From NCBI RefSeq assembly GCF_000025725.1, contig NC_013943.1:62001-126000 (forward strand): DNA of 64,000 nt, written 5' to 3'. Every line of letters begins with the position of its first letter. The stretch's first letter is position 1. This stretch comes from Denitrovibrio acetiphilus DSM 12809. GTDB lineage: Bacteria > Chrysiogenota > Deferribacteres > Deferribacterales > Geovibrionaceae. Positions 1 to 64,000 of this stretch are shown here, piece after piece. The translations under genes and the position numbers were made by a program. Below the pieces are notes generated by a model. That model did not search any database, was not told the origin of the DNA, and was given only the letters and a program-made list of their open reading frames with translations.

Positions 1-1
1 A

Positions 2-865
2 ATAGGAAAGACAGAGGAAGCAGAGGGATACTTTACTGCTATTCTGGATTTTCTGAATGAGAGCGAAAAGATATATGTCCTCAAAAGCCTTGCTAATATG
101 GCGTTTGAAAGAAATGAATACGCTAAGGCAGAAGAGTATTTTGCCCGTGCTTTCGAAATTGATAAAGACATACAGACTGCATATTCTCTTGCCATTATGG
201 CGGAATCCGCTGGAGAAACAGCAACTGCAAAAAAATGGTATCAGGAAATACTGACGATACGTCCGGACTTTGTAGAGGCGAGCAAAAGGCTTGCTATCAT
301 ATACCTTAAAGACGGTGAACCGGAAGAAGCTTTGACTGCTGTGCAGAAAGTCGGAGACATCTATCAGGATGTAGACTATCACAGAATAGTCGCTCAGGCA
401 TATAATGATATGGGTGAACATAAAAAATCTATCGAAGTGCTCACTGCCGCTGTTAAAGAGAATCCGGCGGAAGTTAAGCTCTATCTTGACCTTGCCCTCG
501 CACTGGATAAGCAGGGGGACAGGAAAGACGCTGAGAATGTTATAAAAAGCGGGATGAAATATTTTCCTGACGACGCTTCCCTTCTTAATTTTCTTGGTTA
601 TGTTTATGCTGAGCAGGGTGTTAACCTTTCCGATGCGGAAGAGATGATCAGCAGAGCCCTTAAGCAGAATCCCGAAGAGCCTGCATACCTTGACAGTATG
701 GCATGGGTTTATTATCAGCAAGGTAAATATCAGAAGGCATTCGACTATCAGAAGAGAGCCCTGAAAATGGCGCCTGACGAACAGGAGCTCATTGACCATA
801 TGAAGGCGATAATGAAGAAGCTTGGTATCAAGAAGAGTTTAGATGAAGTTATACAGGAGAACTGA
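2..865 (+). CDS. TPR-repeat protein (5' partial)
   Basis: The reading frame is open from the first bases of the window, so the gene begins upstream; 287 residues are visible. They form consecutive helix-turn-helix TPR units with the usual spacing of small residues, for example around 'AEEYFARAFEIDKD', 'ALALDKQGDRKDAENV' and 'AYLDSMAWVYYQQGKYQKAF'. TPR arrays act as protein-binding scaffolds; the target here is unknown. The gene overlaps the start of the lipoprotein gene by 23 bases, so the two are probably co-transcribed and both may serve the envelope. There is no catalytic motif. Identity as a TPR protein is secure; the specific role is not known. Confidence 0.85.
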   Translation: MGKTEEAEGYFTAILDFLNESEKIYVLKSLANMAFERNEYAKAEEYFARAFEIDKDIQTAYSLAIMAESAGETATAKKWYQEILTIRPDFVEASKRLAIIYLKDGEPEEALTAVQKVGDIYQDVDYHRIVAQAYNDMGEHKKSIEVLTAAVKENPAEVKLYLDLALALDKQGDRKDAENVIKSGMKYFPDDASLLNFLGYVYAEQGVNLSDAEEMISRALKQNPEEPAYLDSMAWVYYQQGKYQKAFDYQKRALKMAPDEQELIDHMKAIMKKLGIKKSLDEVIQEN

Positions 866-1457
866 TATAAGATCGGTTCTTTTTCTCTGCGCACTCTTTC
901 TGTTGAGTGCGTGTACACAGAAAAATATAATTCTCTCTGTTCCGAAAGACCTGACTCAAAAAGTGTCATCGGCTAACCGATCAGTTTGCGCCTATAAAGG
1001 GCGTGTGAGTATAATATATGAGAACGGGTTGGATGATGTTCGCTTTCGCGGGTTTCTGAACAAGGACTGCGACGATAATTTCCAGCTGAAGATACTCGGT
1101 CTGTTCAATTCTGTGGCATACGATGTCAGCTACCAGGGTGGTGTCCTCCAGGCTTTTAAGAAGGACGAGGATGTCAGCCTTGAGATAGATTATTTCATGC
1201 GCTCGAAGGGGCTATATAACATGGTGTCCCTGATACGCTACCCTCATGTGCTGATAGATGACAGCTTTAATGTAAAGGCTGTCGGAGACGAATATATTAT
1301 GACCAAGGGTTCAGTCACGGCAGCAGCCGGGCAGGATTACCTTTTGCGCAGGATAAGCTTCGGCGACGAGACATTTAGTTACAGCTATGACAGCGGGAAA
1401 TTGAGCGGACTAACATACAATACTGAGGAATCGAATCTGGAGATAAAACTGCGATGA
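843..1457 (+). CDS. LolB-like outer-membrane lipoprotein
   Basis: This 204-residue protein has a type II signal peptide: basic start, hydrophobic stretch, and lipobox LLSAC with the lipidated Cys at residue 24. The rest is beta-rich, as expected for the half-barrel LolA/LolB fold ('FQLKILGLFNSVAYDVSY' and the strand-like stretches after it). It sits directly before ispE and prs, the same order as lolB-ispE-prs in enterobacteria. Family knowledge suggests LolB anchors lipoproteins received from LolA in the outer membrane. The lipoprotein call is strong; LolB is inferred mainly from position and fold-like pattern. ATG 843 lies inside the end of the upstream gene with AAGAAGAG just before it. 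Confidence 0.6.
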   Translation: MKLYRRTDIRSVLFLCALFLLSACTQKNIILSVPKDLTQKVSSANRSVCAYKGRVSIIYENGLDDVRFRGFLNKDCDDNFQLKILGLFNSVAYDVSYQGGVLQAFKKDEDVSLEIDYFMRSKGLYNMVSLIRYPHVLIDDSFNVKAVGDEYIMTKGSVTAAAGQDYLLRRISFGDETFSYSYDSGKLSGLTYNTEESNLEIKLR

Positions 1458-2296
1458 ATGAGATATCCCTGAAAAGTTACGGAAAGATAAATATTTTTCT
1501 ACATGTTTTAGGGAAAAGATCAGACGGTTTTCATGAACTTTTCACCCTTTTTTCCAAAATAGCACTTCACGACACACTGAATATAAAGAAATCAGTTTCC
1601 CAGCGAATAGTGTGCTCAAAAAAGAGTATCCCAACAGATGATAGCAATATCATAAATCGTGTTCATAAGATACTTACTGAAAAGCATGGCGTAACTCAGA
1701 ACTTTGAAACTGAGCTTATAAAGCGTATACCTGACGGTGGCGGTCTTGGCGGTGGGAGCAGCAACGGAGCAGCATATCTTAATGGTGTTTGTGATCTCCT
1801 TGAACTTGAAATGTCCATGTCTGTTAAAACATCTGTAATGGCATCAGTGGGTTCAGACACAGCTTTCTTTCTGCATGATGAGCCAATGATAGGCAGGGGT
1901 AGAGGCGAAATATTAGAGCCGTACGGCAGCCTGCCTGAATGCGCGCTGGTGCTGGTGAACCCGAAAGAGCATGTTCCGACCGGAACTGTTTTTACATCAG
2001 GAAATTTAAAGTTGACTCATGATAAAGAAGTTAATAGAATGCGCCACATATCAGACTATGAAGAATACGGAGATGTTCTTTTTAACGGACTGGAGGAAGC
2101 AGTTTTTAAGCTTTATCCTGCCGTTGAGGAAGCTAAGAGTTCGCTGCTTGATGCAGGTGCGGATTTTGCGCTGATGAGCGGAAGCGGTGCTACGGTTTTT
2201 GGTATATGCAGAGACAAGGGGTGTGCCTCGCGAACCGCTGATATGATAAAAAGCAGACATCCTGCGTGGGATGTTTTTATTACAGAATTAATATAG
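1454..2296 (+). CDS. ispE: 4-diphosphocytidyl-2-C-methyl-D-erythritol kinase
   Basis: IspE phosphorylates CDP-methylerythritol with ATP, the fourth step of the MEP route to isoprenoids in the cytoplasm. The 280 residues match GHMP kinase architecture: N-terminal 'SYGKINIFLHV' with the catalytic Lys near residue 11, the glycine-rich ATP loop 'PDGGGLGGGSS' at residues 93-103, a GSD motif near residue 136 supplying the catalytic Asp, and the C-terminal 'MSGSGATVFG' loop. Length is normal for the family. Its start overlaps the lipoprotein stop by four bases (ATGA), so translation is probably coupled. Confidence 0.93.
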   Translation: MNEISLKSYGKINIFLHVLGKRSDGFHELFTLFSKIALHDTLNIKKSVSQRIVCSKKSIPTDDSNIINRVHKILTEKHGVTQNFETELIKRIPDGGGLGGGSSNGAAYLNGVCDLLELEMSMSVKTSVMASVGSDTAFFLHDEPMIGRGRGEILEPYGSLPECALVLVNPKEHVPTGTVFTSGNLKLTHDKEVNRMRHISDYEEYGDVLFNGLEEAVFKLYPAVEEAKSSLLDAGADFALMSGSGATVFGICRDKGCASRTADMIKSRHPAWDVFITELI

Positions 2297-2321
2297 ACAT
2301 AAACTTTTACAGGAGTACGTG

Positions 2322-3266
2322 ATGGATTATCTTGTTTTCGCTGGGAACTCTAACAAAAAGCTTGCACAGAGCATAGTGTCAAAGCTGGGTATGAGACTTG
2401 GAGACGCTGATGTACGCAAGTTCAGTGACGGAGAAATTTTTGTCCGCATTAATGAGAGTGTTAGAGGGCGTGACGTTTTCCTCATTCAATCCACATGCGC
2501 TCCGGCAGAAGAACACCTTATAGAGATGATGATTATGGTGGACGCTCTTAAAAGAGCATCTGCAAATACTGTCACAGCTATCATGCCTTACTTCGGGTAT
2601 GCAAGACAGGACAGAACAAGCGAACCCCGCGTTCCTATTACAGCAAAACTCGTTGCAAACCTGCTGACAAAATCAGGTATAGACAGAGTCGTTACCATGA
2701 ACCTTCATGCAGGTCAGATTCAGGGTTTTTTCGATATACCTGTGGATAACCTTTATTCGTCACCTGTTTTTGATGTATATTTCAGAGAGAACGGCATGCA
2801 TGGTGAAGACTATGTTGTTGTTTCCCCTGATGCGGGTGGTGTGGCGAGAGCAAGAGCTTACAGCAAGCTTCTCGGGACAACACTTGCGATCGTTGATAAA
2901 CGCAGAGAGAGAGCAAATGTTGCCGAGGCTATGCATGTTATCGGTGATGTTAACAATAAAAAAGTCATACTGATTGACGACATGATAGATACAGCGGGAA
3001 CACTCACACAGGCTGCAAAAGCGTGTATCGAACATGGCGCAACAGAGGTTTACGCCTCCGCTGCCCACGGTGTGCTTTCAGGCCCTGCCATAGAGAGGAT
3101 TCTTGATTCGCCGCTTAAAAAGGTCATCATAACAGACTCTATCCCTTTTGATAAAGCAGTCAGCAAGATAGAGGTGCTTTCTGTCGCTTCCCTTCTGGCT
3201 GAAGCTATTACAAGGATTTATCAGAAAGAATCAATCAGTTCACTGTTTGCTACAGGGCAGGTGTAA
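2322..3266 (+). CDS. prs: Ribose-phosphate pyrophosphokinase (PRPP synthetase)
   Basis: Prs makes PRPP from ribose 5-phosphate and ATP, feeding purine, pyrimidine, NAD, histidine and tryptophan synthesis. The 314 residues show the family motifs in order: 'PYFGYARQDR', 'NLHAGQIQGFFDIPVDNL' and the PRPP-binding loop 'VILIDDMIDTAGT'. I chose ATG 2322 because the AGGAG at 2311-2315 lies six bases upstream; an in-frame GTG at 2319 is too close. The next gene starts on the base after its stop. The ribosomal protein L25/Ctc gene that often sits between prs and pth is absent here. Confidence 0.96.
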   Translation: MDYLVFAGNSNKKLAQSIVSKLGMRLGDADVRKFSDGEIFVRINESVRGRDVFLIQSTCAPAEEHLIEMMIMVDALKRASANTVTAIMPYFGYARQDRTSEPRVPITAKLVANLLTKSGIDRVVTMNLHAGQIQGFFDIPVDNLYSSPVFDVYFRENGMHGEDYVVVSPDAGGVARARAYSKLLGTTLAIVDKRRERANVAEAMHVIGDVNNKKVILIDDMIDTAGTLTQAAKACIEHGATEVYASAAHGVLSGPAIERILDSPLKKVIITDSIPFDKAVSKIEVLSVASLLAEAITRIYQKESISSLFATGQV

Positions 3267-3860
3267 GTGCTTATAGTCGGTCTCGGCAATCCGGGAGAGA
3301 AATACGACCGGACCCGGCATAATCTTGGTTTTTTAGTGGCGGATAAGCTTGCATCCGAGAACTCGGCATCATTTTCCAAAGGTTTCAAAGGAGAGTATGC
3401 GGAGTTTTTTATGGACGGCGGGAAACATTACATCCTTAAGCCGTATACGTATATGAATCTTTCAGGAGAGTCTGTCCAGCCTCTAGCTGCTTACTATAAG
3501 ATCCCTGTGGAAGACATCATCGCTGTCCACGATGATCTTGACATAGAGTTCGGCAGGCTTAAGCTGAAAAAAGGCGGTAATGACGGCGGTCACAAAGGGA
3601 TCAGGTCTATGGCGCAGATGCTGGGTGACAAAGATTTCATCCGGCTGAAAATGGGAATAGGCAAAGACGGCAGAAGAGACACTATCGGTCATGTTCTGGG
3701 GAAATTTTCTCCACAAGAGTCTGAAAAACTTGACGAATTCATAGATATTGGTGTAAAAGCTGTAGTTTGCTGTATTAAAGAGGGTCTACGCCCTGCGATG
3801 AATGTCTTTAATACCAGAAAGAACGCTGACAAAAATGTAGAAAACGAGCAGGAGGGCTGA
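3267..3860 (+). CDS. pth: Peptidyl-tRNA hydrolase
   Basis: Pth cleaves peptidyl-tRNA released from stalled ribosomes so that tRNA and peptide are recycled. The 197-residue protein has 'GLGNPGEKYDRTRHNLGF' with the catalytic His, the conserved 'YMNLSG' and 'VHDDLDIEFGRLKLKKGG' with the catalytic Asp, and 'GGHKGIRSM'. It starts with GTG immediately after the prs stop codon, so it is the distal gene of the ispE-prs-pth operon. A short Lys/Glu-rich tail follows the core. Length is typical. Confidence 0.95.
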   Translation: MLIVGLGNPGEKYDRTRHNLGFLVADKLASENSASFSKGFKGEYAEFFMDGGKHYILKPYTYMNLSGESVQPLAAYYKIPVEDIIAVHDDLDIEFGRLKLKKGGNDGGHKGIRSMAQMLGDKDFIRLKMGIGKDGRRDTIGHVLGKFSPQESEKLDEFIDIGVKAVVCCIKEGLRPAMNVFNTRKNADKNVENEQEG

Positions 3861-3936
3861 TATCGTTATACTGTTAAGGTATGGTGATACGGCATTTTTT
3901 GCTTAAAAATAAAAGTTTCCATAGGAGGAATGACTA

Positions 3937-5970
3937 ATGACAAACTTGTCCTATCTCGCGCCTGTACTTGGTGTGATCGGGCTTGCTATCGCTTATGTTA
4001 TTTACATGAACGTTGTTAAGCAGCCTGTAGGCAACGAGAAAATGAGAGAGATCTCAGACGCAATTCATGATGGTGCTATGGCTTTCCTTGGCCGTGAGTA
4101 TAAGGTCCTTGCGATTTTTATCGTAATTGTTTTCGTACTGATGCTGTTTCCTAAAGACCTCGGCATTTACACAGCACTGTCTTTCCTGGCTGGTGCTCTT
4201 TGTTCTATAATGGCAGGTTTCTTTGGTATGAAATCAGCTACAAGAGCTAATGTAAGAACATCCGAAGCTGCCAGAAAAGGCGGGCTTGCCGCTGCACTTT
4301 CCGTTTCTTATAACGGTGGTGCTGTTATGGGGCTTGCTGTTGCATCCCTTGGTCTTCTTGGTGTCGGCGTACTTTTCATAATCTTTGGCGATCCTGAAAC
4401 AGCTAAATACATCAACGGATTTGCAATGGGAGCTTCATCCATCGCTCTTTTCGCTCGTGTCGGCGGCGGTATCTATACAAAAGCTGCGGATGTTGGTGCT
4501 GACCTCGTTGGTAAAGTTGAAGCAGGTATTCCTGAAGATGACCCTAGGAACCCAGGTGTTATCGCTGATAACGTTGGTGACAACGTGGGCGACATCGCAG
4601 GTATGGGTGCAGACATTTTTGAATCATATGTCGGTTCTATCATTGCTACACTTACAATCGCAGCTACAGCATCACCAATGCTTCTTGCTAAACTGGCTGC
4701 AACAGGCGTGCCTACTCCGGGATTCACATCTACACTGATGTTTCTCCCTGTGCTGCTCGCTGTTGTTGGTCTTGTTTCATCAATCATTGGCGTTTTCTCA
4801 ATGAAATTGCTCAAAAACTCTGAGCCGGCTGCTGCTTTGCGTAACTCAACATACATCGGTGCCGGACTTTTCCTTGTTGCCGCCTATTTTGTTATTACAT
4901 CAGTAGGCATAACATCAGGCGTTTTCTGGGCACTTCTTGCAGGTTCCTTTGTAGGAATCCTTGTAGGGCTCGTGACAGAATATTATACATCTGCCGGTCC
5001 TGTTAAAAGAATTGTAGAGGCATCAACAACCGGTCCTGCAACTAACATCATTGTTGGTTTTGCTGTGGGGCTTGAGTCAGTTGTACTGCCTGTTATCCTT
5101 ATATGTGTAGGTATATACGTTGCGAACTACGCTGCCGGACTTTACGGTATAGGTATCGCGGCTGTCGGTATGCTCGCTACTGTCGGTGTTACTATGACAG
5201 TGGACGCTTACGGTCCTATCGCTGACAACGCAGGCGGTATCTCAGAAATGGCTGAGCTCGGTCCTGATGTCAGAGCTATCACAGACAATCTTGACGCTAT
5301 CGGAAACACTACAGCGGCTGTTGGTAAAGGTTTTGCTATCGGCTCTGCTGCACTTACAGCTCTTGCTCTTTTCGCTGCATACAGCTCAAGTGCGGAGATC
5401 ACTACGATAGACATAACAACACCTACTGTTGTTATAGGTCTTTTCGTTGGCGGTTTCCTTCCTTTCCTTATCGGTGCCCTTACTATGACATCCGTTGGTA
5501 AGGCTGCTGAGCAGATGGTTGAAGAGATCCGTCGTCAGTTCCGTGAAATACCAGGACTTCTCGAAGGGAAGCCAGGTGTTAAACCTGACTCAAAAACATG
5601 TGTTGATATCTCAACCGCTGCCGCTCTTAAGGAGATGGTACTTCCTGGTGTGATCGCTGTGCTCGCTCCGGTTATCGTTGGCTTCCTTCTTGGTAAAGAA
5701 GCTCTTGGCGGCATGCTTGCAGGTGCGACAGTTACAGGTGTTCTCCTTGCGCTTCTTATGGCTAACGCCGGCGGTGCATGGGATAATGCTAAAAAAGCTG
5801 TTGAGAAAGGCGAGTGGGGGAGCGACGGTAAAGGCTCTGAGCAGCATAAAGCTACTGTTACAGGCGATACTGTTGGTGACCCTTTCAAAGATACAAGTGG
5901 TCCTGCAATGAACATTCTTATCAAGCTGATGTCCATTGTTTCACTTATCATAGCTCCGCTTCTTATATAA
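3937..5970 (+). CDS. hppA: Membrane-bound proton/sodium-pumping pyrophosphatase
   Basis: This 677-residue protein has many transmembrane helices and hydrolyses pyrophosphate to move H+ or Na+ across the inner membrane, conserving energy from biosynthesis. Diagnostic catalytic motifs are '[18 protein letters not shown]' and the DNVGDNVGD loop near residue 215, with further Asp-rich loops '[12 protein letters not shown]' and '[12 protein letters not shown]' in the C-terminal half. The segment [10 protein letters not shown] carries Ala, not Lys, at the position that in this family separates K+-dependent from K+-independent enzymes, so I infer the K+-dependent type; H+ versus Na+ cannot be decided here. 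It stands alone with its own AGGAGG ribosome site and a terminator. Confidence 0.95.
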
Positions 5971-5980
5971 TAAACTCAGA

Positions 5981-6010
5981 GGAGGGTGTAAAAGCCCTCC
6001 TTTTCTGTTT
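5981..6010 (+). terminator. Rho-independent terminator after hppA
   Basis: GGAGGG (5981-5986) pairs with CCCTCC (5995-6000) and is followed by TTTTCTGTTTT. It closes the hppA transcript before ychF. Confidence 0.85.
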
Positions 6011-6216
6011 TGACTGTTTTGTAACGAACGCTTCTGCATCTGCCGAGGCGGGATACATTTTAGATTGAATACTGAGGGCTTCTGCTATATAAAGTGGAAG
6101 CCCCATTTTTATCAGAAAACAACGGTAATTCTAATCAGATTTTGTGTCAGGGGATACTTACATCTGTAACTTACAGATATGAGTGTAGAAAATATGTTTT
6201 TCGGAGATCATATCAA

Positions 6217-7311
6217 ATGGGATTCAACTGCGGCATAGTAGGACTTCCAAACGTCGGGAAATCCACAATATTCAATGCTCTTACCAAAGCAGGCGCGGAA
6301 AGCGCCAATTATCCTTTCTGTACTATAGATCCTAACAAAGGGATCGTTCCTGTTCTGGACGATAGACAGGATTTTATCATTCAATACGTAAAGCCTAAGT
6401 CTGTGGTTCGCACAACCATAGAGTTTGTAGATATAGCTGGTCTTGTGAAAGGCGCAAGCAAGGGCGAGGGGCTTGGCAACCAGTTCCTCACGAACATCCG
6501 CCAGGTTGACGCTGTTGCGCACGTTGTCCGCTGTTTTGACGGCGGTGACATTACTCACGTTGAAGGCTCTGTTGACCCGATACGTGATATAGAGATAATT
6601 AACACAGAGCTTTTGCTCAGTGACATGGAAATTATAGACAGAGCTGTTGAAAGGCTCAGAAAGTCCTCCAAAAGCGGCGATAAAGAGCTGATTAAGAAGT
6701 TTGAGCTGCTTTCGACTCTTCAGGGGCCGGTGGCAGAGGGAAAACTTATAAGAGAGATAGACGGTTACGAAGAGATTGTTGATCAGCTTAGTGAATACTC
6801 CTTTATCACTGCAAAGCCTGTTATGTATGTTATGAATGTTGAAGAGGACGAGCTTCTCGAAGACAACGAACATGCACGGATGGTACGCGAACATGCTGCT
6901 AAAGAGGGCGCTGTCTGCGTTAAAATATGCGGAAAGATCGAGCAGGAAATATCAGAGCTTGAGGCTGACGAGGCGAAAGAATTCCTCGCTGACCTTGGTC
7001 TTGAAAAGTCCGGGCTGACGGAAATGACAGAGCAGGGGTATAAACTGCTCGACCTGATAACTTTCTTTACTGCTGGAGAAAAAGAAGTGCGTGCATGGAC
7101 CATCACACAAGGCACAACAGCACAGAAAGCTGCCGGTAAAATTCATTCTGATATAGAGCGCGGGTTCATACGGGCAGAAACTGTCGGCTATGGTGATTTT
7201 GCAGAAATAAAGTCCCTGACAAAAGCCAAAGAACTTGGCAAGATGAGGCTTGAAGGGAAGGAATACATTGTGCAGGACGGAGATATAATATATTTCAGGT
7301 TCAATGTTTAA
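6217..7311 (+). CDS. ychF: YchF/OLA1-type P-loop ATPase
   Basis: YchF is a universally conserved Obg-family ATPase that associates with ribosomes. The 364-residue length is standard. Seen: G1 loop 'GLPNVGKST', the switch/G3 region '[17 protein letters not shown]', the family's altered G4 (NVEE), and a C-terminal TGS domain ending in '[16 protein letters not shown]'. An in-frame start at 6094 would add 41 residues with no homology, whereas ATG 6217 begins the canonical [12 protein letters not shown] and has GGAG at 6203-6206. Pth and YchF are neighbours in many bacteria; here hppA lies between them. Confidence 0.95.
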
Positions 7312-8050
7312 AAAAACTATACTGGTAATCCTGATAACACTTTTTGCTGTGGCCGCATTTGCAGATGATGTGGTTGAGGTTATGGGCAATATTGTTGTGT
7401 CCAAAACCTATGCTTATCAGGAACCATCATTTAAAAGCAAGGCTATGGCTCTGCTTGGTAAAAATTCTAAAGTCTTAATCATAGGGGAAGAGGGGGAGTG
7501 GCTGAAGGTCAGGCTCTATAATAAGTCCTCAGCTTATGTTTATGCTAAATATGTTGCTTATAAGCATGAGAATATAAGGCTAAAGGAATCTGCTACTAAG
7601 GTTTTGATAGATATTAAAAATCTGCTCGATCAATTTAATGACACAGTACAGTCGTCATGGTTTGCTGAAAAGCAGAAGATTATGCCGATGCTCTCTTTTC
7701 ACTCAGGGAAAAATCCTGATGATATTTATCTGCTCTACAGTGCGGTGAATATAAAAGGCGAACCTGTCCCTTCTCTGAAAGAGAATCTGCTGCAAAAAGA
7801 TATGGTAAAGCTGATTGAGCTTATCTATATGAAGATGATTGTGCTTCCTGACCCGAGGTATAAGATAACTATTCTTGTGCCGGATTTCGTTTCAGGCAGC
7901 TATAAGGGGCGTACAGATAACTACGCGGCGCTGACTCTTGATAAAAACTTTGCTAATATAGATGAAATAAAGACAGGGACGGGGAGCATCTGGGACTATA
8001 TCAGAAGTGCAAAACGTCCGGACGAAATATTTGCGGGCTATCCGCATTAG
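7304..8050 (+). CDS. Secreted SH3-domain protein
   Basis: This 248-residue protein starts with a clear signal peptide (hydrophobic residues 5-18, cleavage likely after AFA). Residues about 24-85 look like a bacterial SH3 domain ('YAYQEPSFKSKAMALLGKN', 'GEWLKVRLYNKSSAYVYAKY'), a fold that often binds peptidoglycan or peptide ligands. The remaining roughly 160 residues are not recognised. Its ATG overlaps the ychF stop by eight bases. A periplasmic wall-associated role is inference. Confidence 0.7.
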   Translation: MFKKTILVILITLFAVAAFADDVVEVMGNIVVSKTYAYQEPSFKSKAMALLGKNSKVLIIGEEGEWLKVRLYNKSSAYVYAKYVAYKHENIRLKESATKVLIDIKNLLDQFNDTVQSSWFAEKQKIMPMLSFHSGKNPDDIYLLYSAVNIKGEPVPSLKENLLQKDMVKLIELIYMKMIVLPDPRYKITILVPDFVSGSYKGRTDNYAALTLDKNFANIDEIKTGTGSIWDYIRSAKRPDEIFAGYPH

Positions 8051-8073
8051 AAAAAAGTAACTAGGAGCATAAC

Positions 8074-8553
8074 ATGCCTCTGACACATTTTGACGAAGAA
8101 GGAAGAAGCAGGATGGTTGACGTCACCGACAAAGGTGAGACAGTAAGGGAAGCAACCGCAGAGGGGTACATCAGCATGACTCCGGAAACCCTTCAGCTTA
8201 TGATAGACGGGAAGATGGCAAAAGGGCGGAATGTCTTCGAAGTGGCAAGGGTCGCAGCCGTTATGGCTGTGAAGCAGACGCACAACCTCATCCCTATGTG
8301 CCACCCCCTCCAGATTACAGGTGTTGATGTCTATTTCACACCGGACAGAGAAAAATCAAAAGTTGATATTCAGGTAAAAGTTAAAATGGCAGGAAAAACA
8401 GGTGTAGAGATGGAAGCCCTCACAGGCGTTTCCGTGGCTGCGCTTACGATATATGACATGTGCAAGGCAGTTGATAAATCTATGGTAATGGGCGATATCC
8501 GTCTGATGAAGAAAACCGGTGGTAAGTCTGGCACTTACCTGCGAGAGGAATAG
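8074..8553 (+). CDS. moaC: Cyclic pyranopterin monophosphate synthase MoaC
   Basis: MoaC converts the MoaA product (3',8-cyclo-GTP) into cyclic pyranopterin monophosphate, an early step of molybdenum cofactor synthesis. The 159-residue protein carries 'MCHPLQITGVDV' with the conserved His, and 'EMEALTGVSVAALTIYDMCK', both diagnostic. Length is typical. AGGAG precedes ATG 8074. No other moa gene is adjacent. The cofactor is needed by the nitrate reductase encoded at 19.1 kb. Confidence 0.95.
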   Translation: MPLTHFDEEGRSRMVDVTDKGETVREATAEGYISMTPETLQLMIDGKMAKGRNVFEVARVAAVMAVKQTHNLIPMCHPLQITGVDVYFTPDREKSKVDIQVKVKMAGKTGVEMEALTGVSVAALTIYDMCKAVDKSMVMGDIRLMKKTGGKSGTYLREE

Positions 8554-8558
8554 TTTTT

Positions 8559-8590
8559 GTCATTGCGGGACCTTGTGTCGAAGCAATCTT
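8559..8590 (+). repeat. Dispersed repeat copy (short)
   Basis: This segment reads gtcattgcggg...gtcgaagcaatctt. It shares the 'tcattgcg ... gaagcaa' ends with the tandem repeats at 10.3-10.6 kb and, inverted, with 16994-17028. Copies are confined to intergenic DNA. Confidence 0.55.
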
Positions 8591-8652
8591 ATGTATATTG
8601 AGAACGTAAACAGTATAACGTCCTTGACTATGGAGTATTAAAGGAAACAGAT

Positions 8653-9480
8653 ATGAAGGTACACATAGCGCAGATCAGCCCTGTATTAGGGAATGTGGAA
8701 AAGAATGCAGAGAAGCATTTTGATATAATCAAAACAGCCATAGGCAGCGGGTGCGACCTTGTTATGTTTCCGGAGCTTTCTCTTACCGGTTATTATCTGC
8801 TTGATTTAGTCTACGAAGTTGCTATGGACGAAACTCACCCTATCTATCAGAAGTTTCTTGAATTGTCTGAAAATATTGCGATTGTATTCGGATATGTTGA
8901 AGAATCAGCAGACAGGCGTTTCTATAACTCTGCTGCTTTTGTGCACAGGGGCAGGACTGTCCATACCCATAGAAAAGTTTATCTGCCGGATTATACCCTT
9001 TTTGAAGAGGGGCGGTATTTCGCAGCGGGTAAGAGCTTTGAAGCGTTTGATACAGAATTCGGCAAATTCGGCATACTGATATGTGAAGATTCATTTCACA
9101 TGAGCGCTCTCTATATCCTTTCGCAGTCGGGAGTGCAGAACATTCTTATCCCCTCCAACAGCCCAGCGAGAGGCAATCTGGAAGAGGGGCACGATGCCGC
9201 TAATATCTGGCAGACTTCAAATGAGTATGTTGCAAGTGTTCTGACTGTAAATCTGATTTATGCTAACAGGGTTGGTGTTGAGGACGGGGTGTCTTTCTGG
9301 GGTGGTTCCGAAGCTTATGATGCCCGTGGTAAAAAACTTAAATCACTGCCGATGTTCAAAGAGGATGGCGGTTGTGTGCATATAGATATGAAAACTGTCC
9401 GCAGGGCTCGTATCGAAACTCCTTTTCTACGTGATGAAAAGAGTTATATTTTAAAAAATTATCTGGGAAAGGGGGACTAG
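8653..9480 (+). CDS. Nitrilase-superfamily amidohydrolase, probable glutaminase partner of NadE
   Basis: The 275-residue protein has the carbon-nitrogen hydrolase triad: Glu in '[12 protein letters not shown]', Lys in 'HRKVYLPDY' and Cys in '[10 protein letters not shown]'. It ends one base before nadE. In glutamine-dependent NAD synthetases this same domain is fused upstream of NadE and supplies ammonia from glutamine, so I infer a split two-subunit form. A stand-alone omega-amidase-type activity is the alternative. AAAGGA at 8640-8645 precedes ATG 8653. Confidence 0.8.
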
Positions 9481-9481
9481 C

Positions 9482-10294
9482 ATGAAGCTGAACCTCGACC
9501 TTACAGTTGATATACTTACTAATTTTATAAAAGAAGAAACTGAGAAAATCGGGTTTGAGAATGTCGTGCTTGGGCTCTCCGGCGGTATAGATTCCGCTTT
9601 GAGTGCGGCGCTTGCGGCAAAAGCTCTAGGCGGAGACAGGGTGTATGCTTACTGCATGCCTTATAAACTCAGCAGTAAAGAGTCTCTGGAAGATGCTATA
9701 AAAGTTGCAAATGCTTTTAAGCTGAACTTTGAAGTGATAGAGATAACCCCTATGGTTGATCCTTATATAGATATGAATCCGGATATGAGCAAACTCCGCA
9801 TGGGGAATGTTATGGCAAGACAGCGTATGATATGTCTGTTTGACATGTCTGCAAAGGTTGCCGGACTAGTGCTGGGAACAAGCAATAAAACTGAACTTCT
9901 GCTCGGTTATGGAACATGGTACGGTGATCTGGCGAGTGCCTTAAACCCCATTGGCGACCTTTACAAAACGCAGGTGTGGGAGCTTTCTGAGTATCTTGGT
10001 ATTCCTGAATCAGTAATTGTGAAACAACCGACTGCCGACCTCTGGGTAGGGCAGACAGATGAACAGGAGCTTGGCTTTACTTACAGGCAGGCTGATGAAC
10101 TTCTTTATAAGATGGTTGACGAGAGGGTTAGAACTTCTGAGCTTATCGAAGAGGGTTTTGCTTCTGATTTCGTAAACAATGTTTATGAGCGTATCAGGCG
10201 TAATCAGTTCAAAAGGCGGACAACTGTTATAGCGAAAGTCAGTCAGAGAACAATAGGCAGAGATTTCCGTTACTGCCGCGACTGGGGCTATTAA
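9482..10294 (+). CDS. nadE: NAD+ synthase
   Basis: NadE adenylates nicotinate adenine dinucleotide and amidates it to NAD+, the last step of NAD synthesis. The 270-residue protein has the PP-loop '[14 protein letters not shown]' near residue 33, the '[19 protein letters not shown]' segment that binds the substrate, and '[12 protein letters not shown]'. It lacks the amidase domain of the long glutamine-dependent form; that domain is encoded by the preceding gene. The separation of one base implies tight co-expression. Confidence 0.94.
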
Positions 10295-12177
<1,883 letters not shown>

Positions 12178-12321
12178 AACTTGTTGGCAGGCAATATACT
12201 GTTAATGCAGGCTGAAACTGCACATCCTCGGCTTTGGACGGTTGCACAATATGCTGATGTCCTGATGCTGATAGCATGACAGGGCGTTTTGAATAATAAA
12301 ATGATATGCAAGGTAGAAAAT

Positions 12322-13869
12322 ATGGATATACACAGCCAGAAGGTTTTGATACTTGACTTCGGTTCGCAATATACACAGCTAATCGCACGACGTGTGCGTG
12401 AGGCAAATGTCTATTGCGAGATATTTCCGTGTAATGTGGAATTCGAGAAAATAAAAGAATACGGGGCGAAGGGGATAATACTCTCCGGCGGTCCCGCATC
12501 TGTTTACGATAAAGATGCACCTAAAGTCTCTGACGAGGTTTACGAGCTGGGTGTTCCTGTGCTCGGCATATGCTATGGGCATCAGCTCACAGGCATGTAT
12601 TTCGGCGGTGTGGTGGCAGAGGCTGACCACAGGGAATATGGACGTGCTGAACTTTATGCTGATAAATCTGATGACTTTTTTGCGGATATAGAAGATGACA
12701 GTTTTGTTGTCTGGATGAGCCACGGTGACAGGCTGGACAAGATGCCTGAAGGTTTTAAAACCATAGCAAAGACAGATAACGCACCCGTTGCAGCTATGCG
12801 CCACGAAACAAGACCTATCTATACAATCCAGTTCCACCCAGAAGTTGCACATACTAAAAACGGCAGGCAGATTCTCGAAAACTTTGTTGTTAAAATATGC
12901 GGATGCGAGCAGGTCTGGACACCACGTAATTTTGTCGAAGCTGAAATAGAGCGAATCAAAGAGCTTGTTGGTGATAAAAGGGTTCTCTGCGGGCTTTCGG
13001 GCGGTGTGGATTCTTCTGTTGCTGCGGTGCTGATACACCGTGCCATAGGCGACAATCTGACCTGTGTGTTTGTTGACAACGGGCTTTTGCGCAAGGACGA
13101 GGGAAAACAGGTCGAGGATGCTTTCAGAAATCAGTTCAAGATGAACCTCGTAGCAGTGAACGCAGAGGACAGATTTTTGTCTGTACTTAAGGGTGTTACA
13201 GACCCTGAGAAGAAGAGAAAAGCTATCGGTAATATGTTTGTCCGTATTTTCGAGGAAGAGTCAAGCAAGCTTGGCGAATTTGAATTCCTCGCTCAGGGGA
13301 CACTCTATCCGGATGTAATAGAATCAGTTTCGTTCAAAGGACCTTCCGCCACCATCAAGACCCACCACAATGTGGGCGGTCTGCCGGAAGATATGAAGTT
13401 CAAGCTTCTTGAGCCTCTACGTGAGCTTTTTAAAGACGAAGTCCGCCGTGTGGGGCTGGAGCTTGGTATACCTGAGAACTTTATCTGGAGACATCCGTTT
13501 CCGGGGCCAGGGCTCGGTGTGCGTGTTCTTGGTGAAGTGACAAAAGAACGCTGTGATGTTCTGCGTGAGGCTGATGCCATCTTTCTTGAGGAGCTGCACA
13601 AAGCAGACCTTTACACAAAGATATGGCAGGCATTTACAGTTCTGCTCCCTGTGAACACTGTCGGTGTCATGGGTGACAACAGAACATATGAAAATGCCGT
13701 TGCTGTCCGTGCTGTGGAGTCCACAGACGGCATGACTGCGGACTGGGCGCATATCCCTTATGAAGTGCTCGGGCGCATATCCAACAGGATCATTAACGAA
13801 GTCAGAGGGATAAACAGAGTGGCGTATGACATAAGCTCTAAGCCGCCTGCGACTATCGAGTGGGAGTAA
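12322..13869 (+). CDS. guaA: GMP synthase (glutamine-hydrolysing)
   Basis: GuaA aminates XMP to GMP with glutamine and ATP. The 515 residues have a class I amidotransferase domain with Cys in 'GICYGHQL' and His/Glu in 'QFHPEVAHT', an ATP-pyrophosphatase domain with PP-loop '[12 protein letters not shown]', and the C-terminal dimerisation domain ending '[10 protein letters not shown]'. An in-frame TTG at 12289 would add 11 residues, but ATG 12322 with AAGG nine bases upstream gives the expected N-terminus. It pairs functionally with guaB. The next gene starts four bases after its stop. Confidence 0.96.
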
Positions 13870-13872
13870 CAA

Positions 13873-15105
13873 TTGAAATTTGAACGCTTTGTGGCAGGCA
13901 GATATCTGCGAAGCCGCAAGTCGAATAAAATATTATCCTTCATCTCAGGTATCTCCATACTGGGGATACTTCTCGGGGTTGCCACACTGATCGTGGTGGT
14001 GAGCGTGATGAGCGGGTTTTCAGACAACCTGAAAAACAGAATACTTGGGGCAAATGCACATATCGTCGTTAATCGTGTGGATGTCTCCCCCATTAAGAAC
14101 TGGCAGGGGATCGGCAAGATAATCGAAGATGTTGACGGTGTAACCGGCGTCTCACCCTTTATTCTGAATCAGGTGCTTCTCACCAGTGAAAATAACGTTT
14201 CCGGTGTGGTTGTCCGAGGGGTTGTCCCTGAGCGCGAGCTTAAGGTCACTTCTATCAAAAAGTTTATGACTGACGGATATTTTAACGATATCTCAAAGAA
14301 AGCTGAAAATGGCAACCCGCAGATAGCAGTGGGGAAAGAGCTTGCTGCCAACCTTGGTGTTCTCCCTGGTGATGAAGTTGTTATGGTTTCTCCTTTCGGC
14401 AAGAAGGGGCCTTTCGGCATAACACCAAAGATGAAGCGTTTCGAAGTTTCAGGTATATTTGATACCGGCATGTATGAGTACAATAACTCTCTCGCTTATA
14501 TCGATATATCTGATGCGCAGGAATTTTTCGGTACAGGAGACATCGCATCCGGTTTCAGCATCAGCACCGGGAATTTCGACAAAGCACCAGCTATCGCGGC
14601 ACAGATTCAGAAAGAGCTGGACTTTCCTTTCTGGTCGAGAGACTGGATAAGCATGAATAAAAATCTGTTTTCTGCTCTGAAACTGGAAAAATATGCAATG
14701 TTTATAATCCTGACGCTGATTATTATAGTGGCGTCATTTAATGTAATAAGCATGATAACGGTTACTGTTAAAGATAAAAAACGTGACATAGCTATAATGC
14801 GTGCCATGGGTGCGCCGGAAAAGATGATATCCCGCATATTCATGAAGCAGGGGATGATCATAGGGATCACAGGGACGGTGTTTGGCAACATACTCGGGTT
14901 TGTTATATGCGTTGTTCTGGAAAGGTTTAAGCTGATCTCACTTCCGGAGGATGTATATTTCATGGACAGGATACCTGTTAAAATGGAACTTTCAACATTT
15001 GTCGTGGTAACAGTATGCGCACTGCTTATCACATATATAGCCGGCTTATTTCCTGCGAAACAATCAGCGAAGCTTGACCCTATTGAGGCTCTCCGCAGAG
15101 ATTAA
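13873..15105 (+). CDS. LolC/LolE-family lipoprotein-releasing ABC permease
   Basis: The 410-residue protein has the LolC/E layout: N-terminal 'RYLRSRKSNKILSFISGI', one transmembrane helix near residues 22-45, a large periplasmic domain, then three helices (about 270-295, 320-350, 375-395) and the conserved ending 'AKLDPIEALRRD'. Family members extract mature lipoproteins from the inner membrane for transfer to LolA. It starts with TTG at 13873, four bases after guaA, with GGGAG at 13862-13866. No LolD ATPase is adjacent, so the ATPase must be encoded elsewhere. Confidence 0.88.
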   Translation: MKFERFVAGRYLRSRKSNKILSFISGISILGILLGVATLIVVVSVMSGFSDNLKNRILGANAHIVVNRVDVSPIKNWQGIGKIIEDVDGVTGVSPFILNQVLLTSENNVSGVVVRGVVPERELKVTSIKKFMTDGYFNDISKKAENGNPQIAVGKELAANLGVLPGDEVVMVSPFGKKGPFGITPKMKRFEVSGIFDTGMYEYNNSLAYIDISDAQEFFGTGDIASGFSISTGNFDKAPAIAAQIQKELDFPFWSRDWISMNKNLFSALKLEKYAMFIILTLIIIVASFNVISMITVTVKDKKRDIAIMRAMGAPEKMISRIFMKQGMIIGITGTVFGNILGFVICVVLERFKLISLPEDVYFMDRIPVKMELSTFVVVTVCALLITYIAGLFPAKQSAKLDPIEALRRD

Positions 15106-15107
15106 AT

Positions 15108-15362
15108 ATGAAACTGTCGGTATATGTTCAGCCCGGGGCGAAAAAGACAGAGCTATCGGGCATGCATGACGGAAAAATAAAAATCCGTGTATGTGCACCG
15201 CCTGTTGAGGGCGCTGCCAATGAAGTTCTCGTTAAGTTTTTGTCAAAACAGCTTAAAATATCTAAATCCGGTATAAAAATTATCTCTGGTGAAAAATCCC
15301 GTCATAAAATAGTCGAGATCAATATGGACACATTAGATGTCATGAATTGCCTTTCTAAGTAG
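15108..15362 (+). CDS. DUF167/YggU-family protein
   Basis: This 84-residue protein has the family signature 'VQPGAKKTE' at the N-terminus and 'APPVEGAANEVLVKFLS' in the centre. The family is small, widespread and of undefined biochemical function. It begins two bases after the LolC/E gene and is likely in the same transcript. Confidence 0.88.
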   Translation: MKLSVYVQPGAKKTELSGMHDGKIKIRVCAPPVEGAANEVLVKFLSKQLKISKSGIKIISGEKSRHKIVEINMDTLDVMNCLSK

Positions 15363-15453
15363 TTATTAACGAACTTATGCTAATCTCCGTTTTCTATAGT
15401 TTATGGCGCAGAACTGCCATATGTGGTACTTTATAATTCATAGGAGGCCTCAC

Positions 15454-16278
15454 ATGAAACTAATTTCAATGTTTGCGCTGGTAATGTCGATATCTCTGTT
15501 TGCTTTCGCTTTTGGTGAAGGCAAGTATTATAAAAAGGGTCTGGAAGCAATGGGGCAAGGAGACTTGCAGTCAGCGAAAGTATTCTTTGATGAATCTATT
15601 AATGAAAACCCTAAGTTTTCAAGGGGTTACAGCAATCTCGCATATGTTCAGGCACAGCTTGGCGAGATTGATAATGCTATCATGAACTACAAAATGGCTT
15701 ACAAGTTTGACAAGGAAGACTATAGTTCACTTACAAATCTTTGCGGACTGCTCATAGACAAAAACGACCTGAAGAATGCACTGACAAGCTGTTCGAAAGC
15801 CATCAGCATTAATCCGGCTAGCTACAAGGCCTACAACAAAAGATGTATGGTCTTCCTGAACGGAAAACGTTACGACAGCGCAATTGCCGACTGTTCACAG
15901 GCGATATCACTGCGCAGAGATTATGTAACACCTTACATAAACAGAGGGATGGCGTATTCTGCTCTTAAAAAATATAAAGAAGCATATGACGACCTGAGCA
16001 TGGCGATAAAGATAGAACCCTCTAACGCTCTTGCTTATAACAACAGATGTGTAGTAAACAAAGACCTCGAACAATATGACAAAGCTCTGGCAGACTGTAC
16101 AAAATCCATTGAGCTGGACAGCAGCGTATCGGAAGCGTATCTGACCAGAGGGTCTATATATCAGACAATGGGACAGAATGAGGATGCCATAATAGACTAC
16201 ACGATGTATCTGAAGCAGAACCCTGATGCTGAGTCTGTGCGTCAGCGCATGAACACCCTTTTAAAGGATATTAAGTGA
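15454..16278 (+). CDS. Periplasmic TPR-repeat protein
   Basis: The 274 residues begin with a signal peptide (MKLISMFALVMSISLFAFA) and continue with about seven TPR units ('GYSNLAYVQAQLGEIDNAIM', 'AYNKRCMVFLNGKRYDSAI', 'YINRGMAYSALKKYKEAY'). Several units carry paired Cys-bearing helices (SCSKAISI, DCSQAISL, DCTKSIEL). It is probably a periplasmic scaffold. The AGGAGG at 15442-15447 fixes the start at ATG 15454; a longer frame from 15403 lacks a ribosome site. Its stop overlaps the HAD gene start. Confidence 0.85.
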   Translation: MKLISMFALVMSISLFAFAFGEGKYYKKGLEAMGQGDLQSAKVFFDESINENPKFSRGYSNLAYVQAQLGEIDNAIMNYKMAYKFDKEDYSSLTNLCGLLIDKNDLKNALTSCSKAISINPASYKAYNKRCMVFLNGKRYDSAIADCSQAISLRRDYVTPYINRGMAYSALKKYKEAYDDLSMAIKIEPSNALAYNNRCVVNKDLEQYDKALADCTKSIELDSSVSEAYLTRGSIYQTMGQNEDAIIDYTMYLKQNPDAESVRQRMNTLLKDIK

Positions 16279-16904
16279 AATACAAAGCGGTACTGATAGA
16301 TTTTGATAACACAATGATAGGCACTGAAAAATATAATTTCAGGCTTTTTAAAGAGACGATAAGCGGTCTGATCGGCAGAGAGCTTACGAGTGAAGACCGT
16401 AAAAACTTTGACGGTCACACATGGAAGGGCATATTTCAGATATTATCTGAACAGTATTTACCGGAAATGAAACCGGAAGATATCAGAAATATTTTTGTAG
16501 ATGCAAAATCAAACTTCTTTAACGGCGGTTCAGCACCACTGGCAGAAGGGCTTGACGATGTACTTGCGCTGAACATAAAAAAGGGTATCGTCACCGGAAG
16601 CTCACGGGCAGAGGTCAATATGTTTGCCCACTGTATTGATCTTTCAGCATTTGACATAATTGCTACAGATGAACTTTACGACAAAGGGAAACCGGCTCCT
16701 GACGGATATCTTTACGCTGCGAATGAGCTGGGATTTGAGCCCGGGGAATGTCTGTGTGTCGAAGATTCTTTTATCGGGCTGAAATCTGCGAAAAGTGCAG
16801 GGTGTGTTACTGTTTTTACCCGGGAGTTTGCTGATGAGGATCACAGCGGTATAGCGGACTTTACTGTTGAGTGCATGTCGGAAGTGGTTGATCTCCTGAG
16901 ATAA
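16275..16904 (+). CDS. HAD-superfamily phosphatase (phosphoglycolate phosphatase / phosphoglucomutase-like)
   Basis: The 209-residue protein has the four HAD motifs: nucleophile Asp in 'IDFDNTM', 'VTGSS', Lys in 'DKGKPAPDGYLYAANELG' and 'CVEDSFIGLKSA'. An alpha-helical cap follows motif I, as in subfamily I. Substrates in this subfamily are small phosphorylated metabolites and cannot be assigned from sequence. The GTG start overlaps the upstream TPR stop (GTGA), so translation is coupled. Confidence 0.88.
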   Translation: MKYKAVLIDFDNTMIGTEKYNFRLFKETISGLIGRELTSEDRKNFDGHTWKGIFQILSEQYLPEMKPEDIRNIFVDAKSNFFNGGSAPLAEGLDDVLALNIKKGIVTGSSRAEVNMFAHCIDLSAFDIIATDELYDKGKPAPDGYLYAANELGFEPGECLCVEDSFIGLKSAKSAGCVTVFTREFADEDHSGIADFTVECMSEVVDLLR

Positions 16905-16908
16905 AGAA

Positions 16909-16940
16909 GCCCCCCTCAAGCGAGGGAGGCGTTATTATAA
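16909..16940 (+). terminator. Probable terminator after HAD gene
   Basis: GCCCCCCTC (16909-16917) pairs with GAGGGAGGC (16922-16930) around AAGC. The following gttattat is only a weak T tract, so efficiency is uncertain. Confidence 0.6.
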
Positions 16941-16993
16941 AAACGGTTACAGACAAGTAAGTAATCTAAAGACTTAAGCTAATTACTATGTAA

Positions 16994-17028
16994 AGATTGC
17001 CGCGTTGCTTTGCTCCTCTCAATGACAC
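16994..17028 (-). repeat. Dispersed repeat copy, inverted
   Basis: On the - strand this reads gtgtcattgagaggagcaaa then gcaacgcggcaatct. It matches the 'tcattgcg...gcaa' family seen at 8559 and in the tandem array at 10.3 kb. It lies in the 239-base gap between two convergent genes. Confidence 0.55.
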
Positions 17029-17143
17029 GTCTTACTAATATGCAGATGCTAAGGGCTATGTCGCCTGTTTCTCGCAATTACGAGATCAAGCCATCATGTA
17101 ATTTCAAGCACTTCTGCCGCCTCATTATATTACCTTTTTAGCC

Positions 17144-18328
17144 TTAAGGCTGCTGGCTTTGGGCTGCTGAGCCCGCACGGAGAGCACAGTCTTCAATGGC
17201 GACCCCTCCGAAGTAATTACCAACCACATAGAGCCCTTTGTATTTGCTGAGTGTGGTGTCAATCTTTCTGACGCGGTCTTTGTGATCCATGCCCAGAGTT
17301 GGTGAAAAATGGACTGTTGCACCGCTTTTTACGATAGAGCTTCGGTCTATTCCGAGAATATCTTCAATTTTGGAAATCTTCTCGTCTTCGTCCAGCGCAC
17401 CGTCGCAGAAGTGGAAAGCGGCTCCTCTGTATTTGTCATGGGGGAGAATGTCCCTTGACACAGCAGAAGTGAAAACATCGTCTTTAGCAATTATAAAACT
17501 GAACGGCTCAACATTTATGTCTTCTTTTCTGACAATCACGCCGTATGTGTCAACTTTTACACCATGTATTTCAGACAGAAGTGATGCTGTTTCAGGTGCT
17601 GCTTGTTCCAGAAGTTTTCCGGCAACAGGGGGCGGGCAAGCCATTACAATATTCGGGGTCTGAAATTTATCACCTTTTACAGTTTCGACAGTATATGTCC
17701 CGTCAGCAAGTGTGACGTCAACAGCTTCGCAGTCAGTCTTGAGAGTTACATTTTCTTTTGCAGCAACAGAATCAATAAATGTTGACATGCCGCCTTTAAG
17801 AGTGAAGTTTCTCGGGGCTGTTTTGTCCCTGTCTCGTTTTTTCAGAAGCATATCCGCAGGGAATCCTGATGCGTCCTGAGATATAACAGCCTGGAGCATC
17901 GCCTGAAACATATTGTCATAGTTACTTTTGCCAAGTATGGCTGAGTAGTATTCTCTGACACTGTTGCCTTCCTTCTTTTTAAAAAACATTTTAGGTGCGT
18001 TGAGAGCCAGCTCAACTTTGCTGAGTGCTGACATGAGAGAGCCGATCTTTCCTTCTCTGTACATTTTAAAAGACGCCTTCTCTCTGCCGATAAATTTGTC
18101 TTCTGTTCCAAGCTCTCTGAGAGTTTTGATGAACGACATATAAGAACTGTATATTGTGTGTCCGCCGAGCTCCAGCCAGAAGTCCTCGTGACGGAGTGAG
18201 TACAGGCAACCTCCGGCGTAGCCTTTCTTTTCGAGAACGAGTACATTTTCCCCCTGTTCCGACATGTGGTGTGCGAAGCTCATCCCGCTGATACCGCTTC
18301 CGATTATGATAAAATCAAATGTATTCAT
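17144..18328 (-). CDS. FAD-dependent oxidoreductase, protoporphyrinogen oxidase-like
   Basis: The 394-residue flavoprotein has the N-terminal dinucleotide fold 'FIIIGSGISGMSFAHHMSE', the 'GGCLYSLRHEDFWLELGGH' substrate/FAD segment, and a C-terminal FAD motif 'GLYVVGNYFGGVAIEDCA'. That C-terminal motif is typical of HemY-type protoporphyrinogen/coproporphyrinogen oxidases and related amine oxidases. GGAGG upstream of ATG 18328 sets the start; a longer frame from 18430 has no such site. The neighbouring c-type cytochrome makes a haem role attractive, but a carotenoid desaturase or amine oxidase function is not excluded. Confidence 0.7.
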   Translation of the reverse strand: MNTFDFIIIGSGISGMSFAHHMSEQGENVLVLEKKGYAGGCLYSLRHEDFWLELGGHTIYSSYMSFIKTLRELGTEDKFIGREKASFKMYREGKIGSLMSALSKVELALNAPKMFFKKKEGNSVREYYSAILGKSNYDNMFQAMLQAVISQDASGFPADMLLKKRDRDKTAPRNFTLKGGMSTFIDSVAAKENVTLKTDCEAVDVTLADGTYTVETVKGDKFQTPNIVMACPPPVAGKLLEQAAPETASLLSEIHGVKVDTYGVIVRKEDINVEPFSFIIAKDDVFTSAVSRDILPHDKYRGAAFHFCDGALDEDEKISKIEDILGIDRSSIVKSGATVHFSPTLGMDHKDRVRKIDTTLSKYKGLYVVGNYFGGVAIEDCALRAGSAAQSQQP

Positions 18329-18507
18329 TACAGCCTCCATCATTTTAGTATAGCTTCTCTGCTGAGTGTAAGCAAGTAGGCAGACTGCTGATTTGGAGTC
18401 TTTTTGTAGATAATTTTTACAAATGTTCACAATATTTACATCACTCTTACAACCTTAATAAGCGTTTTACAAAGTACACGCTAAAATTAGAATATAGAGG
18501 TGGGTTG

Positions 18508-18603
18508 ATGAAAAAGTTTCCATGGCTGGTTCCTGTTTATGCATCGGCTGCCGTGTTCAGCCTTTATGCGTGGGCAGCGTCTTTCTTTTTATACGGCAAA
18601 TAG
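18508..18603 (+). CDS. Small single-span membrane peptide upstream of nap
   Basis: This 31-residue frame begins at ATG 18508 with a strong ribosome site (AGAGGTGG) and ends at TAG 18601. It is KK- and Pro-containing at the start, then hydrophobic for about 22 residues ('WLVPVYASAAVFSLYAWAAS'), and closes with a short basic tail, as expected for one transmembrane helix. It lies divergently from the PPOX-like gene and 138 bases before napM. Small membrane proteins such as NapE occur in other nap clusters, but there is no sequence match I can claim. Coding status rests on the ribosome site and composition. Confidence 0.55.
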   Translation: MKKFPWLVPVYASAAVFSLYAWAASFFLYGK

Positions 18604-18644
18604 CGAACAGCATAGCTTATAAACAAGTGTTAACGCACTTAAAC

Positions 18645-18699
18645 AACCTCTGATATACCGTAGTCATAGGGCTGACTGCGGTATGTCCGTTTTGAGGTT
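18645..18699 (+). promoter_or_regulatory. Nested hairpin in napM leader
   Basis: AACCTC (18645-18650) pairs with GAGGTT (18694-18699). Inside, ATACCGTAGTC (18655-18665) pairs with GACTGCGGTAT (18674-18684) with a single T-G wobble and an 8-base loop. There is no T run directly after, so it looks more like leader RNA structure than a terminator. A second inverted repeat, AAGTG/CACTT, sits at 18625-18640. Confidence 0.5.
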
Positions 18700-18741
18700 G
18701 CGAGAGGTTTTTGCAAACATTTTAGTACCGGAGGTATTTGT

Positions 18742-19101
18742 ATGGGATCGTTTAATAAGATTTTCTTTTTAGTGATGGTTCTTATCCTGACAACGGTTGC
18801 CTTTGCCTATGCAGCAGATGAGCATCCTGAGGATATGGGGAATAAGGACTGTGCGGAATGCCATGTTGATGTTACCCCAGAGATTTACAAACAATGGGAA
18901 GAGAGCGCTCACGGGTTCACAGGGGTTAAGTGTCAGGTCTGCCATGGTGACGAGGTAAACTTTGTGAAATCCCCGACCAATGCTACATGCGAGGGCTGCC
19001 ATTCTATGCAGGTGGAAAATAATCAGGTTCCGCAGGCAAGGTGTGCAAGCTGCCATATAGCTCATAACTTTACAGTGCACAAGATGCACGACTACAAATA
19101 A
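18742..19101 (+). CDS. napM: Tetrahaem cytochrome c, NapM-like
   Basis: The 119-residue protein has a signal peptide (cleavage near residue 24) and four CXXCH haem sites at Cys37, Cys64, Cys83 and Cys101. Extra His residues could serve as second ligands. It directly precedes napA; a tetrahaem NapM lies in the same place in the Desulfovibrio desulfuricans nap operon (napC-M-A-D-G-H), and I name it on that basis. It probably carries electrons from the quinol-oxidising module to NapA in the periplasm. GGAGG lies 8 bases before the start. Confidence 0.85.
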   Translation: MGSFNKIFFLVMVLILTTVAFAYAADEHPEDMGNKDCAECHVDVTPEIYKQWEESAHGFTGVKCQVCHGDEVNFVKSPTNATCEGCHSMQVENNQVPQARCASCHIAHNFTVHKMHDYK

Positions 19102-19112
19102 GGGGGACTTTC

Positions 19113-21506
19113 ATGAGTATAAGCAGAAGAACTTTTCTTAAAGCATCAGTAGCAACTGCCGCAGCCGCATCCGTAGGCATTGCAATGCCTAAAAACGCTG
19201 AGGCGGCTCGTGGTGCAGATGTTGATAAATGGGTAAAAGGCGCCTGCCGTTTCTGCGGTACAGGCTGTGGTGTTTATATAGGCGTTAAGGACGGGAAAGT
19301 CGTTGCTATTAAAGGTAACCCTGACGCTCAGACAAACTTCGGATTTCTCTGTGTTAAAGGGTTTCTTGCATATAAATGTATGTATCACCCTGACAGACTT
19401 ACCGAACCTATGATACGCCAGTCAAATGGTAAATTCAAAAAAGTCAGCTGGGATAAGGCTCTGGATACCGTTGCGGATAAGTTCAAGGAACTCCACAAAA
19501 AATACGGCAAAGACGCTGTAGCGTATTACGGCTCAGGTCAGGCGATGACAGAAGAAAGTTATACTTTCAATAAGCTTTTTAAAGGCGGTTTCGGGTCTAA
19601 CATGGTAGAGGGGAACCCGCGTTTGTGCATGGCTTCCGCTGTCGGGGGCTATATATCCTCTTTCGGTTCTGATGAACCGGTGGGAGCATATGCGGATATA
19701 GAATACTCTAAATGTCTGTTTATAGTCGGCTCCAATGCCTCTGAGTGTCACCCTGTGCTCTTCCGCAGAATTATGCGCCATAAAATGAAAAATCCTGATG
19801 TTAAGATCATCGTATGCGAACCGAGAAAGACCACAACATCAAAGATTGCCGACCTCTGGCTTCCGGTTGACCCGGGGACAGACCTTGCTGTTTTCCATGC
19901 AATGGCAAAAGTTATCATGGACAACAACTGGCATAACGAACGTTTCATGAATGAAAATGCACGTATCACAAACGGTAAAGAAACCTTTGATATCGCTGCA
20001 TACAAAGAATTTATAAAAGATTTTACACCTGAAAAAGTAGAGAAACTTACACGCTGTCCGGCAGATAATATCCGTCAGGCTGCGGAATGGTTTGCAAATT
20101 CAGGTGCATCTACATCACTCTGGACCATGGGGCTTAATCAGCGTACGAGGGGCGTATGGGCAAACAACCTCATACACAACCTGCACCTTATCACAGGCAA
20201 CCTGTTCAAGCCGGGGGCGGATTCGTTCTCCCTCACAGGACAGCCGAATGCATGTGGCGGTGTACGTGAAACAGGTACTCTCTGTCACCTTCTGCCGGGG
20301 ACAAAACCTGTTACTCTCGATAAGTGGCGTAGTCACATAGAGAAAGAGTGGGGAATCAAGCCGGGGACTATTAACCCTAAACCGGGGTTCCATACTATGA
20401 AGATGTTTGACTCCCTTGGCGGAGAGAAGGATACGTCAAAACCTATAAAAGGGATGATCACTTGTACTACGAACCCGGCACAATCTCTGCCTAACCTGAA
20501 CAAGTATATTGACGGTATGCGTGACTCTTTCCTTGTGGTTATTGATATTTTCCCCACAAGGACGACTCAGCTTGCAGATGTTGTCCTTCCTGCTGCGTTT
20601 ATCTATGAGAAAGGCGGTGTGTATGGATGCTCCGAGCGTAGAAGCCAGCTTACAGAAAAATGCGTGGAACCTATGGGGAATGCAAAACCTGATGTGTGGA
20701 TTGCTGCTCAGATAGCTAAACGCATGGGGCTTGAAAAGCTCATTCCGTGGAACAGCGATGACTCAATGAAAAACAATGAAATGGCGTGGAGCGAATATAT
20801 CCGTGTGACAAAAGATACAGACCACACGCTCGCAGGCGCTACATACAGCAGATTGAAAAAAGAGAAGGCCGGGCTTCAGTGGCCTTGTCCGACTACAGAT
20901 CACCCGGGCACATATAAAAGATATGTCAGAGGTATGGATCCTATGTTTGAGCATGAAGGGTTCCAGAAGAAATTTGGTATTAAAATGCCTCTGGACAGGC
21001 AGTTCTACTTCTATATGGACAGTAAAGGCGAAGGGAAAGCAAACATCTGGCTGCGGCCTTATGCCGGTCCTGCTGAAGTTCCATCTGCTGAGTTTCCGTT
21101 CTACCTCACAACTGGGCGTGTTATTGAGCAGTGGCATACAGGGACGATGACAATGCGTATCCCTGAGATAGCAAGAGCTCACCCGAACGGCTACATCGAA
21201 GTGCACCCTGATGATGCGAAGAAGTACGGTATCATCTCCGGAGATATGGTGGAGGTTACAAGTATACGAGGGAAGTCAATTTTGCCTGCTCATGTTACCA
21301 AAGTTTCACTCCCGGGCATACTCTTTGTTCCATGGCACGATCAGGCTATGGACAGGATGATCAACTTTGTATGTAACGATGCAGTTGACCCTGGTTCGAA
21401 GGAGCCGGAGTTTAAGATTGCCGCCGTGAAAATTAAAAGAATTTCAGGACCAAAAGACGTGGCTGACAAATACATAGTCAGCGACATAAACTCATCCTTC
21501 TCCTAA
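19113..21506 (+). CDS. napA: Periplasmic nitrate reductase catalytic subunit
   Basis: NapA reduces nitrate to nitrite with Mo-bis-MGD and one [4Fe-4S] cluster. The 797 residues start with a Tat signal (SRRTFLK at 4-10, cleavage near AEA, 30). Cluster ligands are Cys45, Cys48, Cys52 and Cys80; the Mo ligand is Cys172 in 'PRLCMASAV', the Nap/Nas-type motif. The C-terminal molydopterin-binding domain shows 'LTTGRVIEQWHTGTMT'. It is somewhat longer than the roughly 755-residue Desulfovibrio enzyme. It starts 11 bases after napM. No NapB or NapC is encoded nearby. Confidence 0.94.
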   Translation: MSISRRTFLKASVATAAAASVGIAMPKNAEAARGADVDKWVKGACRFCGTGCGVYIGVKDGKVVAIKGNPDAQTNFGFLCVKGFLAYKCMYHPDRLTEPMIRQSNGKFKKVSWDKALDTVADKFKELHKKYGKDAVAYYGSGQAMTEESYTFNKLFKGGFGSNMVEGNPRLCMASAVGGYISSFGSDEPVGAYADIEYSKCLFIVGSNASECHPVLFRRIMRHKMKNPDVKIIVCEPRKTTTSKIADLWLPVDPGTDLAVFHAMAKVIMDNNWHNERFMNENARITNGKETFDIAAYKEFIKDFTPEKVEKLTRCPADNIRQAAEWFANSGASTSLWTMGLNQRTRGVWANNLIHNLHLITGNLFKPGADSFSLTGQPNACGGVRETGTLCHLLPGTKPVTLDKWRSHIEKEWGIKPGTINPKPGFHTMKMFDSLGGEKDTSKPIKGMITCTTNPAQSLPNLNKYIDGMRDSFLVVIDIFPTRTTQLADVVLPAAFIYEKGGVYGCSERRSQLTEKCVEPMGNAKPDVWIAAQIAKRMGLEKLIPWNSDDSMKNNEMAWSEYIRVTKDTDHTLAGATYSRLKKEKAGLQWPCPTTDHPGTYKRYVRGMDPMFEHEGFQKKFGIKMPLDRQFYFYMDSKGEGKANIWLRPYAGPAEVPSAEFPFYLTTGRVIEQWHTGTMTMRIPEIARAHPNGYIEVHPDDAKKYGIISGDMVEVTSIRGKSILPAHVTKVSLPGILFVPWHDQAMDRMINFVCNDAVDPGSKEPEFKIAAVKIKRISGPKDVADKYIVSDINSSFS

Positions 21507-21527
21507 GAAGGCGACCAGCATCACTTT

Positions 21528-21558
21528 GCACTCCCTCTGCGGGGGGAGTGCTTTTTTT
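21528..21558 (+). terminator. Terminator between napA and napD
   Basis: GCACTCCC (21528-21535) pairs with GGGAGTGC (21544-21551) and is followed by seven Ts. It is a strong intrinsic terminator inside the nap cluster, so napDGH must depend on read-through or on their own promoter. Confidence 0.9.
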
Positions 21559-21706
21559 AAATGTGGTGTATGATTATTATAAGAAGACAGCATCACTGCG
21601 AAAACCATCCGGCAGTTTCTTACTGCTGATGCCTGAGGAAACTTCTTAATGCATAGTTTTTTCAGCGGAGTCCGCAATGATAACAATTTTGATGCAGGAG
21701 CCGAAA

Positions 21707-22039
21707 ATGATCTACTCAGGAAGCATAGTTTTTATCGAACCTGAAAATCTAAATGAAGTTAAACAGGTGCTGGAAGGTTTCAGCGAGATTGAGATACATG
21801 CCGTTAGCGAGGACAAAACCCAGATAGTTATTTCTTTTGAAACAGAAAATGATGAAAAACTGGAAGAGCTTACGAAAGTGATTAAAAATCATAGTAAAAT
21901 ACTGGACGTTGGACACCATATAATGCATTTCGAAGACGAAGTGGATGCGATACTTCAGGGGGATAAAATTCCTGATCTGAAGACTTTTCAGCGGAGCAGG
22001 AGGAGAGAGAAGAACCCTCTTGAATCCCGTGAAGTATAG
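21707..22039 (+). CDS. napD: NapD Tat-signal chaperone
   Basis: NapD binds the Tat signal of NapA and delays export until cofactor insertion. The 110 residues have the short ferredoxin-like core expected ('YSGSIVFIEPENLNEVKQVL', 'KTQIVISFETEN') followed by an unusual charged tail. CAGGAG at 21695-21700 lies six bases before ATG 21707, which begins near the family's usual N-terminus. ATG 21677, which also has a GGAG upstream, would add ten residues and cannot be excluded. napG starts two bases after the stop. Confidence 0.8.
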   Translation: MIYSGSIVFIEPENLNEVKQVLEGFSEIEIHAVSEDKTQIVISFETENDEKLEELTKVIKNHSKILDVGHHIMHFEDEVDAILQGDKIPDLKTFQRSRRREKNPLESREV

Positions 22040-22041
22040 CC

Positions 22042-22803
22042 ATGCCGAGGAACAGATTTACTGATAAACTCGGGAAGCTTCTTAACAACAACCCGTTTAA
22101 GAATTTCTTTAAGCTGAATAGACTGCGCCCCCCCGGAGCAGTTGCGGAAGAGATGTTTATGGAGCTGTGCATAAGGTGTGCCAGATGCATAGAGGTTTGT
22201 CCTTATGACTCTATCCATAGAGCGGATCTTTACGAGAAGCTGCAGATAGGGACACCTTATATTTTTGCAGACAAACGCGCGTGCTATCTATGCATGAAGT
22301 GCCCTCCGGTGTGCCCGACAGGTGCGCTGAATCCGGAACTTGTCAAACCTGAGAATGTCCGTATTGGAATTGCTGTAATAAATCAGGACACCTGCCTTAA
22401 TTATCTTTATTTCAGAGAAGAAGAGGAGGGTGTTTCAGAAGGGTTGGCTCAGCTCTGCAATACCTGCAACAATGTCTGCCCGTTTACGGATGAAGCAATT
22501 TATCTGGATAAATTCATACTGCCTGTAATTACGGATAAATGTACCGGCTGCGGTATCTGCGTTGAAAAATGCCCTACGACACCTAAATCCATTAATATAT
22601 ATCCGATCGGAATGCCTGTTGAGGCGGAAGGCGGGTTTTTCAGCAGAAAGCAGAAGGTTCACGGGGAAGAAGGGGCTGAAGGGACTGCTCACGGCGAAGA
22701 GCTTCTTGAGCGCAAACAGAACATAAGTTCTTTCGGTGTGAAACCGGACTTTGAATATAATGTCGATCTGGATGAAGACAAGGACGAGTGGCAGGAACAA
22801 TGA
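22042..22803 (+). CDS. napG: NapG-like polyferredoxin
   Basis: The 253-residue protein carries four [4Fe-4S] sites: Cys43/46/49/53, Cys81/84/87/91, Cys118/139/142/146 and Cys167/170/173/177. The N-terminal 'RPPGAVAEEMFMELCIRC' is the NapG/MauM signature. With NapH it forms a quinol-oxidising module that passes electrons towards NapA. No Tat or Sec signal is visible before the first cluster, whereas most NapG proteins are Tat substrates. The last 60 residues are highly charged and not conserved. napH overlaps by four bases. Confidence 0.88.
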   Translation: MPRNRFTDKLGKLLNNNPFKNFFKLNRLRPPGAVAEEMFMELCIRCARCIEVCPYDSIHRADLYEKLQIGTPYIFADKRACYLCMKCPPVCPTGALNPELVKPENVRIGIAVINQDTCLNYLYFREEEEGVSEGLAQLCNTCNNVCPFTDEAIYLDKFILPVITDKCTGCGICVEKCPTTPKSINIYPIGMPVEAEGGFFSRKQKVHGEEGAEGTAHGEELLERKQNISSFGVKPDFEYNVDLDEDKDEWQEQ

Positions 22804-23600
22804 AGATAAAAACACTTAGACATACTGCCCAGACAGCAACACTGATTGCTATATTTGTAATACCATTTATGAATGTGTGGGAACTGTATTTTATCAAGGG
22901 CACTTTTTACTCAATGGACATAGGCGATGCTGCTATAGCTGACCCCCTTGCCGTATTTCAGTCGATGCTTGCGTCACGCATTATAAATATTCATATGCTG
23001 GCTTCGGTGGTTATCCCTATTGCGTTGATGATACTTTTGGGACGTGTATGGTGCAGCTGGTTTTGTCCGTATTACTTTTTTACCGAATGGGTAGAATTTT
23101 GTAAGAAAAAACTAGGGCTGAAACTGCGGAAACCGTCTTATTCTGCTGCATATCCGTCAAAGGCTTCAAGGTTTCGTTTTATCTTTCTGCTGATCGGTTT
23201 TTTAGTAATGGCAGTTATCGGTGTGCCTGTCCTTAACCTGATATCCGCACCGGGGATTATATCGTCTCAGGCTCTGGTGGTAGTTAAGTTCGGCTATGTG
23301 ACATTTGAGCTTCTGATAGTATTTGTCATACTTTTTCTGGAACTCTTCTACTACCGTTATTGGTGCAGGCTCTTTTGCCCCACAGGGACATTTTTGTCTT
23401 TGTTTCGTAACAAGCACGGGATGACTGTGCGGAAGGTTACTGATACATGCTCCATGTGCGGGAGCTGTATCAAGGCCTGCCCTGCTGTGATCAATCCCAT
23501 GACAGAGGGGGGGAGCCTGCATTGCCATAACTGTGGGGATTGTATAGATATCTGTCCGGACAATAAAAAGAGGGATACCCTTAAGTTTACATTCCGGTAA
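22800..23600 (+). CDS. napH: NapH membrane ferredoxin
   Basis: NapH is the membrane half of the NapGH quinol dehydrogenase. The 266 residues have four predicted transmembrane helices, two CX3CP motifs ('WCSWFCP' and 'WCRLFCP') typical of NapH/NosR/RdxA proteins, and two C-terminal [4Fe-4S] sites ('CSMCGSCIKACP', 'CHNCGDCIDICP'). ATG 22800 overlaps the napG stop and has AGGA seven bases upstream. NapC being absent, this is the only quinol route to Nap encoded here. Confidence 0.9.
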   Translation: MKIKTLRHTAQTATLIAIFVIPFMNVWELYFIKGTFYSMDIGDAAIADPLAVFQSMLASRIINIHMLASVVIPIALMILLGRVWCSWFCPYYFFTEWVEFCKKKLGLKLRKPSYSAAYPSKASRFRFIFLLIGFLVMAVIGVPVLNLISAPGIISSQALVVVKFGYVTFELLIVFVILFLELFYYRYWCRLFCPTGTFLSLFRNKHGMTVRKVTDTCSMCGSCIKACPAVINPMTEGGSLHCHNCGDCIDICPDNKKRDTLKFTFR

Positions 23601-23620
23601 TCTATGATATAATACGCCTC
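23586..23620 (+). promoter_or_regulatory. Promoter of the Crp/Fnr gene; mRNA probably leaderless
   Basis: TTTACA (23586-23591), a 16-base spacer and a perfect TATAAT (23608-23613) end only seven bases before the ATG. No ribosome site is present. Transcription would start at or next to the start codon. The -35 box lies in the last codons of napH. Confidence 0.6.
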
Positions 23621-24277
23621 ATGGATAAAAAACAAGCAGTTGTGGCTTTTGCCCGGGATTTTTTCGGCAGTGATGACGCAGACCTGATAAAGCTTCTGGA
23701 AAATGTCTGTCGTTACCGCAGAGTGGACAAAAAACAGATACTCTTTATGGAAAATGAGGAGGGGAGCACGGTCTTCTTTCTGGTGCAGGGGAGCATAAAG
23801 CTTTACCGTACCAACGATGAGGGGCGTGAAGCTGTTGTTCACTTTGTCCGCAGCGGAGAGATTTTTGCAGAGATACTGCTTCAGCTCGGTCTTAAATATC
23901 CGGTCACCTCTATGACCCTCGAAGAGTGCGACCTTGTGGAGATTGACGCCAAAAAGCTGGAAGAGATTATCGCAGGTGATCCTATGGTTTCGATGAGGCT
24001 GATAGCGGCACTTTCGAGGCGTATAAAATATTTTGTAAACCTTATAGAGAGCCTGACCATAAATGATGTCCGTGCGAGACTTGTAAACTGGCTTGCCGCT
24101 CAGAAAAAGAAAGAGTCAAAAGTTATCAAGCTCCCTGTGCCCAAAGGGGAACTTGCTCTGTTGCTGGGCACGACTCCAGAGACATTTTCACGTGTGCTGA
24201 AAAAGCTTGCAGAAGAAGGCTTTATCGAGGTGCAGGGGAGGGAGATCAAAGTTTTGAAAGACCTTATTCAGCAGTAG
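23621..24277 (+). CDS. Crp/Fnr-family transcription regulator
   Basis: The 218 residues form an N-terminal cyclic-nucleotide-type beta-roll (about 30-120), a long dimer helix, and a C-terminal winged helix with 'KGELALLLGTTPETFSRVLK' as the HTH. The Glu-x-x-Ser-Arg recognition pattern resembles that of Fnr/Dnr proteins. The N-terminal Cys cluster of oxygen-sensing Fnr is missing; only Cys at 'ENVCRY' is seen. Position right after napH suggests control of nitrate or nitrosative responses (Dnr- or HcpR-like), which is inference. Confidence 0.88.
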   Translation: MDKKQAVVAFARDFFGSDDADLIKLLENVCRYRRVDKKQILFMENEEGSTVFFLVQGSIKLYRTNDEGREAVVHFVRSGEIFAEILLQLGLKYPVTSMTLEECDLVEIDAKKLEEIIAGDPMVSMRLIAALSRRIKYFVNLIESLTINDVRARLVNWLAAQKKKESKVIKLPVPKGELALLLGTTPETFSRVLKKLAEEGFIEVQGREIKVLKDLIQQ

Positions 24278-24293
24278 CTCCACCGCTACTACA

Positions 24294-24360
24294 AGCCCCT
24301 TGCGGGGAAGCAACCTGCACATGTCAGCAGTGCCGCATGATACAAGATTGCTTCGTTATC
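24294..24360. repeat. Degenerate copy of the dispersed repeat
   Basis: The bases ccccttgcggggaagcaacc resemble the cccctttatgggtgaagcaaac part of the 10.3-kb repeat, and 24344-24355 (aagattgcttcg) resembles the inverted end of the family. Similarity is partial and this copy is uncertain. Confidence 0.35.
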
Positions 24361-24433
24361 TGATTTTTGGCAATTAGTCAGGTTATTTAAATATATGTAA
24401 TACGACAAAATAATATTGCTGGTTGAGGATCCC

Positions 24434-24673
24434 TTAGTAATCTTTGCCTGCCGCCTGAACGTTTTCAGGAGAGAAAGCGTGGCATGGTGTCACGCCATAT
24501 ACCATCCCGCAGTCGCACTGCGCTTCAAAGGTTTCCATCTGAAAGGTTTTGCCGCATTCTGAGCACGGAACTTCAAGGGGAAGGGGCATATTACCGGAAG
24601 AAAACCCCATCGCTCTCAGCTTATCTACAACCTGTTTTCCTGACTCGAAAGAGCCGCTGCATCCATCGTGCAT
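24434..24673 (-). CDS. Small Cys-rich zinc-ribbon-like protein
   Basis: The 79-residue protein has a central CSEC...CDC pattern ('VPCSECGKTFQMETFEAQCDC'), as in a small zinc ribbon, plus further Cys near both ends. AGGAG precedes the ATG. It is convergent with the Crp gene. I do not recognise a named family; the Cys spacing suggests a metal or Fe-S site of structural kind. Confidence 0.65.
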   Translation of the reverse strand: MHDGCSGSFESGKQVVDKLRAMGFSSGNMPLPLEVPCSECGKTFQMETFEAQCDCGMVYGVTPCHAFSPENVQAAGKDY

Positions 24674-24745
24674 ATTGACACTCCTTTTATGTGTATTGTT
24701 TGAGTGTACTATAGGTGTTTGACCGGTAGAAAAACTTGATCGCTG

Positions 24746-25108
24746 TCAAAAAATGAGAAAATATGCCGTCCAGAACCAGATCACTCCTGTGATAATGAAA
24801 GAGGCAAAGACCATTGCGCTACCGGCATCTTTTGCGGCTTTAGCTTTTTCGTCAAATTCCATGGTGACGAGGTCAACATTTCTCTCTATGGCGCTGTTTG
24901 CAAGTTCTGCGAAGAGGGGGAGGAAAGAAGATGTTGACAGGATCGCTTTTGCCAGCATAGGTACCGGGAGCAGAAAGAAAACCAGCTGGCATACTATAAA
25001 TATATACACTTCTGTCTTGAATGATGATTCGTTGCGGAAAACTTCTGTCAGCCCCTGAATTGCGAAGGATGTATTTCTTATAAGACCGAATTTTTGTTTG
25101 TTTAGCAT
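24746..25108 (-). CDS. dgkA: Diacylglycerol kinase (DgkA type)
   Basis: DgkA phosphorylates diacylglycerol, recycling lipid produced by envelope biogenesis. The 120 residues have the catalytic signature 'AELANSAIERNVDL' and 'KAAKDAGSA', with three transmembrane helices. I chose ATG 25108 (MLNKQKFG), preceded by AGAGGA; a longer frame begins inside the upstream gene's end. It lies ten bases after the stop of the 699-residue secreted protein on the same strand. Confidence 0.92.
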   Translation of the reverse strand: MLNKQKFGLIRNTSFAIQGLTEVFRNESSFKTEVYIFIVCQLVFFLLPVPMLAKAILSTSSFLPLFAELANSAIERNVDLVTMEFDEKAKAAKDAGSAMVFASFIITGVIWFWTAYFLIF

Positions 25109-25118
25109 TGTGTCCTCT

Positions 25119-27218
25119 TTATTTAAATAGTCCGTCCAGTCCAAGTGTATCCCAGAAATTCCAGATATTCATAAAGAAAGCATCAAAACGGCTTCTGGAA
25201 ACCTGCTGTTCTTCACGCTGCCAGAAGTACAGATCGCTTACAGGGTAGAGGTATCCGAAGTCGTATGAGGTATGGCTCTGCATCTTTCTGGCGATAAGGG
25301 AAACGGGATATCTGTATTCAAGCTCCATGGAGCGGACGATACTTTTCGCTTGTTTTCTTGTTTTTGCTGCATTCGCAAGGAGGGACTCAAAATAATATTC
25401 GGAGGAATCATTAAGGTTATAGTTGCGGAAGGCTCCGGCCAGAAGTGTATAATACCTGTGTTTGGCACGAAGTGCAGTTATCTCCAGCGATTCCATTATC
25501 TCTGTCCTCAGCGAGTCACGGAGCGGGTCGGTTGGCTGTGCATTGTTATGAAGAGCATTAACGATAAAAAACAGATCATCTGAGAAATCCATCAGCATCT
25601 GCGCTTCCTGTTTTATCATTTCACGATGTTTTTTCCCGACGAATGGAAGCGAAGCCTTCAGCATGGAATAATTGCCTTTTGGCTGAAAAGTTTTGTTGAA
25701 GGGCCACGGAAGTTCTTCAAAGGGTGTTTTTGCGGACAAAAGACTTATGAGTTTTTCATCTTTTAAGTATTTTTCCTGTACATCTGCGGCATAGTTAAAG
25801 AGTGCTTCGGCGTCGTCTGCAAATACATCAGCCAGCACAGAAACCGGCGATGTTTTATGAATCTCTCCGTCTGTTCTGAACTGCCACGACCATCTGGCGA
25901 TACTGTAGTCAATAACCCAGTATCCCCACTCCCAGCCGGAAGTGAATGTTACATGACCTTCTATCCCCTGATCTGCCATTAGTGTTATGTCATCGTGGCG
26001 GCTTTTAAGATACGGCAGGAGAAAGAGCGGGACAGAGGTGTCAAATGTTACCCAGTATGACGATTCCGGCCAGTACCAAGTCTCCCGTCTGGTCTTCTCC
26101 TTCTGCATCATCTCAAACATAAACTGCTGATTTTTGTTGCCGTAGACCGGCGCTTCATCTTCTGTTAGCGAATAAAACATTACTGAATGTATCATCACCC
26201 CTGCTGTGTCAGGGCTTTCTGACGGTTTCCGCTTAATGACATGAGTGTTTTCCATTACATTCACGCCGTACTTCTCTTTGATAGTTTTGATGAGGTATTT
26301 TTTATGCTCGGGCATAAGTTCTGAGAGGTCAGGGAGGTATTCCCCCATTGTAAAATCGATACTTACATAATCGAAAGGAACCTGAAGAAGCCATTTAACA
26401 TTTTCATCTATCTGCTTTTCGTAGCTTTCTAATGGGTTGAGGAGATTTACGGTCTGAAATGCCTTCTGTTGAAGGGTGGAGAGGCTTATCACTGCTCCTG
26501 TGAGTACCCCGCGCTGTTTTGCGTAGCGGACATATCTGGATGCGTGCTGAGTCCATGTCTCTCTGTCTGCTGTGCGCAGAAGCCAGAACTGCATAACGTT
26601 TTGTCCGTTGCGTACGAGCCAGTCTATATACTCTTTGACATCGTAATAACCTGTGCCGTCCATACTGCTGTGAAGCTGCTCTGTAAGCTCCATAGGGTGC
26701 ATTGTGTGAAGGTGGAATCCTCGCTTCTGGAAGAGGGGCTCCCCTTCAAAAGTGAAGGACGAAGGTAGATTCCACTCTGTCAGGGCAGGGATAAATGTAT
26801 TTTTCGGATGATAAAAGCGGAAGCCGAGCTTCTCCTGAAGCAGACCGTAAAGACCAAACACAATGCCCATTGCGTCCGGTGCTGAAAGGGTCAAAGTGAG
26901 ACCCTCTTTCGAGGGCCTCGACTTCCACATGTAAAATTGTACAGGATATAAAATGCTAGAGGGGAAAACTCTTGCAGTTGGAATGTCGTTATTTGTCTGG
27001 AGCCTCAGGTAAATATTTATCTCTGCGTTATCTCCGTTGATCGTTACGGATTTACCTTTAAAGCTTTCTTTGAGCAGGTTTTTAATATCACCCACCGTAA
27101 TGTTGACAGCAGACTGCTCAAAAAGTTTATTTTGAATATTGATATTTATGAAATTATTTTCTGCGAATGCAGATACGGGCGTGCATAATAATAATATTAA
27201 AACAGAAACTCTGAGCAT
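25119..27218 (-). CDS. Secreted glycosidase-like protein of unknown specificity
   Basis: The 699-residue protein begins with a signal peptide (cleavage after residue 19, SAFA). Residues about 20-150 end in 'GLYGLLQEKLGFRFYHP', which matches the alpha/beta domain found before the barrel in GH20/GH67-like and DUF4838 proteins. The following 'FQKRGFHLHTMHP' and later 'FDYVSIDFTMGEY' fit a TIM-barrel core; the C-terminal third is helical. Candidate acidic catalytic residues cannot be assigned. It is upstream of and probably co-transcribed with dgkA, so a role in envelope glycan or glycolipid turnover is a guess. Confidence 0.55.
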   Translation of the reverse strand: MLRVSVLILLLCTPVSAFAENNFININIQNKLFEQSAVNITVGDIKNLLKESFKGKSVTINGDNAEINIYLRLQTNNDIPTARVFPSSILYPVQFYMWKSRPSKEGLTLTLSAPDAMGIVFGLYGLLQEKLGFRFYHPKNTFIPALTEWNLPSSFTFEGEPLFQKRGFHLHTMHPMELTEQLHSSMDGTGYYDVKEYIDWLVRNGQNVMQFWLLRTADRETWTQHASRYVRYAKQRGVLTGAVISLSTLQQKAFQTVNLLNPLESYEKQIDENVKWLLQVPFDYVSIDFTMGEYLPDLSELMPEHKKYLIKTIKEKYGVNVMENTHVIKRKPSESPDTAGVMIHSVMFYSLTEDEAPVYGNKNQQFMFEMMQKEKTRRETWYWPESSYWVTFDTSVPLFLLPYLKSRHDDITLMADQGIEGHVTFTSGWEWGYWVIDYSIARWSWQFRTDGEIHKTSPVSVLADVFADDAEALFNYAADVQEKYLKDEKLISLLSAKTPFEELPWPFNKTFQPKGNYSMLKASLPFVGKKHREMIKQEAQMLMDFSDDLFFIVNALHNNAQPTDPLRDSLRTEIMESLEITALRAKHRYYTLLAGAFRNYNLNDSSEYYFESLLANAAKTRKQAKSIVRSMELEYRYPVSLIARKMQSHTSYDFGYLYPVSDLYFWQREEQQVSRSRFDAFFMNIWNFWDTLGLDGLFK

Positions 27219-27310
27219 AAATTACCTCTTTGTAAGGGGATATACGCTCTATTATTAATCAGTTAAGTAATGTTATTGTCAGGTTAATATGCGATTAATG
27301 TCTGGTGGTA

Positions 27311-27826
27311 TTATAATTGAAAATTGATAATATATTCCGGCAGGTTTACAGGTCTCTCATCCTCAACATAGAACCAGTCTTCCAGAAAGTTTCCCCCCTG
27401 AGTGATTTTATCCAGTGGAAGTTTCATAAATTTTCCAGTAGAGGTGACCGCAGGAGTCCCATCCGGAAGTATTATTGCCCCTGCACTTGTAAAGGATCTG
27501 TTTTTGTGCTCGGTCAGAAAAGCTTTAGCGTAGAGCTTGTCTCCTGTGGGTAGAGGTTTGCGGTATTTCATATTAAGGTCTATGGTGACGCCCCAGAGAT
27601 TTTCGTCTATTGAAAGGATGGTTCGCCCCATTGTTTCGTCAAGTATCGCCGCTGCTATGCCCCCGTGGAGGACTCCAGGGTAGCTCTGGTGCTGATCCAT
27701 AGCGTTGAACTCTGCTATAAGGGTTCCGTTGCCTATGTGGTAGAATTTTGCTTTTAGACTGTGATTATTATTTATGCCGCATACGAAGCAGCCTGTGCTG
27801 CTGTTTTGTTTTGTGAGGTTTTCCAT
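27311..27826 (-). CDS. Hotdog-fold thioesterase (PaaI-like)
   Basis: The 171-residue protein carries the 4HBT hotdog signature 'YPGVLHGGIAAAILDETMG' with the Asp/Glu active-site region, followed by 'YRKPLPTGDKLYAKA'. Such enzymes hydrolyse acyl-CoA esters. An N-terminal CxxC pair (GCFVCG) is common in this subfamily. It starts 12 bases after the dnaX stop on the same strand. Substrate unknown. Confidence 0.85.
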   Translation of the reverse strand: MENLTKQNSSTGCFVCGINNNHSLKAKFYHIGNGTLIAEFNAMDQHQSYPGVLHGGIAAAILDETMGRTILSIDENLWGVTIDLNMKYRKPLPTGDKLYAKAFLTEHKNRSFTSAGAIILPDGTPAVTSTGKFMKLPLDKITQGGNFLEDWFYVEDERPVNLPEYIINFQL

Positions 27827-27838
27827 TCGGCTGCCTGT

Positions 27839-29443
27839 CTACTCGAAAGATGGTTTCTGCAACACTTCGATATCTTCCAGCTTTCCATCAAACTCGCGTA
27901 TGATTTTCTGGACAAGCCCGTCCTCTTTTGCTTCCTGTCTGATTTTTTTTTCGTGGAAGGTTTCTATTGTCTGTTTTTTTTCAACTATGCTTTTTTTTTT
28001 GGTGTCTTGCTCGATGACTGTTTTAACCTGATCTATGCTGTTGAAAGCAGCGGGGATAATCCTGTTTAGCGCCTGCATGTTCTGTGCACGGTTCACGAAG
28101 TCAAAGTAGAACTTTTTCTCTGAGGAGAAACCAATAGTCAGCACCTTGTCAGCGATGTGTACAATGTATCCGTGTCCCAGCATAGAGGAGAGTGACCCGG
28201 GGATTTCCTGCTCCACAGCGCTTATGATATTCTGCATTTCCAGATCTGTGCTGCTGAGGGTTGGTTTGGATGATGTTTCCGCCACTGGTTTTTTTACAGT
28301 AGCTGCTCTGCCTGTAGTGTCGGATGATGTCTGGGACGCCAGACCTTTTGAAGAGATTACAGAACCTATGTTTGCAGCTTTATACATGCCGAACTCAAAA
28401 ATATACTGCTCGAAACTAAAAAACTTAAGGTCATTCAGTAACTTCTGGAATACCTGAAACAGAGCGTATAACTGCTGTTCTGAAGTGTTTTTCACAAGTT
28501 CTTTATAGTAGTCGTTCTCTTTTGATGTCAGCTCTTTGTTTTCCTTTTTTGTGATCAGCTGCATCAGCAGGTTTCTGGTATGCCCTATGAGTGTCTCTGT
28601 TGCAAAAGCGAAGTTGACACCTTTGCCGGACAGTTCTTCTATTGCGTCCGGTATTTCTTCCGGCTGTTCTTTTATTATCAGGGCAAAAAGTTTGTCTACG
28701 AGGGATTTCTCAGAAAAGCCAAGTAGAAAGGATGTGCTCTGCTCATCCAGTTTGCCTCCGGTGAAAGCTATAATCTGGTCGAGGAGCGAGAGGGAGTCCC
28801 GCATACACCCGTCAGAGTTTCGCACAACAAGGTTTAGTGCGTCTTTGTCGTATTCTATCCCTTCCGTATCCATCGCTCCGGCGAGGCTGTCATACATGAT
28901 CTCGAAAGGAATTTTGTTAAAGTCGTATTTCTGGCATCGTGAGATTATCGTTGCAGGCAGTCTCTGGGGGTCTGTGGTAGCCAGTATGAACATCACATAG
29001 TCCGGCGGTTCTTCCAAAGTTTTCAGCAGTGCATTAAAGGCGTGCTCAGTGAGCATGTGAACCTCATCAATGATATAGACTTTAAACTTGCATTTAACAG
29101 GGAGGAAGCGCACAGCCTCACGCAGTTCGCGTATTTCGTCTATACCTCTGTTGGAGGCACCATCTATTTCCACTACATCCATTGATGTACCGGAAGTTAT
29201 TTCCGTACAGTTTTCGCATTTATTGCATGGATTAGAGCCGACAGGCTCAAGGCAGTTAACAGCTTTTGCCAGAATACGTGCGGCGCTTGTCTTGCCGACA
29301 CCTCTGGGGCCTGTGAAAAGGTATGCATGGGCAACCCTTCCCATCTCTATGGAGTTTTTTAGGGTGGTTACCACAAACTCCTGTCCTGAAAGCTCATCGA
29401 AATTTTGGGGTCTCAGTTTTCTGGCTAGTGCTATATATGACAT
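27839..29443 (-). CDS. dnaX: DNA polymerase III subunit gamma/tau
   Basis: DnaX is the clamp-loader ATPase that also couples the polymerases. The 534 residues begin 'MSYIALARKLRPQNFDEL' and show Walker A 'GPRGVGKTS', a four-Cys zinc module ('CNKCENC'), the DEVH box and the sensor 'SRCQKYDF'. The C-terminal part (about 370-534) is the variable tau region. Codons 482-485 contain ten consecutive As, with runs of eight and nine As just downstream; shifts there would give products of about 485-487 residues. ATG 29443 is preferred to TTG 29449. There is no ribosome site. Confidence 0.95.
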   Translation of the reverse strand: MSYIALARKLRPQNFDELSGQEFVVTTLKNSIEMGRVAHAYLFTGPRGVGKTSAARILAKAVNCLEPVGSNPCNKCENCTEITSGTSMDVVEIDGASNRGIDEIRELREAVRFLPVKCKFKVYIIDEVHMLTEHAFNALLKTLEEPPDYVMFILATTDPQRLPATIISRCQKYDFNKIPFEIMYDSLAGAMDTEGIEYDKDALNLVVRNSDGCMRDSLSLLDQIIAFTGGKLDEQSTSFLLGFSEKSLVDKLFALIIKEQPEEIPDAIEELSGKGVNFAFATETLIGHTRNLLMQLITKKENKELTSKENDYYKELVKNTSEQQLYALFQVFQKLLNDLKFFSFEQYIFEFGMYKAANIGSVISSKGLASQTSSDTTGRAATVKKPVAETSSKPTLSSTDLEMQNIISAVEQEIPGSLSSMLGHGYIVHIADKVLTIGFSSEKKFYFDFVNRAQNMQALNRIIPAAFNSIDQVKTVIEQDTKKKSIVEKKQTIETFHEKKIRQEAKEDGLVQKIIREFDGKLEDIEVLQKPSFE

Positions 29444-29478
29444 AAACAAAAATTATAGGATTCCATGCCGAATGTAAA
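29444..29478 (-). promoter_or_regulatory. Promoter of dnaX; mRNA probably leaderless
   Basis: On the - strand TTTACA, a 15-base spacer and a perfect TATAAT are followed by eight bases and the ATG. No Shine-Dalgarno sequence is present between. The arrangement mirrors the Crp gene promoter at 23586. The 15-base spacer is short; reading the -35 as CTTTAC gives 16. Confidence 0.55.
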
Positions 29479-29513
29479 GAGAGATTTTCCTTATGTCTTT
29501 ATGGATGGAGTGC

Positions 29514-29545
29514 AAAAAAAAAGCGGCACCCTTTCGAGTACCGCC
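29514..29545 (-). terminator. Terminator of the IclR gene
   Basis: On the - strand GCGGTAC (29544-29538) pairs with GTGCCGC (29529-29523; one T-G pair) and is followed by nine Ts. It separates the IclR gene from dnaX. Confidence 0.88.
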
Positions 29546-29550
29546 TGTTA

Positions 29551-30339
29551 TTAAGCTTCCTGGAAGCCAAGTCGTTTTGATATCTCTCTGGCGTATTTTC
29601 TCGCAACGGGGAGGATCTCTTTCTCCATCCGTTCCTGTGTCATCCGACATGCCGGACCTGTAACACTGAGTGCCGCAACAGGCACACCAAGGTAGTCTTT
29701 AATCGGTACAGCGATACAGCGGACTCTGTTTTCAAACTCTTCGTTGTCGAAGGCGTAGTTTTCTGCTGCGACCTGCTTAAGTTCTTTCTTAAGAACCGGC
29801 AGAGATGTAACAGTCAGGTCTGTGTAACGTTTGAGTCTCGCACCCATATATATCTTATTGATCTCTTCCTCTGACGAATAAGCAAGCTGCACTTTACCGA
29901 TTGCGGTGCAGTATGCGGGGACATCTTTCCCCACGCGGCTGATTACGCGTACGGGGAGCTGTGTTTCAGCTATGTCGAGGTAGATAACATTCCCCTCACG
30001 GAGAATGCCGATATAGACAGATTCGTTAACTTCGGATACGATCTTCTCCATAAACGGTCTGGAAAGCTTAAGTATGCCGAGTTTGTTGACGAATTTCTGA
30101 CCCAGATTAAAAATACCGATCCCGAGGCGGTAGTTTTCAGTGTTGAGGTTCTGCTCAATGTATCCTCTGGAAGCCAGAGTAGCAAGCAGTCGGAACACAT
30201 TGTTTTTATGAAGACCGAGAGACTTGCTCAGTTCTGTCACTCCGAACTCATCTTTGTTTTCAGCATTTCTGAAAACTTCGAAAAGTTGCAGAGCGTGATA
30301 AACTGACTGAACAGGTTTCACTTCGGGTTTGTATGCCAT
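29551..30339 (-). CDS. IclR-family transcription regulator
   Basis: The 262 residues have an N-terminal winged helix ('VTELSKSLGLHKNNVFRLLA', residues about 33-52) and the C-terminal IclR effector domain with 'AYCTAIGKVQLAY' and 'RCIAVPIKDYLGVPVAALSV'. IclR proteins sense small organic acids or aromatics. No obvious catabolic target is adjacent; the divergent neighbour is a glycosyltransferase. AGGAG at seven bases fixes ATG 30339. The promoter carries an inverted repeat over the -10 box, so autoregulation is likely. Confidence 0.92.
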   Translation of the reverse strand: MAYKPEVKPVQSVYHALQLFEVFRNAENKDEFGVTELSKSLGLHKNNVFRLLATLASRGYIEQNLNTENYRLGIGIFNLGQKFVNKLGILKLSRPFMEKIVSEVNESVYIGILREGNVIYLDIAETQLPVRVISRVGKDVPAYCTAIGKVQLAYSSEEEINKIYMGARLKRYTDLTVTSLPVLKKELKQVAAENYAFDNEEFENRVRCIAVPIKDYLGVPVAALSVTGPACRMTQERMEKEILPVARKYAREISKRLGFQEA

Positions 30340-30360
30340 TATATGCTCCTTATAGTTATA

Positions 30361-30398
30361 AATATTCCAATTATAGAATATTGTTATAATATGCGCAA
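30361..30398 (-). promoter_or_regulatory. IclR-gene promoter with palindromic operator
   Basis: On the - strand TTGCGC (30398-30393), a 17-base spacer and TATAAT (30375-30370) form a promoter. A perfect inverted repeat AATATTC (30361-30367) / GAATATT (30376-30382) brackets the -10 box. Confidence 0.6.
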
Positions 30399-30458
30399 GT
30401 GATTTGACCACAGTAAACCACAATAATTGAATTGTTGGAAGTAAAAATTAACTAAATA

Positions 30459-30488
30459 TTGTGCATTTTTACAAATAACTGATATACT
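30459..30488 (+). promoter_or_regulatory. Promoter of glycosyltransferase-lpxK
   Basis: TTGTGC (30459-30464) and TATACT (30483-30488) are separated by 18 bases. The start of transcription would lie about 20 bases before ATG 30517. Confidence 0.5.
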
Positions 30489-30516
30489 AGTGCTTAAAAT
30501 TTAATCAGGGATGCAA

Positions 30517-31284
30517 ATGTTGAATAAATTACCTGTATCAGTGGCCATAATATCGTTTAACGAAGAAGCTAACATCGGACGTACTCTTGAGGCAATAGCT
30601 GATTTTGCGTCTGAAATAATCATAGTAGATTCCCATTCCACAGACAAAACAGCAGAGATAGCCGAAAGCTATGGGGCAAAGGTTTTTGATGAAGATTGGA
30701 AGGGGCATGTGGCGCAGAAGAATTCCGCTCTTGAGAAGTGCTCCTGTGAATGGATTCTGAGTCTGGACTGTGACGAAGTTGTTGACGAGAAACTAAGGAA
30801 GTCAGTTGTCCATGCTGTAGAACACCCGACATCAGACGGTTACATGGTTAACCGCAAGACTTTCTATATGGGGAAGTTTCTTGATTATTCATGGCAGCCG
30901 GACTGGAAGCTGCGGTTGGTAAGGCGCAAGTGTGCACCTGTATGGGGAGGGTATGACCCCCATGATGTCCTGTGCATTGAGGGGAGTGTTGAGAAACTTC
31001 GAAGCGGTTATTTGCTTCATTACTCATACAAAGATATTTACGACCACTATCAGAGGCTTGTAAAATACGCTAAAGTTGCGGCAGAGTCATATTATAAAAA
31101 CGGGAAACGATTTTCATATTTTGGTCTCATAACTAAGCCTGCATACGCTTTTGTAAAAAAATACTTTATAAAGCTTGGTTTCATGGACGGATTCGCAGGG
31201 CTGGCTGTTGCTGTTAGCTCGTTTATATACGTATATCTAAAATATCTGTTTCTGAAAGAAATAAAGGATAAAAATAATGTCTAA
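30517..31284 (+). CDS. Family 2 glycosyltransferase, LPS-core type
   Basis: The 255-residue protein has the GT-A fold: 'SVAIISFNEEANIGRTLEAI', the nucleotide-binding 'IIIVDSHSTDKTAEIA', the metal-binding 'SLDCDEVV' and a downstream 'WQPDWKLRLVRR'. This set resembles WaaE/KdtX-type inner-core glucosyltransferases. AGGG at 30507-30510 supports ATG 30517 over ATG 30511. Its 3' end overlaps lpxK by eight bases, supporting a lipopolysaccharide role. Confidence 0.88.
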   Translation: MLNKLPVSVAIISFNEEANIGRTLEAIADFASEIIIVDSHSTDKTAEIAESYGAKVFDEDWKGHVAQKNSALEKCSCEWILSLDCDEVVDEKLRKSVVHAVEHPTSDGYMVNRKTFYMGKFLDYSWQPDWKLRLVRRKCAPVWGGYDPHDVLCIEGSVEKLRSGYLLHYSYKDIYDHYQRLVKYAKVAAESYYKNGKRFSYFGLITKPAYAFVKKYFIKLGFMDGFAGLAVAVSSFIYVYLKYLFLKEIKDKNNV

Positions 31285-32167
31285 AGTTATCTCCATAGGA
31301 AATATTAGCATGGGGGGCACAGGGAAAACCCCTTTTACTATCATGCTCGCCAAGCACTACATATCAAAAGGTAAAAAGGTCTGTATCCTGTCCCGCGGGT
31401 ATAAGGGGAATATAGGCTACGATACAAATGTTGTCAGTGACGGCAAAAGCATACTTCTCGGACCGGACAAAGCTGCTGATGAACCTTATATGATAGCGGT
31501 GAACTGTCCTGAGGCAATAGTCATTACAGGGAAAGAACGCGTGCGCTCTTATGAATATGCTGAAAAGCATTTTAAGCCTGATATCTATCTGCTTGACGAT
31601 GGGTTCCAGCACCATAAGATGCATCGTGACATTGATATCTGCCTGCTGGATCATAAAAAGCCGATCTCGACAGGGCTGATGTTTCCTTTCGGGTATCTTC
31701 GTGAGCCTGCATCGGGGATAAAGAGGGCGGATATCGTTGTCTTTACCCGTGCAGAAGATGATAGAATTCCTGAAAAGGCTGCGAAGTTTGTTAAGGGTAA
31801 ACCTGTGTTTTTTAGTAATGTGGATTATTCCGGTATATATGGCGTTGACGGTAAAGCTAAAATAGCGATGAAGGGGAAGAAGGTCTTTGCTTTTGCAGGG
31901 ATTGCATCACCGAAGAAGTTTTTCAGTTTTATTAAGTCCCTTGGGGCAGAGCTTGTGGGCAGAAAGTTTTATAGTGATCACCATTGTTATTGCGGGCGTG
32001 AAACATATGTTGTGGAGCGTAAGGCGAAAGAGATTGAAGCTGACCTGATCCTGACCACAGAAAAAGATTATGTAAAACTGCCGGAAGACGTTAAGGAAAG
32101 GGTGCATTATCTTAAGATTGATATAAACCTTCGAGAGGCGCAGAAGTTTTTTGAACTGTTGGGGTAG
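31277..32167 (+). CDS. lpxK: Tetraacyldisaccharide 4'-kinase
   Basis: LpxK phosphorylates the lipid A precursor at the 4' position at the inner membrane. The 296 residues have the family P-loop 'ISMGGTGKTPFTIMLAK', then 'LSRGYKG', 'LLDDGFQHHKMHRDIDICLLD' in two parts around the conserved DDGFQH, and the C-terminal 'LTTEKDYVKL'. The N-terminal transmembrane segment found in many LpxK proteins is missing or minimal here. It is co-translated with the glycosyltransferase. Confidence 0.94.
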   Translation: MSKVISIGNISMGGTGKTPFTIMLAKHYISKGKKVCILSRGYKGNIGYDTNVVSDGKSILLGPDKAADEPYMIAVNCPEAIVITGKERVRSYEYAEKHFKPDIYLLDDGFQHHKMHRDIDICLLDHKKPISTGLMFPFGYLREPASGIKRADIVVFTRAEDDRIPEKAAKFVKGKPVFFSNVDYSGIYGVDGKAKIAMKGKKVFAFAGIASPKKFFSFIKSLGAELVGRKFYSDHHCYCGRETYVVERKAKEIEADLILTTEKDYVKLPEDVKERVHYLKIDINLREAQKFFELLG

Positions 32168-32199
32168 CCCTGCGGTTTGTTAACAGGTGCTGAGATTAT

Positions 32200-32252
32200 A
32201 AAATAGAAAGCCCCCGCAAAACCTTTTTATCAAGATCTTCTCAGCGGGGGCT
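32200..32252 (-). terminator. Terminator, - strand
   Basis: AGCCCCCGC and GCGGGGGCT form a perfect nine-base stem with a 26-base loop, followed on the - strand by TTTCTATTTT. On the + strand no T run follows, so it serves - strand transcription: the candidate RNA or the small gene at 32.6-32.8 kb. Confidence 0.75.
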
Positions 32253-32372
32253 GAAGTTCGAGGTATTAATCGTCCTACCTCCATATTTATTTTAACAACA
32301 CGGCGAACTCTTGTTTTCACTCGAGGCTTTTCCGCGCCTCCTACGTACTGTCCGAGCCGTTGTTGATAATAC
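32200..32372 (-). ncRNA. Candidate structured small RNA with GGA loops
   Basis: On the - strand four stems occur in order. AACAACGGC (32364-32356) pairs with GCC-GTTGTT near 32304-32294 with a two-base bulge and encloses GAGGC/GCCTC (32340-32336 with 32327-32323). Next come GAGGTA/TACCTC (32281-32276 with 32265-32260) and the terminator AGCCCCCGC/GCGGGGGCT (32252-32244 with 32217-32209), then TTTCTATTTT. Five GGA triplets occur, two of them in hairpin loops. A possible promoter is TTGATA (32401-32396), 16 bases, TATGTT. The GGA-in-loop pattern is that of CsrA-sequestering RNAs, but no known family is recognised. Confidence 0.45.
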
Positions 32373-32553
32373 TAACATACGACTGGTAGCCAAATTATCA
32401 ATAGTTATTTTGCATCATTATTACGAAAAAAGTATCTTCCGCTCACCATGCAAGGCTGTCTCTTTGTAGTTCTGTTTTGATATTCTACGATTTATGGTAA
32501 TATTCATCAGGGCAGTATCTGGCTTTATATACAATTTCTGCTGTCAGGGTGTT

Positions 32554-32829
32554 TTAAATATACTGTGCCATGTTTTTACTAATCCAGTTTTTTATGTTCC
32601 GGGGGTAGTTGCATATGTGGTCGTAGTTTAGCTTTGTGATGAGAATATAGTCAGAGTGCGCAAGGCTGTCTTTAAGTTTGTCGTATATTGCGCTTACCGG
32701 TTCATCGGATGCAATGAACCAGCTGTCTTGTCTGTGCCTGACTCCGTCATAATCGTTTATGATCTTCTCAATATTTGCCATAGCAGGACTTCCGGCTTTA
32801 AAATCACAGTGTACAAGATATATGGTCAT
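32554..32829 (-). CDS. SinR/Cas2-like small protein
   Basis: The 91-residue protein begins 'MTIYLVHCDFKAG' and continues 'RHRQDSWFIASDEPVSAIYD' and 'DYILITKLNYDHIC'. This beta-strand/helix pattern matches the small SinR-type proteins that share the ferredoxin-like fold of Cas2. There is no CRISPR array or cas gene in the window, so I do not call it Cas2. Function unknown; nuclease activity is not implied. Confidence 0.6.
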   Translation of the reverse strand: MTIYLVHCDFKAGSPAMANIEKIINDYDGVRHRQDSWFIASDEPVSAIYDKLKDSLAHSDYILITKLNYDHICNYPRNIKNWISKNMAQYI

Positions 32830-32984
32830 AGCTTCTCCCGAGTAACTAAATAACTTAAAAATTCACTTATTGCAAATAAAAGTAATATGTGTTACTATAT
32901 GCTATACAAGTGAATATTATATATACATTAGTATTAATTCACAGATGTAGAATAATTTGCAGTATGCATTATTAGGGGGTAATC

Positions 32985-33401
32985 ATGGGAGATTTCAGAA
33001 AATATGCATGTGACATCAGCGGGGAACTCTTTAAGGCAGTAAACAAAAAAGGGATAAGAAGAGAAAAACTGGCGGCAGAGCTGGACATTTCAGTAAACCA
33101 GATTAAAAACTATGCTTACGACAGTAGCAAGTCTGCGACACTGGAGAATTTTCTCTACGTGCTTATCAATTACAAATGTGTCGATGTGCTGAATATTGTC
33201 GCACGTGATATGGACTGTTGCGTGTGCAGGCTTCCTGAGGCTTCTTCAGGACAGGCGCTAACCGACGCTGCAGCAGACGCTCTGGCTGAAACAGCAAGGG
33301 CTGTTGCTTCGTGTATGGATAAAGAGCATAAAAAAGATGAAGTTTTCCAGAGTTTACAGCGGTCTATAGAAAAGCTTGTGTATCTTCAGAAAATTATCTG
33401 A
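32985..33401 (+). CDS. HTH DNA-binding protein, phage CII/XRE-like
   Basis: The 138 residues have an N-terminal helix-turn-helix: 'GIRREKLAAELDISVNQIKN' at about 27-46, followed by 'ATLENFLYVLINYKCVDVLN'. The arrangement resembles phage regulatory CII-type proteins. The C-terminal half is Ala-rich and helical, probably for oligomerisation. A GGGGG ribosome site is present eight bases before ATG 32985. No phage genes are nearby, so a domesticated regulator is likely. Confidence 0.65.
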   Translation: MGDFRKYACDISGELFKAVNKKGIRREKLAAELDISVNQIKNYAYDSSKSATLENFLYVLINYKCVDVLNIVARDMDCCVCRLPEASSGQALTDAAADALAETARAVASCMDKEHKKDEVFQSLQRSIEKLVYLQKII

Positions 33402-33527
33402 GGAACAAGTTTTGTATCAGCGATGCCTTGTAATAAAGACTTGAAATCAGACAAAAAAGGTATACTATATAAATATGGTTGCTGTAAAAGGCGAATCCAA
33501 TAAAACCTCTACTCTCTCATTATAGCG

Positions 33528-33560
33528 AAACGGCGGGTGCAAAACACTCGCCGTTTTTGT
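33528..33560 (+). terminator. Terminator before the glutamate synthase operon
   Basis: AAACGGCGGGTG (33528-33539) pairs with CACTCGCCGTTT (33545-33556) with one G-T pair and is followed by TTTG. It closes transcription from the HTH gene 126 bases upstream. Confidence 0.85.
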
Positions 33561-33652
33561 TGATTGCACCAGTCAGTATTTGAGCTATACTTTTAATATT
33601 CATATTATTTAGATCCAAATGAACTAAACATACTTAATAACCGGAGGTTTGA

Positions 33653-35371
33653 GTGAAAAAGCTTTTTCCGTTATACTTCAATAAACTCAGCCCGTGCTAT
33701 TCCCGTGATCATCTGGGGAACCACGGCTGCTATGCCAGAAACGACATACCGAGATTTTTGTATCTTACCGAGCTGGGACGTTTCGAAGAGGCGTTTTATG
33801 TTTTAAAAGAGACGAATCCGTTCAGTTCCGGCTGTGGACGTTTCTGTGATCATCCGTGCGAAACTGCCTGCAACAGGACGAAATTTGACGAACCTGTTGA
33901 TATCAGGGCTATGGAGAGATTTGTTTCTGACTGGGGATACAGAAATGGTCTGGAGCCGAAAAGGCTTGCACCTGATAAAAATCTGAAAATAGCTGTAATA
34001 GGCTCGGGGCCTGCCGGACTTTCCGCTGCGTATTTCCTTGCGAGGCTTGGCTACCGTACAGATGTCTATGAGAAGGAGGATACTCCGGGGGGGCTGCTGA
34101 CACAGGGGATTCCCGCTTTCAGATATCCCCGTGACGTCTTCAGTCATGAGCTTGATTTTATAATGAAAGCAGGAGTTAAAATTAAATGCGGCGAGAATAT
34201 CAATAAAGATAAATTTCTTAACCTTACCCGTGAATACGATGCAGTTATTGTTTCTACCGGAGCGCATAAGCCTGCTGAGATGAATATTGAAGGGGAAGAA
34301 CTTGCTGAATCCGCGATACCTTTCCTGCGGAAGATTAATTTCGGTCTGGCTGAGGAGCTTAAGATAAGGAAGGGCGAAAAGATATGCGTAATCGGAGGCG
34401 GTTACTCGGCTATTGATGTGGCAAGATGCAGCGTGCGTCTGGGCGCAGAGCCGACAGTCCTTTACAGACGTACAGAAGATGAAATGACAGCTCATGCCGG
34501 AGAGGTGGCAGATACTATTAAAGAAGGTGTTGCCTATAATTTTTTGCGGCAGCCTCTGAAGATAGAAAAGGCTGGAAAGAAACTGAAAGTGCAGGTTCAG
34601 GTTATGAAACTGGGGCCTGTGGACGAGAGCGGGCGGGCAAAGCCGTTTGCTGTTCCGGGGCTGGTGGAGGAGCACGAGTTTGACCGTGTTGTACTGGCGA
34701 TAGGTGACAGACCTGATCTCTACTTTGTAGGCGAAAGCTTTACTGTGGATTTCCCGCGGATGATATGTCCTGATCTTCAGGAAGAGGACAGGGATAAAGT
34801 GTTCGTCACCGGTGACGCTGCGATGGGCAATGTTGAGAGTGTTGGTATGGTTGTCCGTGTGGTGGGGCTTGCTCAGGACACAGTAAAGGCTGTGCGTGAA
34901 TTTCTCGGAGAGGATGCAGAGCCGGAATCAAGGCGGGATACAGCATTTTATAACATGCTTAATACAAAGTATTTTGAGAAAACAGGCAGGCTTGTGGAAG
35001 ACGAACTCCCCGTTGCTGAAAGAGAGAATAATTTTAAAGAGATAGTGCAGACAGCGGAAGATGACATGGCAATGCTTATGGCTTCCAGATGTTTCAACTG
35101 CGGTATCTGCATCCAGTGTGACTGGTGCTGGTTCTACAGTGACGGTTCCCTTATAAAGCTTAAGAAGGGGTGGACACCGGAACCTGATGCACATTTTTAC
35201 GAGTTTCTTGAAGATAAACTCGGTGATGCTACTTATAAAAGTGTTGAGGCGTGTCCTAGGTCAGCACTGACAGTAACCAAAGAGGGCTCGAAGCTGGATG
35301 ATTTCCGTAAACAGCAGTACATCTCCGCATGTGAGATATTTGACGACGGAGGGTGTGATCATGATCATTAA
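33653..35371 (+). CDS. Glutamate synthase small-subunit-like NAD(P)H oxidoreductase
   Basis: The 572-residue flavoprotein resembles GltD. An N-terminal Cys-rich Fe-S helical domain ('GCGRFCDHPCETACNR', residues about 62-77) is followed by an FAD fold 'IAVIGSGPAGLSAAYFLARL' and an NAD(P)H fold 'ICVIGGGYSAIDVARCSVRL'. The C-terminus has an extra Cys module 'CFNCGICIQCDWCWF', likely another Fe-S site. It would pass electrons from NAD(P)H to the glutamate synthase core encoded downstream. GTG 33653 has GGAGG upstream. It overlaps the next gene by 11 bases. Confidence 0.88.
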   Translation: MKKLFPLYFNKLSPCYSRDHLGNHGCYARNDIPRFLYLTELGRFEEAFYVLKETNPFSSGCGRFCDHPCETACNRTKFDEPVDIRAMERFVSDWGYRNGLEPKRLAPDKNLKIAVIGSGPAGLSAAYFLARLGYRTDVYEKEDTPGGLLTQGIPAFRYPRDVFSHELDFIMKAGVKIKCGENINKDKFLNLTREYDAVIVSTGAHKPAEMNIEGEELAESAIPFLRKINFGLAEELKIRKGEKICVIGGGYSAIDVARCSVRLGAEPTVLYRRTEDEMTAHAGEVADTIKEGVAYNFLRQPLKIEKAGKKLKVQVQVMKLGPVDESGRAKPFAVPGLVEEHEFDRVVLAIGDRPDLYFVGESFTVDFPRMICPDLQEEDRDKVFVTGDAAMGNVESVGMVVRVVGLAQDTVKAVREFLGEDAEPESRRDTAFYNMLNTKYFEKTGRLVEDELPVAERENNFKEIVQTAEDDMAMLMASRCFNCGICIQCDWCWFYSDGSLIKLKKGWTPEPDAHFYEFLEDKLGDATYKSVEACPRSALTVTKEGSKLDDFRKQQYISACEIFDDGGCDHDH

Positions 35372-36557
35372 TGAGGAATTCTCAAGGTCGAGAAATATAA
35401 GCGTCAGCAACTTTTCCGGTGGCGCAGAAGGACTTCCGGGGGGCGCCTGCGGACTGCTCGCTGTTGTTGGTGATTTCAGTCTGGATGCGCTGCTGAAAGC
35501 CGCAAGGTGTATGCAGTACCGTGGACGTACCGGCGCAGGGGTCACACTTAAGAGCCTTTATAAAGATACAGGTTTTTTTAATTTTCATATAATGTTCCGT
35601 TCAGAAGACAAAATATCCGAGCTGGACGAAGTTCTGAGCAGTATGGGACTTCGTATCCTTGAAAAGCGTGATATGGTTCAGCGGAAATTCTATTATGCAT
35701 ATGATCTGCCTGTGATAATGCACTACAGCATTGTTCCCCCTTCGCCGGAGGAGATGATGTACCGTGAGCATATTCAGAATGAGTCAGAATACATAGCAAA
35801 AGTCGTCAGCCGTTTTAACAGGCAGTATATTGATGATGCTAGAATATTTTCCAGTTCCAGATACAACGGAACATTCCTTACTGCCTTTGAGCTGAAAGAA
35901 ACGATAGATATTTACGACATCCACCAGTTTGAAAACAGCTATTATGATGCGTGTCTGATACACCTGCGCTGGCCGACCTCGCAGGGGCGTGGTCTCTGGT
36001 GGGGGCCTCAGCCGATATCCATAGGTGAGATCGCCGGTGTGCATAACGGACACCTTTCCAGCGACATGTCAAACGCACGTGCTCTGGAGCAGCTTGATAT
36101 TATGCTCACAGCCGGTACAGATTCCGAGGCTATATTTCTCTCTGTGGCATACCTGCTGAAGCAGGGCTACAGTCTGGAGGAGATAGAGTGGGTTATGTGC
36201 AGAAAATTCCCGCAGGAGCTGTGCGCCATGGCTCCGGAAGATAAAGAGCGCTTTGACGCTCTTATGGCTGATCCGCTGCTTTACAGGATGAAGATGTCAG
36301 GGCCTGCCACAGCTATCACTCTTGTGGAGGATGTTGTTGTGGGATTCACTGACAGAGACCATCTCAGGTCATTTTCTGTAGGGGTGAACGACAAAGTGGC
36401 ACTGCTTGGTTCTGAACAGAGGGCGGTCATCTCTGCTGCGTATTTCATGCATGAAGAGCTGAATATGTATGACCCCGAGGCGGGAAAAATAATCGGCTTT
36501 GAGGTTAAGGATAAGAAGGTGACCAAACTTGATTACGGGTGGAAGAAACATGATTGA
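35361..36557 (+). CDS. Glutamate synthase glutaminase (class II amidotransferase) subunit
   Basis: The 398-residue protein matches the N-terminal amidotransferase domain of GltB as a separate polypeptide. The likely nucleophile is Cys30 in 'GGACGLLAVVGD', which requires removal of a 29-residue propeptide, since class II enzymes use an N-terminal Cys. 'MQYRGRTGAG' and 'GEIAGVHNGHLSSDM' are further class II motifs. I chose ATG 35361 with GGAGGG nine bases upstream. It lies between the GltD-like and FMN subunits and overlaps both. Confidence 0.85.
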   Translation: MIINEEFSRSRNISVSNFSGGAEGLPGGACGLLAVVGDFSLDALLKAARCMQYRGRTGAGVTLKSLYKDTGFFNFHIMFRSEDKISELDEVLSSMGLRILEKRDMVQRKFYYAYDLPVIMHYSIVPPSPEEMMYREHIQNESEYIAKVVSRFNRQYIDDARIFSSSRYNGTFLTAFELKETIDIYDIHQFENSYYDACLIHLRWPTSQGRGLWWGPQPISIGEIAGVHNGHLSSDMSNARALEQLDIMLTAGTDSEAIFLSVAYLLKQGYSLEEIEWVMCRKFPQELCAMAPEDKERFDALMADPLLYRMKMSGPATAITLVEDVVVGFTDRDHLRSFSVGVNDKVALLGSEQRAVISAAYFMHEELNMYDPEAGKIIGFEVKDKKVTKLDYGWKKHD

Positions 36558-39273
36558 TAAAAAAGATATAGTTATACAGCGCTCCATCAGATATACCGAG
36601 CCGGATGAGAAAGGGATCTTTGCTCAGGGGGCAAAATACTGGGTGAAAGTTACAGACGATATCGAAGAGCCGGGGAGAGGCTGTGTCCACTGCTCGACCT
36701 GCGTTGAAAGCTGTACGCATAATATAAAAGAACCCGGTGCGGGGCATGGTGTTTTTACCATGGAAGAGCGTTATTACGATGACGGCGGACACAGGGTATC
36801 TCCAGACAGTAGCGACGAAATCAATCTCATAGAGAAGATACTCTGGATAAACCCCGACGAATGCTGTAACTGCAAGAGGTGCGTTAAAATGTGCCCGCAG
36901 AGAGCAATAAAAGTTTATGACAATCCGGACTATCACGATATAGGCGTGAACCTCACGGGGCACGAACAGATAAATAACATCATATCCCGTGCCGGAGGTA
37001 AATCCACTATATCATCCGCTCACCTCGGGCGTGGTCAGTCAAAGATGTATACTGACTGGCTCATTGATGCCGCAGAGATTCTCTCTCCCACAAGAGACCA
37101 CATGAACGAATATGCCGGGCAGATGCGTAATATGACTCTGGGCAAACGTGCCGCAAGGTTTCAGGTTGATACGCCCATTTTCGATGTGCATCAGTCCTAT
37201 GGCTCAAACAGCCACGAGGCGATACTTGCACGTATGATGGCATGCGTTAAGCTTGGCAGACCATTCTTTACCGGGGAAGGGTTTGTGCACCCTGATATGA
37301 TGGCAGCCGCCAGCCACTGCATTTTGCAATTCGGTTCCGGTGGCTTTGGTCCTTGGGTGGAGCTTGATAAATTTGCCGGAATCTCTATGAAGTACGGGCA
37401 GGATGCTAAAAAAGGGAAGGGCGGAAGGCTTCAGGACAAGAAGAACGACTACGAGATAGCTCTTCTCCGATGTGTGGAGGCTCTGCGCCATCTCTCAAGT
37501 CCTAACCCTCAACACCTTCAGTATTCGATAGAAGAGCTGCCGATGCGTGTGGAATCTCTCCGTGCACTTCTCGGTGACGATAAGCTCATTGGGGCGGATG
37601 TCTATGGCACTGCATGGAATTTCGCAGAGATATGCGTGGCTATCGCAAAGGCGGGATTCGACTATATAACAATTAAGGCGGGGGATGGCTCGACAGGTGC
37701 GGCGCATCTTGTAGACCTTCAGAACCGTGGACTGAATATAATATATCTTACCCACATGGCGGATATGGCGCTGCGTAAAGAGGGGCTTCGTGAGCATATC
37801 TCGCTGATATCAGAGGGCGGGGTTATGGATTCTTTTCATGCCATGCTTGCCATGCTTGCGGGGGCTGATTTTGTGGGTATGGGGATGCGTACTCTGCATG
37901 TGCTCGGCTGTACTCTTTGCCGGAGATGCCACACGGGGCAGTGCGCATGGGGTATTACATCCAGGCCCTACGGTCACAGGATAGACCCTGCTACTGCGTC
38001 AGACAATATCGCCCGTATGGTCAGGTCTTTTCATGACGACATGGAGGGGATGGCTGCCGGGCTTGGCATGTCTAATCACGCTGACGTCGTTGGGGCAAGA
38101 CGCTTCAGGTATCACGGGGGCGACCCGCTCCTTTTCGCGACATTCGGACAGGGAGATCATCCAAAACAAGTTCCGCATGTTTCCATCAAAGAGCGTGAGA
38201 AGAAGATATTTAAATCCAGAACTGCCACTTATGAAGAGAATAAAGAAGTTTTTGAAAGGGTTCTCTCCGGTATCGAAGGGGACAGCCTTAAGGTTGATGT
38301 CGGATTTGACAAAATTGAATCCATGCACATTAACCACATCATGAAAGAAGCTGTGGACAGAGGTGTTAAGAAGTTTTTTCTCGATAACGTTATGGGGCAG
38401 AGAACCCTTGGCACAGGTATCCGCTGCGAAGAGATCACTGTGCGGGGGCTTGTGGGGAATCACTCCTTTGCCTTTGTTCGAGACGTAAAAATCAACGTTA
38501 TACCGAACCATTCCACTATTACCACTGTACCTGCAAATGCACAGGTCGGTGTAGCGAATACATCAAACCCCGAAGAGATAAACATTGCAGGTGAGGTGAG
38601 TGACCTTTTTGCAGCATATTCTGTTAGCGGTACATTCCGTGTGGCAAAATCAGGAGGAGTGCGTAATCTTCTTCTGATGAAGGCCGGACTGCCGGATGAA
38701 TGGAAAAATATAGATGTTGAAAGGTTTCAGAACGCATCGGATGATGAGATCCTAAAAGAGCTTATAAAGAAATACCAGCACCGCCGTGCGAAACGTGTGA
38801 AAACAAACTGGCAGGATTTTCTGAAACAGTTTGAAGTGAAGCTTTCCGGCAGAAGAGCTCCTGTCGCTGTTTACGGGCTTGGTCATGAAAAGGGTATGGG
38901 TGACTATTTTATGGAGTACGCTCAGGGTGGTATCGGTATAATATTAAATATCGTGAACAGGATGAACCCTATCGGATATTATGTATGTTCCGGCATGACT
39001 GCGGGGGCGGCATACATCAGAGGGCGAGTCACAGACGGTCAGCTCGGCAAAGGGGTAAGAAAGATAGAGTATCTCACTCCTGATGACAAACTGTTCCTCA
39101 CAGGGCACATAAACAGCTTTATCAGCCAGTTTAAAGATATTGATATAGATAAGTCTTATAATGAAAGCCTTAAGGAGTTTGCCAAGAACTTCAAATCGAA
39201 TCCAGAGCAGATTCTTGCTGATTTCTGTAAGATAATTCCGATCTCAAGCCTGTCGGCAAAGTCGAATGAATAA
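36550..39273 (+). CDS. gltB: Ferredoxin-fused glutamate synthase FMN/GXGXG subunit
   Basis: The 907-residue protein joins four parts. Two [4Fe-4S] sites at the N-terminus ('CVHCSTCVESCTHN', 'CCNCKRCVKMCP') precede the FMN barrel ('GADVYGTAWNFAE', 'TIKAGDGSTGAAHL'), a cluster-binding loop 'LGCTLCRRCHTGQCAWG' and a C-terminal GXGXG beta-helix ('GQRTLGTGIRCEEITVRGL'). It makes glutamate from 2-oxoglutarate and ammonia supplied by the previous subunit. The split into three genes recalls archaeal-type GOGAT. ATG 36550 overlaps the upstream stop by eight bases. Confidence 0.9.
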   Translation: MIDKKDIVIQRSIRYTEPDEKGIFAQGAKYWVKVTDDIEEPGRGCVHCSTCVESCTHNIKEPGAGHGVFTMEERYYDDGGHRVSPDSSDEINLIEKILWINPDECCNCKRCVKMCPQRAIKVYDNPDYHDIGVNLTGHEQINNIISRAGGKSTISSAHLGRGQSKMYTDWLIDAAEILSPTRDHMNEYAGQMRNMTLGKRAARFQVDTPIFDVHQSYGSNSHEAILARMMACVKLGRPFFTGEGFVHPDMMAAASHCILQFGSGGFGPWVELDKFAGISMKYGQDAKKGKGGRLQDKKNDYEIALLRCVEALRHLSSPNPQHLQYSIEELPMRVESLRALLGDDKLIGADVYGTAWNFAEICVAIAKAGFDYITIKAGDGSTGAAHLVDLQNRGLNIIYLTHMADMALRKEGLREHISLISEGGVMDSFHAMLAMLAGADFVGMGMRTLHVLGCTLCRRCHTGQCAWGITSRPYGHRIDPATASDNIARMVRSFHDDMEGMAAGLGMSNHADVVGARRFRYHGGDPLLFATFGQGDHPKQVPHVSIKEREKKIFKSRTATYEENKEVFERVLSGIEGDSLKVDVGFDKIESMHINHIMKEAVDRGVKKFFLDNVMGQRTLGTGIRCEEITVRGLVGNHSFAFVRDVKINVIPNHSTITTVPANAQVGVANTSNPEEINIAGEVSDLFAAYSVSGTFRVAKSGGVRNLLLMKAGLPDEWKNIDVERFQNASDDEILKELIKKYQHRRAKRVKTNWQDFLKQFEVKLSGRRAPVAVYGLGHEKGMGDYFMEYAQGGIGIILNIVNRMNPIGYYVCSGMTAGAAYIRGRVTDGQLGKGVRKIEYLTPDDKLFLTGHINSFISQFKDIDIDKSYNESLKEFAKNFKSNPEQILADFCKIIPISSLSAKSNE

Positions 39274-39298
39274 GAAGTCCGCAGAGTAAAAACAATAG

Positions 39299-39328
39299 GG
39301 CTGGGTTATGATGCCCAGCCTTTTATTT
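39299..39328. terminator. Bidirectional terminator
   Basis: GGCTGGG (39299-39305) pairs with CCCAGCC (39314-39320), followed by TTTTATTT on the + strand; on the - strand a TATTGTTTTTAC stretch follows. It serves gltB and the convergent DUF4412-like gene. Confidence 0.85.
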
Positions 39329-40046
39329 AGTAATTTCCCATTGCCTGATCAATTGTTATCTTTTCATAGCCATCAGGGATGCTGAATACTGATTTTTTTA
39401 TCTTAGTTTTTGATATTTCTGTAACTATTCTGTCGTATCCGTCTTCCATACCGAACATTGTGCTGTCTGTTTTCTCGCTGAGGGGGTACCCTGCTTTTTC
39501 TTCAAGTTCTGATATCTTTACACCTATCATGTCTCCCATGCCGTCGATTTCCAGAGAGTCCATGAGTTTTTCGGCTTTTTTGATGTCAACTTCTTTCTGT
39601 AGGGCATCACCGAGCTCTTTTGAGAAACATACTTCTGCACTGGCACCCATCTCTTCCATACTTAGTAGGTATTTATCGCATTTATATCCGGCTATGGTTG
39701 TTGTGCCGTCTTTTTTGATATCTACTTTACCGGCGTGTCTGTCCAGCAGTTCCTGAAACTGAGGGTTTTCCGCCATGGCTTTCATCTGTTCGTTAAGTTG
39801 TTCTGCAAGTGCTCTCATCTCTTCAAAAGTTGCCTGAAAGTATGTTTTTTCCATAGGGTTCAGAACAGTTATAAGGCTTTTACTGATGTCGGTTATGTTT
39901 GTTAAGTGACCGTCTATATAGTGTGCAGAGACATTATCGGCATAGTAAGTTACCATTTTGGATCCGTCTGATTCTTCTGTAACGGTAATATCTGCATACC
40001 CGTATGAAAAACAGAGCATTGCAGCGATTATGATAATATTTTTCAT
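39327..40046 (-). CDS. Secreted DUF4412-like protein
   Basis: The 239-residue protein has a signal peptide (cleavage near residue 18, YGYA). The mature part is beta-strand then helix rich, with 'GTTTIAGYKCDKYLL' and a C-terminal 'SVFSIPDGYEKI', both typical of DUF4412-type periplasmic proteins that look distantly LolA-like. Function unknown. It is convergent with the gltB operon and divergent from the kinase. Confidence 0.65.
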   Translation of the reverse strand: MKNIIIIAAMLCFSYGYADITVTEESDGSKMVTYYADNVSAHYIDGHLTNITDISKSLITVLNPMEKTYFQATFEEMRALAEQLNEQMKAMAENPQFQELLDRHAGKVDIKKDGTTTIAGYKCDKYLLSMEEMGASAEVCFSKELGDALQKEVDIKKAEKLMDSLEIDGMGDMIGVKISELEEKAGYPLSEKTDSTMFGMEDGYDRIVTEISKTKIKKSVFSIPDGYEKITIDQAMGNY

Positions 40047-40208
40047 CAGATTCTCCCGATTAGCTTTAGTTTATGTAAAACACATAAGTATAAACATCAG
40101 TATAGCATAGCACAAGATGTTAAATTTGTTATTCGAATTAACTGTGTTATATTTATTTATAGCTAAGAAGTGACCATTAAGCCAAACCTCAAGGGTGTTA
40201 TTATTTAT

Positions 40209-42089
40209 ATGAGAAATTTCTCCGGAAAGCTTATCATAGCGTATATTCTGATTATTCTGGTTGCAGTTATAGCTGTAGCCGGAGTTATGCGGTACTGGTA
40301 TGGAAATACATTTGATTTGCACAAGCTGCGGCTGCGTGAAATTGTCAGCAACAAAAAGGTAAATCTTCAGGTCATCTTCCTCAGCCACATAGAGAAACAC
40401 AGAGAAACCAGTAATGAAGCTTTTCACTCTGCTGTACTTGACATGCAGAACGGTTTTGCTTCGACTATAGGGGGAGATTTCTCAAGCACATTTGCGCTGA
40501 TTGTAAAGGATGGGACAACTTTTTATTCTGTTTACAAAAACATAGACGGGCAGTCATTTTTGCTGAAAGAACCTATCGGTGATGTCCCCGAGGGTAAGCC
40601 CGTGTCCCTTGCTTATGAAGGGGAGAGAGGCGTGACTGTCAAAGACAATATATATGGCGAAAAACTTCTGGTGGCCTATGATTTTGTTGATCTGGGAGAC
40701 AGGCGTGTGGTGCTGACAGCCAGTGTCCCTTATGTTGAAGTTATAAGACCGAGAAGTGCAGCTATAATTTCCGGTCTCCTTATCTGTGTTGTTATGTTTG
40801 TCGGCGGCGGACTCATGTTCTATTTGACAACCAGAAAGAATATAAGTGATCTGAGGATTGCCCACAGCGAACTTGAAGCGTTCGGGCACATTATGAACTC
40901 TGCCAAAGAGCTTATTTCATATGTAGGGCTCGACCACAGGTATTATGCGGTTAATGATGCTTATGAATCAGTCTTTGAAGTTCCTAAAGAGAGTATTGTC
41001 GGTGTGCATATGCGTGATTTTCACGGCAGCCTCAGATACGATGGGTATCTTAAAGTCTGCCTTGATAAATGCGTCGCAGGGGAAGATATCCGCTCACAGA
41101 ACTGGTATGAACTGTCCGAAGGACGAAGAAGGTACCTTGATATTAATTTCACCCCCCACTACTCAAAGGGTGAGATTGCCGGATTTGTTATAACAGCGAA
41201 TGACATTACAGAGCTGGAAAATGCCAAGCAGGAGATACTCGAAACCAGCAGAGACCTTGAAAAGCTCACATTGGAGCTTGAGGAGAAGGTTAAAGAGGAA
41301 ACGACAAAGAGGATCCAGCATGAACAGCTCTTTTTCGAGCAGAAAAAGTTTGCCGACATGGGGCAGATGATAAATGCGATTGCTCATCAGTGGAGGCAGC
41401 CGCTGAATGCTCTGGGGCTTTATATCCAATATATAATAGATTGCGCCAATGATGAATACACCACACCGGAACTGCTAGAAGGCTTTAAGAATGACTCCAT
41501 GAATCTCGTGCAGCATTTGTCAAAAACCATTGATGATTTCAGAGCATTTTTCGAGCCAGGTAAAGCGCAGTCGGAGTTTGAAGTTGTGAATGCCGTTACG
41601 GAGACCGTCTCCCTCGTGGATGCACAGCTTCATAATAATTTTATCGAGTACGAAATAAATTGTACGTGTGACCATAAGGACTTTGCTGCCTGCAACGGTT
41701 CTGTGCCTTTGACATGTTCGTACCCTATGACTCAGGTTTCCGGCTATCCGTCAGAGTTCAAGCAGGTGCTCATGAATATTATCCAGAACGCGAAAGACGC
41801 ACTTATACATAGATGCTCAGGCAGAAAACTTTTTATAGGCATTACAGGCGGAGAGTGCGAAGTGATGGTGGATGTTACGGACAATGGCGGGGGGATTCCA
41901 AAGTCGGTGCTAGGCAAAGTTTTCGACCCTTATTTCACAACGAAAGAGGAGGGGAAAGGTACGGGCATAGGTCTTTACATGTCTAAGCTTATTATCGAAG
42001 ACCATATGAAAGGGGCTCTTGCCGCTTATAATACACCTGACGGTGCCGGTTTTAAGATTATTTTGAAAAGAGTTCCGGCTAAAGGGTGA
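40209..42089 (+). CDS. PAS-containing sensor histidine kinase
   Basis: The 626-residue kinase has a transmembrane helix at about 7-28, a periplasmic sensor region (about 30-180), a second helix at 'IISGLLICVVMFVGGGLMFY', a PAS domain, a coiled coil, and a HisKA box 'NAIAHQWRQPLNALGLY' with the phospho-acceptor His. The ATPase boxes are N 'IIQNAKDAL', G1 'VTDNGGGIP', F 'FDPYFTTKE' and G2 'GTGIGLYMSK'. No response regulator is adjacent, so it is an orphan. ATG 40209 begins just before the first helix; GTG 40170 is an alternative. Its 3' end overlaps phzF tail to tail by 11 bases. Confidence 0.9.
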   Translation: MRNFSGKLIIAYILIILVAVIAVAGVMRYWYGNTFDLHKLRLREIVSNKKVNLQVIFLSHIEKHRETSNEAFHSAVLDMQNGFASTIGGDFSSTFALIVKDGTTFYSVYKNIDGQSFLLKEPIGDVPEGKPVSLAYEGERGVTVKDNIYGEKLLVAYDFVDLGDRRVVLTASVPYVEVIRPRSAAIISGLLICVVMFVGGGLMFYLTTRKNISDLRIAHSELEAFGHIMNSAKELISYVGLDHRYYAVNDAYESVFEVPKESIVGVHMRDFHGSLRYDGYLKVCLDKCVAGEDIRSQNWYELSEGRRRYLDINFTPHYSKGEIAGFVITANDITELENAKQEILETSRDLEKLTLELEEKVKEETTKRIQHEQLFFEQKKFADMGQMINAIAHQWRQPLNALGLYIQYIIDCANDEYTTPELLEGFKNDSMNLVQHLSKTIDDFRAFFEPGKAQSEFEVVNAVTETVSLVDAQLHNNFIEYEINCTCDHKDFAACNGSVPLTCSYPMTQVSGYPSEFKQVLMNIIQNAKDALIHRCSGRKLFIGITGGECEVMVDVTDNGGGIPKSVLGKVFDPYFTTKEEGKGTGIGLYMSKLIIEDHMKGALAAYNTPDGAGFKIILKRVPAKG

Positions 42090-42858
42090 TGGTACCTTTC
42101 ATATATGTTACTGCCTTGCCACCGATCTTTACTCTGTCCCCTGACAGTGAGCAGTCAAGTGAACCGCCTCTGGATGATATTTGTTTAGCTTTCAATTCTT
42201 TTTTACCTGTTATGTCTGCCCAATACGGTGTGAGTATGCAGTGTGCCGAGCCTGTTACTGGGTCTTCGTCTATGCCTACATTCGGACCGAAAAACCTGCT
42301 GACAAAGTCACAGTTGTCGCCTTTTGCAGTGACAATGACCCCTCTGGCATTAAGCTTTGCGAGTTCTTTGAAGTCTGGGGTGAATCCGGCAATGTCCGCC
42401 TCTGACTCGAAAACAGCGAGCATGTCCGAACCTGTGTATGTTTGCAGAGGTTTTTTGCCCAGAGCTCTTTCTATAATAGGGTCTGTCTCGCAGGGGACGA
42501 CACGTTCAGCGGGGAAATCGAGCTCCAGTTTATCACTCTTGCGGGTAACGGTGAGCATACCGCTTTCAGACATGAACTCTATTTTGTCACCTTCAAAACC
42601 TTCGTGTTCAAAGAGCACATGTGCGCCTGCCAGCGTAGCATGACCGCAAAGAGCAACTTCACAGGCGGGGGTGAACCAGCGTATGTTTAGTTTACTATTT
42701 TTTTCGAAGATGAATGCTGTTTCAGATAAATTATTTTCGAAAGCGATGCTCTGCATAATTTCGTCAGAGATGACTTCTTTCAGCGGGCATACAGCCGCAG
42801 GGTTGCCTTTAAAAACCTCATTAGCAAAAGCGTCTATCTGGTAAATTCTGATATCCAT
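42079..42858 (-). CDS. PhzF-family isomerase/epimerase-like protein
   Basis: The 259-residue protein has the PhzF/DAP-epimerase-like fold markers 'YQIDAFANEVFKGNPAAV', 'LSETAFI', 'IRWFTPACEVALCGHATLA' and 'GIDEDPVTGSAHC'. The catalytic Glu of PhzF lies in the SETAF motif. Members outside phenazine clusters are of unknown substrate. It is monocistronic and convergent with the kinase. Confidence 0.9.
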   Translation of the reverse strand: MDIRIYQIDAFANEVFKGNPAAVCPLKEVISDEIMQSIAFENNLSETAFIFEKNSKLNIRWFTPACEVALCGHATLAGAHVLFEHEGFEGDKIEFMSESGMLTVTRKSDKLELDFPAERVVPCETDPIIERALGKKPLQTYTGSDMLAVFESEADIAGFTPDFKELAKLNARGVIVTAKGDNCDFVSRFFGPNVGIDEDPVTGSAHCILTPYWADITGKKELKAKQISSRGGSLDCSLSGDRVKIGGKAVTYMKGTITL

Positions 42859-42952
42859 TTAACTGCCTCCCAGCGTGATCATCTTAATACTACCAGTAAC
42901 AGTTCAGCAGAAGAAGAGTAAAGAGGAAAGCGGAACCGGCACAGGTGTTTAA

Positions 42953-42973
42953 GCCCCGCTTTTAAAACGGGGC
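42953..42973 (-). terminator. Weak terminator after the quinone oxidoreductase gene
   Basis: GCCCCG (42953-42958) pairs with CGGGGC (42968-42973) around TTTTAAAA. On the - strand only a short TTAAAC follows, so strength is doubtful. Confidence 0.45.
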
Positions 42974-42980
42974 ATTTGGG

Positions 42981-43973
42981 TCAGATATTTTGTATTTTAA
43001 GCACAATTTTGCCAAAGTGGCTGTCATCTTCCATAGTTTTGTGAGCCTGTGCAGCTTCATCCATAGGGAATATTTTGTGTATCATGGGCACAATTGACCG
43101 GTCTGTAAATTTCGGCAGAGCTCTTCTGGTGAATTCAGCAACGATTTCACCTTTCATCTCGACAGGTCTGCTGCGCAGGACAGAGCCAATGATCTGCTGG
43201 CGTTTTACCATCATAAGGGCAAGATTGAGTTCTGCTTTGATACCGCTTATGACGCCTATTATCACGAGTTTCCCCATATATCCGAGAGAACTCATGTTCG
43301 GCTTAAGGTATTTTGCCCCCACATGGTCAAGGATGAGGTCAACACCCTTTTTCGCTGTATATTCCTTTACAGCTTCTGAAAAGTCAGGGGTAGTGGTGTA
43401 GTCTATGACCAGTGAAGCTCCCAGTTCTTTTACCGTATCCATCTTTTCCGGAGCGGCTGTCACTATATATTTGCTGTTTGGGGTGAGTGCATTTGAGAGT
43501 TGTATGGCCGCTGTATTTACGCCGCCTCCCCCTCCGTGAAAGATAGCTGTCTGTACGTCTTCAAATCCGCCTATCATGAAAACATTAGAGAATGCTGTGA
43601 TGTATGATTCGCACACACATGCGGCTTCTTCAAAGCTCATAGTTTCAGGGATTTTCATAAGGTGACATGCATATGCAACAGCATATTCAGCGTAGCCTCC
43701 TCCCCCCACAAGTGTCATTACTTTGTCCCCGGTTTGCCAGTCTTTTACATCGGCACCGACCTCTTCTATAACTCCTGCTACTTCCAGCCCGAGTATTTCA
43801 GAGTCTCCTTTTGGGGGCGGGTAATTCCCTTCTCGCTGAACGATGTCCGGTCTGTTTATTGAAGTTGCCGCAACTTTTATGAGCACCTGATTTGCTGCGG
43901 GAACAGGTTTTTCAGCTTCACCGATGTAGAGCACATCAGCACTTCCGAATTCTTTCATCAATACTGCTTTCAT
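42981..43973 (-). CDS. NAD(P)H:quinone oxidoreductase, PIG3/zeta-crystallin type
   Basis: The 330-residue medium-chain dehydrogenase/reductase has 'MKAVLMKEFGSADVL', 'TSINRPDIVQREGNYPPP' (PIG3-type) and a cofactor-binding glycine-rich stretch 'IFHGGGGGVNTAAIQL'. It lacks the zinc-binding Cys cluster, as expected for quinone reductases. The glycine loop is unusually long (five Gly). It is a single gene, divergent from the molbindin gene. Confidence 0.9.
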   Translation of the reverse strand: MKAVLMKEFGSADVLYIGEAEKPVPAANQVLIKVAATSINRPDIVQREGNYPPPKGDSEILGLEVAGVIEEVGADVKDWQTGDKVMTLVGGGGYAEYAVAYACHLMKIPETMSFEEAACVCESYITAFSNVFMIGGFEDVQTAIFHGGGGGVNTAAIQLSNALTPNSKYIVTAAPEKMDTVKELGASLVIDYTTTPDFSEAVKEYTAKKGVDLILDHVGAKYLKPNMSSLGYMGKLVIIGVISGIKAELNLALMMVKRQQIIGSVLRSRPVEMKGEIVAEFTRRALPKFTDRSIVPMIHKIFPMDEAAQAHKTMEDDSHFGKIVLKIQNI

Positions 43974-44179
43974 AGAACGTCTCCTTTATTCGTGTCGAGC
44001 CTGTTTTGTCTATAAGTTTGGCACATATTTATTCTTTTGCAAATATTAAAAAAACTGCATAAACGATGGAGTTTATAAGGTGTTAAATAGATAATTATTA
44101 GTTAATTGAATTGATAAAGCTTGCGGATATCGTTATGTAAATATATAATAACGCAGTATTGCTAAACAGGAGGCATGTT

Positions 44180-44389
44180 ATGAAGCTTAGTGCAAGAAAC
44201 ACTTTTAAAGGTAAGGTCATTGATCTTAAAATTGGTGCAGTGAATGTTGAGGTTGATATAGAAATTCCAGGCGGAGCTGTCGTTACTTCCATGATTACAA
44301 AAGAATCATGTGAAAAACTTGGTCTCGCCGTGGGTAAAGATGCTTATGCAATAGTGAAAGCCTCAGCAGTGATGGTGGCTGTGGACTAA
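44180..44389 (+). CDS. Molbindin-like Mop protein (TOBE domain)
   Basis: The 69-residue protein is a single TOBE/Mop domain ('MKLSARNTFKGKVIDLKIGA', 'EVDIEIPGGAVVTSMIT', 'AYAIVKASAVMVAVD'). Such proteins bind molybdate or tungstate as oligomers and store or buffer it. AGGAGG at 44168-44173 fixes ATG 44180. It stands alone; the metal link fits moaC and napA in this window. Confidence 0.93.
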   Translation: MKLSARNTFKGKVIDLKIGAVNVEVDIEIPGGAVVTSMITKESCEKLGLAVGKDAYAIVKASAVMVAVD

Positions 44390-44430
44390 AGTTTTCTGCG
44401 GAAAGCGTTACTTCATTTTTCTGACATTAT

Positions 44431-44462
44431 GCGGCATCGTCCGGTGCCGCTTGTTCTTTTTG
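44431..44462 (+). terminator. Terminator after the molbindin gene
   Basis: GCGGCA (44431-44436) pairs with TGCCGC (44445-44450) followed by TTGTTCTTTTTG. Confidence 0.75.
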
Positions 44463-44551
44463 TACGGTTCCACTCATAATACTTCTTGAATTTTCTGTCC
44501 CACTGTTTAAAATCTGTCATGGTATGAATTTTCTAAACCAAGAGGTAACTT

Positions 44552-45517
44552 ATGAAGAAGATATTGCTGGTTCTTACTGCCGTATTATTAGTGTCAACCG
44601 CTTTTGCCGGTGACATGGTAAAGATAGGCATTTCCCAGATAGTCGAGCACCCTGCTCTGGATGCTGTCCGTGACGGTATCAAAAGCTCACTGCGAGACTG
44701 CGGGTATATAGAGGGGCAGAATGTCGAGTATGACATCCAGTCCGCTCAGGGTAATATGGTGACAGCCAACCAGATCGCCAACAAATTTGCAGGGGATAAA
44801 AATGATGTTGTGGTCGGTATTGCGACACCGGCAGCTCTCGCACTTATCAATACATATAACAAGCTTTCTCCTGACACGCCTGTTGTTTTCTCCGCTGTGA
44901 CAGACCCTGTCGGTGCGAAGATAGTGACAGACCTCATGAAACCCGGCAGAAACGTTACAGGGGTGAGTGATCTCGCTCCGATAGAAAAGCAGTTTAACCT
45001 TATATTCGAGCTCGGCTTTACACCGGAAGCAGTGGGGATAATCTATAATTCCGGCGAGCAGAACAGCAGGTCTCAGCTTGAGCTAGCAAAAGCCGCTGCC
45101 AAAAAGAAAGGCGTAAAGCTTGTTGAGCGCGCCATAGCAAACTCATCCGGTGTTTATGCTGCGGCACAGTCGCTGGTGGGGAAAGTTCAGGCTATATATA
45201 TCACAACGGATAATACTGTTGTGTCCGCTCTTGAGTCTGTCATCAAAGTTGCGGATGAGAGCAGAATTCCTCTTATTATGTCTGACACAGACTCTGTTAG
45301 ACGAGGCGCTCTGGCTGCCAAAGGTTTTGACTATTTTAAACACGGAGAGCAGACAGGTGTTGTCGTTTGCCGTATACTTAAAGGCGAGAAGGCGGGGGAT
45401 ATCCCTGTTGAATTTCAAAAAGACCTTAAGCTGCTTATAAACATGAAAGCCGCAAGAACTCTGAACCACAGTATTCCGGCAAAACTTGTTAATAATGCCG
45501 AAGTAATAAATAACTGA
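44552..45517 (+). CDS. ABC importer substrate-binding protein (TrpX-like)
   Basis: The 321-residue protein has a signal peptide (cleavage after AFA, about 19) and the periplasmic-binding fold of the ABC_sub_bind family: 'VKIGISQIVEHPALDAVRDG', 'VVFSAVTDPVGAKIV', 'RNVTGVSDLAPIEKQ'. Characterised relatives include TrpX of a tryptophan importer, but the ligand here is not determinable. The permease gene begins on the last base of its stop codon. Confidence 0.9.
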   Translation: MKKILLVLTAVLLVSTAFAGDMVKIGISQIVEHPALDAVRDGIKSSLRDCGYIEGQNVEYDIQSAQGNMVTANQIANKFAGDKNDVVVGIATPAALALINTYNKLSPDTPVVFSAVTDPVGAKIVTDLMKPGRNVTGVSDLAPIEKQFNLIFELGFTPEAVGIIYNSGEQNSRSQLELAKAAAKKKGVKLVERAIANSSGVYAAAQSLVGKVQAIYITTDNTVVSALESVIKVADESRIPLIMSDTDSVRRGALAAKGFDYFKHGEQTGVVVCRILKGEKAGDIPVEFQKDLKLLINMKAARTLNHSIPAKLVNNAEVINN

Positions 45518-46410
45518 TGACATATTTTGCATTTCTGGGAGCTGTTGAGCACGGACTTGTTTTCTCGCTCATGGCTCTCGGTGTTTTCCTGACATTCAGA
45601 GCTCTGGACTTTCCTGATCTTTCCGTGGACGGTACTCTCCCGCTGGGAGCTGCTGTCAGTGCGCTGCTTATCACAAAGGGAGTTGACCCTTATGTGTCTG
45701 TTGCTGCTGCGTTTGCTGCGGGATTTGCTGCCGGTGCGGTTACTGCTCTGCTCAACACTAAGCTTAAGATTCTTAATCTGCTTGCGGGCATCCTGACTAT
45801 GATAGCCCTTTATTCAGTTAACCTGCGTGTAATGGGGATGCCTAACATTCCGCTTCTGGGGTATGAGACAGTTTTCACCCCTGTGGAGTCTTTGGGAATA
45901 AGTCCTCAGTTTGCGGGGATTGTGCTGTTCGCTTTTTTCACTGTGGCTGTTTGTATCTTTCTGGTATGGTTTTTTCATACTGATGTCGGTCTTGCGCTGC
46001 GTGCTACCGGTGACAACATGAAGATGGTGAAGGCGCAGGGGGTTAACACTGACCGCATGGTATTTTTCGGAGTGGCACTCAGCAATGCTTTCGTTGCTAT
46101 GTGCGGTGCTCTGGTTGCTCAGTCTCTGGGGTTTGCCGATGTTAATATGGGGATAGGAACTGTGGTCGCGGGGCTTGCCTCTGTGATCGTAGGCGAGGCG
46201 GCACTGTCCAGCAGAACGGTTCTTCGGGCTGTGGTCGGTGTTGTTATCGGCTCGCTCATATACAGGCTTGCTGTTGCATACGCTCTCTCTGTGGAGCTCG
46301 GACCTGTGAAGCTTTCGCCTGGAGACCTGAACCTTATAACAGCAATAATAGTTATATTTGCCCTGACATTTCCGGGGCTTCGTAAAAAACTCGGGGGGCT
46401 GAAGTCATGA
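45517..46410 (+). CDS. ABC importer permease
   Basis: The 297-residue membrane protein has about nine hydrophobic helices and the branched-chain-type permease pattern ('ALDFPDLSVDGTLPLGAA', 'LLAGILTMIALYSVNLRVMG', 'LRATGDNMKMVKAQGVN'). It partners the flanking binding protein and ATPase. Its ATPase neighbour starts four bases before its end. Confidence 0.9.
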   Translation: MTYFAFLGAVEHGLVFSLMALGVFLTFRALDFPDLSVDGTLPLGAAVSALLITKGVDPYVSVAAAFAAGFAAGAVTALLNTKLKILNLLAGILTMIALYSVNLRVMGMPNIPLLGYETVFTPVESLGISPQFAGIVLFAFFTVAVCIFLVWFFHTDVGLALRATGDNMKMVKAQGVNTDRMVFFGVALSNAFVAMCGALVAQSLGFADVNMGIGTVVAGLASVIVGEAALSSRTVLRAVVGVVIGSLIYRLAVAYALSVELGPVKLSPGDLNLITAIIVIFALTFPGLRKKLGGLKS

Positions 46411-47204
46411 TCGAACTCCGGGGAATTAAGAAAGTATTTAATGCAGGCACTGTGAATGAAAAGATAGCGATAAACAGTGTTGACCTTACAATAGAAGAGG
46501 GTGATTTTATCACCGTAATAGGAAGTAACGGGGCTGGTAAGTCAACCCTGCTCAGCATCTTAGCCGGATTTCTGAGTCCCGACAGCGGATGCATAATGTT
46601 TGGCGGTGATGACATCACGAAGGTGCCGGAATATAAGCGTGCGAAATACATCGGCGTTGTTTTTCAGGATCCTCTGAGTGGAACTGCAAAATCTCTCTCC
46701 ATCGAAGAAAATATGGCGATAGCCTCAAAGAGAGGGTCTAAACGCTGGTTCCGTAAAGGTGTTACTTCTGCAAAAAGAGCGCATTTTAAAGAACGGCTGA
46801 AAGAGCTGGGACTTGGTCTTGAAGACCGCCTTAATACGAATGCTGGGCTTTTGTCCGGTGGGCAGAGGCAGTCCCTTACCCTTCTGATGGCAGCAATGGC
46901 TGAGCCGCAGATCCTTCTGCTGGACGAGCACACAGCCGCTCTCGATCCGAGAACAGCCGGGCTTGTGATGGGGCTTACGGATAAGATTATCAAAGATACA
47001 GGACTAACTGCTATGATGGTTACGCACAACATGAAGCAGGCTCTGGAATATGGCAACCGCATAATTATGATGCATGAAGGGGAGATTGTTCTTGATATCA
47101 AAGGTGCAGATAAGGAAGGGCTTACCATTCCTGACCTGCTCGGTATGTTTGAAAAGGTGCGTGGAGAAGGGCTTGCTGACGACAAGCTGCTTCTGAGTAA
47201 ATAA
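46407..47204 (+). CDS. ABC importer ATPase
   Basis: The 265-residue ATPase has Walker A 'GSNGAGKST', signature 'LSGGQRQSL', Walker B 'ILLLDEHTAALD' and the switch His in 'MVTHNM'. In Walker B the usual DEPT is DEHT, a variant seen in this importer group. It energises the preceding permease. The methyltransferase gene follows after ten bases. Confidence 0.93.
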   Translation: MIELRGIKKVFNAGTVNEKIAINSVDLTIEEGDFITVIGSNGAGKSTLLSILAGFLSPDSGCIMFGGDDITKVPEYKRAKYIGVVFQDPLSGTAKSLSIEENMAIASKRGSKRWFRKGVTSAKRAHFKERLKELGLGLEDRLNTNAGLLSGGQRQSLTLLMAAMAEPQILLLDEHTAALDPRTAGLVMGLTDKIIKDTGLTAMMVTHNMKQALEYGNRIIMMHEGEIVLDIKGADKEGLTIPDLLGMFEKVRGEGLADDKLLLSK

Positions 47205-47214
47205 GAGGTAAATG

Positions 47215-47832
47215 ATGTCGATATTTGATGAAAGAGCATCCCAGTGGGAGAGCAAAGGGCGCAGGGTTGAGCTTGCACGTGATGTAGTAAATTCCATTAT
47301 AAAATATGCTGAACCGGAGAAAGATATAGATATAGCTGATTTCGGCACAGGCACAGGGCTTATTCTGCTGGGGCTTGCGGACTATGCGAAGACGATGACA
47401 GGGTACGACACATCCAGAGGGATGATAGATGTTCTGAATAGAAAGGCGGAGGAAGCGGGGCTTACGAACCTGACTACCGAATTTCTTGATATAGAGAAGG
47501 ATACTTTCCCTGAGAACGCTTTTGATCTGCTGACATGCAGTATGGTTTTGCACCATGTGGACAGACCGGAGGATTTCTTCAGCAAAGCTTACAGGTCGCT
47601 TCGCACTGGCGGGAAGCTGTGTGTCGCTGATTTAGAACTGACAGATGTGCCGTTTCATGATGTGGCTCACGAAGGGGTGAAGAACGAGGGGTTTAGTGAA
47701 AACTGGCTCATCGAAACCATGAAAAAATACGGATTTTCTTCCGTGAAAGTGGTACAGGGGGCAGTTATGGAAAAAGAGCGTAACGGCGAAAAGATAAATT
47801 TTCCCGTACTGCTCGCAATAGGGACAAAATGA
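47215..47832 (+). CDS. SAM-dependent methyltransferase (class I)
   Basis: The 205-residue protein has the SAM-binding motif 'IADFGTGTGLILLGLA', then 'VTGYDTSRGMID'-like beta2 (TGYDTS) and 'DLLTCSMVLHHVDRPEDFF'. It resembles the UbiE/ArsM-like small-molecule group. AGAGGT at 47204-47209 favours ATG 47215 over ATG 47212. It overlaps the aminotransferase start by four bases and follows the importer closely, so one operon is likely. Confidence 0.88.
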   Translation: MSIFDERASQWESKGRRVELARDVVNSIIKYAEPEKDIDIADFGTGTGLILLGLADYAKTMTGYDTSRGMIDVLNRKAEEAGLTNLTTEFLDIEKDTFPENAFDLLTCSMVLHHVDRPEDFFSKAYRSLRTGGKLCVADLELTDVPFHDVAHEGVKNEGFSENWLIETMKKYGFSSVKVVQGAVMEKERNGEKINFPVLLAIGTK

Positions 47833-48953
47833 AAAGAACAGAAAACCTTACGCCATTTATAGTTATGGACATCCTTCAGCGTGCGAACGAGATAGGTGAT
47901 TGCATTCACTTTGAAGTAGGGCAGCCTGACATGGCGCCTTCCGGCGGTGTTCTTGACGGGATGCGTGAAGCTCTGGATGATGGTCAGTTTCCGTATACTC
48001 CGGCAAAAGGGATAATGCCTCTGCGGGAGAAAATTTCTGATTTTTATAAGCAGTATTACAGAGTGCAGGTTTCCCCTGAACGTGTGATGCTTACAGTGGG
48101 GACGTCCGGTGCATTTCTGATTGCTTATTCGATACTTGTGGACATCGGCGAAAAGCTTGCTTTCACAGACCCAGGGTATCCTTGCTATAAAAATTATTCA
48201 TATGTGCTTGGTATTGATCCGGTTATGATACCTGTTGGTGCAGAAACAAATTATCAGATGACTGCGGGGATGCTTGCGGAACATGAGAATGTAAAAGCTG
48301 TGCAGATATCGTCACCCTGCAACCCCACAGGAAATCTGTATGGCAAAGAGAACCTGCTGGGTCTCATAGAATATTGCAAATCAAAAGATATCGGATTTAT
48401 ATCCGACGAAATATATCATGGTCTTGTTTATAGTGGAGTTAAAGAGCATACTGCACTGGAATTTTCAGATGATGCTATAGTTATAAACGGTTTTTCAAAA
48501 TATTTCTGCATGCCTGGCGCAAGGCTTGGCTGGATGATTCTTCCGGAAAAGCTTGTTCGTCCTGCTGAGGTAGTTATGCAGAATTTATTCATCTCTGCGC
48601 CGACTATGAGCCAGATAGGGTGTGTGCACGCTTTTGACTATAAGTTTTTAGAAGACTATAAGGCGGAATATGAAAAACGCCGTGACTTTCTTTATAATGA
48701 ACTGAAAAGCATATTTAAGATAGATGTTGTGCCGGAAGGCGCTTTTTACATATGGGCGGATATTTCAGAATATTCCGATGACTGTTACAACTTTGCGCTG
48801 GAGCTTCTCGAAAATGCCCGCATAGCTGTTACCCCCGGTGTGGATTTTGGCAGGAACAATACAGGAAAATACATACGTTTTGCATATACCAGAAACATTG
48901 AACATATGGCTGAAGGTATACGCAGGCTCAAAGAATATCTCAAACAAAGGTAG
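47829..48953 (+). CDS. Class I/II PLP-dependent aminotransferase
   Basis: The 374-residue enzyme has the fold-type I motifs 'GQPDMAPS', 'SSPCNPTGNLYG', 'ISDEIYHGLVY' and the PLP Lys in 'NGFSKYFCMPGARLGW', with a C-terminal Arg region 'GKYIRFAYTRN'. Substrate cannot be fixed; aspartate- or aromatic-type is typical. Its coupling to a methyltransferase and a possible amino acid importer suggests amino acid metabolism. Confidence 0.9.
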   Translation: MKRTENLTPFIVMDILQRANEIGDCIHFEVGQPDMAPSGGVLDGMREALDDGQFPYTPAKGIMPLREKISDFYKQYYRVQVSPERVMLTVGTSGAFLIAYSILVDIGEKLAFTDPGYPCYKNYSYVLGIDPVMIPVGAETNYQMTAGMLAEHENVKAVQISSPCNPTGNLYGKENLLGLIEYCKSKDIGFISDEIYHGLVYSGVKEHTALEFSDDAIVINGFSKYFCMPGARLGWMILPEKLVRPAEVVMQNLFISAPTMSQIGCVHAFDYKFLEDYKAEYEKRRDFLYNELKSIFKIDVVPEGAFYIWADISEYSDDCYNFALELLENARIAVTPGVDFGRNNTGKYIRFAYTRNIEHMAEGIRRLKEYLKQR

Positions 48954-48959
48954 GGCAAC

Positions 48960-49427
48960 ATGCGATACTGGCTGATGAAATCTGAACCGGAATCATTCTC
49001 TATAGATGACCTGAAAAACTGCAAAAACAGCACCGAACACTGGGACGGTATAAGAAATTATCAGGCTCGGAATTTTATGCGTGACGACATGGTGATAGGG
49101 GACAGAGTCCTGTTTTATCACTCAAATACAGATGAGCCGGGCGTGGTGGGTATTGCTGAAGTGGCTAGTGAGCCGTATGCAGACTATACCGCATTTGATT
49201 CCGGAAGCAAATATTATGACCGCCAGTCAACTAAAGAAAATCCGAGATGGGTAATGGTGGATATCAGATTCGTTGAAAAGTTTGACAGGACAGTAACCCT
49301 GAAAGAGATGAAGAGCATGTATAATCTGGCGGGTATGAAACTCCTCCAGAGGGGGAACAGACTTTCTATCATGCCTGTGGGCAAAAATGAATTCGAAACT
49401 ATTGTCAGCATGTCGAAGGAGTTCTGA
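48960..49427 (+). CDS. EVE-domain protein
   Basis: The 155-residue protein is a complete EVE domain of the thymocyte nuclear protein 1 type: 'YWLMKSEPESFSIDDL', 'WDGIRNYQARNFMRDDM', 'DRVLFYHSN' and 'PRWVMVDI'. EVE is a PUA-like fold that reads modified bases in nucleic acids. It begins six bases after the aminotransferase and overlaps the flavoprotein gene by one base. Role unknown. Confidence 0.9.
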   Translation: MRYWLMKSEPESFSIDDLKNCKNSTEHWDGIRNYQARNFMRDDMVIGDRVLFYHSNTDEPGVVGIAEVASEPYADYTAFDSGSKYYDRQSTKENPRWVMVDIRFVEKFDRTVTLKEMKSMYNLAGMKLLQRGNRLSIMPVGKNEFETIVSMSKEF

Positions 49428-49888
49428 TGAGGCGTAGTGAGAAGCTTATATCCGACCAGACTGAAATCAACGCTCTTTTGGCAAAGGGCGAGATTATAAG
49501 GGTTGCAATGGTTGACGAAGGGAAGCCTTATCTTGTGCCTATGAGCTACGGGTTTAAGGATGGGGCGATTTATCTCCATTGCGCTAAAGAGGGGAGAAAG
49601 GTTGACATCCTCCGGAGAAATCCGAACGTCTGCTTTGAAGTGAGTGCAGACACATCCTTAGCTGCCAAAGAACAAGCCTGCGGCTGGACGTACCACTTTA
49701 AGTCTGTGATAGGGAACGGAAAAGTTGTGTTTCTCGAAGAGACTGCCGATAAGGTTTCGGGGCTTTCAGCTATCATGGAACAGTACGGCAGTGCCGACCA
49801 TTCATTTCCTGATAAGGCTGTAGGGAATACTCTTGTGCTGCGGATTGACATAGATGAAATGACAGGCAAACAATCCCCTGCGGTGTAA
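49427..49888 (+). CDS. NimA-like pyridoxamine-phosphate-oxidase-fold flavoprotein
   Basis: The 153-residue protein has the split-barrel FMN-binding pattern 'MVDEGKPYLVPMSYGFKDGA', 'IYLHCAKEGRKVDILRRNP', 'CFEV' and 'YHFKSVIGNGKVVFLE'. This is the group that includes 5-nitroimidazole reductases. Natural substrate unknown. It is the last gene of the run that starts with the ABC importer. Confidence 0.88.
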   Translation: MRRSEKLISDQTEINALLAKGEIIRVAMVDEGKPYLVPMSYGFKDGAIYLHCAKEGRKVDILRRNPNVCFEVSADTSLAAKEQACGWTYHFKSVIGNGKVVFLEETADKVSGLSAIMEQYGSADHSFPDKAVGNTLVLRIDIDEMTGKQSPAV

Positions 49889-50004
49889 GTTGTTTAAGAT
49901 TGATAATTATATATTTCACACCTCTTAGTAAGTTTCATACATAACTATGATTAAAGCGTTTTCGTGTCATGATTGCTATCAGACATATTAATGTTTGATT
50001 TCCG

Positions 50005-50028
50005 ATTCGCGAATAGGTATGGTATATT
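50005..50028 (+). promoter_or_regulatory. Possible promoter and palindromic operator upstream of the HTH gene
   Basis: ATTCGCGAAT (50005-50014) is a perfect ten-base palindrome, and TATATT (50023-50028) could be a -10 box. It lies about 105 bases before the HTH gene at 50134. Confidence 0.35.
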
Positions 50029-50133
50029 GTGAAGTCTGGTTAGCTATGCTCAGGTTACATCGCTTATATCAGATTATACTGCTTATAAATACAGCGCATG
50101 GAAAGAAAAGTGTGTTGGCATAATGGAGAAAAA

Positions 50134-50670
50134 ATGCTGAAACCGCAGGATGTAATGATTATACTTAAAATAGTTGCCATGCATCAGCGGGAATGGAAAT
50201 ATAGTGAGGCGGCGAATGAGCTTCATATGAGTCCTTCTGAGGTTCATGCCGGTGTCAGAAGGTTAAAAAAATGCAGTCTGCTGACTGAGCTCCGAATGGG
50301 AACAGGCGGTGTTGAACAGAAGCTCCACCTGCCGGATATCACAAACCTGAAAGAGTTTCTGCGTTACGGAGTACGGTTTGTTTTCCCCGCAGTTTATACC
50401 GAGCCAGTGAAGGGGCTGCCGACATCTTATGGTGTTGAGCATCTCTTCGAAGGGTTTAACTTCACCGGAGGTTTTATACCTGTTTGGAGTTATGAGGTTG
50501 GTGACTATTTCGGTGCAGGGCTTAAGCCGCTTTATCCTTCTGTGCCGATGGCTGCTGTTGATGATTTTCATTTGTATGAATTGCTGGCTTTGACTGACGC
50601 ATTGCGGTCTGATGACAGCAGACTAAGAGATTTTGCATGGGGGAAGATGAACCTCATGCTCGGAGAGTGA
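50134..50670 (+). CDS. Winged-helix DNA-binding protein
   Basis: The 178 residues begin with a winged HTH: 'WKYSEAANELHMSPSEVHAG' (about 19-38) with 'VRRLKKCSLLTEL'. The C-terminal 110 residues ('FVFPAVYTEP', 'YPSVPMAAVDDFHLYELLAL') are a conserved domain I do not recognise. GGAG five bases before ATG 50134 sets the start. It is two bases from ybaK, so they are co-transcribed. Regulator or antitoxin-like roles are both possible. Confidence 0.7.
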   Translation: MLKPQDVMIILKIVAMHQREWKYSEAANELHMSPSEVHAGVRRLKKCSLLTELRMGTGGVEQKLHLPDITNLKEFLRYGVRFVFPAVYTEPVKGLPTSYGVEHLFEGFNFTGGFIPVWSYEVGDYFGAGLKPLYPSVPMAAVDDFHLYELLALTDALRSDDSRLRDFAWGKMNLMLGE

Positions 50671-50671
50671 T

Positions 50672-51160
50672 ATGGCAAAAGAGAAAATTCCGGTAACTCC
50701 GGCAATAAGGGAACTTAGGAGATACAAAGTTGAATTTACTCCGCAGCTTTATGATTATGTTGAAAAGGGCGGGGCGAAACATTCTGCCGAAGTGCTGGGG
50801 GCTGACCCCCACGCTGTGATTAAGACTATAATATTACAGAATGAGAAATCCGAGCCCTGTGTTGTACTTATGCACGGGGATAAGGACATATCCACAAAAA
50901 ATCTTGCACGGGAGATAGGTGTGAAGACACTTGAACCCTGCACTCCTGAAATTGCGAATAAAAATACCGGCTACCTTGTTGGTGGGACGTCACCCTTCGG
51001 GACGAGAAAGCAGATGCCGGTTTATATGGAAAAGACGATTTCTGAACTGGAGACCATATACATTAACGGTGGCAAGAGAGGATTTCTTGTGAGCATGAAG
51101 TCTTCTGATCTGGTTCGTGTGTTGAAGCCTGTTTTTGTCAGTGTAGCTATTGATAAGTAG
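50672..51160 (+). CDS. ybaK: Cys-tRNA(Pro)/Cys-tRNA(Cys) deacylase YbaK-type
   Basis: YbaK clears cysteine mis-charged on tRNA(Pro). The 162 residues show 'TPAIRELRRYKVEF', 'GADPHAVIKTIILQ', 'KNLAREIGVKTLEPC' and 'GYLVGGTSPFGTRKQMPVY', including the conserved Lys and the GG(T)SP(F)G loop. Length is standard. GGAGAG precedes ATG 50672. Its stop is convergent with the ABC exporter, one base apart. Confidence 0.93.
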   Translation: MAKEKIPVTPAIRELRRYKVEFTPQLYDYVEKGGAKHSAEVLGADPHAVIKTIILQNEKSEPCVVLMHGDKDISTKNLAREIGVKTLEPCTPEIANKNTGYLVGGTSPFGTRKQMPVYMEKTISELETIYINGGKRGFLVSMKSSDLVRVLKPVFVSVAIDK

Positions 51161-51161
51161 C

Positions 51162-52895
51162 TTATTTCGCCTCTTCGGTGGTGAACTGAAGGTTGCATAA
51201 GCGTGAGTATGTTGTTGATTTTGCAAGCAGTTCCGTGTGTGTGCCTGTGGCTTCTATCTTCCCTTTGTCAAGAACTACGATCATATCTGCATTTAATATA
51301 GTCGAGAGCCTGTGAGCTATCACGAAGCTCGTGCGTCCAGTCATAAGGTTAGTCAGGGCTTTCTGTACGATACGCTCTGATTCTGTGTCCAGCGCACTTG
51401 TGGCTTCATCGAGGATGAGTATAGGTGGATTTTGCAAAAGAGCTCTCGCAATAGTGAGCCTCTGCTTCTGACCGCCCGAGAGTCTGTCTCCGCGTTCGCC
51501 TATTATTGTGTCGAAACCGTCAGGTAGAGCTTCTATGAACTTCAGTGCATACGCTGAGTCCGCAGCCTTTCTGATGTCATCAAAATCGCTATCCTGTCTT
51601 CCGTAAGCGATGTTATCTCTTATCGGCATGTTGAAGAGGAACGGCTCCTGCGAGACTATCCCGATGTTTTTACGGAGAGAATGCACTTTAAAGTCCCTGA
51701 TGTCTGTGCCGTCTATGGATATAGAGCCTGCTGTAACATCGTAAAATCTGGGAATCAGTGATGCGATTGTACTTTTCCCTGCACCGCTTGAACCCACCAG
51801 AGCAACAGTTGTTCCCGGCTGTACCGTGATATTTATACCGTTCAGTACCTCTTCCGGTGTGCTGCTGTAGCTAAAGTGAACATTGTCAAATCTGATAATT
51901 TTATCTTTAGCATCACACTCCAGTGTGCCGTCATTGTCCAGAATACTGTTTTCCATATCCATAACACCGAATATCCTGTCTGCTGCCGCATTCGCTGTTT
52001 GTATGGTGGAGTTATATTCGTTGATTTTCTTAAACGGATCAAACATTAAACCGAAAGCTGTAACGAATGAGAAGAACGTTCCTGCTGTTGTTTCTCCGCT
52101 GATAACTCGCATTCCGCCATAAAAAATGATCGCTGCAACAGCAAATCCGGCAATAGTCTCCATAAGAGGCGCACTGATTGCATTAACCATCACCTGCTTC
52201 AGCCGATACTTTACGGCGTTGGCATTGAGAATAAAAAAGTTTTTTGACTCTTTATCTTCGTTAGCAAAAGATTTAACAACTGCTACTCCAGAAAAACTTT
52301 CCTGTAGAGCGGTCGCCATCTCTCCGACACGCTGCTGCTGTTTTTTACTGTACTTTTTTACTTTTCTGCCTGTTTTATCTATTAGCAGAGCCATAAAAGG
52401 TATTGCTATGAATACTGTTGAGCCGAGAATAGGGTCTTGGTAAAGGACTACGGCGATAAGGAAAAATATAGATAATCCGCTACGGAACATTTTCAGAGCG
52501 GCGGGGACTGCACTCTTTAAATATGAGACATCGTTGATTATCCTTGCCATCATTGCGCCGGTGTCGTTGTTGTCGAAATAGTGCATGGGCAAGTGTATCA
52601 TTTTGTAATACAGGTCTTCGCGGATATCCTGTACGGCTTTTTGCCCTGCGTGCTGTATGAAATATGACTGAACGATTCTTGCTCCGAACCTAAATGTATA
52701 CATTATAATTATAGCGAGGGGGATGAGCTTCAGGAGCGTTTCGTCTTTATCTATAAAAATGCCGTCAAGTATATGTTTAACAATATATGCTGTTGCACCG
52801 TCAGTGGCAGAGACAAATACAGATGCGACCATCGCTGCCAAAATGAATAATTTCTGTGCTCTGAAATAAGTCCAGAGCCTCTTTATGTTTTTCAT
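51162..52895 (-). CDS. MsbA-like ABC exporter (half transporter)
   Basis: The 577-residue protein has six transmembrane helices in residues 1-310 and an ATPase domain with Walker A 'GSSGAGKST', Q-loop 'VSQEPFLF', signature 'LSGGQKQRL', Walker B 'ILILDEATSALD' and the switch His in 'IAHRLS'. MsbA flips lipid A and phospholipids, but this family also includes drug exporters; lpxK is not adjacent, so lipid A flipping is only plausible. Confidence 0.85.
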   Translation of the reverse strand: MKNIKRLWTYFRAQKLFILAAMVASVFVSATDGATAYIVKHILDGIFIDKDETLLKLIPLAIIIMYTFRFGARIVQSYFIQHAGQKAVQDIREDLYYKMIHLPMHYFDNNDTGAMMARIINDVSYLKSAVPAALKMFRSGLSIFFLIAVVLYQDPILGSTVFIAIPFMALLIDKTGRKVKKYSKKQQQRVGEMATALQESFSGVAVVKSFANEDKESKNFFILNANAVKYRLKQVMVNAISAPLMETIAGFAVAAIIFYGGMRVISGETTAGTFFSFVTAFGLMFDPFKKINEYNSTIQTANAAADRIFGVMDMENSILDNDGTLECDAKDKIIRFDNVHFSYSSTPEEVLNGINITVQPGTTVALVGSSGAGKSTIASLIPRFYDVTAGSISIDGTDIRDFKVHSLRKNIGIVSQEPFLFNMPIRDNIAYGRQDSDFDDIRKAADSAYALKFIEALPDGFDTIIGERGDRLSGGQKQRLTIARALLQNPPILILDEATSALDTESERIVQKALTNLMTGRTSFVIAHRLSTILNADMIVVLDKGKIEATGTHTELLAKSTTYSRLCNLQFTTEEAK

Positions 52896-53563
52896 ACAAC
52901 TTCTTATATCACCATTTTATCTTTTTCAACAGCTTTTGATAAAGTATGTATTTTTAACTGTAAAAAACATGGGAACAGCTCCTCATTATTGGTGGTAGAA
53001 AAATGACTGTAGAGTTTGTTAATATGTACGACAATTTGTTAACAAGCGCTCTTGCAGGTTAATTGTAAATGCCCTTATGAGACGTTTTGCCGATCCGGAG
53101 TTTGTCTTGTTTTGAGGTAAAAATACCTTAACTATCTTATGTAGGACTCTGGTAATCATGGCAATAAAAGCGTATAATGCAATACTGATGTCCCCCGGAT
53201 GCAGATGAAGTGAGTAGGGGATGGGAATTGTAAAGCTTAGTGGTTATGTGGCTGAAAAAGAGTACATGCGGTAGTGGATGTGAGCCCGCGGGCTACGCGG
53301 AAACTGTATTAAAGAGTAATGTCTTTGTTATTGGTGGCTAGAACAAACACTCTCAAAACCGCAGAATTTTTATTATTGTGAATAAGAATACTGACATTAT
53401 AGTCGGAGGAGTCATGGCAGAGTATATAGTCTAGGCAGTCCATCAGCCTTTTCAGAAGGGCTTTAAGGAATGTTGTATTATTATGGAGAGCGGGCACGTT
53501 TCAAAGTGTCTCAATAAGCTTTCTATTGTCTTGCCTGACAGGATTGTAAAGTTTTTTACATGT

Positions 53564-53581
53564 TTTACCCCTTCGGGTAAA
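53564..53581 (+). promoter_or_regulatory. Perfect hairpin upstream of the lap-type operon
   Basis: TTTACCC (53564-53570) and GGGTAAA (53575-53581) form a seven-base stem around a CTTC loop. No T run follows on the + strand, and on the - strand AACATGTAAAAAAC follows. Confidence 0.45.
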
Positions 53582-53596
53582 GTGTAGGCTCGATGA

Positions 53597-53617
53597 CATT
53601 AATATGAATTATTAATG
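53597..53617. promoter_or_regulatory. Operator-like inverted repeat upstream of the lap-type operon
   Basis: CATTAAT (53597-53603) and ATTAATG (53611-53617) are a perfect inverted repeat with a seven-base spacer, about 140 bases before the first gene. A dimeric regulator, possibly the operon's own LuxR protein, could bind here; that is inference. Confidence 0.4.
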
Positions 53618-53755
53618 CTTGTTCGGCTATCTTATTATTAGTACGTGATACCCGCTAAATTAAAATCCTATAGTTAGCTGTTACGCACTGTGTTATCATT
53701 TTAGATGACATGACGGCGTATCGGAGCGGTATGTATCACATTTTAGGGGAGCTAT

Positions 53756-55756
53756 ATGTTTACCAAGTTTACTAAAAAAGCAATCATCCTTATCTTTCTA
53801 ATGATTTTATCGTTATCACTACCGGCTTATGCTGATAATGCGGAAGTGTTTGCGGAGCCTCTGGGACTTGACAGTGTCCTCAGAGAATCAGTTGCAACAA
53901 ACCCTCAGATACTTGAAGCTCTTGAAGTTTATGAAGCTCTTATTCATGAAGTCCGGGCTGCGGAAAGCGGATATAAGCCAAATGTCGGAACAGAGTTTTC
54001 TGTCGGACAGCAATATACAAACGGAGCCTCTTCCGACGAGGAAGAGCGTGACCTGACAGCTAGTTCTGCCGGGATATATGCCAGACAGAATCTATTTAAC
54101 GGTTTTGGAACTGATAATTATGTAAACGAAACAAAAGCGAGACTGATGGCAGCCGCCTATGACGTGCTGGATGTTGCCAACAATGTTTTCATCGAAACAG
54201 CAGAAGCATATATCGGCGTTCTGAAAGAACGTGAGCTACTCACCCTTGCAGAAGAGAATGTTGAGACTCAGGGGCAGATTCTTAAACAGATTATAGAGAA
54301 GACTGAGGCCGGATTCGGCAGAAAATCGGATATGCTGAATTCAGAATCCAGAGTAGCCCTCGCGAGAGCAAATGTCATCTCCCAGCAGCAGAACCTCAAA
54401 CAGGCTGTGGTTAAATTTCATAAACAGCTCGGACGTTTTGCCGCCCCAGACAAGTTTCTTGATCCTTCTAAAACATATGAATTTGCCGGAAATGTTGACG
54501 ATGTAGTTGAGCTTGCATTTAACAATTATCCTGCCCTTAATGTTGCGAAGTATAATGTCCTTACCAAAAAATTTGCAATGAAACGTACTCAGGCTCTTTA
54601 TTACCCTACGCTTGACGCCGAACTTCGTGCGGATTACGACAATAATACTGGTGGTGACGAGGGTGACACGAAAAGCTACAGTGCCATGCTTTATCTGAAG
54701 TACAACTTTTATGACGGTGGGCAGCGAAGTGCAGAAAAGAAGAAAAATTACCGTGAGATACTGAAGGAACACCAGAGAACGTACATCGAAAGGCGTAATC
54801 TGAATGAGTCCGTCAGGCTCGCCTGGAACATAAAAGAGTCAGAAGATAAAAAATATGAGTATCTGAAGAACCACGTTGGACTCAGTACGAAAACCCTTGA
54901 GGCATTTAAAGAGGAATATCAGCTCGGTAGAAGGACACTTCCAGAGCTTTTGGATGTGGAAAATGAAAATCAGGCAGCTAAAACTGCTTTTGTTGAATCT
55001 AAGTATGCCTCTTTAATTGCTTATTACAGAGTTATGTTTGTGACCGGCGTTCTGCTTTACGAACACCGCACGGATCTTTTTGAGAAAGTTGGTCTTACTG
55101 ATAACAAGATTAAGCTCCCTGACCTTTCAGATTATCAGGTCATGGAAAATAATAGAGATGCCGACACAGTAAAAGATACTATGGATCAGTGTGATAACTC
55201 AGTGTTAACTGAAACAGGTGTCTATGGATGCGCTGATAATGAAAATGTCAGCATAGGCTACAGTGCACCGGAGAATGCTCCTGCGTATATCAAGCCTAAA
55301 GAATCAGCACTCACTCTCGAACCGGAATCATTAGGGGAGCCGGTTTCTCTCGGAGAGCCTGAAAAGGTTGATTCGATGGGGTTTGATGCCAGTGCAGAGG
55401 AGCAGACAGTCAATTTCAGCAATATACTTTTTAAGCTGAATTCGTCTAAACTTACAAAAGACTCTTACCCTGTTGTGGATGCCATAGCGGCAAAGCTTAA
55501 AACTATGGAAGGCTACACTCTTCAGATTGTTGGACACACTGACTCAAGCGGCAATGCAGAATTTAATAAAAAACTATCAGCAGAAAGGGCAAAATCAGTT
55601 TATAATAGATTAGTTAGGAAGGGTGTTCCTAAAGAAAATATCACAACATATGGTAAAGGTGAGGAGCTCCCTCTCTACAGCAACGCAACCAGAGATGGAA
55701 GAGTAAAGAACAGAAGGATTGAGTTCAAGCTCACGCACCTGAAACAACATGAATAA
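53756..55756 (+). CDS. TolC-type outer-membrane channel fused to an OmpA domain (LapE-like)
   Basis: The 666-residue protein has a signal peptide (cleavage near residue 26, PAYA). Residues about 35-460 are a TolC/AggA-type channel ('ESVATNPQILEALEVYEAL', 'YARQNLFNGFGTDNYVNE', 'YNFYDGGQRSAEKKKNYR', 'LGRRTLPELLDVENENQAA'). A linker with a thrombospondin-3-like stretch ('DADTVKDTMDQCDNSVL ... YGC') leads to a C-terminal OmpA peptidoglycan-binding domain ('IVGHTDSSGNAEFNKKLSAE', 'KNRRIEFKL'). It forms the outer-membrane exit of the secretion system. The fusion would tether the channel to the wall. Confidence 0.88.
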   Translation: MFTKFTKKAIILIFLMILSLSLPAYADNAEVFAEPLGLDSVLRESVATNPQILEALEVYEALIHEVRAAESGYKPNVGTEFSVGQQYTNGASSDEEERDLTASSAGIYARQNLFNGFGTDNYVNETKARLMAAAYDVLDVANNVFIETAEAYIGVLKERELLTLAEENVETQGQILKQIIEKTEAGFGRKSDMLNSESRVALARANVISQQQNLKQAVVKFHKQLGRFAAPDKFLDPSKTYEFAGNVDDVVELAFNNYPALNVAKYNVLTKKFAMKRTQALYYPTLDAELRADYDNNTGGDEGDTKSYSAMLYLKYNFYDGGQRSAEKKKNYREILKEHQRTYIERRNLNESVRLAWNIKESEDKKYEYLKNHVGLSTKTLEAFKEEYQLGRRTLPELLDVENENQAAKTAFVESKYASLIAYYRVMFVTGVLLYEHRTDLFEKVGLTDNKIKLPDLSDYQVMENNRDADTVKDTMDQCDNSVLTETGVYGCADNENVSIGYSAPENAPAYIKPKESALTLEPESLGEPVSLGEPEKVDSMGFDASAEEQTVNFSNILFKLNSSKLTKDSYPVVDAIAAKLKTMEGYTLQIVGHTDSSGNAEFNKKLSAERAKSVYNRLVRKGVPKENITTYGKGEELPLYSNATRDGRVKNRRIEFKLTHLKQHE

Positions 55757-55759
55757 TTT

Positions 55760-56419
55760 ATGTCAAAAATAAATGGTTTCGCTGTTTTATGTTTTATTAT
55801 TATGCTCTGTACTGTCGGTATCAGTTCTCAGGGTAGATTTTACCTGCCTGATGATGGTCTGAAGTCATATGCAGGTAAATACGGCGAGCTTGCGGTTAAG
55901 CGTCTTGATGGACTGCTGAGCCTTATGGACGGACTAATCGCGGAAAGTGAAGACAGTAAGGTTATAAAAGTTAACAGCTTTTATAACCAGATCCCCTATC
56001 GCTCAGACAAAAAGATTTGGGGAAAAGAGGACTACTGGGCTAGCCGCCTGGAGTTTCTTGGAGTTGGAATGGGCGATTGCGAGGATTATGCTGTTGCGAA
56101 ATTCCTCACTCTTCTGCAACTGGATGTCCCGCAGGAGAAGCTTTTTCTCACCTATGTTAAGGCGAAAGGATATGCCGATGAAGCGCATATGGTTGTCACG
56201 TATTATAAAAAACCCGGCACCGTCCCTTTTGTTCTGGATAACTATAACAAGCAGATTCTTCCGGCAACGCAACGTAACGACCTTGTGCCTATTTACAGCT
56301 TTACTGCCAACGACCTCTTTCTGCAGAAACAGAAGGGGCTTGGTAAGAGAGTTGATCCGTCACAATCAAAAAATGTCGGCAGGCTTAAGTCTGTTGATCT
56401 TGAGATATTGAAGAGGTAG
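55760..56419 (+). CDS. lapG: LapG-like periplasmic cysteine protease
   Basis: LapG cleaves the N-terminus of surface adhesins when not held by LapD. The 219-residue protein has an N-terminal hydrophobic signal and the bacterial transglutaminase-like cysteine protease triad: Cys107 in 'GMGDCEDYAVAKF', His143 in 'EAHMVVTY' and Asp160 in 'FVLDNYN'. It lies three bases after the TolC-OmpA gene and five before lapD, the same protease-receptor pairing as in Pseudomonas. Calcium-binding acidic residues near the Cys are present (DCED). Confidence 0.9.
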   Translation: MSKINGFAVLCFIIMLCTVGISSQGRFYLPDDGLKSYAGKYGELAVKRLDGLLSLMDGLIAESEDSKVIKVNSFYNQIPYRSDKKIWGKEDYWASRLEFLGVGMGDCEDYAVAKFLTLLQLDVPQEKLFLTYVKAKGYADEAHMVVTYYKKPGTVPFVLDNYNKQILPATQRNDLVPIYSFTANDLFLQKQKGLGKRVDPSQSKNVGRLKSVDLEILKR

Positions 56420-56423
56420 AGAG

Positions 56424-58367
56424 ATGACATTGTTCAGGCAAATTCAGATTTTTGTGACACTGCTTTTAGTTGTCATGCTCATTGTGGTTCTGAAAATTAA
56501 TTTTGACAGTACGAGAGAATTTGTAAGGACACAGCTTTATTCTGATGCGAAAAATACGGCTAACTCCCTCTCTCTGTCCCTCAGCACCGTAGCCGGTGAC
56601 GAAGCGGCAATGGTTACGATGATGCGGGCAATGTTCGACGGCGGGTATTATGAGGAGATAAAGCTCATAAATGCCGAAGGAAAAGTCATTGGGGATATTT
56701 CACAGAAACCTGTGATCGAAGGAGTTCCTGGTTTTTTTATACGTATGGTTGACTTTGAGAATATACCTGCCGAGGCTCAAATATCCAGCGGTTGGACAAT
56801 ATTTGGCACTCTGAGCGTCAAAGGTCATCCGGGACTTTCATACATTCGTCTATGGGATTCATTTAAATACCTCGGCATGTGGTTTGTCATAATAGGTTTG
56901 TCTGCTCTAGCTGCGACTCATATGGCACTCAGGCTGATTTTTCGTCCTCTTGGGGCGGTTCGGGAGCAGGCTGCCGCAATCGAGAATAACGAATTTATCA
57001 TAAACAAAAATATACCCTCCACGCCGGAGATGAAACAGGTTGTCATAACCATGAACTCTATGGTCTCAAAGGCGCAGGCAATATATAACAGAGAAATTGA
57101 AACTCTCAAGAACTATCAGGAGCTTTTGTATAAAGATCAGTCGACTGGGCTTTTCAACAGGAAATACTTTGTAAGCCAGCTCAGTGCGTATCTTCAGGCT
57201 GAGAACGAAAATTCTTCAGGAGAGGTGGTTATACTCTCTTTTGAAGGGATGGAGGATGCTGCGGCTGAAGCCGGTCATAGTGTTATATCAAAGCTTTTCT
57301 CTTTTTGTGTGGATGAGATGCAGAGTATATCAGGAAAAGTCCCAAACTCTGTTCCTGCCTGTTTGAACAATAGAGAATTTGCACTTATTCTGCCTGGCTG
57401 TGATACAGCGGAGGCACTTGTTATGGCAAAAACAGCAACAGATAATATCAACAACTATATCAAATCAATAGAGGAAATTAAAGACATCCTCGGTGTATTC
57501 TGCGGTGCTGCCTCGTACCGGTATGATGAGGATATGGGGAAGGTGCTTTCTAAGGTAGACTATGCTGTTACTCTGGCCAAAAGTAAAGAGTCAGGAGCTG
57601 TGGAAAGATATGTTGATGACGGTTCTCATATTGTGCTTGGAAAGATGGAGTGGAAGCATATGATCGAAACCGCTCTTGGGGAAGACAGGTTTATACTGAC
57701 TTCTCAGCCTGTAGTTTCCGACGGAGGAGAACTCCATCAGGAGATATACGTAAACATGGTGGACAGCGACGGCAAAGTCCAGCGGGCAGGCTTTTTTATG
57801 CCGATGGTTATCAGCCTGAATCTTGCAAACAGTCTGGATAGGTATGTTCTTGAAAAAACTGTGGATTATCTGACAGGTAACAAAGAACACACTCTTGCTA
57901 TAAATATCACAGATATGTTCCTGAATGACAGAGGGGCGTTTTCATGGTTCAGAAAGCTGCTTGTTTCAGCTAAACATCTCAGGGAGAGGTTAACTTTTGA
58001 GATCTCTGACAGCGCCATAAAGCATCACCTTGATATATGTCTGGACTTTTCAGGGCTTATAAAAGGGCTGGGGTTTACATTCGGTGTCGACAGGTTTGCC
58101 ATGTCTCAGGAATCACTGGAGAATCTTCAGCAGTTAAAACCTGACTATCTGAAAGTAGACTATGATTATCTGATAAACTCCGAAGACGGTGACGTTGCTG
58201 CAGCGCTTAAGTCATTGCAAACCATAACGGACAGTCTGGGCATCAAGCTTATAGCGACGAAAATAGATAGTGAAGAACTTCGGCAGAAACTCGAGGATAA
58301 TAATATAAAATATTTTCAAGGGCGCGGCGTTGCCGGCATAAACCCTTTGGGTAAAAATAATGAGTAA
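56424..58367 (+). CDS. lapD: LapD-like c-di-GMP receptor (degenerate GGDEF-EAL)
   Basis: The 647-residue inner-membrane protein has a helix at 8-24, a periplasmic output domain (25-145), a second helix at 150-173, a HAMP domain (174-225), a GGDEF-like domain (235-390) and an EAL-like domain (405-645). The GGDEF site reads LNNREF (314-319) and the EAL signature reads EIYVNM (440-445), so neither cyclase nor phosphodiesterase activity is expected. In the Lap model c-di-GMP binding to the EAL domain makes the periplasmic domain sequester LapG. It overlaps the exporter gene by eight bases. Confidence 0.88.
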   Translation: MTLFRQIQIFVTLLLVVMLIVVLKINFDSTREFVRTQLYSDAKNTANSLSLSLSTVAGDEAAMVTMMRAMFDGGYYEEIKLINAEGKVIGDISQKPVIEGVPGFFIRMVDFENIPAEAQISSGWTIFGTLSVKGHPGLSYIRLWDSFKYLGMWFVIIGLSALAATHMALRLIFRPLGAVREQAAAIENNEFIINKNIPSTPEMKQVVITMNSMVSKAQAIYNREIETLKNYQELLYKDQSTGLFNRKYFVSQLSAYLQAENENSSGEVVILSFEGMEDAAAEAGHSVISKLFSFCVDEMQSISGKVPNSVPACLNNREFALILPGCDTAEALVMAKTATDNINNYIKSIEEIKDILGVFCGAASYRYDEDMGKVLSKVDYAVTLAKSKESGAVERYVDDGSHIVLGKMEWKHMIETALGEDRFILTSQPVVSDGGELHQEIYVNMVDSDGKVQRAGFFMPMVISLNLANSLDRYVLEKTVDYLTGNKEHTLAINITDMFLNDRGAFSWFRKLLVSAKHLRERLTFEISDSAIKHHLDICLDFSGLIKGLGFTFGVDRFAMSQESLENLQQLKPDYLKVDYDYLINSEDGDVAAALKSLQTITDSLGIKLIATKIDSEELRQKLEDNNIKYFQGRGVAGINPLGKNNE

Positions 58368-60507
58368 TAAAAGCGTTCAGACAGACCCGCTGATGCTGTG
58401 TCTGGTTCTGCTTACAAAGCTGAACAACAGACCGGCAACCGCAGAATCCTTGTCACATGGGCTGCCTATGGATCCATCTGCTGTGCGTCAGCAGCTTTTC
58501 AGTACGGAAGGCGGGAAAGCGAATTTTTCACGTGCTGCAGCCAGAGCCGGTTTTAATACGAGTCTGGTTAAGCGCAAGCTGAAACATATACCTTCTGTGG
58601 TACTGCCTGCGATACTCCTTCTGAAAGATGATAGTGCCTGTGTTGTTACTGCAATAGATAAAGAATCCGGTACTGCTGAGATAATAGTTCCGCAGATGGA
58701 TGATGTTGCTCAGTCTATCACTTTGGACAAGCTTAACGAAGAATATCTTGGATATGCTTTTTTTCTGAAAAAGATATATCTGGATAACAGACCCGAATAT
58801 CAGGAGAAAGAGTTAACCTCTGATAAAAACTGGTTTTTCGGGACATTGTGGCGTTTTAAAGGCATTTATGCAAATGTGATTCTCGCTTCTCTGATAGTCA
58901 ACATCTTTGTTATCGTCGGTCCGCTTTTTACTATGAATGTTTATGACAGGATCATTCCGCACAATGCTGTGGACACCCTGTGGGTACTAGCTGTCGGGAT
59001 GTTTATTATATATTCCTTCGACCTGCTGCTTAAATTTATCAGAACGTACTTTCTTGAAGTGATAGCAAAGAAGAGTGACGTTATCCTGTCTTCGAAAATA
59101 TTTGAGCAGGCTATGAACATCAGGATGAGAGAAAAGCCCCGTTCTGTGGGTTCATTTGCAAACAACATCAAAGATTTTGACAGTATCAGATCGTTTTATT
59201 CCTCCAGTGCTCTTGTGGCTTTTATTGATTTCCCTTTTGTCATAATATTTTTACTGGTCATATCATACGTTGCGGGCATACTTGTATTTGTCCCTATCGC
59301 CATAATCATACTTATCCTCGGCTACAGCCTTATTGTCCGTAAGCCGCTTCAGAGAAGCATTGAAAGCACATACGAATCTTCCGCCAGAAAGAATGGACTG
59401 CTCATTGAGTCCCTTTCTAATCTGGAAAACATAAAGGCATTCAATGCCAGCAGCAATGTACAGTGGTCGTGGGAAGAGCGCACCGGAGATATCGCAGGCA
59501 AAAGCCTTCGCTCCAGAATGCTGTCCAGTTCGCTTTCCACTGTATCAGTCTTTTTTACTCAGCTAGCCACAGTTGCGATAGTTGTTGTTGGAGTTTACCT
59601 TATCCGTGAAGGCGAGCTGACAATGGGTGGTCTGATAGCTACTGTTATTCTTTCATCCAGAACAATATCCCCCATGTCGCAGGTTGCGGCACTTCTTTCC
59701 AACTATCAGCAGATGAAGACATCGCTTAATGCGCTTAACGACCTTATGGAAAAAGATGTTGAGAGACCTGAAAAGAAAAGCTTTCTGTCCAGACCTGTTT
59801 TTAAGGGCTCCATCGAATTTAAAAATGTTAGTTTCAGCTACCCTGATGAAACTAACAGTGCTTTGGATGGTATCAGCCTCAGATTTAATCCTAAAGAGAG
59901 GGTCGGGGTTATAGGTCAGGTAGGGTCGGGGAAGTCTACACTGAGCAAGCTTATTTTGGGGCTTTATGAGCCGACAGAAGGCGCTGTCTTTGTAGACGGC
60001 ATAGACATACAACAGATGGATCCTGCGGATCTCAGGCATAACATAAGTTATGTGCCACAGGATATTACGCTGTTTTCCGGCAGTGTGCGTGAGAATATCG
60101 TTTTCAAAGCACCTCAGTCGGATGACGAAGAGATTATCGAAGCAGTCAAGATAGGCAACGTAAACTCATTTACAGACAGACACCCCATGGGGCTGGATCT
60201 CTGGGTTGGTGAACGGGGTGCAAATATTTCAGGCGGTCAGCGGCAGGCTGTGGGGGTAGCAAGAGCAATGCTTACAGACAGTCCGATCGTTCTGCTGGAT
60301 GAACCTACAAATTCTATGGATTTTACTTCCGAAGCGAAGGTTATAGAAAACCTTAAAAAAGCTACGGAGGGGAAAACAACTATAGTTATCACACATAAAC
60401 CGTCTATCCTTGCCATAGTGGACAGACTTATTGTTATGGACAGTGGAAAGGTTGTTATGGACGGACCTAAAAACGAGGTATTGCAGAAATTGGGTAAAGG
60501 CAAATGA
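58360..60507 (+). CDS. lapB: Type 1 secretion ABC exporter (LapB-like)
   Basis: The 715-residue exporter has an N-terminal C39-peptidase-like domain (about 10-140) without the catalytic Cys-His pair, so it is of the non-cleaving kind. Then come six transmembrane helices (about 165-440) and an ATPase domain: Walker A 'GQVGSGKST', 'PQDITLFSGS', signature 'ISGGQRQAV', Walker B 'IVLLDEPTNSMD' and His in 'ITHKP'. Such exporters move RTX-type adhesins directly out of the cell with an adaptor and TolC. It overlaps lapC by four bases. Confidence 0.92.
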   Translation: MSNKSVQTDPLMLCLVLLTKLNNRPATAESLSHGLPMDPSAVRQQLFSTEGGKANFSRAAARAGFNTSLVKRKLKHIPSVVLPAILLLKDDSACVVTAIDKESGTAEIIVPQMDDVAQSITLDKLNEEYLGYAFFLKKIYLDNRPEYQEKELTSDKNWFFGTLWRFKGIYANVILASLIVNIFVIVGPLFTMNVYDRIIPHNAVDTLWVLAVGMFIIYSFDLLLKFIRTYFLEVIAKKSDVILSSKIFEQAMNIRMREKPRSVGSFANNIKDFDSIRSFYSSSALVAFIDFPFVIIFLLVISYVAGILVFVPIAIIILILGYSLIVRKPLQRSIESTYESSARKNGLLIESLSNLENIKAFNASSNVQWSWEERTGDIAGKSLRSRMLSSSLSTVSVFFTQLATVAIVVVGVYLIREGELTMGGLIATVILSSRTISPMSQVAALLSNYQQMKTSLNALNDLMEKDVERPEKKSFLSRPVFKGSIEFKNVSFSYPDETNSALDGISLRFNPKERVGVIGQVGSGKSTLSKLILGLYEPTEGAVFVDGIDIQQMDPADLRHNISYVPQDITLFSGSVRENIVFKAPQSDDEEIIEAVKIGNVNSFTDRHPMGLDLWVGERGANISGGQRQAVGVARAMLTDSPIVLLDEPTNSMDFTSEAKVIENLKKATEGKTTIVITHKPSILAIVDRLIVMDSGKVVMDGPKNEVLQKLGKGK

Positions 60508-61856
60508 CATCAAATACAAACGGCTCAAAAAAGAAAAGCAGGGTTTCCTCCAAAGATATCGCTTATATGAAAAGCCTGAATGCCGCTGTGCTCCAGAAGA
60601 GTCCGGTTAAGATGTCGCTGGTATTATACATAATAGCTTTTCTGACATGCGCATCTATTATCTGGGCGAATATTGCAGAAGTGGACGAAATGACAAGGGG
60701 TATGGGGCGTGTTATCCCTTCACGTCAAATACAGATTATACAGAATCTTGAAGGCGGTATCATAGAGAAGATAAATGTTCAGGAAGGGGAACATGTTAAG
60801 AAAGGGCAGGTTCTCGTGACTATAGATGATACCGGGTTTGGCAGTTCATATAATGAGAGCAGATCGAAAGAGGACGAGCTGCGTGCCAAGCTGTCCAGAC
60901 TGCGTGCAGAATCAGAAGGTTCAAAGTTTAATCCTGACCCCGATGTGCATAAAAACTTTCCGGAACTTATAGATGAAGAGAGAAAGCTGTATAAAACTAA
61001 TCTTGAGAGACGTGACAGTGAGATTGCAACGCTGAAAGAACGTACGCGCCAGCGGGAAATAGAACTTCAGGATGCCAGGGCAAAGCTCAAAAATCTGAAG
61101 GCAAGCCGTGAACTGATATTGAGAGAGATGAGACTGACGAAACCTATGTTTGACAGAGGGCTTGTGTCCGAAGTTGAATATCTGCAATTACAGCAGAAAG
61201 AGCTTGAAAACAAAACTGATATAGAATCTCTGGAAAAATCTCTGGGGTCTATACAGTCTCAGATAATTGAAGCAAAAAGTATGATAGACGAAACTTATGC
61301 CAAATACAAAAGTGTTGCTCAGGAAGAGCTCAATGAAACTCTTGCGGAGCTTAAAAGGGTTAGCACTACTCAGGTAGCCATGAAAGACAGGGTTAACAGG
61401 GCACAGGTCAGAAGTCCCGTTGACGGCACAGTAAACCAGCTTCTGGTGAACACCGTAGGGGGTGTTGTTAAACCGGGGATGGACATACTGGAGATCGTTC
61501 CTGACGACGATGCGCTACTGGTGGAGGCTAAGATAAAGCCTTCAGATATTGCCTTTATTTATCCCGGACTAAGAGCAGTGGTGAAACTTACCGCTTATGA
61601 TTTTGCTATATACGGCGGGCTTGACGGCGAAGTCGTGCACATTAGTGCCGACACCATTATTGACGAGAAGCAGGAGCATTATTACCTTGTAAGGATAAAA
61701 ACAGACAAGAGCTATCTGGGTGATGATGAGGATAAAAAGGACATCATGGTTGGTATGACCGTCATGGCGGATATTGTTACAGGTAAGAAAACTGTTATGC
61801 AATACCTCATGAAGCCTATCCTGCGGGCAAAATATAATGCTTTAAGGGAGAGATAA
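60504..61856 (+). CDS. lapC: Type 1 secretion membrane-fusion adaptor (LapC/HlyD-like)
   Basis: The 450-residue adaptor has one transmembrane helix near residues 36-56 followed by 'RGMGRVIPSRQIQIIQNLEG' and 'VQEGEHVKKGQVLVTIDDT' (lipoyl half), a long coiled coil (about 115-290) and the second lipoyl half with 'RSPVDGTVNQLLVNTVGGVV', then the beta-barrel. It links the LapB exporter to the TolC-OmpA channel. The regulator gene starts on the last base of its stop codon. Confidence 0.93.
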   Translation: MTSNTNGSKKKSRVSSKDIAYMKSLNAAVLQKSPVKMSLVLYIIAFLTCASIIWANIAEVDEMTRGMGRVIPSRQIQIIQNLEGGIIEKINVQEGEHVKKGQVLVTIDDTGFGSSYNESRSKEDELRAKLSRLRAESEGSKFNPDPDVHKNFPELIDEERKLYKTNLERRDSEIATLKERTRQREIELQDARAKLKNLKASRELILREMRLTKPMFDRGLVSEVEYLQLQQKELENKTDIESLEKSLGSIQSQIIEAKSMIDETYAKYKSVAQEELNETLAELKRVSTTQVAMKDRVNRAQVRSPVDGTVNQLLVNTVGGVVKPGMDILEIVPDDDALLVEAKIKPSDIAFIYPGLRAVVKLTAYDFAIYGGLDGEVVHISADTIIDEKQEHYYLVRIKTDKSYLGDDEDKKDIMVGMTVMADIVTGKKTVMQYLMKPILRAKYNALRER

Positions 61857-62437
61857 TGGTTTTTATCATCACAACGGATATGTTTGTACAGGAAAGGTTT
61901 ACAAAGGTTTTTGGTGATGGCGTTGTGCGCTGTTTCAAAAGCTATGCAGACATGATTTCTGAATGTGTGCCGAACAATGAAGATGTCGTTGCTGCGGATA
62001 TGCTTAAAACTGAACCCTTTGACCTTACTAAACTGAAATGCTCTGTGCTGGCTCTGGTTGGAACTCCTAAATACGAAGAGGCTGTGCAGCTTATGCGGTT
62101 CGGTGTAAGGGGGTACGGCAACAGGCTGATGCTGCCTGCCAATTTCGTTATGGCAGTGAATGCACTCAGCTCTGGTCAGGTATGGATGCCTCCGGAGATC
62201 ATTAACAGACTCATTAATGCTATACCTGAAAATGTAAACAGTAACGGGGCTGGGGATATGTCCATGCTGTCTGAAAGAGAAATGGAAGTCGCACGTTATG
62301 TTGCGCAGGGGCAGTCAAATATTGAGATTGCTGATAATATGGACATAACCGTACGTACAGTAAAAGCGCATCTTACATCAATATTCAATAAAACCGGACT
62401 CCGTGACAGGGTCGCTCTGGCTCTCCGCCTGAAATAA
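61856..62437 (+). CDS. LuxR-type regulator with degenerate receiver
   Basis: The 193-residue protein ends in a LuxR/FixJ HTH: 'LSEREMEVARYVAQGQSNIE' and 'VRTVKAHLTSIFNKTGLRDR'. The N-terminal 125 residues resemble a receiver fold but I cannot find the phospho-acceptor Asp in a standard position or a cognate kinase, so control by another signal is likely. It is the last gene of the operon, overlapping lapC by one base, which suggests feedback on adhesin secretion. Confidence 0.85.
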   Translation: MVFIITTDMFVQERFTKVFGDGVVRCFKSYADMISECVPNNEDVVAADMLKTEPFDLTKLKCSVLALVGTPKYEEAVQLMRFGVRGYGNRLMLPANFVMAVNALSSGQVWMPPEIINRLINAIPENVNSNGAGDMSMLSEREMEVARYVAQGQSNIEIADNMDITVRTVKAHLTSIFNKTGLRDRVALALRLK

Positions 62438-62449
62438 ATCTTCAAATGC

Positions 62450-62482
62450 AAAAAAAGCCCGCTTGATTAATTCAGGCGGGCT
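62450..62482 (-). terminator. Terminator of the Fe-S oxidoreductase gene
   Basis: AGCCCGC (62456-62462) pairs with GCGGGCT (62476-62482); on the - strand seven Ts follow. On the + strand it follows the LuxR stop by 18 bases and could also stop that transcript inefficiently. Confidence 0.85.
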
Positions 62483-62504
62483 GCGAGTCGTACTTATATA
62501 ATGG

Positions 62505-64000
62505 CTATTTCGTAAGTCGCATAGCTGTCAGTTCTGCTATGTCGTGGACTCTTATATCTTCTTTACCGACATCTTTAAGTCCGTCTTCGAACATTGTCAT
62601 GCAGTAGGGGCATGAAACGCATATTGAATCAGGAGATGTCTCCAGAGCCTGATTAACTCTGTCTACATTAATACGTGTTCCAAGGTCTTCCTCCATCCAC
62701 ATACGTCCTCCGCCGGCACCGCAGCAGAAAGATTTGTCATGGTTACGTTCCATCTCAAGGACTGTTGCCCCTGTGCCTGTGATAACATCACGGGGGGCAT
62801 CGTAAACATCATTATGCCTGCCGAGGTAGCATGAATCGTGGAAGACTATCTTCTCGTCAGTCTGGTTCAGCCTCAGTCTGCCGTCTTTGATTAGCTTGCT
62901 GATAAGCTCACTGTGGTGTATCACTTCGAGTTCTATTCCGAATTGTTTATAGTCATTTTTCAGTGTGGTAAAGCAGTGCGGGCACTGGGTGATGATCTTT
63001 CTGACGCCTTTTGATTTAAAGAGCTCAACATTCTGGTTTGCCATCTGCTCAAAAAGGTATTCGTTACCAAGTCTTCGGGCGCTGTCTCCGCAGCATAGCT
63101 CGTCCTTCCCAAGGATACCGTATGATATCCCCGCTGCATCCATTATCTGCGTGAGAGCCAGAGAAATCTGTTTGCTTCTGGAGTCGAAAGAGCCTGCACA
63201 TCCAACGTAAAAGAGATATTCAGTGTCGTCACTGTACTCTTTAAGGTCGAGCAGACTGCACCATTTTGTTCTGTCGGAAGGAGCAATACCCCATGGATTG
63301 CTTCGCTGTTCGAGATTTTCAAACAGGTTCAGCAGTTCTTCGGGGAAATCAGCATCCATTTCAACCAGTTTCCGGCGCATTTTGATTATCTTAGGCGCAT
63401 GTTCTATGAAAACGGGGCAGGCAGTCATACATGCTGCGCAGGTCAGGCATGACCATATAGTATCTTTTGCCACAGAGTAGTCACTATTGCCGATGAGAGG
63501 TTCTTTTATATCGCCGGTTTTCAGCCCTTTGCCGTTGGCATTAAGGTTGTCCTTGATGGTGTGTATCAGTGTCCTCGGGTTAAGAGGTTTGTCGGTGAGG
63601 TTCGCAGGACAGTTGTCCTGACAGCGTCCGCATTCTGTGCATGTGAAGCTGTCCAGCAGATCTTTCCATGAGAATTCGTCCGCTTTGCCTGCACCGTATG
63701 TGTTGCCGTCTTCGAATTTTTCTCTTTTAGGGATTATAGGTTTGCTTTTGGCTCTGAAGTAAACATTAGGCAGAGCCGTGATAACGTGCATATGCTTGCT
63801 GTATGGGAGATAGTTCATGAACACCAGCAGCACAACAGCGTGTACCCACCATGAATAAGCATAGAAGGATTCCATATATTCAGGTGATGCACCGGCGAGT
63901 CCATTTGCGATAATGCCTGAAACAATGCTCGCTGATTTTGCGTGCCCCATAGCAATCTCTGCCCCATGCATGAAGAAGAAGGCTATCATGAGTGTTCCGA
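62505..64000 (-). CDS. HdrD/GlpC-like Fe-S oxidoreductase with membrane domain (5' partial)
   Basis: The frame is open to the window edge, so the gene begins beyond 64000; 497 residues are visible. The start of the visible part is a transmembrane cytochrome-like domain ('YSWWVHAVVLLVFMNYLPYS'). Then come two [4Fe-4S] sites ('CTECGRCQDNCP', 'CLTCAACMTACP') and two CCG domains ('LCCGDSARRLG', 'SFCCGAGGGRMWMEE') as in HdrD, GlpC and DsrK. It probably transfers electrons between a quinone or thiol substrate and Fe-S carriers. The partner is not in the window. Confidence 0.88.
   Translation of the reverse strand, partial: GTLMIAFFFMHGAEIAMGHAKSASIVSGIIANGLAGASPEYMESFYAYSWWVHAVVLLVFMNYLPYSKHMHVITALPNVYFRAKSKPIIPKREKFEDGNTYGAGKADEFSWKDLLDSFTCTECGRCQDNCPANLTDKPLNPRTLIHTIKDNLNANGKGLKTGDIKEPLIGNSDYSVAKDTIWSCLTCAACMTACPVFIEHAPKIIKMRRKLVEMDADFPEELLNLFENLEQRSNPWGIAPSDRTKWCSLLDLKEYSDDTEYLFYVGCAGSFDSRSKQISLALTQIMDAAGISYGILGKDELCCGDSARRLGNEYLFEQMANQNVELFKSKGVRKIITQCPHCFTTLKNDYKQFGIELEVIHHSELISKLIKDGRLRLNQTDEKIVFHDSCYLGRHNDVYDAPRDVITGTGATVLEMERNHDKSFCCGAGGGRMWMEEDLGTRINVDRVNQALETSPDSICVSCPYCMTMFEDGLKDVGKEDIRVHDIAELTAMRLTK

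Follow-up and report, generated by a model that had tools for sequence, protein, structure and literature searches.

Why an export channel of the TolC type should carry a peptidoglycan-binding-type domain on its own chain is the question raised by this locus. Within the window, by which we mean the whole 64-kb stretch of DNA analyzed, a frame of 666 codons on the forward strand (53756-55756) runs from ATG to TAA without internal stops, and AGGGGAGC lies immediately 5' of the ATG. The frame encodes a LapE-type TolC channel and an OmpA domain in one chain of 666 aa, as identified with Pfam, NCBIfam, the predicted model, and Foldseek. The sequence-only reading of this DNA had placed TolC and OmpA in one frame, and the codon count, the profile matches, and the predicted folds show this to be true.

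The chain begins with a predicted signal peptide of approximately residues 1-27 (53756-53836), whose cleavage site is a reading of the sequence and whose helix spans residues 3-20 in the model. The protein has no lipobox Cys, its only two Cys being Cys479 and Cys492. The channel domain covers residues 38-434 (53867-55057) and comprises two beta-hairpins and long helices; the NCBIfam model TIGR01844 (type_I_sec_TolC) matched residues 36-436 with 240.6 bits against a cut-off of 225.15, and the Pfam model OEP (PF02321) matched in two stretches at 1e-39. A linker follows at residues 445-548 (55088-55399), with a net charge of -15 and mostly predicted to be disordered. It includes a motif with both Cys (55157-55231) that resembles one found at other lap loci in OmpA proteins encoded on their own. 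The linker had earlier been described as thrombospondin-3-like and acidic; the acidity and the two-Cys motif hold, but the Pfam model TSP_3 (PF02412) gave no match on the window protein at E 0.001, and "TSP3-like" is used here as a label read from the sequence at the level of the motif. The OmpA domain occupies residues 549-661 (55400-55738), and PF00691 matched completely (profile positions 1-98 of 98) at residues 558-653, scoring 75.6 bits (cut-off 27.2; 4.1e-21). Within it, the alignment shows Asp596 and Arg611 intact at a spacing of 15 (55541-55588), which, by A. baumannii OmpA, we take to be the pair that binds the peptidoglycan peptide.

An AlphaFold2 model built from 20 rows showed a TolC fold at residues 38-444, pLDDT below 50 at residues 450-540, and an OmpA fold at residues 549-661, with a mean pLDDT of 79.9 and a pTM of 0.59. 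The structure prediction that had been suggested as a check therefore yielded the two folds joined by a low-confidence linker. Each protomer in the model has two beta-hairpins and long helices, and Foldseek matched it to TolC itself (1ek9, TMt 0.77) and to other solved TolCs (7ng9 at E 2.6e-19), as well as to OmpA-like domains such as those of PA0833, YiaD, and OprF (5u1h). PADLOC matched the OmpA part alone, to MotB-like ZorB models. Four other TolC-like frames were found in the window's genome, and all of them, at 440-476 codons, are too short for an added OmpA.

The fused gene heads a lap operon that continues with lapG, lapD, lapB, lapC, and luxR, the five downstream genes each overlapping the one before or starting no more than 4 bases after it, all on the forward strand. 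lapG (55760-56419) encodes a predicted periplasmic cysteine protease (PF06035, 55 bits) in which Cys107, His143, and Asp160, presumably the catalytic residues, are present, and lapD (56424-58367) encodes a predicted receptor of the c-di-GMP type with LapD_MoxY_N, GGDEF, and EAL domains in Pfam. Against the NCBI equivalog models, LapG scored 166 bits (NF045674, cut-off 320) and LapD 326.8 bits (NF045673, cut-off 1020), both below the cut-off, and the two are homologues rather than curated equivalogs. The type I secretion ABC exporter gene lapB (58360-60507; TIGR03375, 905.6 bits against 693.1) and the gene for the HlyD-type adaptor, lapC (60504-61856; TIGR01843, 410.7 bits against 208.65), come next. 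The last gene encodes a LuxR-type regulator (61856-62437; PF00196, 63.9 bits), in which Pfam matched the DNA-binding part only and no receiver domain.

We then examined the conservation of this arrangement. Besides the window's own genome, 11 were read from the genus and the family, and ten of them (G001, G002, and G004-G011) encode the fusion as a single frame of 674-705 codons, G003 being the only one without it. A frame error or an assembly join was considered and rejected, because the genomes of the relatives hold the same single frame. The order tolC-ompA, lapG, lapD, lapB, lapC, luxR is common to these 10 relatives, and the LuxR-type regulator occupies the same place in all of them. The irregularities in the relatives' operons are a split lapB in one locus (L042) and a short lapG with a split lapB in another (L045). 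The named lapG locus nearest to that of the window belongs to Denitrovibrio sp. BM704 (74%). Two members of the family also carry a second type I system (L052 and L053; G011:C14 and G007:C11), whose TolC of 745-746 aa has a degenerate OmpA part, with Lys replacing Asp, and lies beside a frame of more than 2280 codons.

Next, we searched for the adhesin. None was found within the 64-kb window with the retention-module and RTX models at E 0.001. A LapA-like frame of 3226 aa lies 2.5 Mb from the window, at about G000:C1:2637115-2646795 on the reverse strand (L040). In this genome, the models for the LapA retention module (NF033682; 71.8 bits, cut-off of 50) and for RTX (PF00353; 25.9 bits, cut-off of 23; 19.7 and under the cut-off in the whole-protein scan) matched this frame alone at E 0.001. 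The frame also contains a VWA domain and about 19 very similar cadherin/Big_9 repeats. Among the relatives, an adhesin of 2480-4303 aa with a retention module adjoins the operon in six of the nine stretches fetched, a tally in which G007 and G011 were left without a verdict; no adhesin was found beside the operon in the stretches read from G001 and G002. The retention module ends in TAAG, which we take to be the LapG site, in those six adhesins, and in TATG in the adhesin of the window's own genome.

Our preferred reading, to which we assign a probability of about 0.58, is that the OmpA part is a tether anchoring an adhesin-holding channel to the wall; from the features above we infer both the binding and the load-bearing. 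The sequence-only reading had likewise suggested that the fusion could anchor the channel to peptidoglycan and might fix where the adhesin is displayed; the first of these, anchoring to the wall, accounts best for the present data. The fused protein would be the outer-membrane channel, of the LapE/AggA type, for a c-di-GMP-controlled export of the adhesin. The C-terminal end of TolC is periplasmic in TolC structures. With three copies per channel, three OmpA domains would extend on flexible periplasmic tails of about 100 residues and would grip the peptidoglycan around each presumed trimer. The N-terminal retention module would keep the LapA-like adhesin lodged in this channel until LapG cuts the adhesin, a pull on which would be carried by the channel, and the tails would ground the channel in the wall. 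The adhesin is reported to be anchored in LapE by its retention module (PMC6890996), so that a pull on it should reach the channel. The equatorial region of TolC has been proposed to meet the wall (PMC13082787), and with this region near the wall and the C-terminus in the periplasm, three long-tailed OmpA domains could bind it.

To see how OmpA is encoded at other lap loci, we scanned genomes with a LapG alignment and took the best 80 of 583 loci, ranked by likeness to the window's family. A LapE-type TolC was present within the fetched DNA in 32 of these 80 loci, and among these 32 OmpA was separate in 22, fused in five (L061, L062, L063, L076, and L095), and absent in five (L116, L119, and L122 of Aeromonas, L104, and L118). 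The rest of the best 80 comprised one locus with OmpA and no TolC and 47 with neither in the fetched DNA; in four of the 80, lapG itself was not recognized by our script. The separate gene lay directly downstream of tolC in 20 of the 22 cases, at distances of -32 to +17 bases, and 16 of these 20 overlap tolC by 1-32 bases in the ORF calls. In many loci it stands between tolC and lapG. The adjacency is also seen in plasmid records: tolC and ompA adjoin in Vibrio and Salinivibrio and are one gene apart in Marinomonas, and a record of Arcobacter cloacae holds a fusion of 860 aa, with lapG and lapD not found in the 30 kb shown. A Marinomonas algicola plasmid encodes a LapG (L056:17109-17765) with GDAED in place of the GDCED of the other seven proteins aligned, so that what is presumably the catalytic Cys is lost, and a 16.8-kb gene lies near this lapG.

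Since tolC and ompA are neighbors in some genomes and one chain in others, the gene-fusion argument suggests that the two proteins act together. The product of the downstream gene is in most cases predicted to be a lipoprotein. A lipobox-like motif occurs in 19 of the 20 OmpA proteins encoded directly downstream and, when all 34 separate proteins are counted, in 25 (15% in shuffles). In many gammaproteobacteria, then, a separate OmpA lipoprotein encoded beside tolC would dock on the channel and do the same job, and in the fused form one polypeptide would make a lipid anchor unnecessary. The linker motif was compared in a strict form, present in 29 of the 33 linkers from fusions and in 10 of the 34 separate OmpA proteins, and in a looser form, drawn up after the strict result was known, which was present in 28 of 33 and 30 of 34, respectively (shuffles, 0.15-0.26%). 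The Asp/Arg pair varied as well: Ser replaces Asp in 24 of the 34 separate domains, and Arg is missing in four fused family relatives (L045, L047, L050, and L051), so that wall binding may be altered or lost there.

A protein of the separate type has a published precedent. In the Shewanella bpf cluster, SO4321 is an OmpA-like protein encoded between aggABC and bpfG, beside the channel gene; a deletion mutant pointed to a role in biofilm formation, and the protein's part in the process was stated to be "not known" (PMC4523816). It differs from the window protein in being a separate gene product, and the Shewanella homologues sampled here, SO4321 itself not among them, mostly have a lipobox-like motif and Ser for Asp. 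The authors speculated that SO4321 may act in the translocation of BpfD and BpfG or in the placing of BpfA on the outer membrane (PMC4523816), which accords with an alternative in which the OmpA domain acts on the lap proteins rather than on the wall, helping to place LapG, LapD, or the adhesin. The loss of Asp from most separate domains and of Arg from the four fused relatives, and the position of the separate ompA between tolC and lapG, point the same way. We consider this alternative improbable, because OmpA and lapG occur apart in both directions. Among 61 distinct lapG-linked TolCs in a pooled set, many of whose loci hold a flank of 1.5 kb only, 16 were fused, 21 had a separate OmpA within 1.6 kb, and 24 had neither; conversely, of the 33 C-terminal fusions among 128 distinct TolCs, 16 had lapG within 1.6 kb and 17 did not, and one fusion outside the family (L057) has neither lapG nor lapD nearby. 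For the same reason, we rejected as a rule the idea that OmpA is a lapG-dependent part. Two points slightly lower our confidence in the tether reading: few separate proteins have the strict form of the linker motif, and other roles have been proposed for SO4321.

We next asked whether the fusion recurs beyond the family. A query built from an alignment of TolC domains, with 11 fused and 10 unfused channels and thus possibly favoring fused matches, matched 26 of 274 genomes at 1e-100 in the class of L069 (a Shewanella), 12 of 395 at 1e-80 in the phylum of L062, and 68 of 249 at 1e-40 in the phylum of L096. Among the matches listed, with at most 30 new loci read per search, C-terminal OmpA fusions were found in the class of L069 (L166, L167, L175, L177, and L178, the first two almost equal to L076), in the phylum of L062 (L203 and L143, the latter the same gene as L062), and in the phylum of L096 (L206, L208-L211, L213, L216-L218, and L221). 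For most TolCs with OmpA or SPOR tails outside the family, lapG was not found within the fetched 1.5 kb. The profile in our OmpA script was built from L041-L140, and later loci are independent of it except the repeats L141, L142, L143, and L145 and the near-copies L166 and L167; our ORF calls, which favor the longest frames, lack the TolC of a few loci (L153 and L231). In one LapE-type TolC of 612 aa, OmpA stands at the N-terminal end instead (L170:1450-3288, reverse strand).

We constructed phylogenetic trees of the TolC domains after dropping identical domains and partial or weak TolC matches. The label for a C-terminal OmpA requires eight changes, six of them forced, in a quick tree built from 128 domains; in a careful tree of 85 rows, from which 43 more long-branch or near-duplicate rows had been dropped, it requires seven, six of them forced by starred branches. 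These changes are gains or losses, and we do not claim that many independent gains. The window's clade on the careful tree comprises 11 fused rows with support of 100/100. Nested inside this family clade are the TolCs of L062 and L063, from metagenome-assembled genomes named Desulforapulum and Desulfobacteraceae, which hold lap operons of the window's type (the L063 contig ends in lapB); the nesting suggests either transfer between phyla or mis-binned contigs. The idea that the fusion is an isolated oddity is not borne out, as it is the rule in the family and recurs in other phyla. It is the norm in the close family (10 of 11 genomes) and not among lapG-linked TolCs in general.

This recurrence also bears on plain domain joining, in which a neighboring ompA became joined to tolC with a function no greater than that of the separate gene. 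Where ompA is a separate gene downstream, it overlaps tolC (16 of 20 cases) or almost abuts it, so fusion would be an easy step. However, the fusion has been retained in 10 of 11 family genomes, its label changes several times on the tree, and joining of this kind is in part compatible with the tether reading itself. As a competing explanation, we regard it as very improbable.

As a control, we compared LapE-type channels with channels of the NodT type. OmpA was found in the same chain in six of 30 LapE-type matches listed from the class of L069 and in none of 143 NodT-type matches judged (Fisher p 1.7e-5). The NodT control, which covers OmpA and not SPOR, drew on 146 matches listed from that class (185 genomes). 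Of these, 123 frames of less than 590 codons were judged too short from their length alone; the longer frames numbered 23, of which 20 were fetched and contained no OmpA and the other three were left out (counting these three as fused gives p 9e-4). In 185 gammaproteobacterial genomes of the same class, the neutral family TIGR01844 returned, among the matches listed, seven frames of at least 590 codons. Three of them carry OmpA (L166, L167, and L175), two carry SPOR (L271 and L272), one has no added Pfam domain (L270), and one showed no TolC frame in the ORF call (L273). These matches thus include at least three OmpA fusions, all already known, which supports the view that TolC at large rarely carries OmpA. 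The earlier statement that most LapE/TolC proteins lack this domain therefore holds for TolC at large, but at lapG loci OmpA is the usual neighbor, separate or fused in 22 + 5 of the 32 TolC-holding loci among the best 80 of 583.

SPOR, a wall-binding fold unrelated to OmpA, was found at the C-terminus above the Pfam cut-off in three whole TolC proteins (L155, L186, and L187). In three others (L149, L154, and L160) it exceeded the cut-off only as a tail fragment, and in L151, labeled "SPOR" in the trees, it scored 14.2 bits and lay under the cut-off. The LapE-type profile gave low scores for L271 and L272; because these two carry SPOR outside the LapE type, we rejected the idea that SPOR tails are special to adhesin export. 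OmpA tails, in the samples examined, are special to adhesin export. Several TolCs carry other additions. Three LapE-type TolCs beside lapG/lapD (L232, L233, and L234) have an extra N-terminal region of 136-165 aa, SPOR-like in one of the three and below the Pfam cut-off; a TolC of 867 aa (L193:244-2847, reverse strand) is fused to a BBP2_2 beta-barrel porin domain and adjoins a second TolC gene; and of two TolCs of 636-637 aa, one (L201) ends in an NTF2-like domain, Cds6_C (PF24125), and the other (L202) looks similar.

These controls are relevant to another explanation, in which the OmpA part stabilizes or positions the channel during assembly, setting the height of TolC through the wall without bearing load. 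The model for such a role is YbjP, the lipoprotein partner of E. coli TolC, which binds the periplasmic face of TolC and whose hold on peptidoglycan may, in the authors' view, not be avid (PMC13082787). YbjP resembles the window's tail in giving the TolC trimer an extra outer-membrane anchor; unlike the tail, it is a separate protein, and no mention is made of an OmpA domain in it (PMC13082787). The presence of wall-binding SPOR tails on TolCs outside the LapE type fits an assembly role, but OmpA is fused to some LapE-type channels and was absent from all 143 NodT matches judged, and the window's OmpA domain retains its Asp/Arg pair. An assembly role is possible but rather unlikely. The tether reading draws on the domains and their predicted folds, the intact Asp596/Arg611, the lap operon, the adhesin in the genome, and the recurrence. 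Counting against it are the losses of Arg or Asp in relatives, the occurrence of OmpA independently of lapG, the SPOR tails outside the LapE type, and the TATG of the genome's own adhesin.

Compared with known systems, the locus consists of ordinary parts, and it is their recurrent joining that is informative. LapE of Pseudomonas and AggA of Shewanella resemble the window protein in having a TIGR01844 channel, an operon with lapG, lapD, lapB, and lapC, and a LapA-like adhesin in the genome. LapE is TolC alone, and the sampled Shewanella TolCs, at 469-485 aa, are likewise TolC alone, whereas in the window protein the OmpA domain is fused. OmpA, OprF, and Pal also carry an OmpA-type domain on a membrane-anchored protein, but their membrane part is an eight-stranded barrel or a lipid and not a TolC channel. 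The TolCs with OmpA or SPOR tails outside the family share with the window protein the union of TolC and a peptidoglycan-binding-type domain in one chain. Our searches of the open-licence literature listed no report of TolC fused to OmpA or to SPOR; domain-architecture databases may well list such proteins. In a large review of tripartite systems (PMC8277102; first 300,000 characters), the term "OmpA" does not occur, nor does it in two papers of 2026, one dealing with Lap-like regulation and the other with TolC-YbjP.

Because LapA-type adhesins are lodged in their export channel, something should keep that channel from being pulled out, and the fusion is a direct candidate for the part that holds it against the pull. 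It also offers a mechanism for SO4321, the Shewanella OmpA-like protein. TolC channels have gained tails of two unrelated wall-binding folds, OmpA and SPOR. Tentatively, and with somewhat less than even confidence, we suggest that adhesin-type I secretion systems may commonly include a fourth part that has been overlooked, a peptidoglycan tether taking the form of a separate OmpA lipoprotein in Shewanella, Vibrio, Photobacterium, and Colwellia, of an OmpA domain at either end of the channel, or of SPOR. The channel would then be a load-bearing structure, and this would be the role of SO4321.
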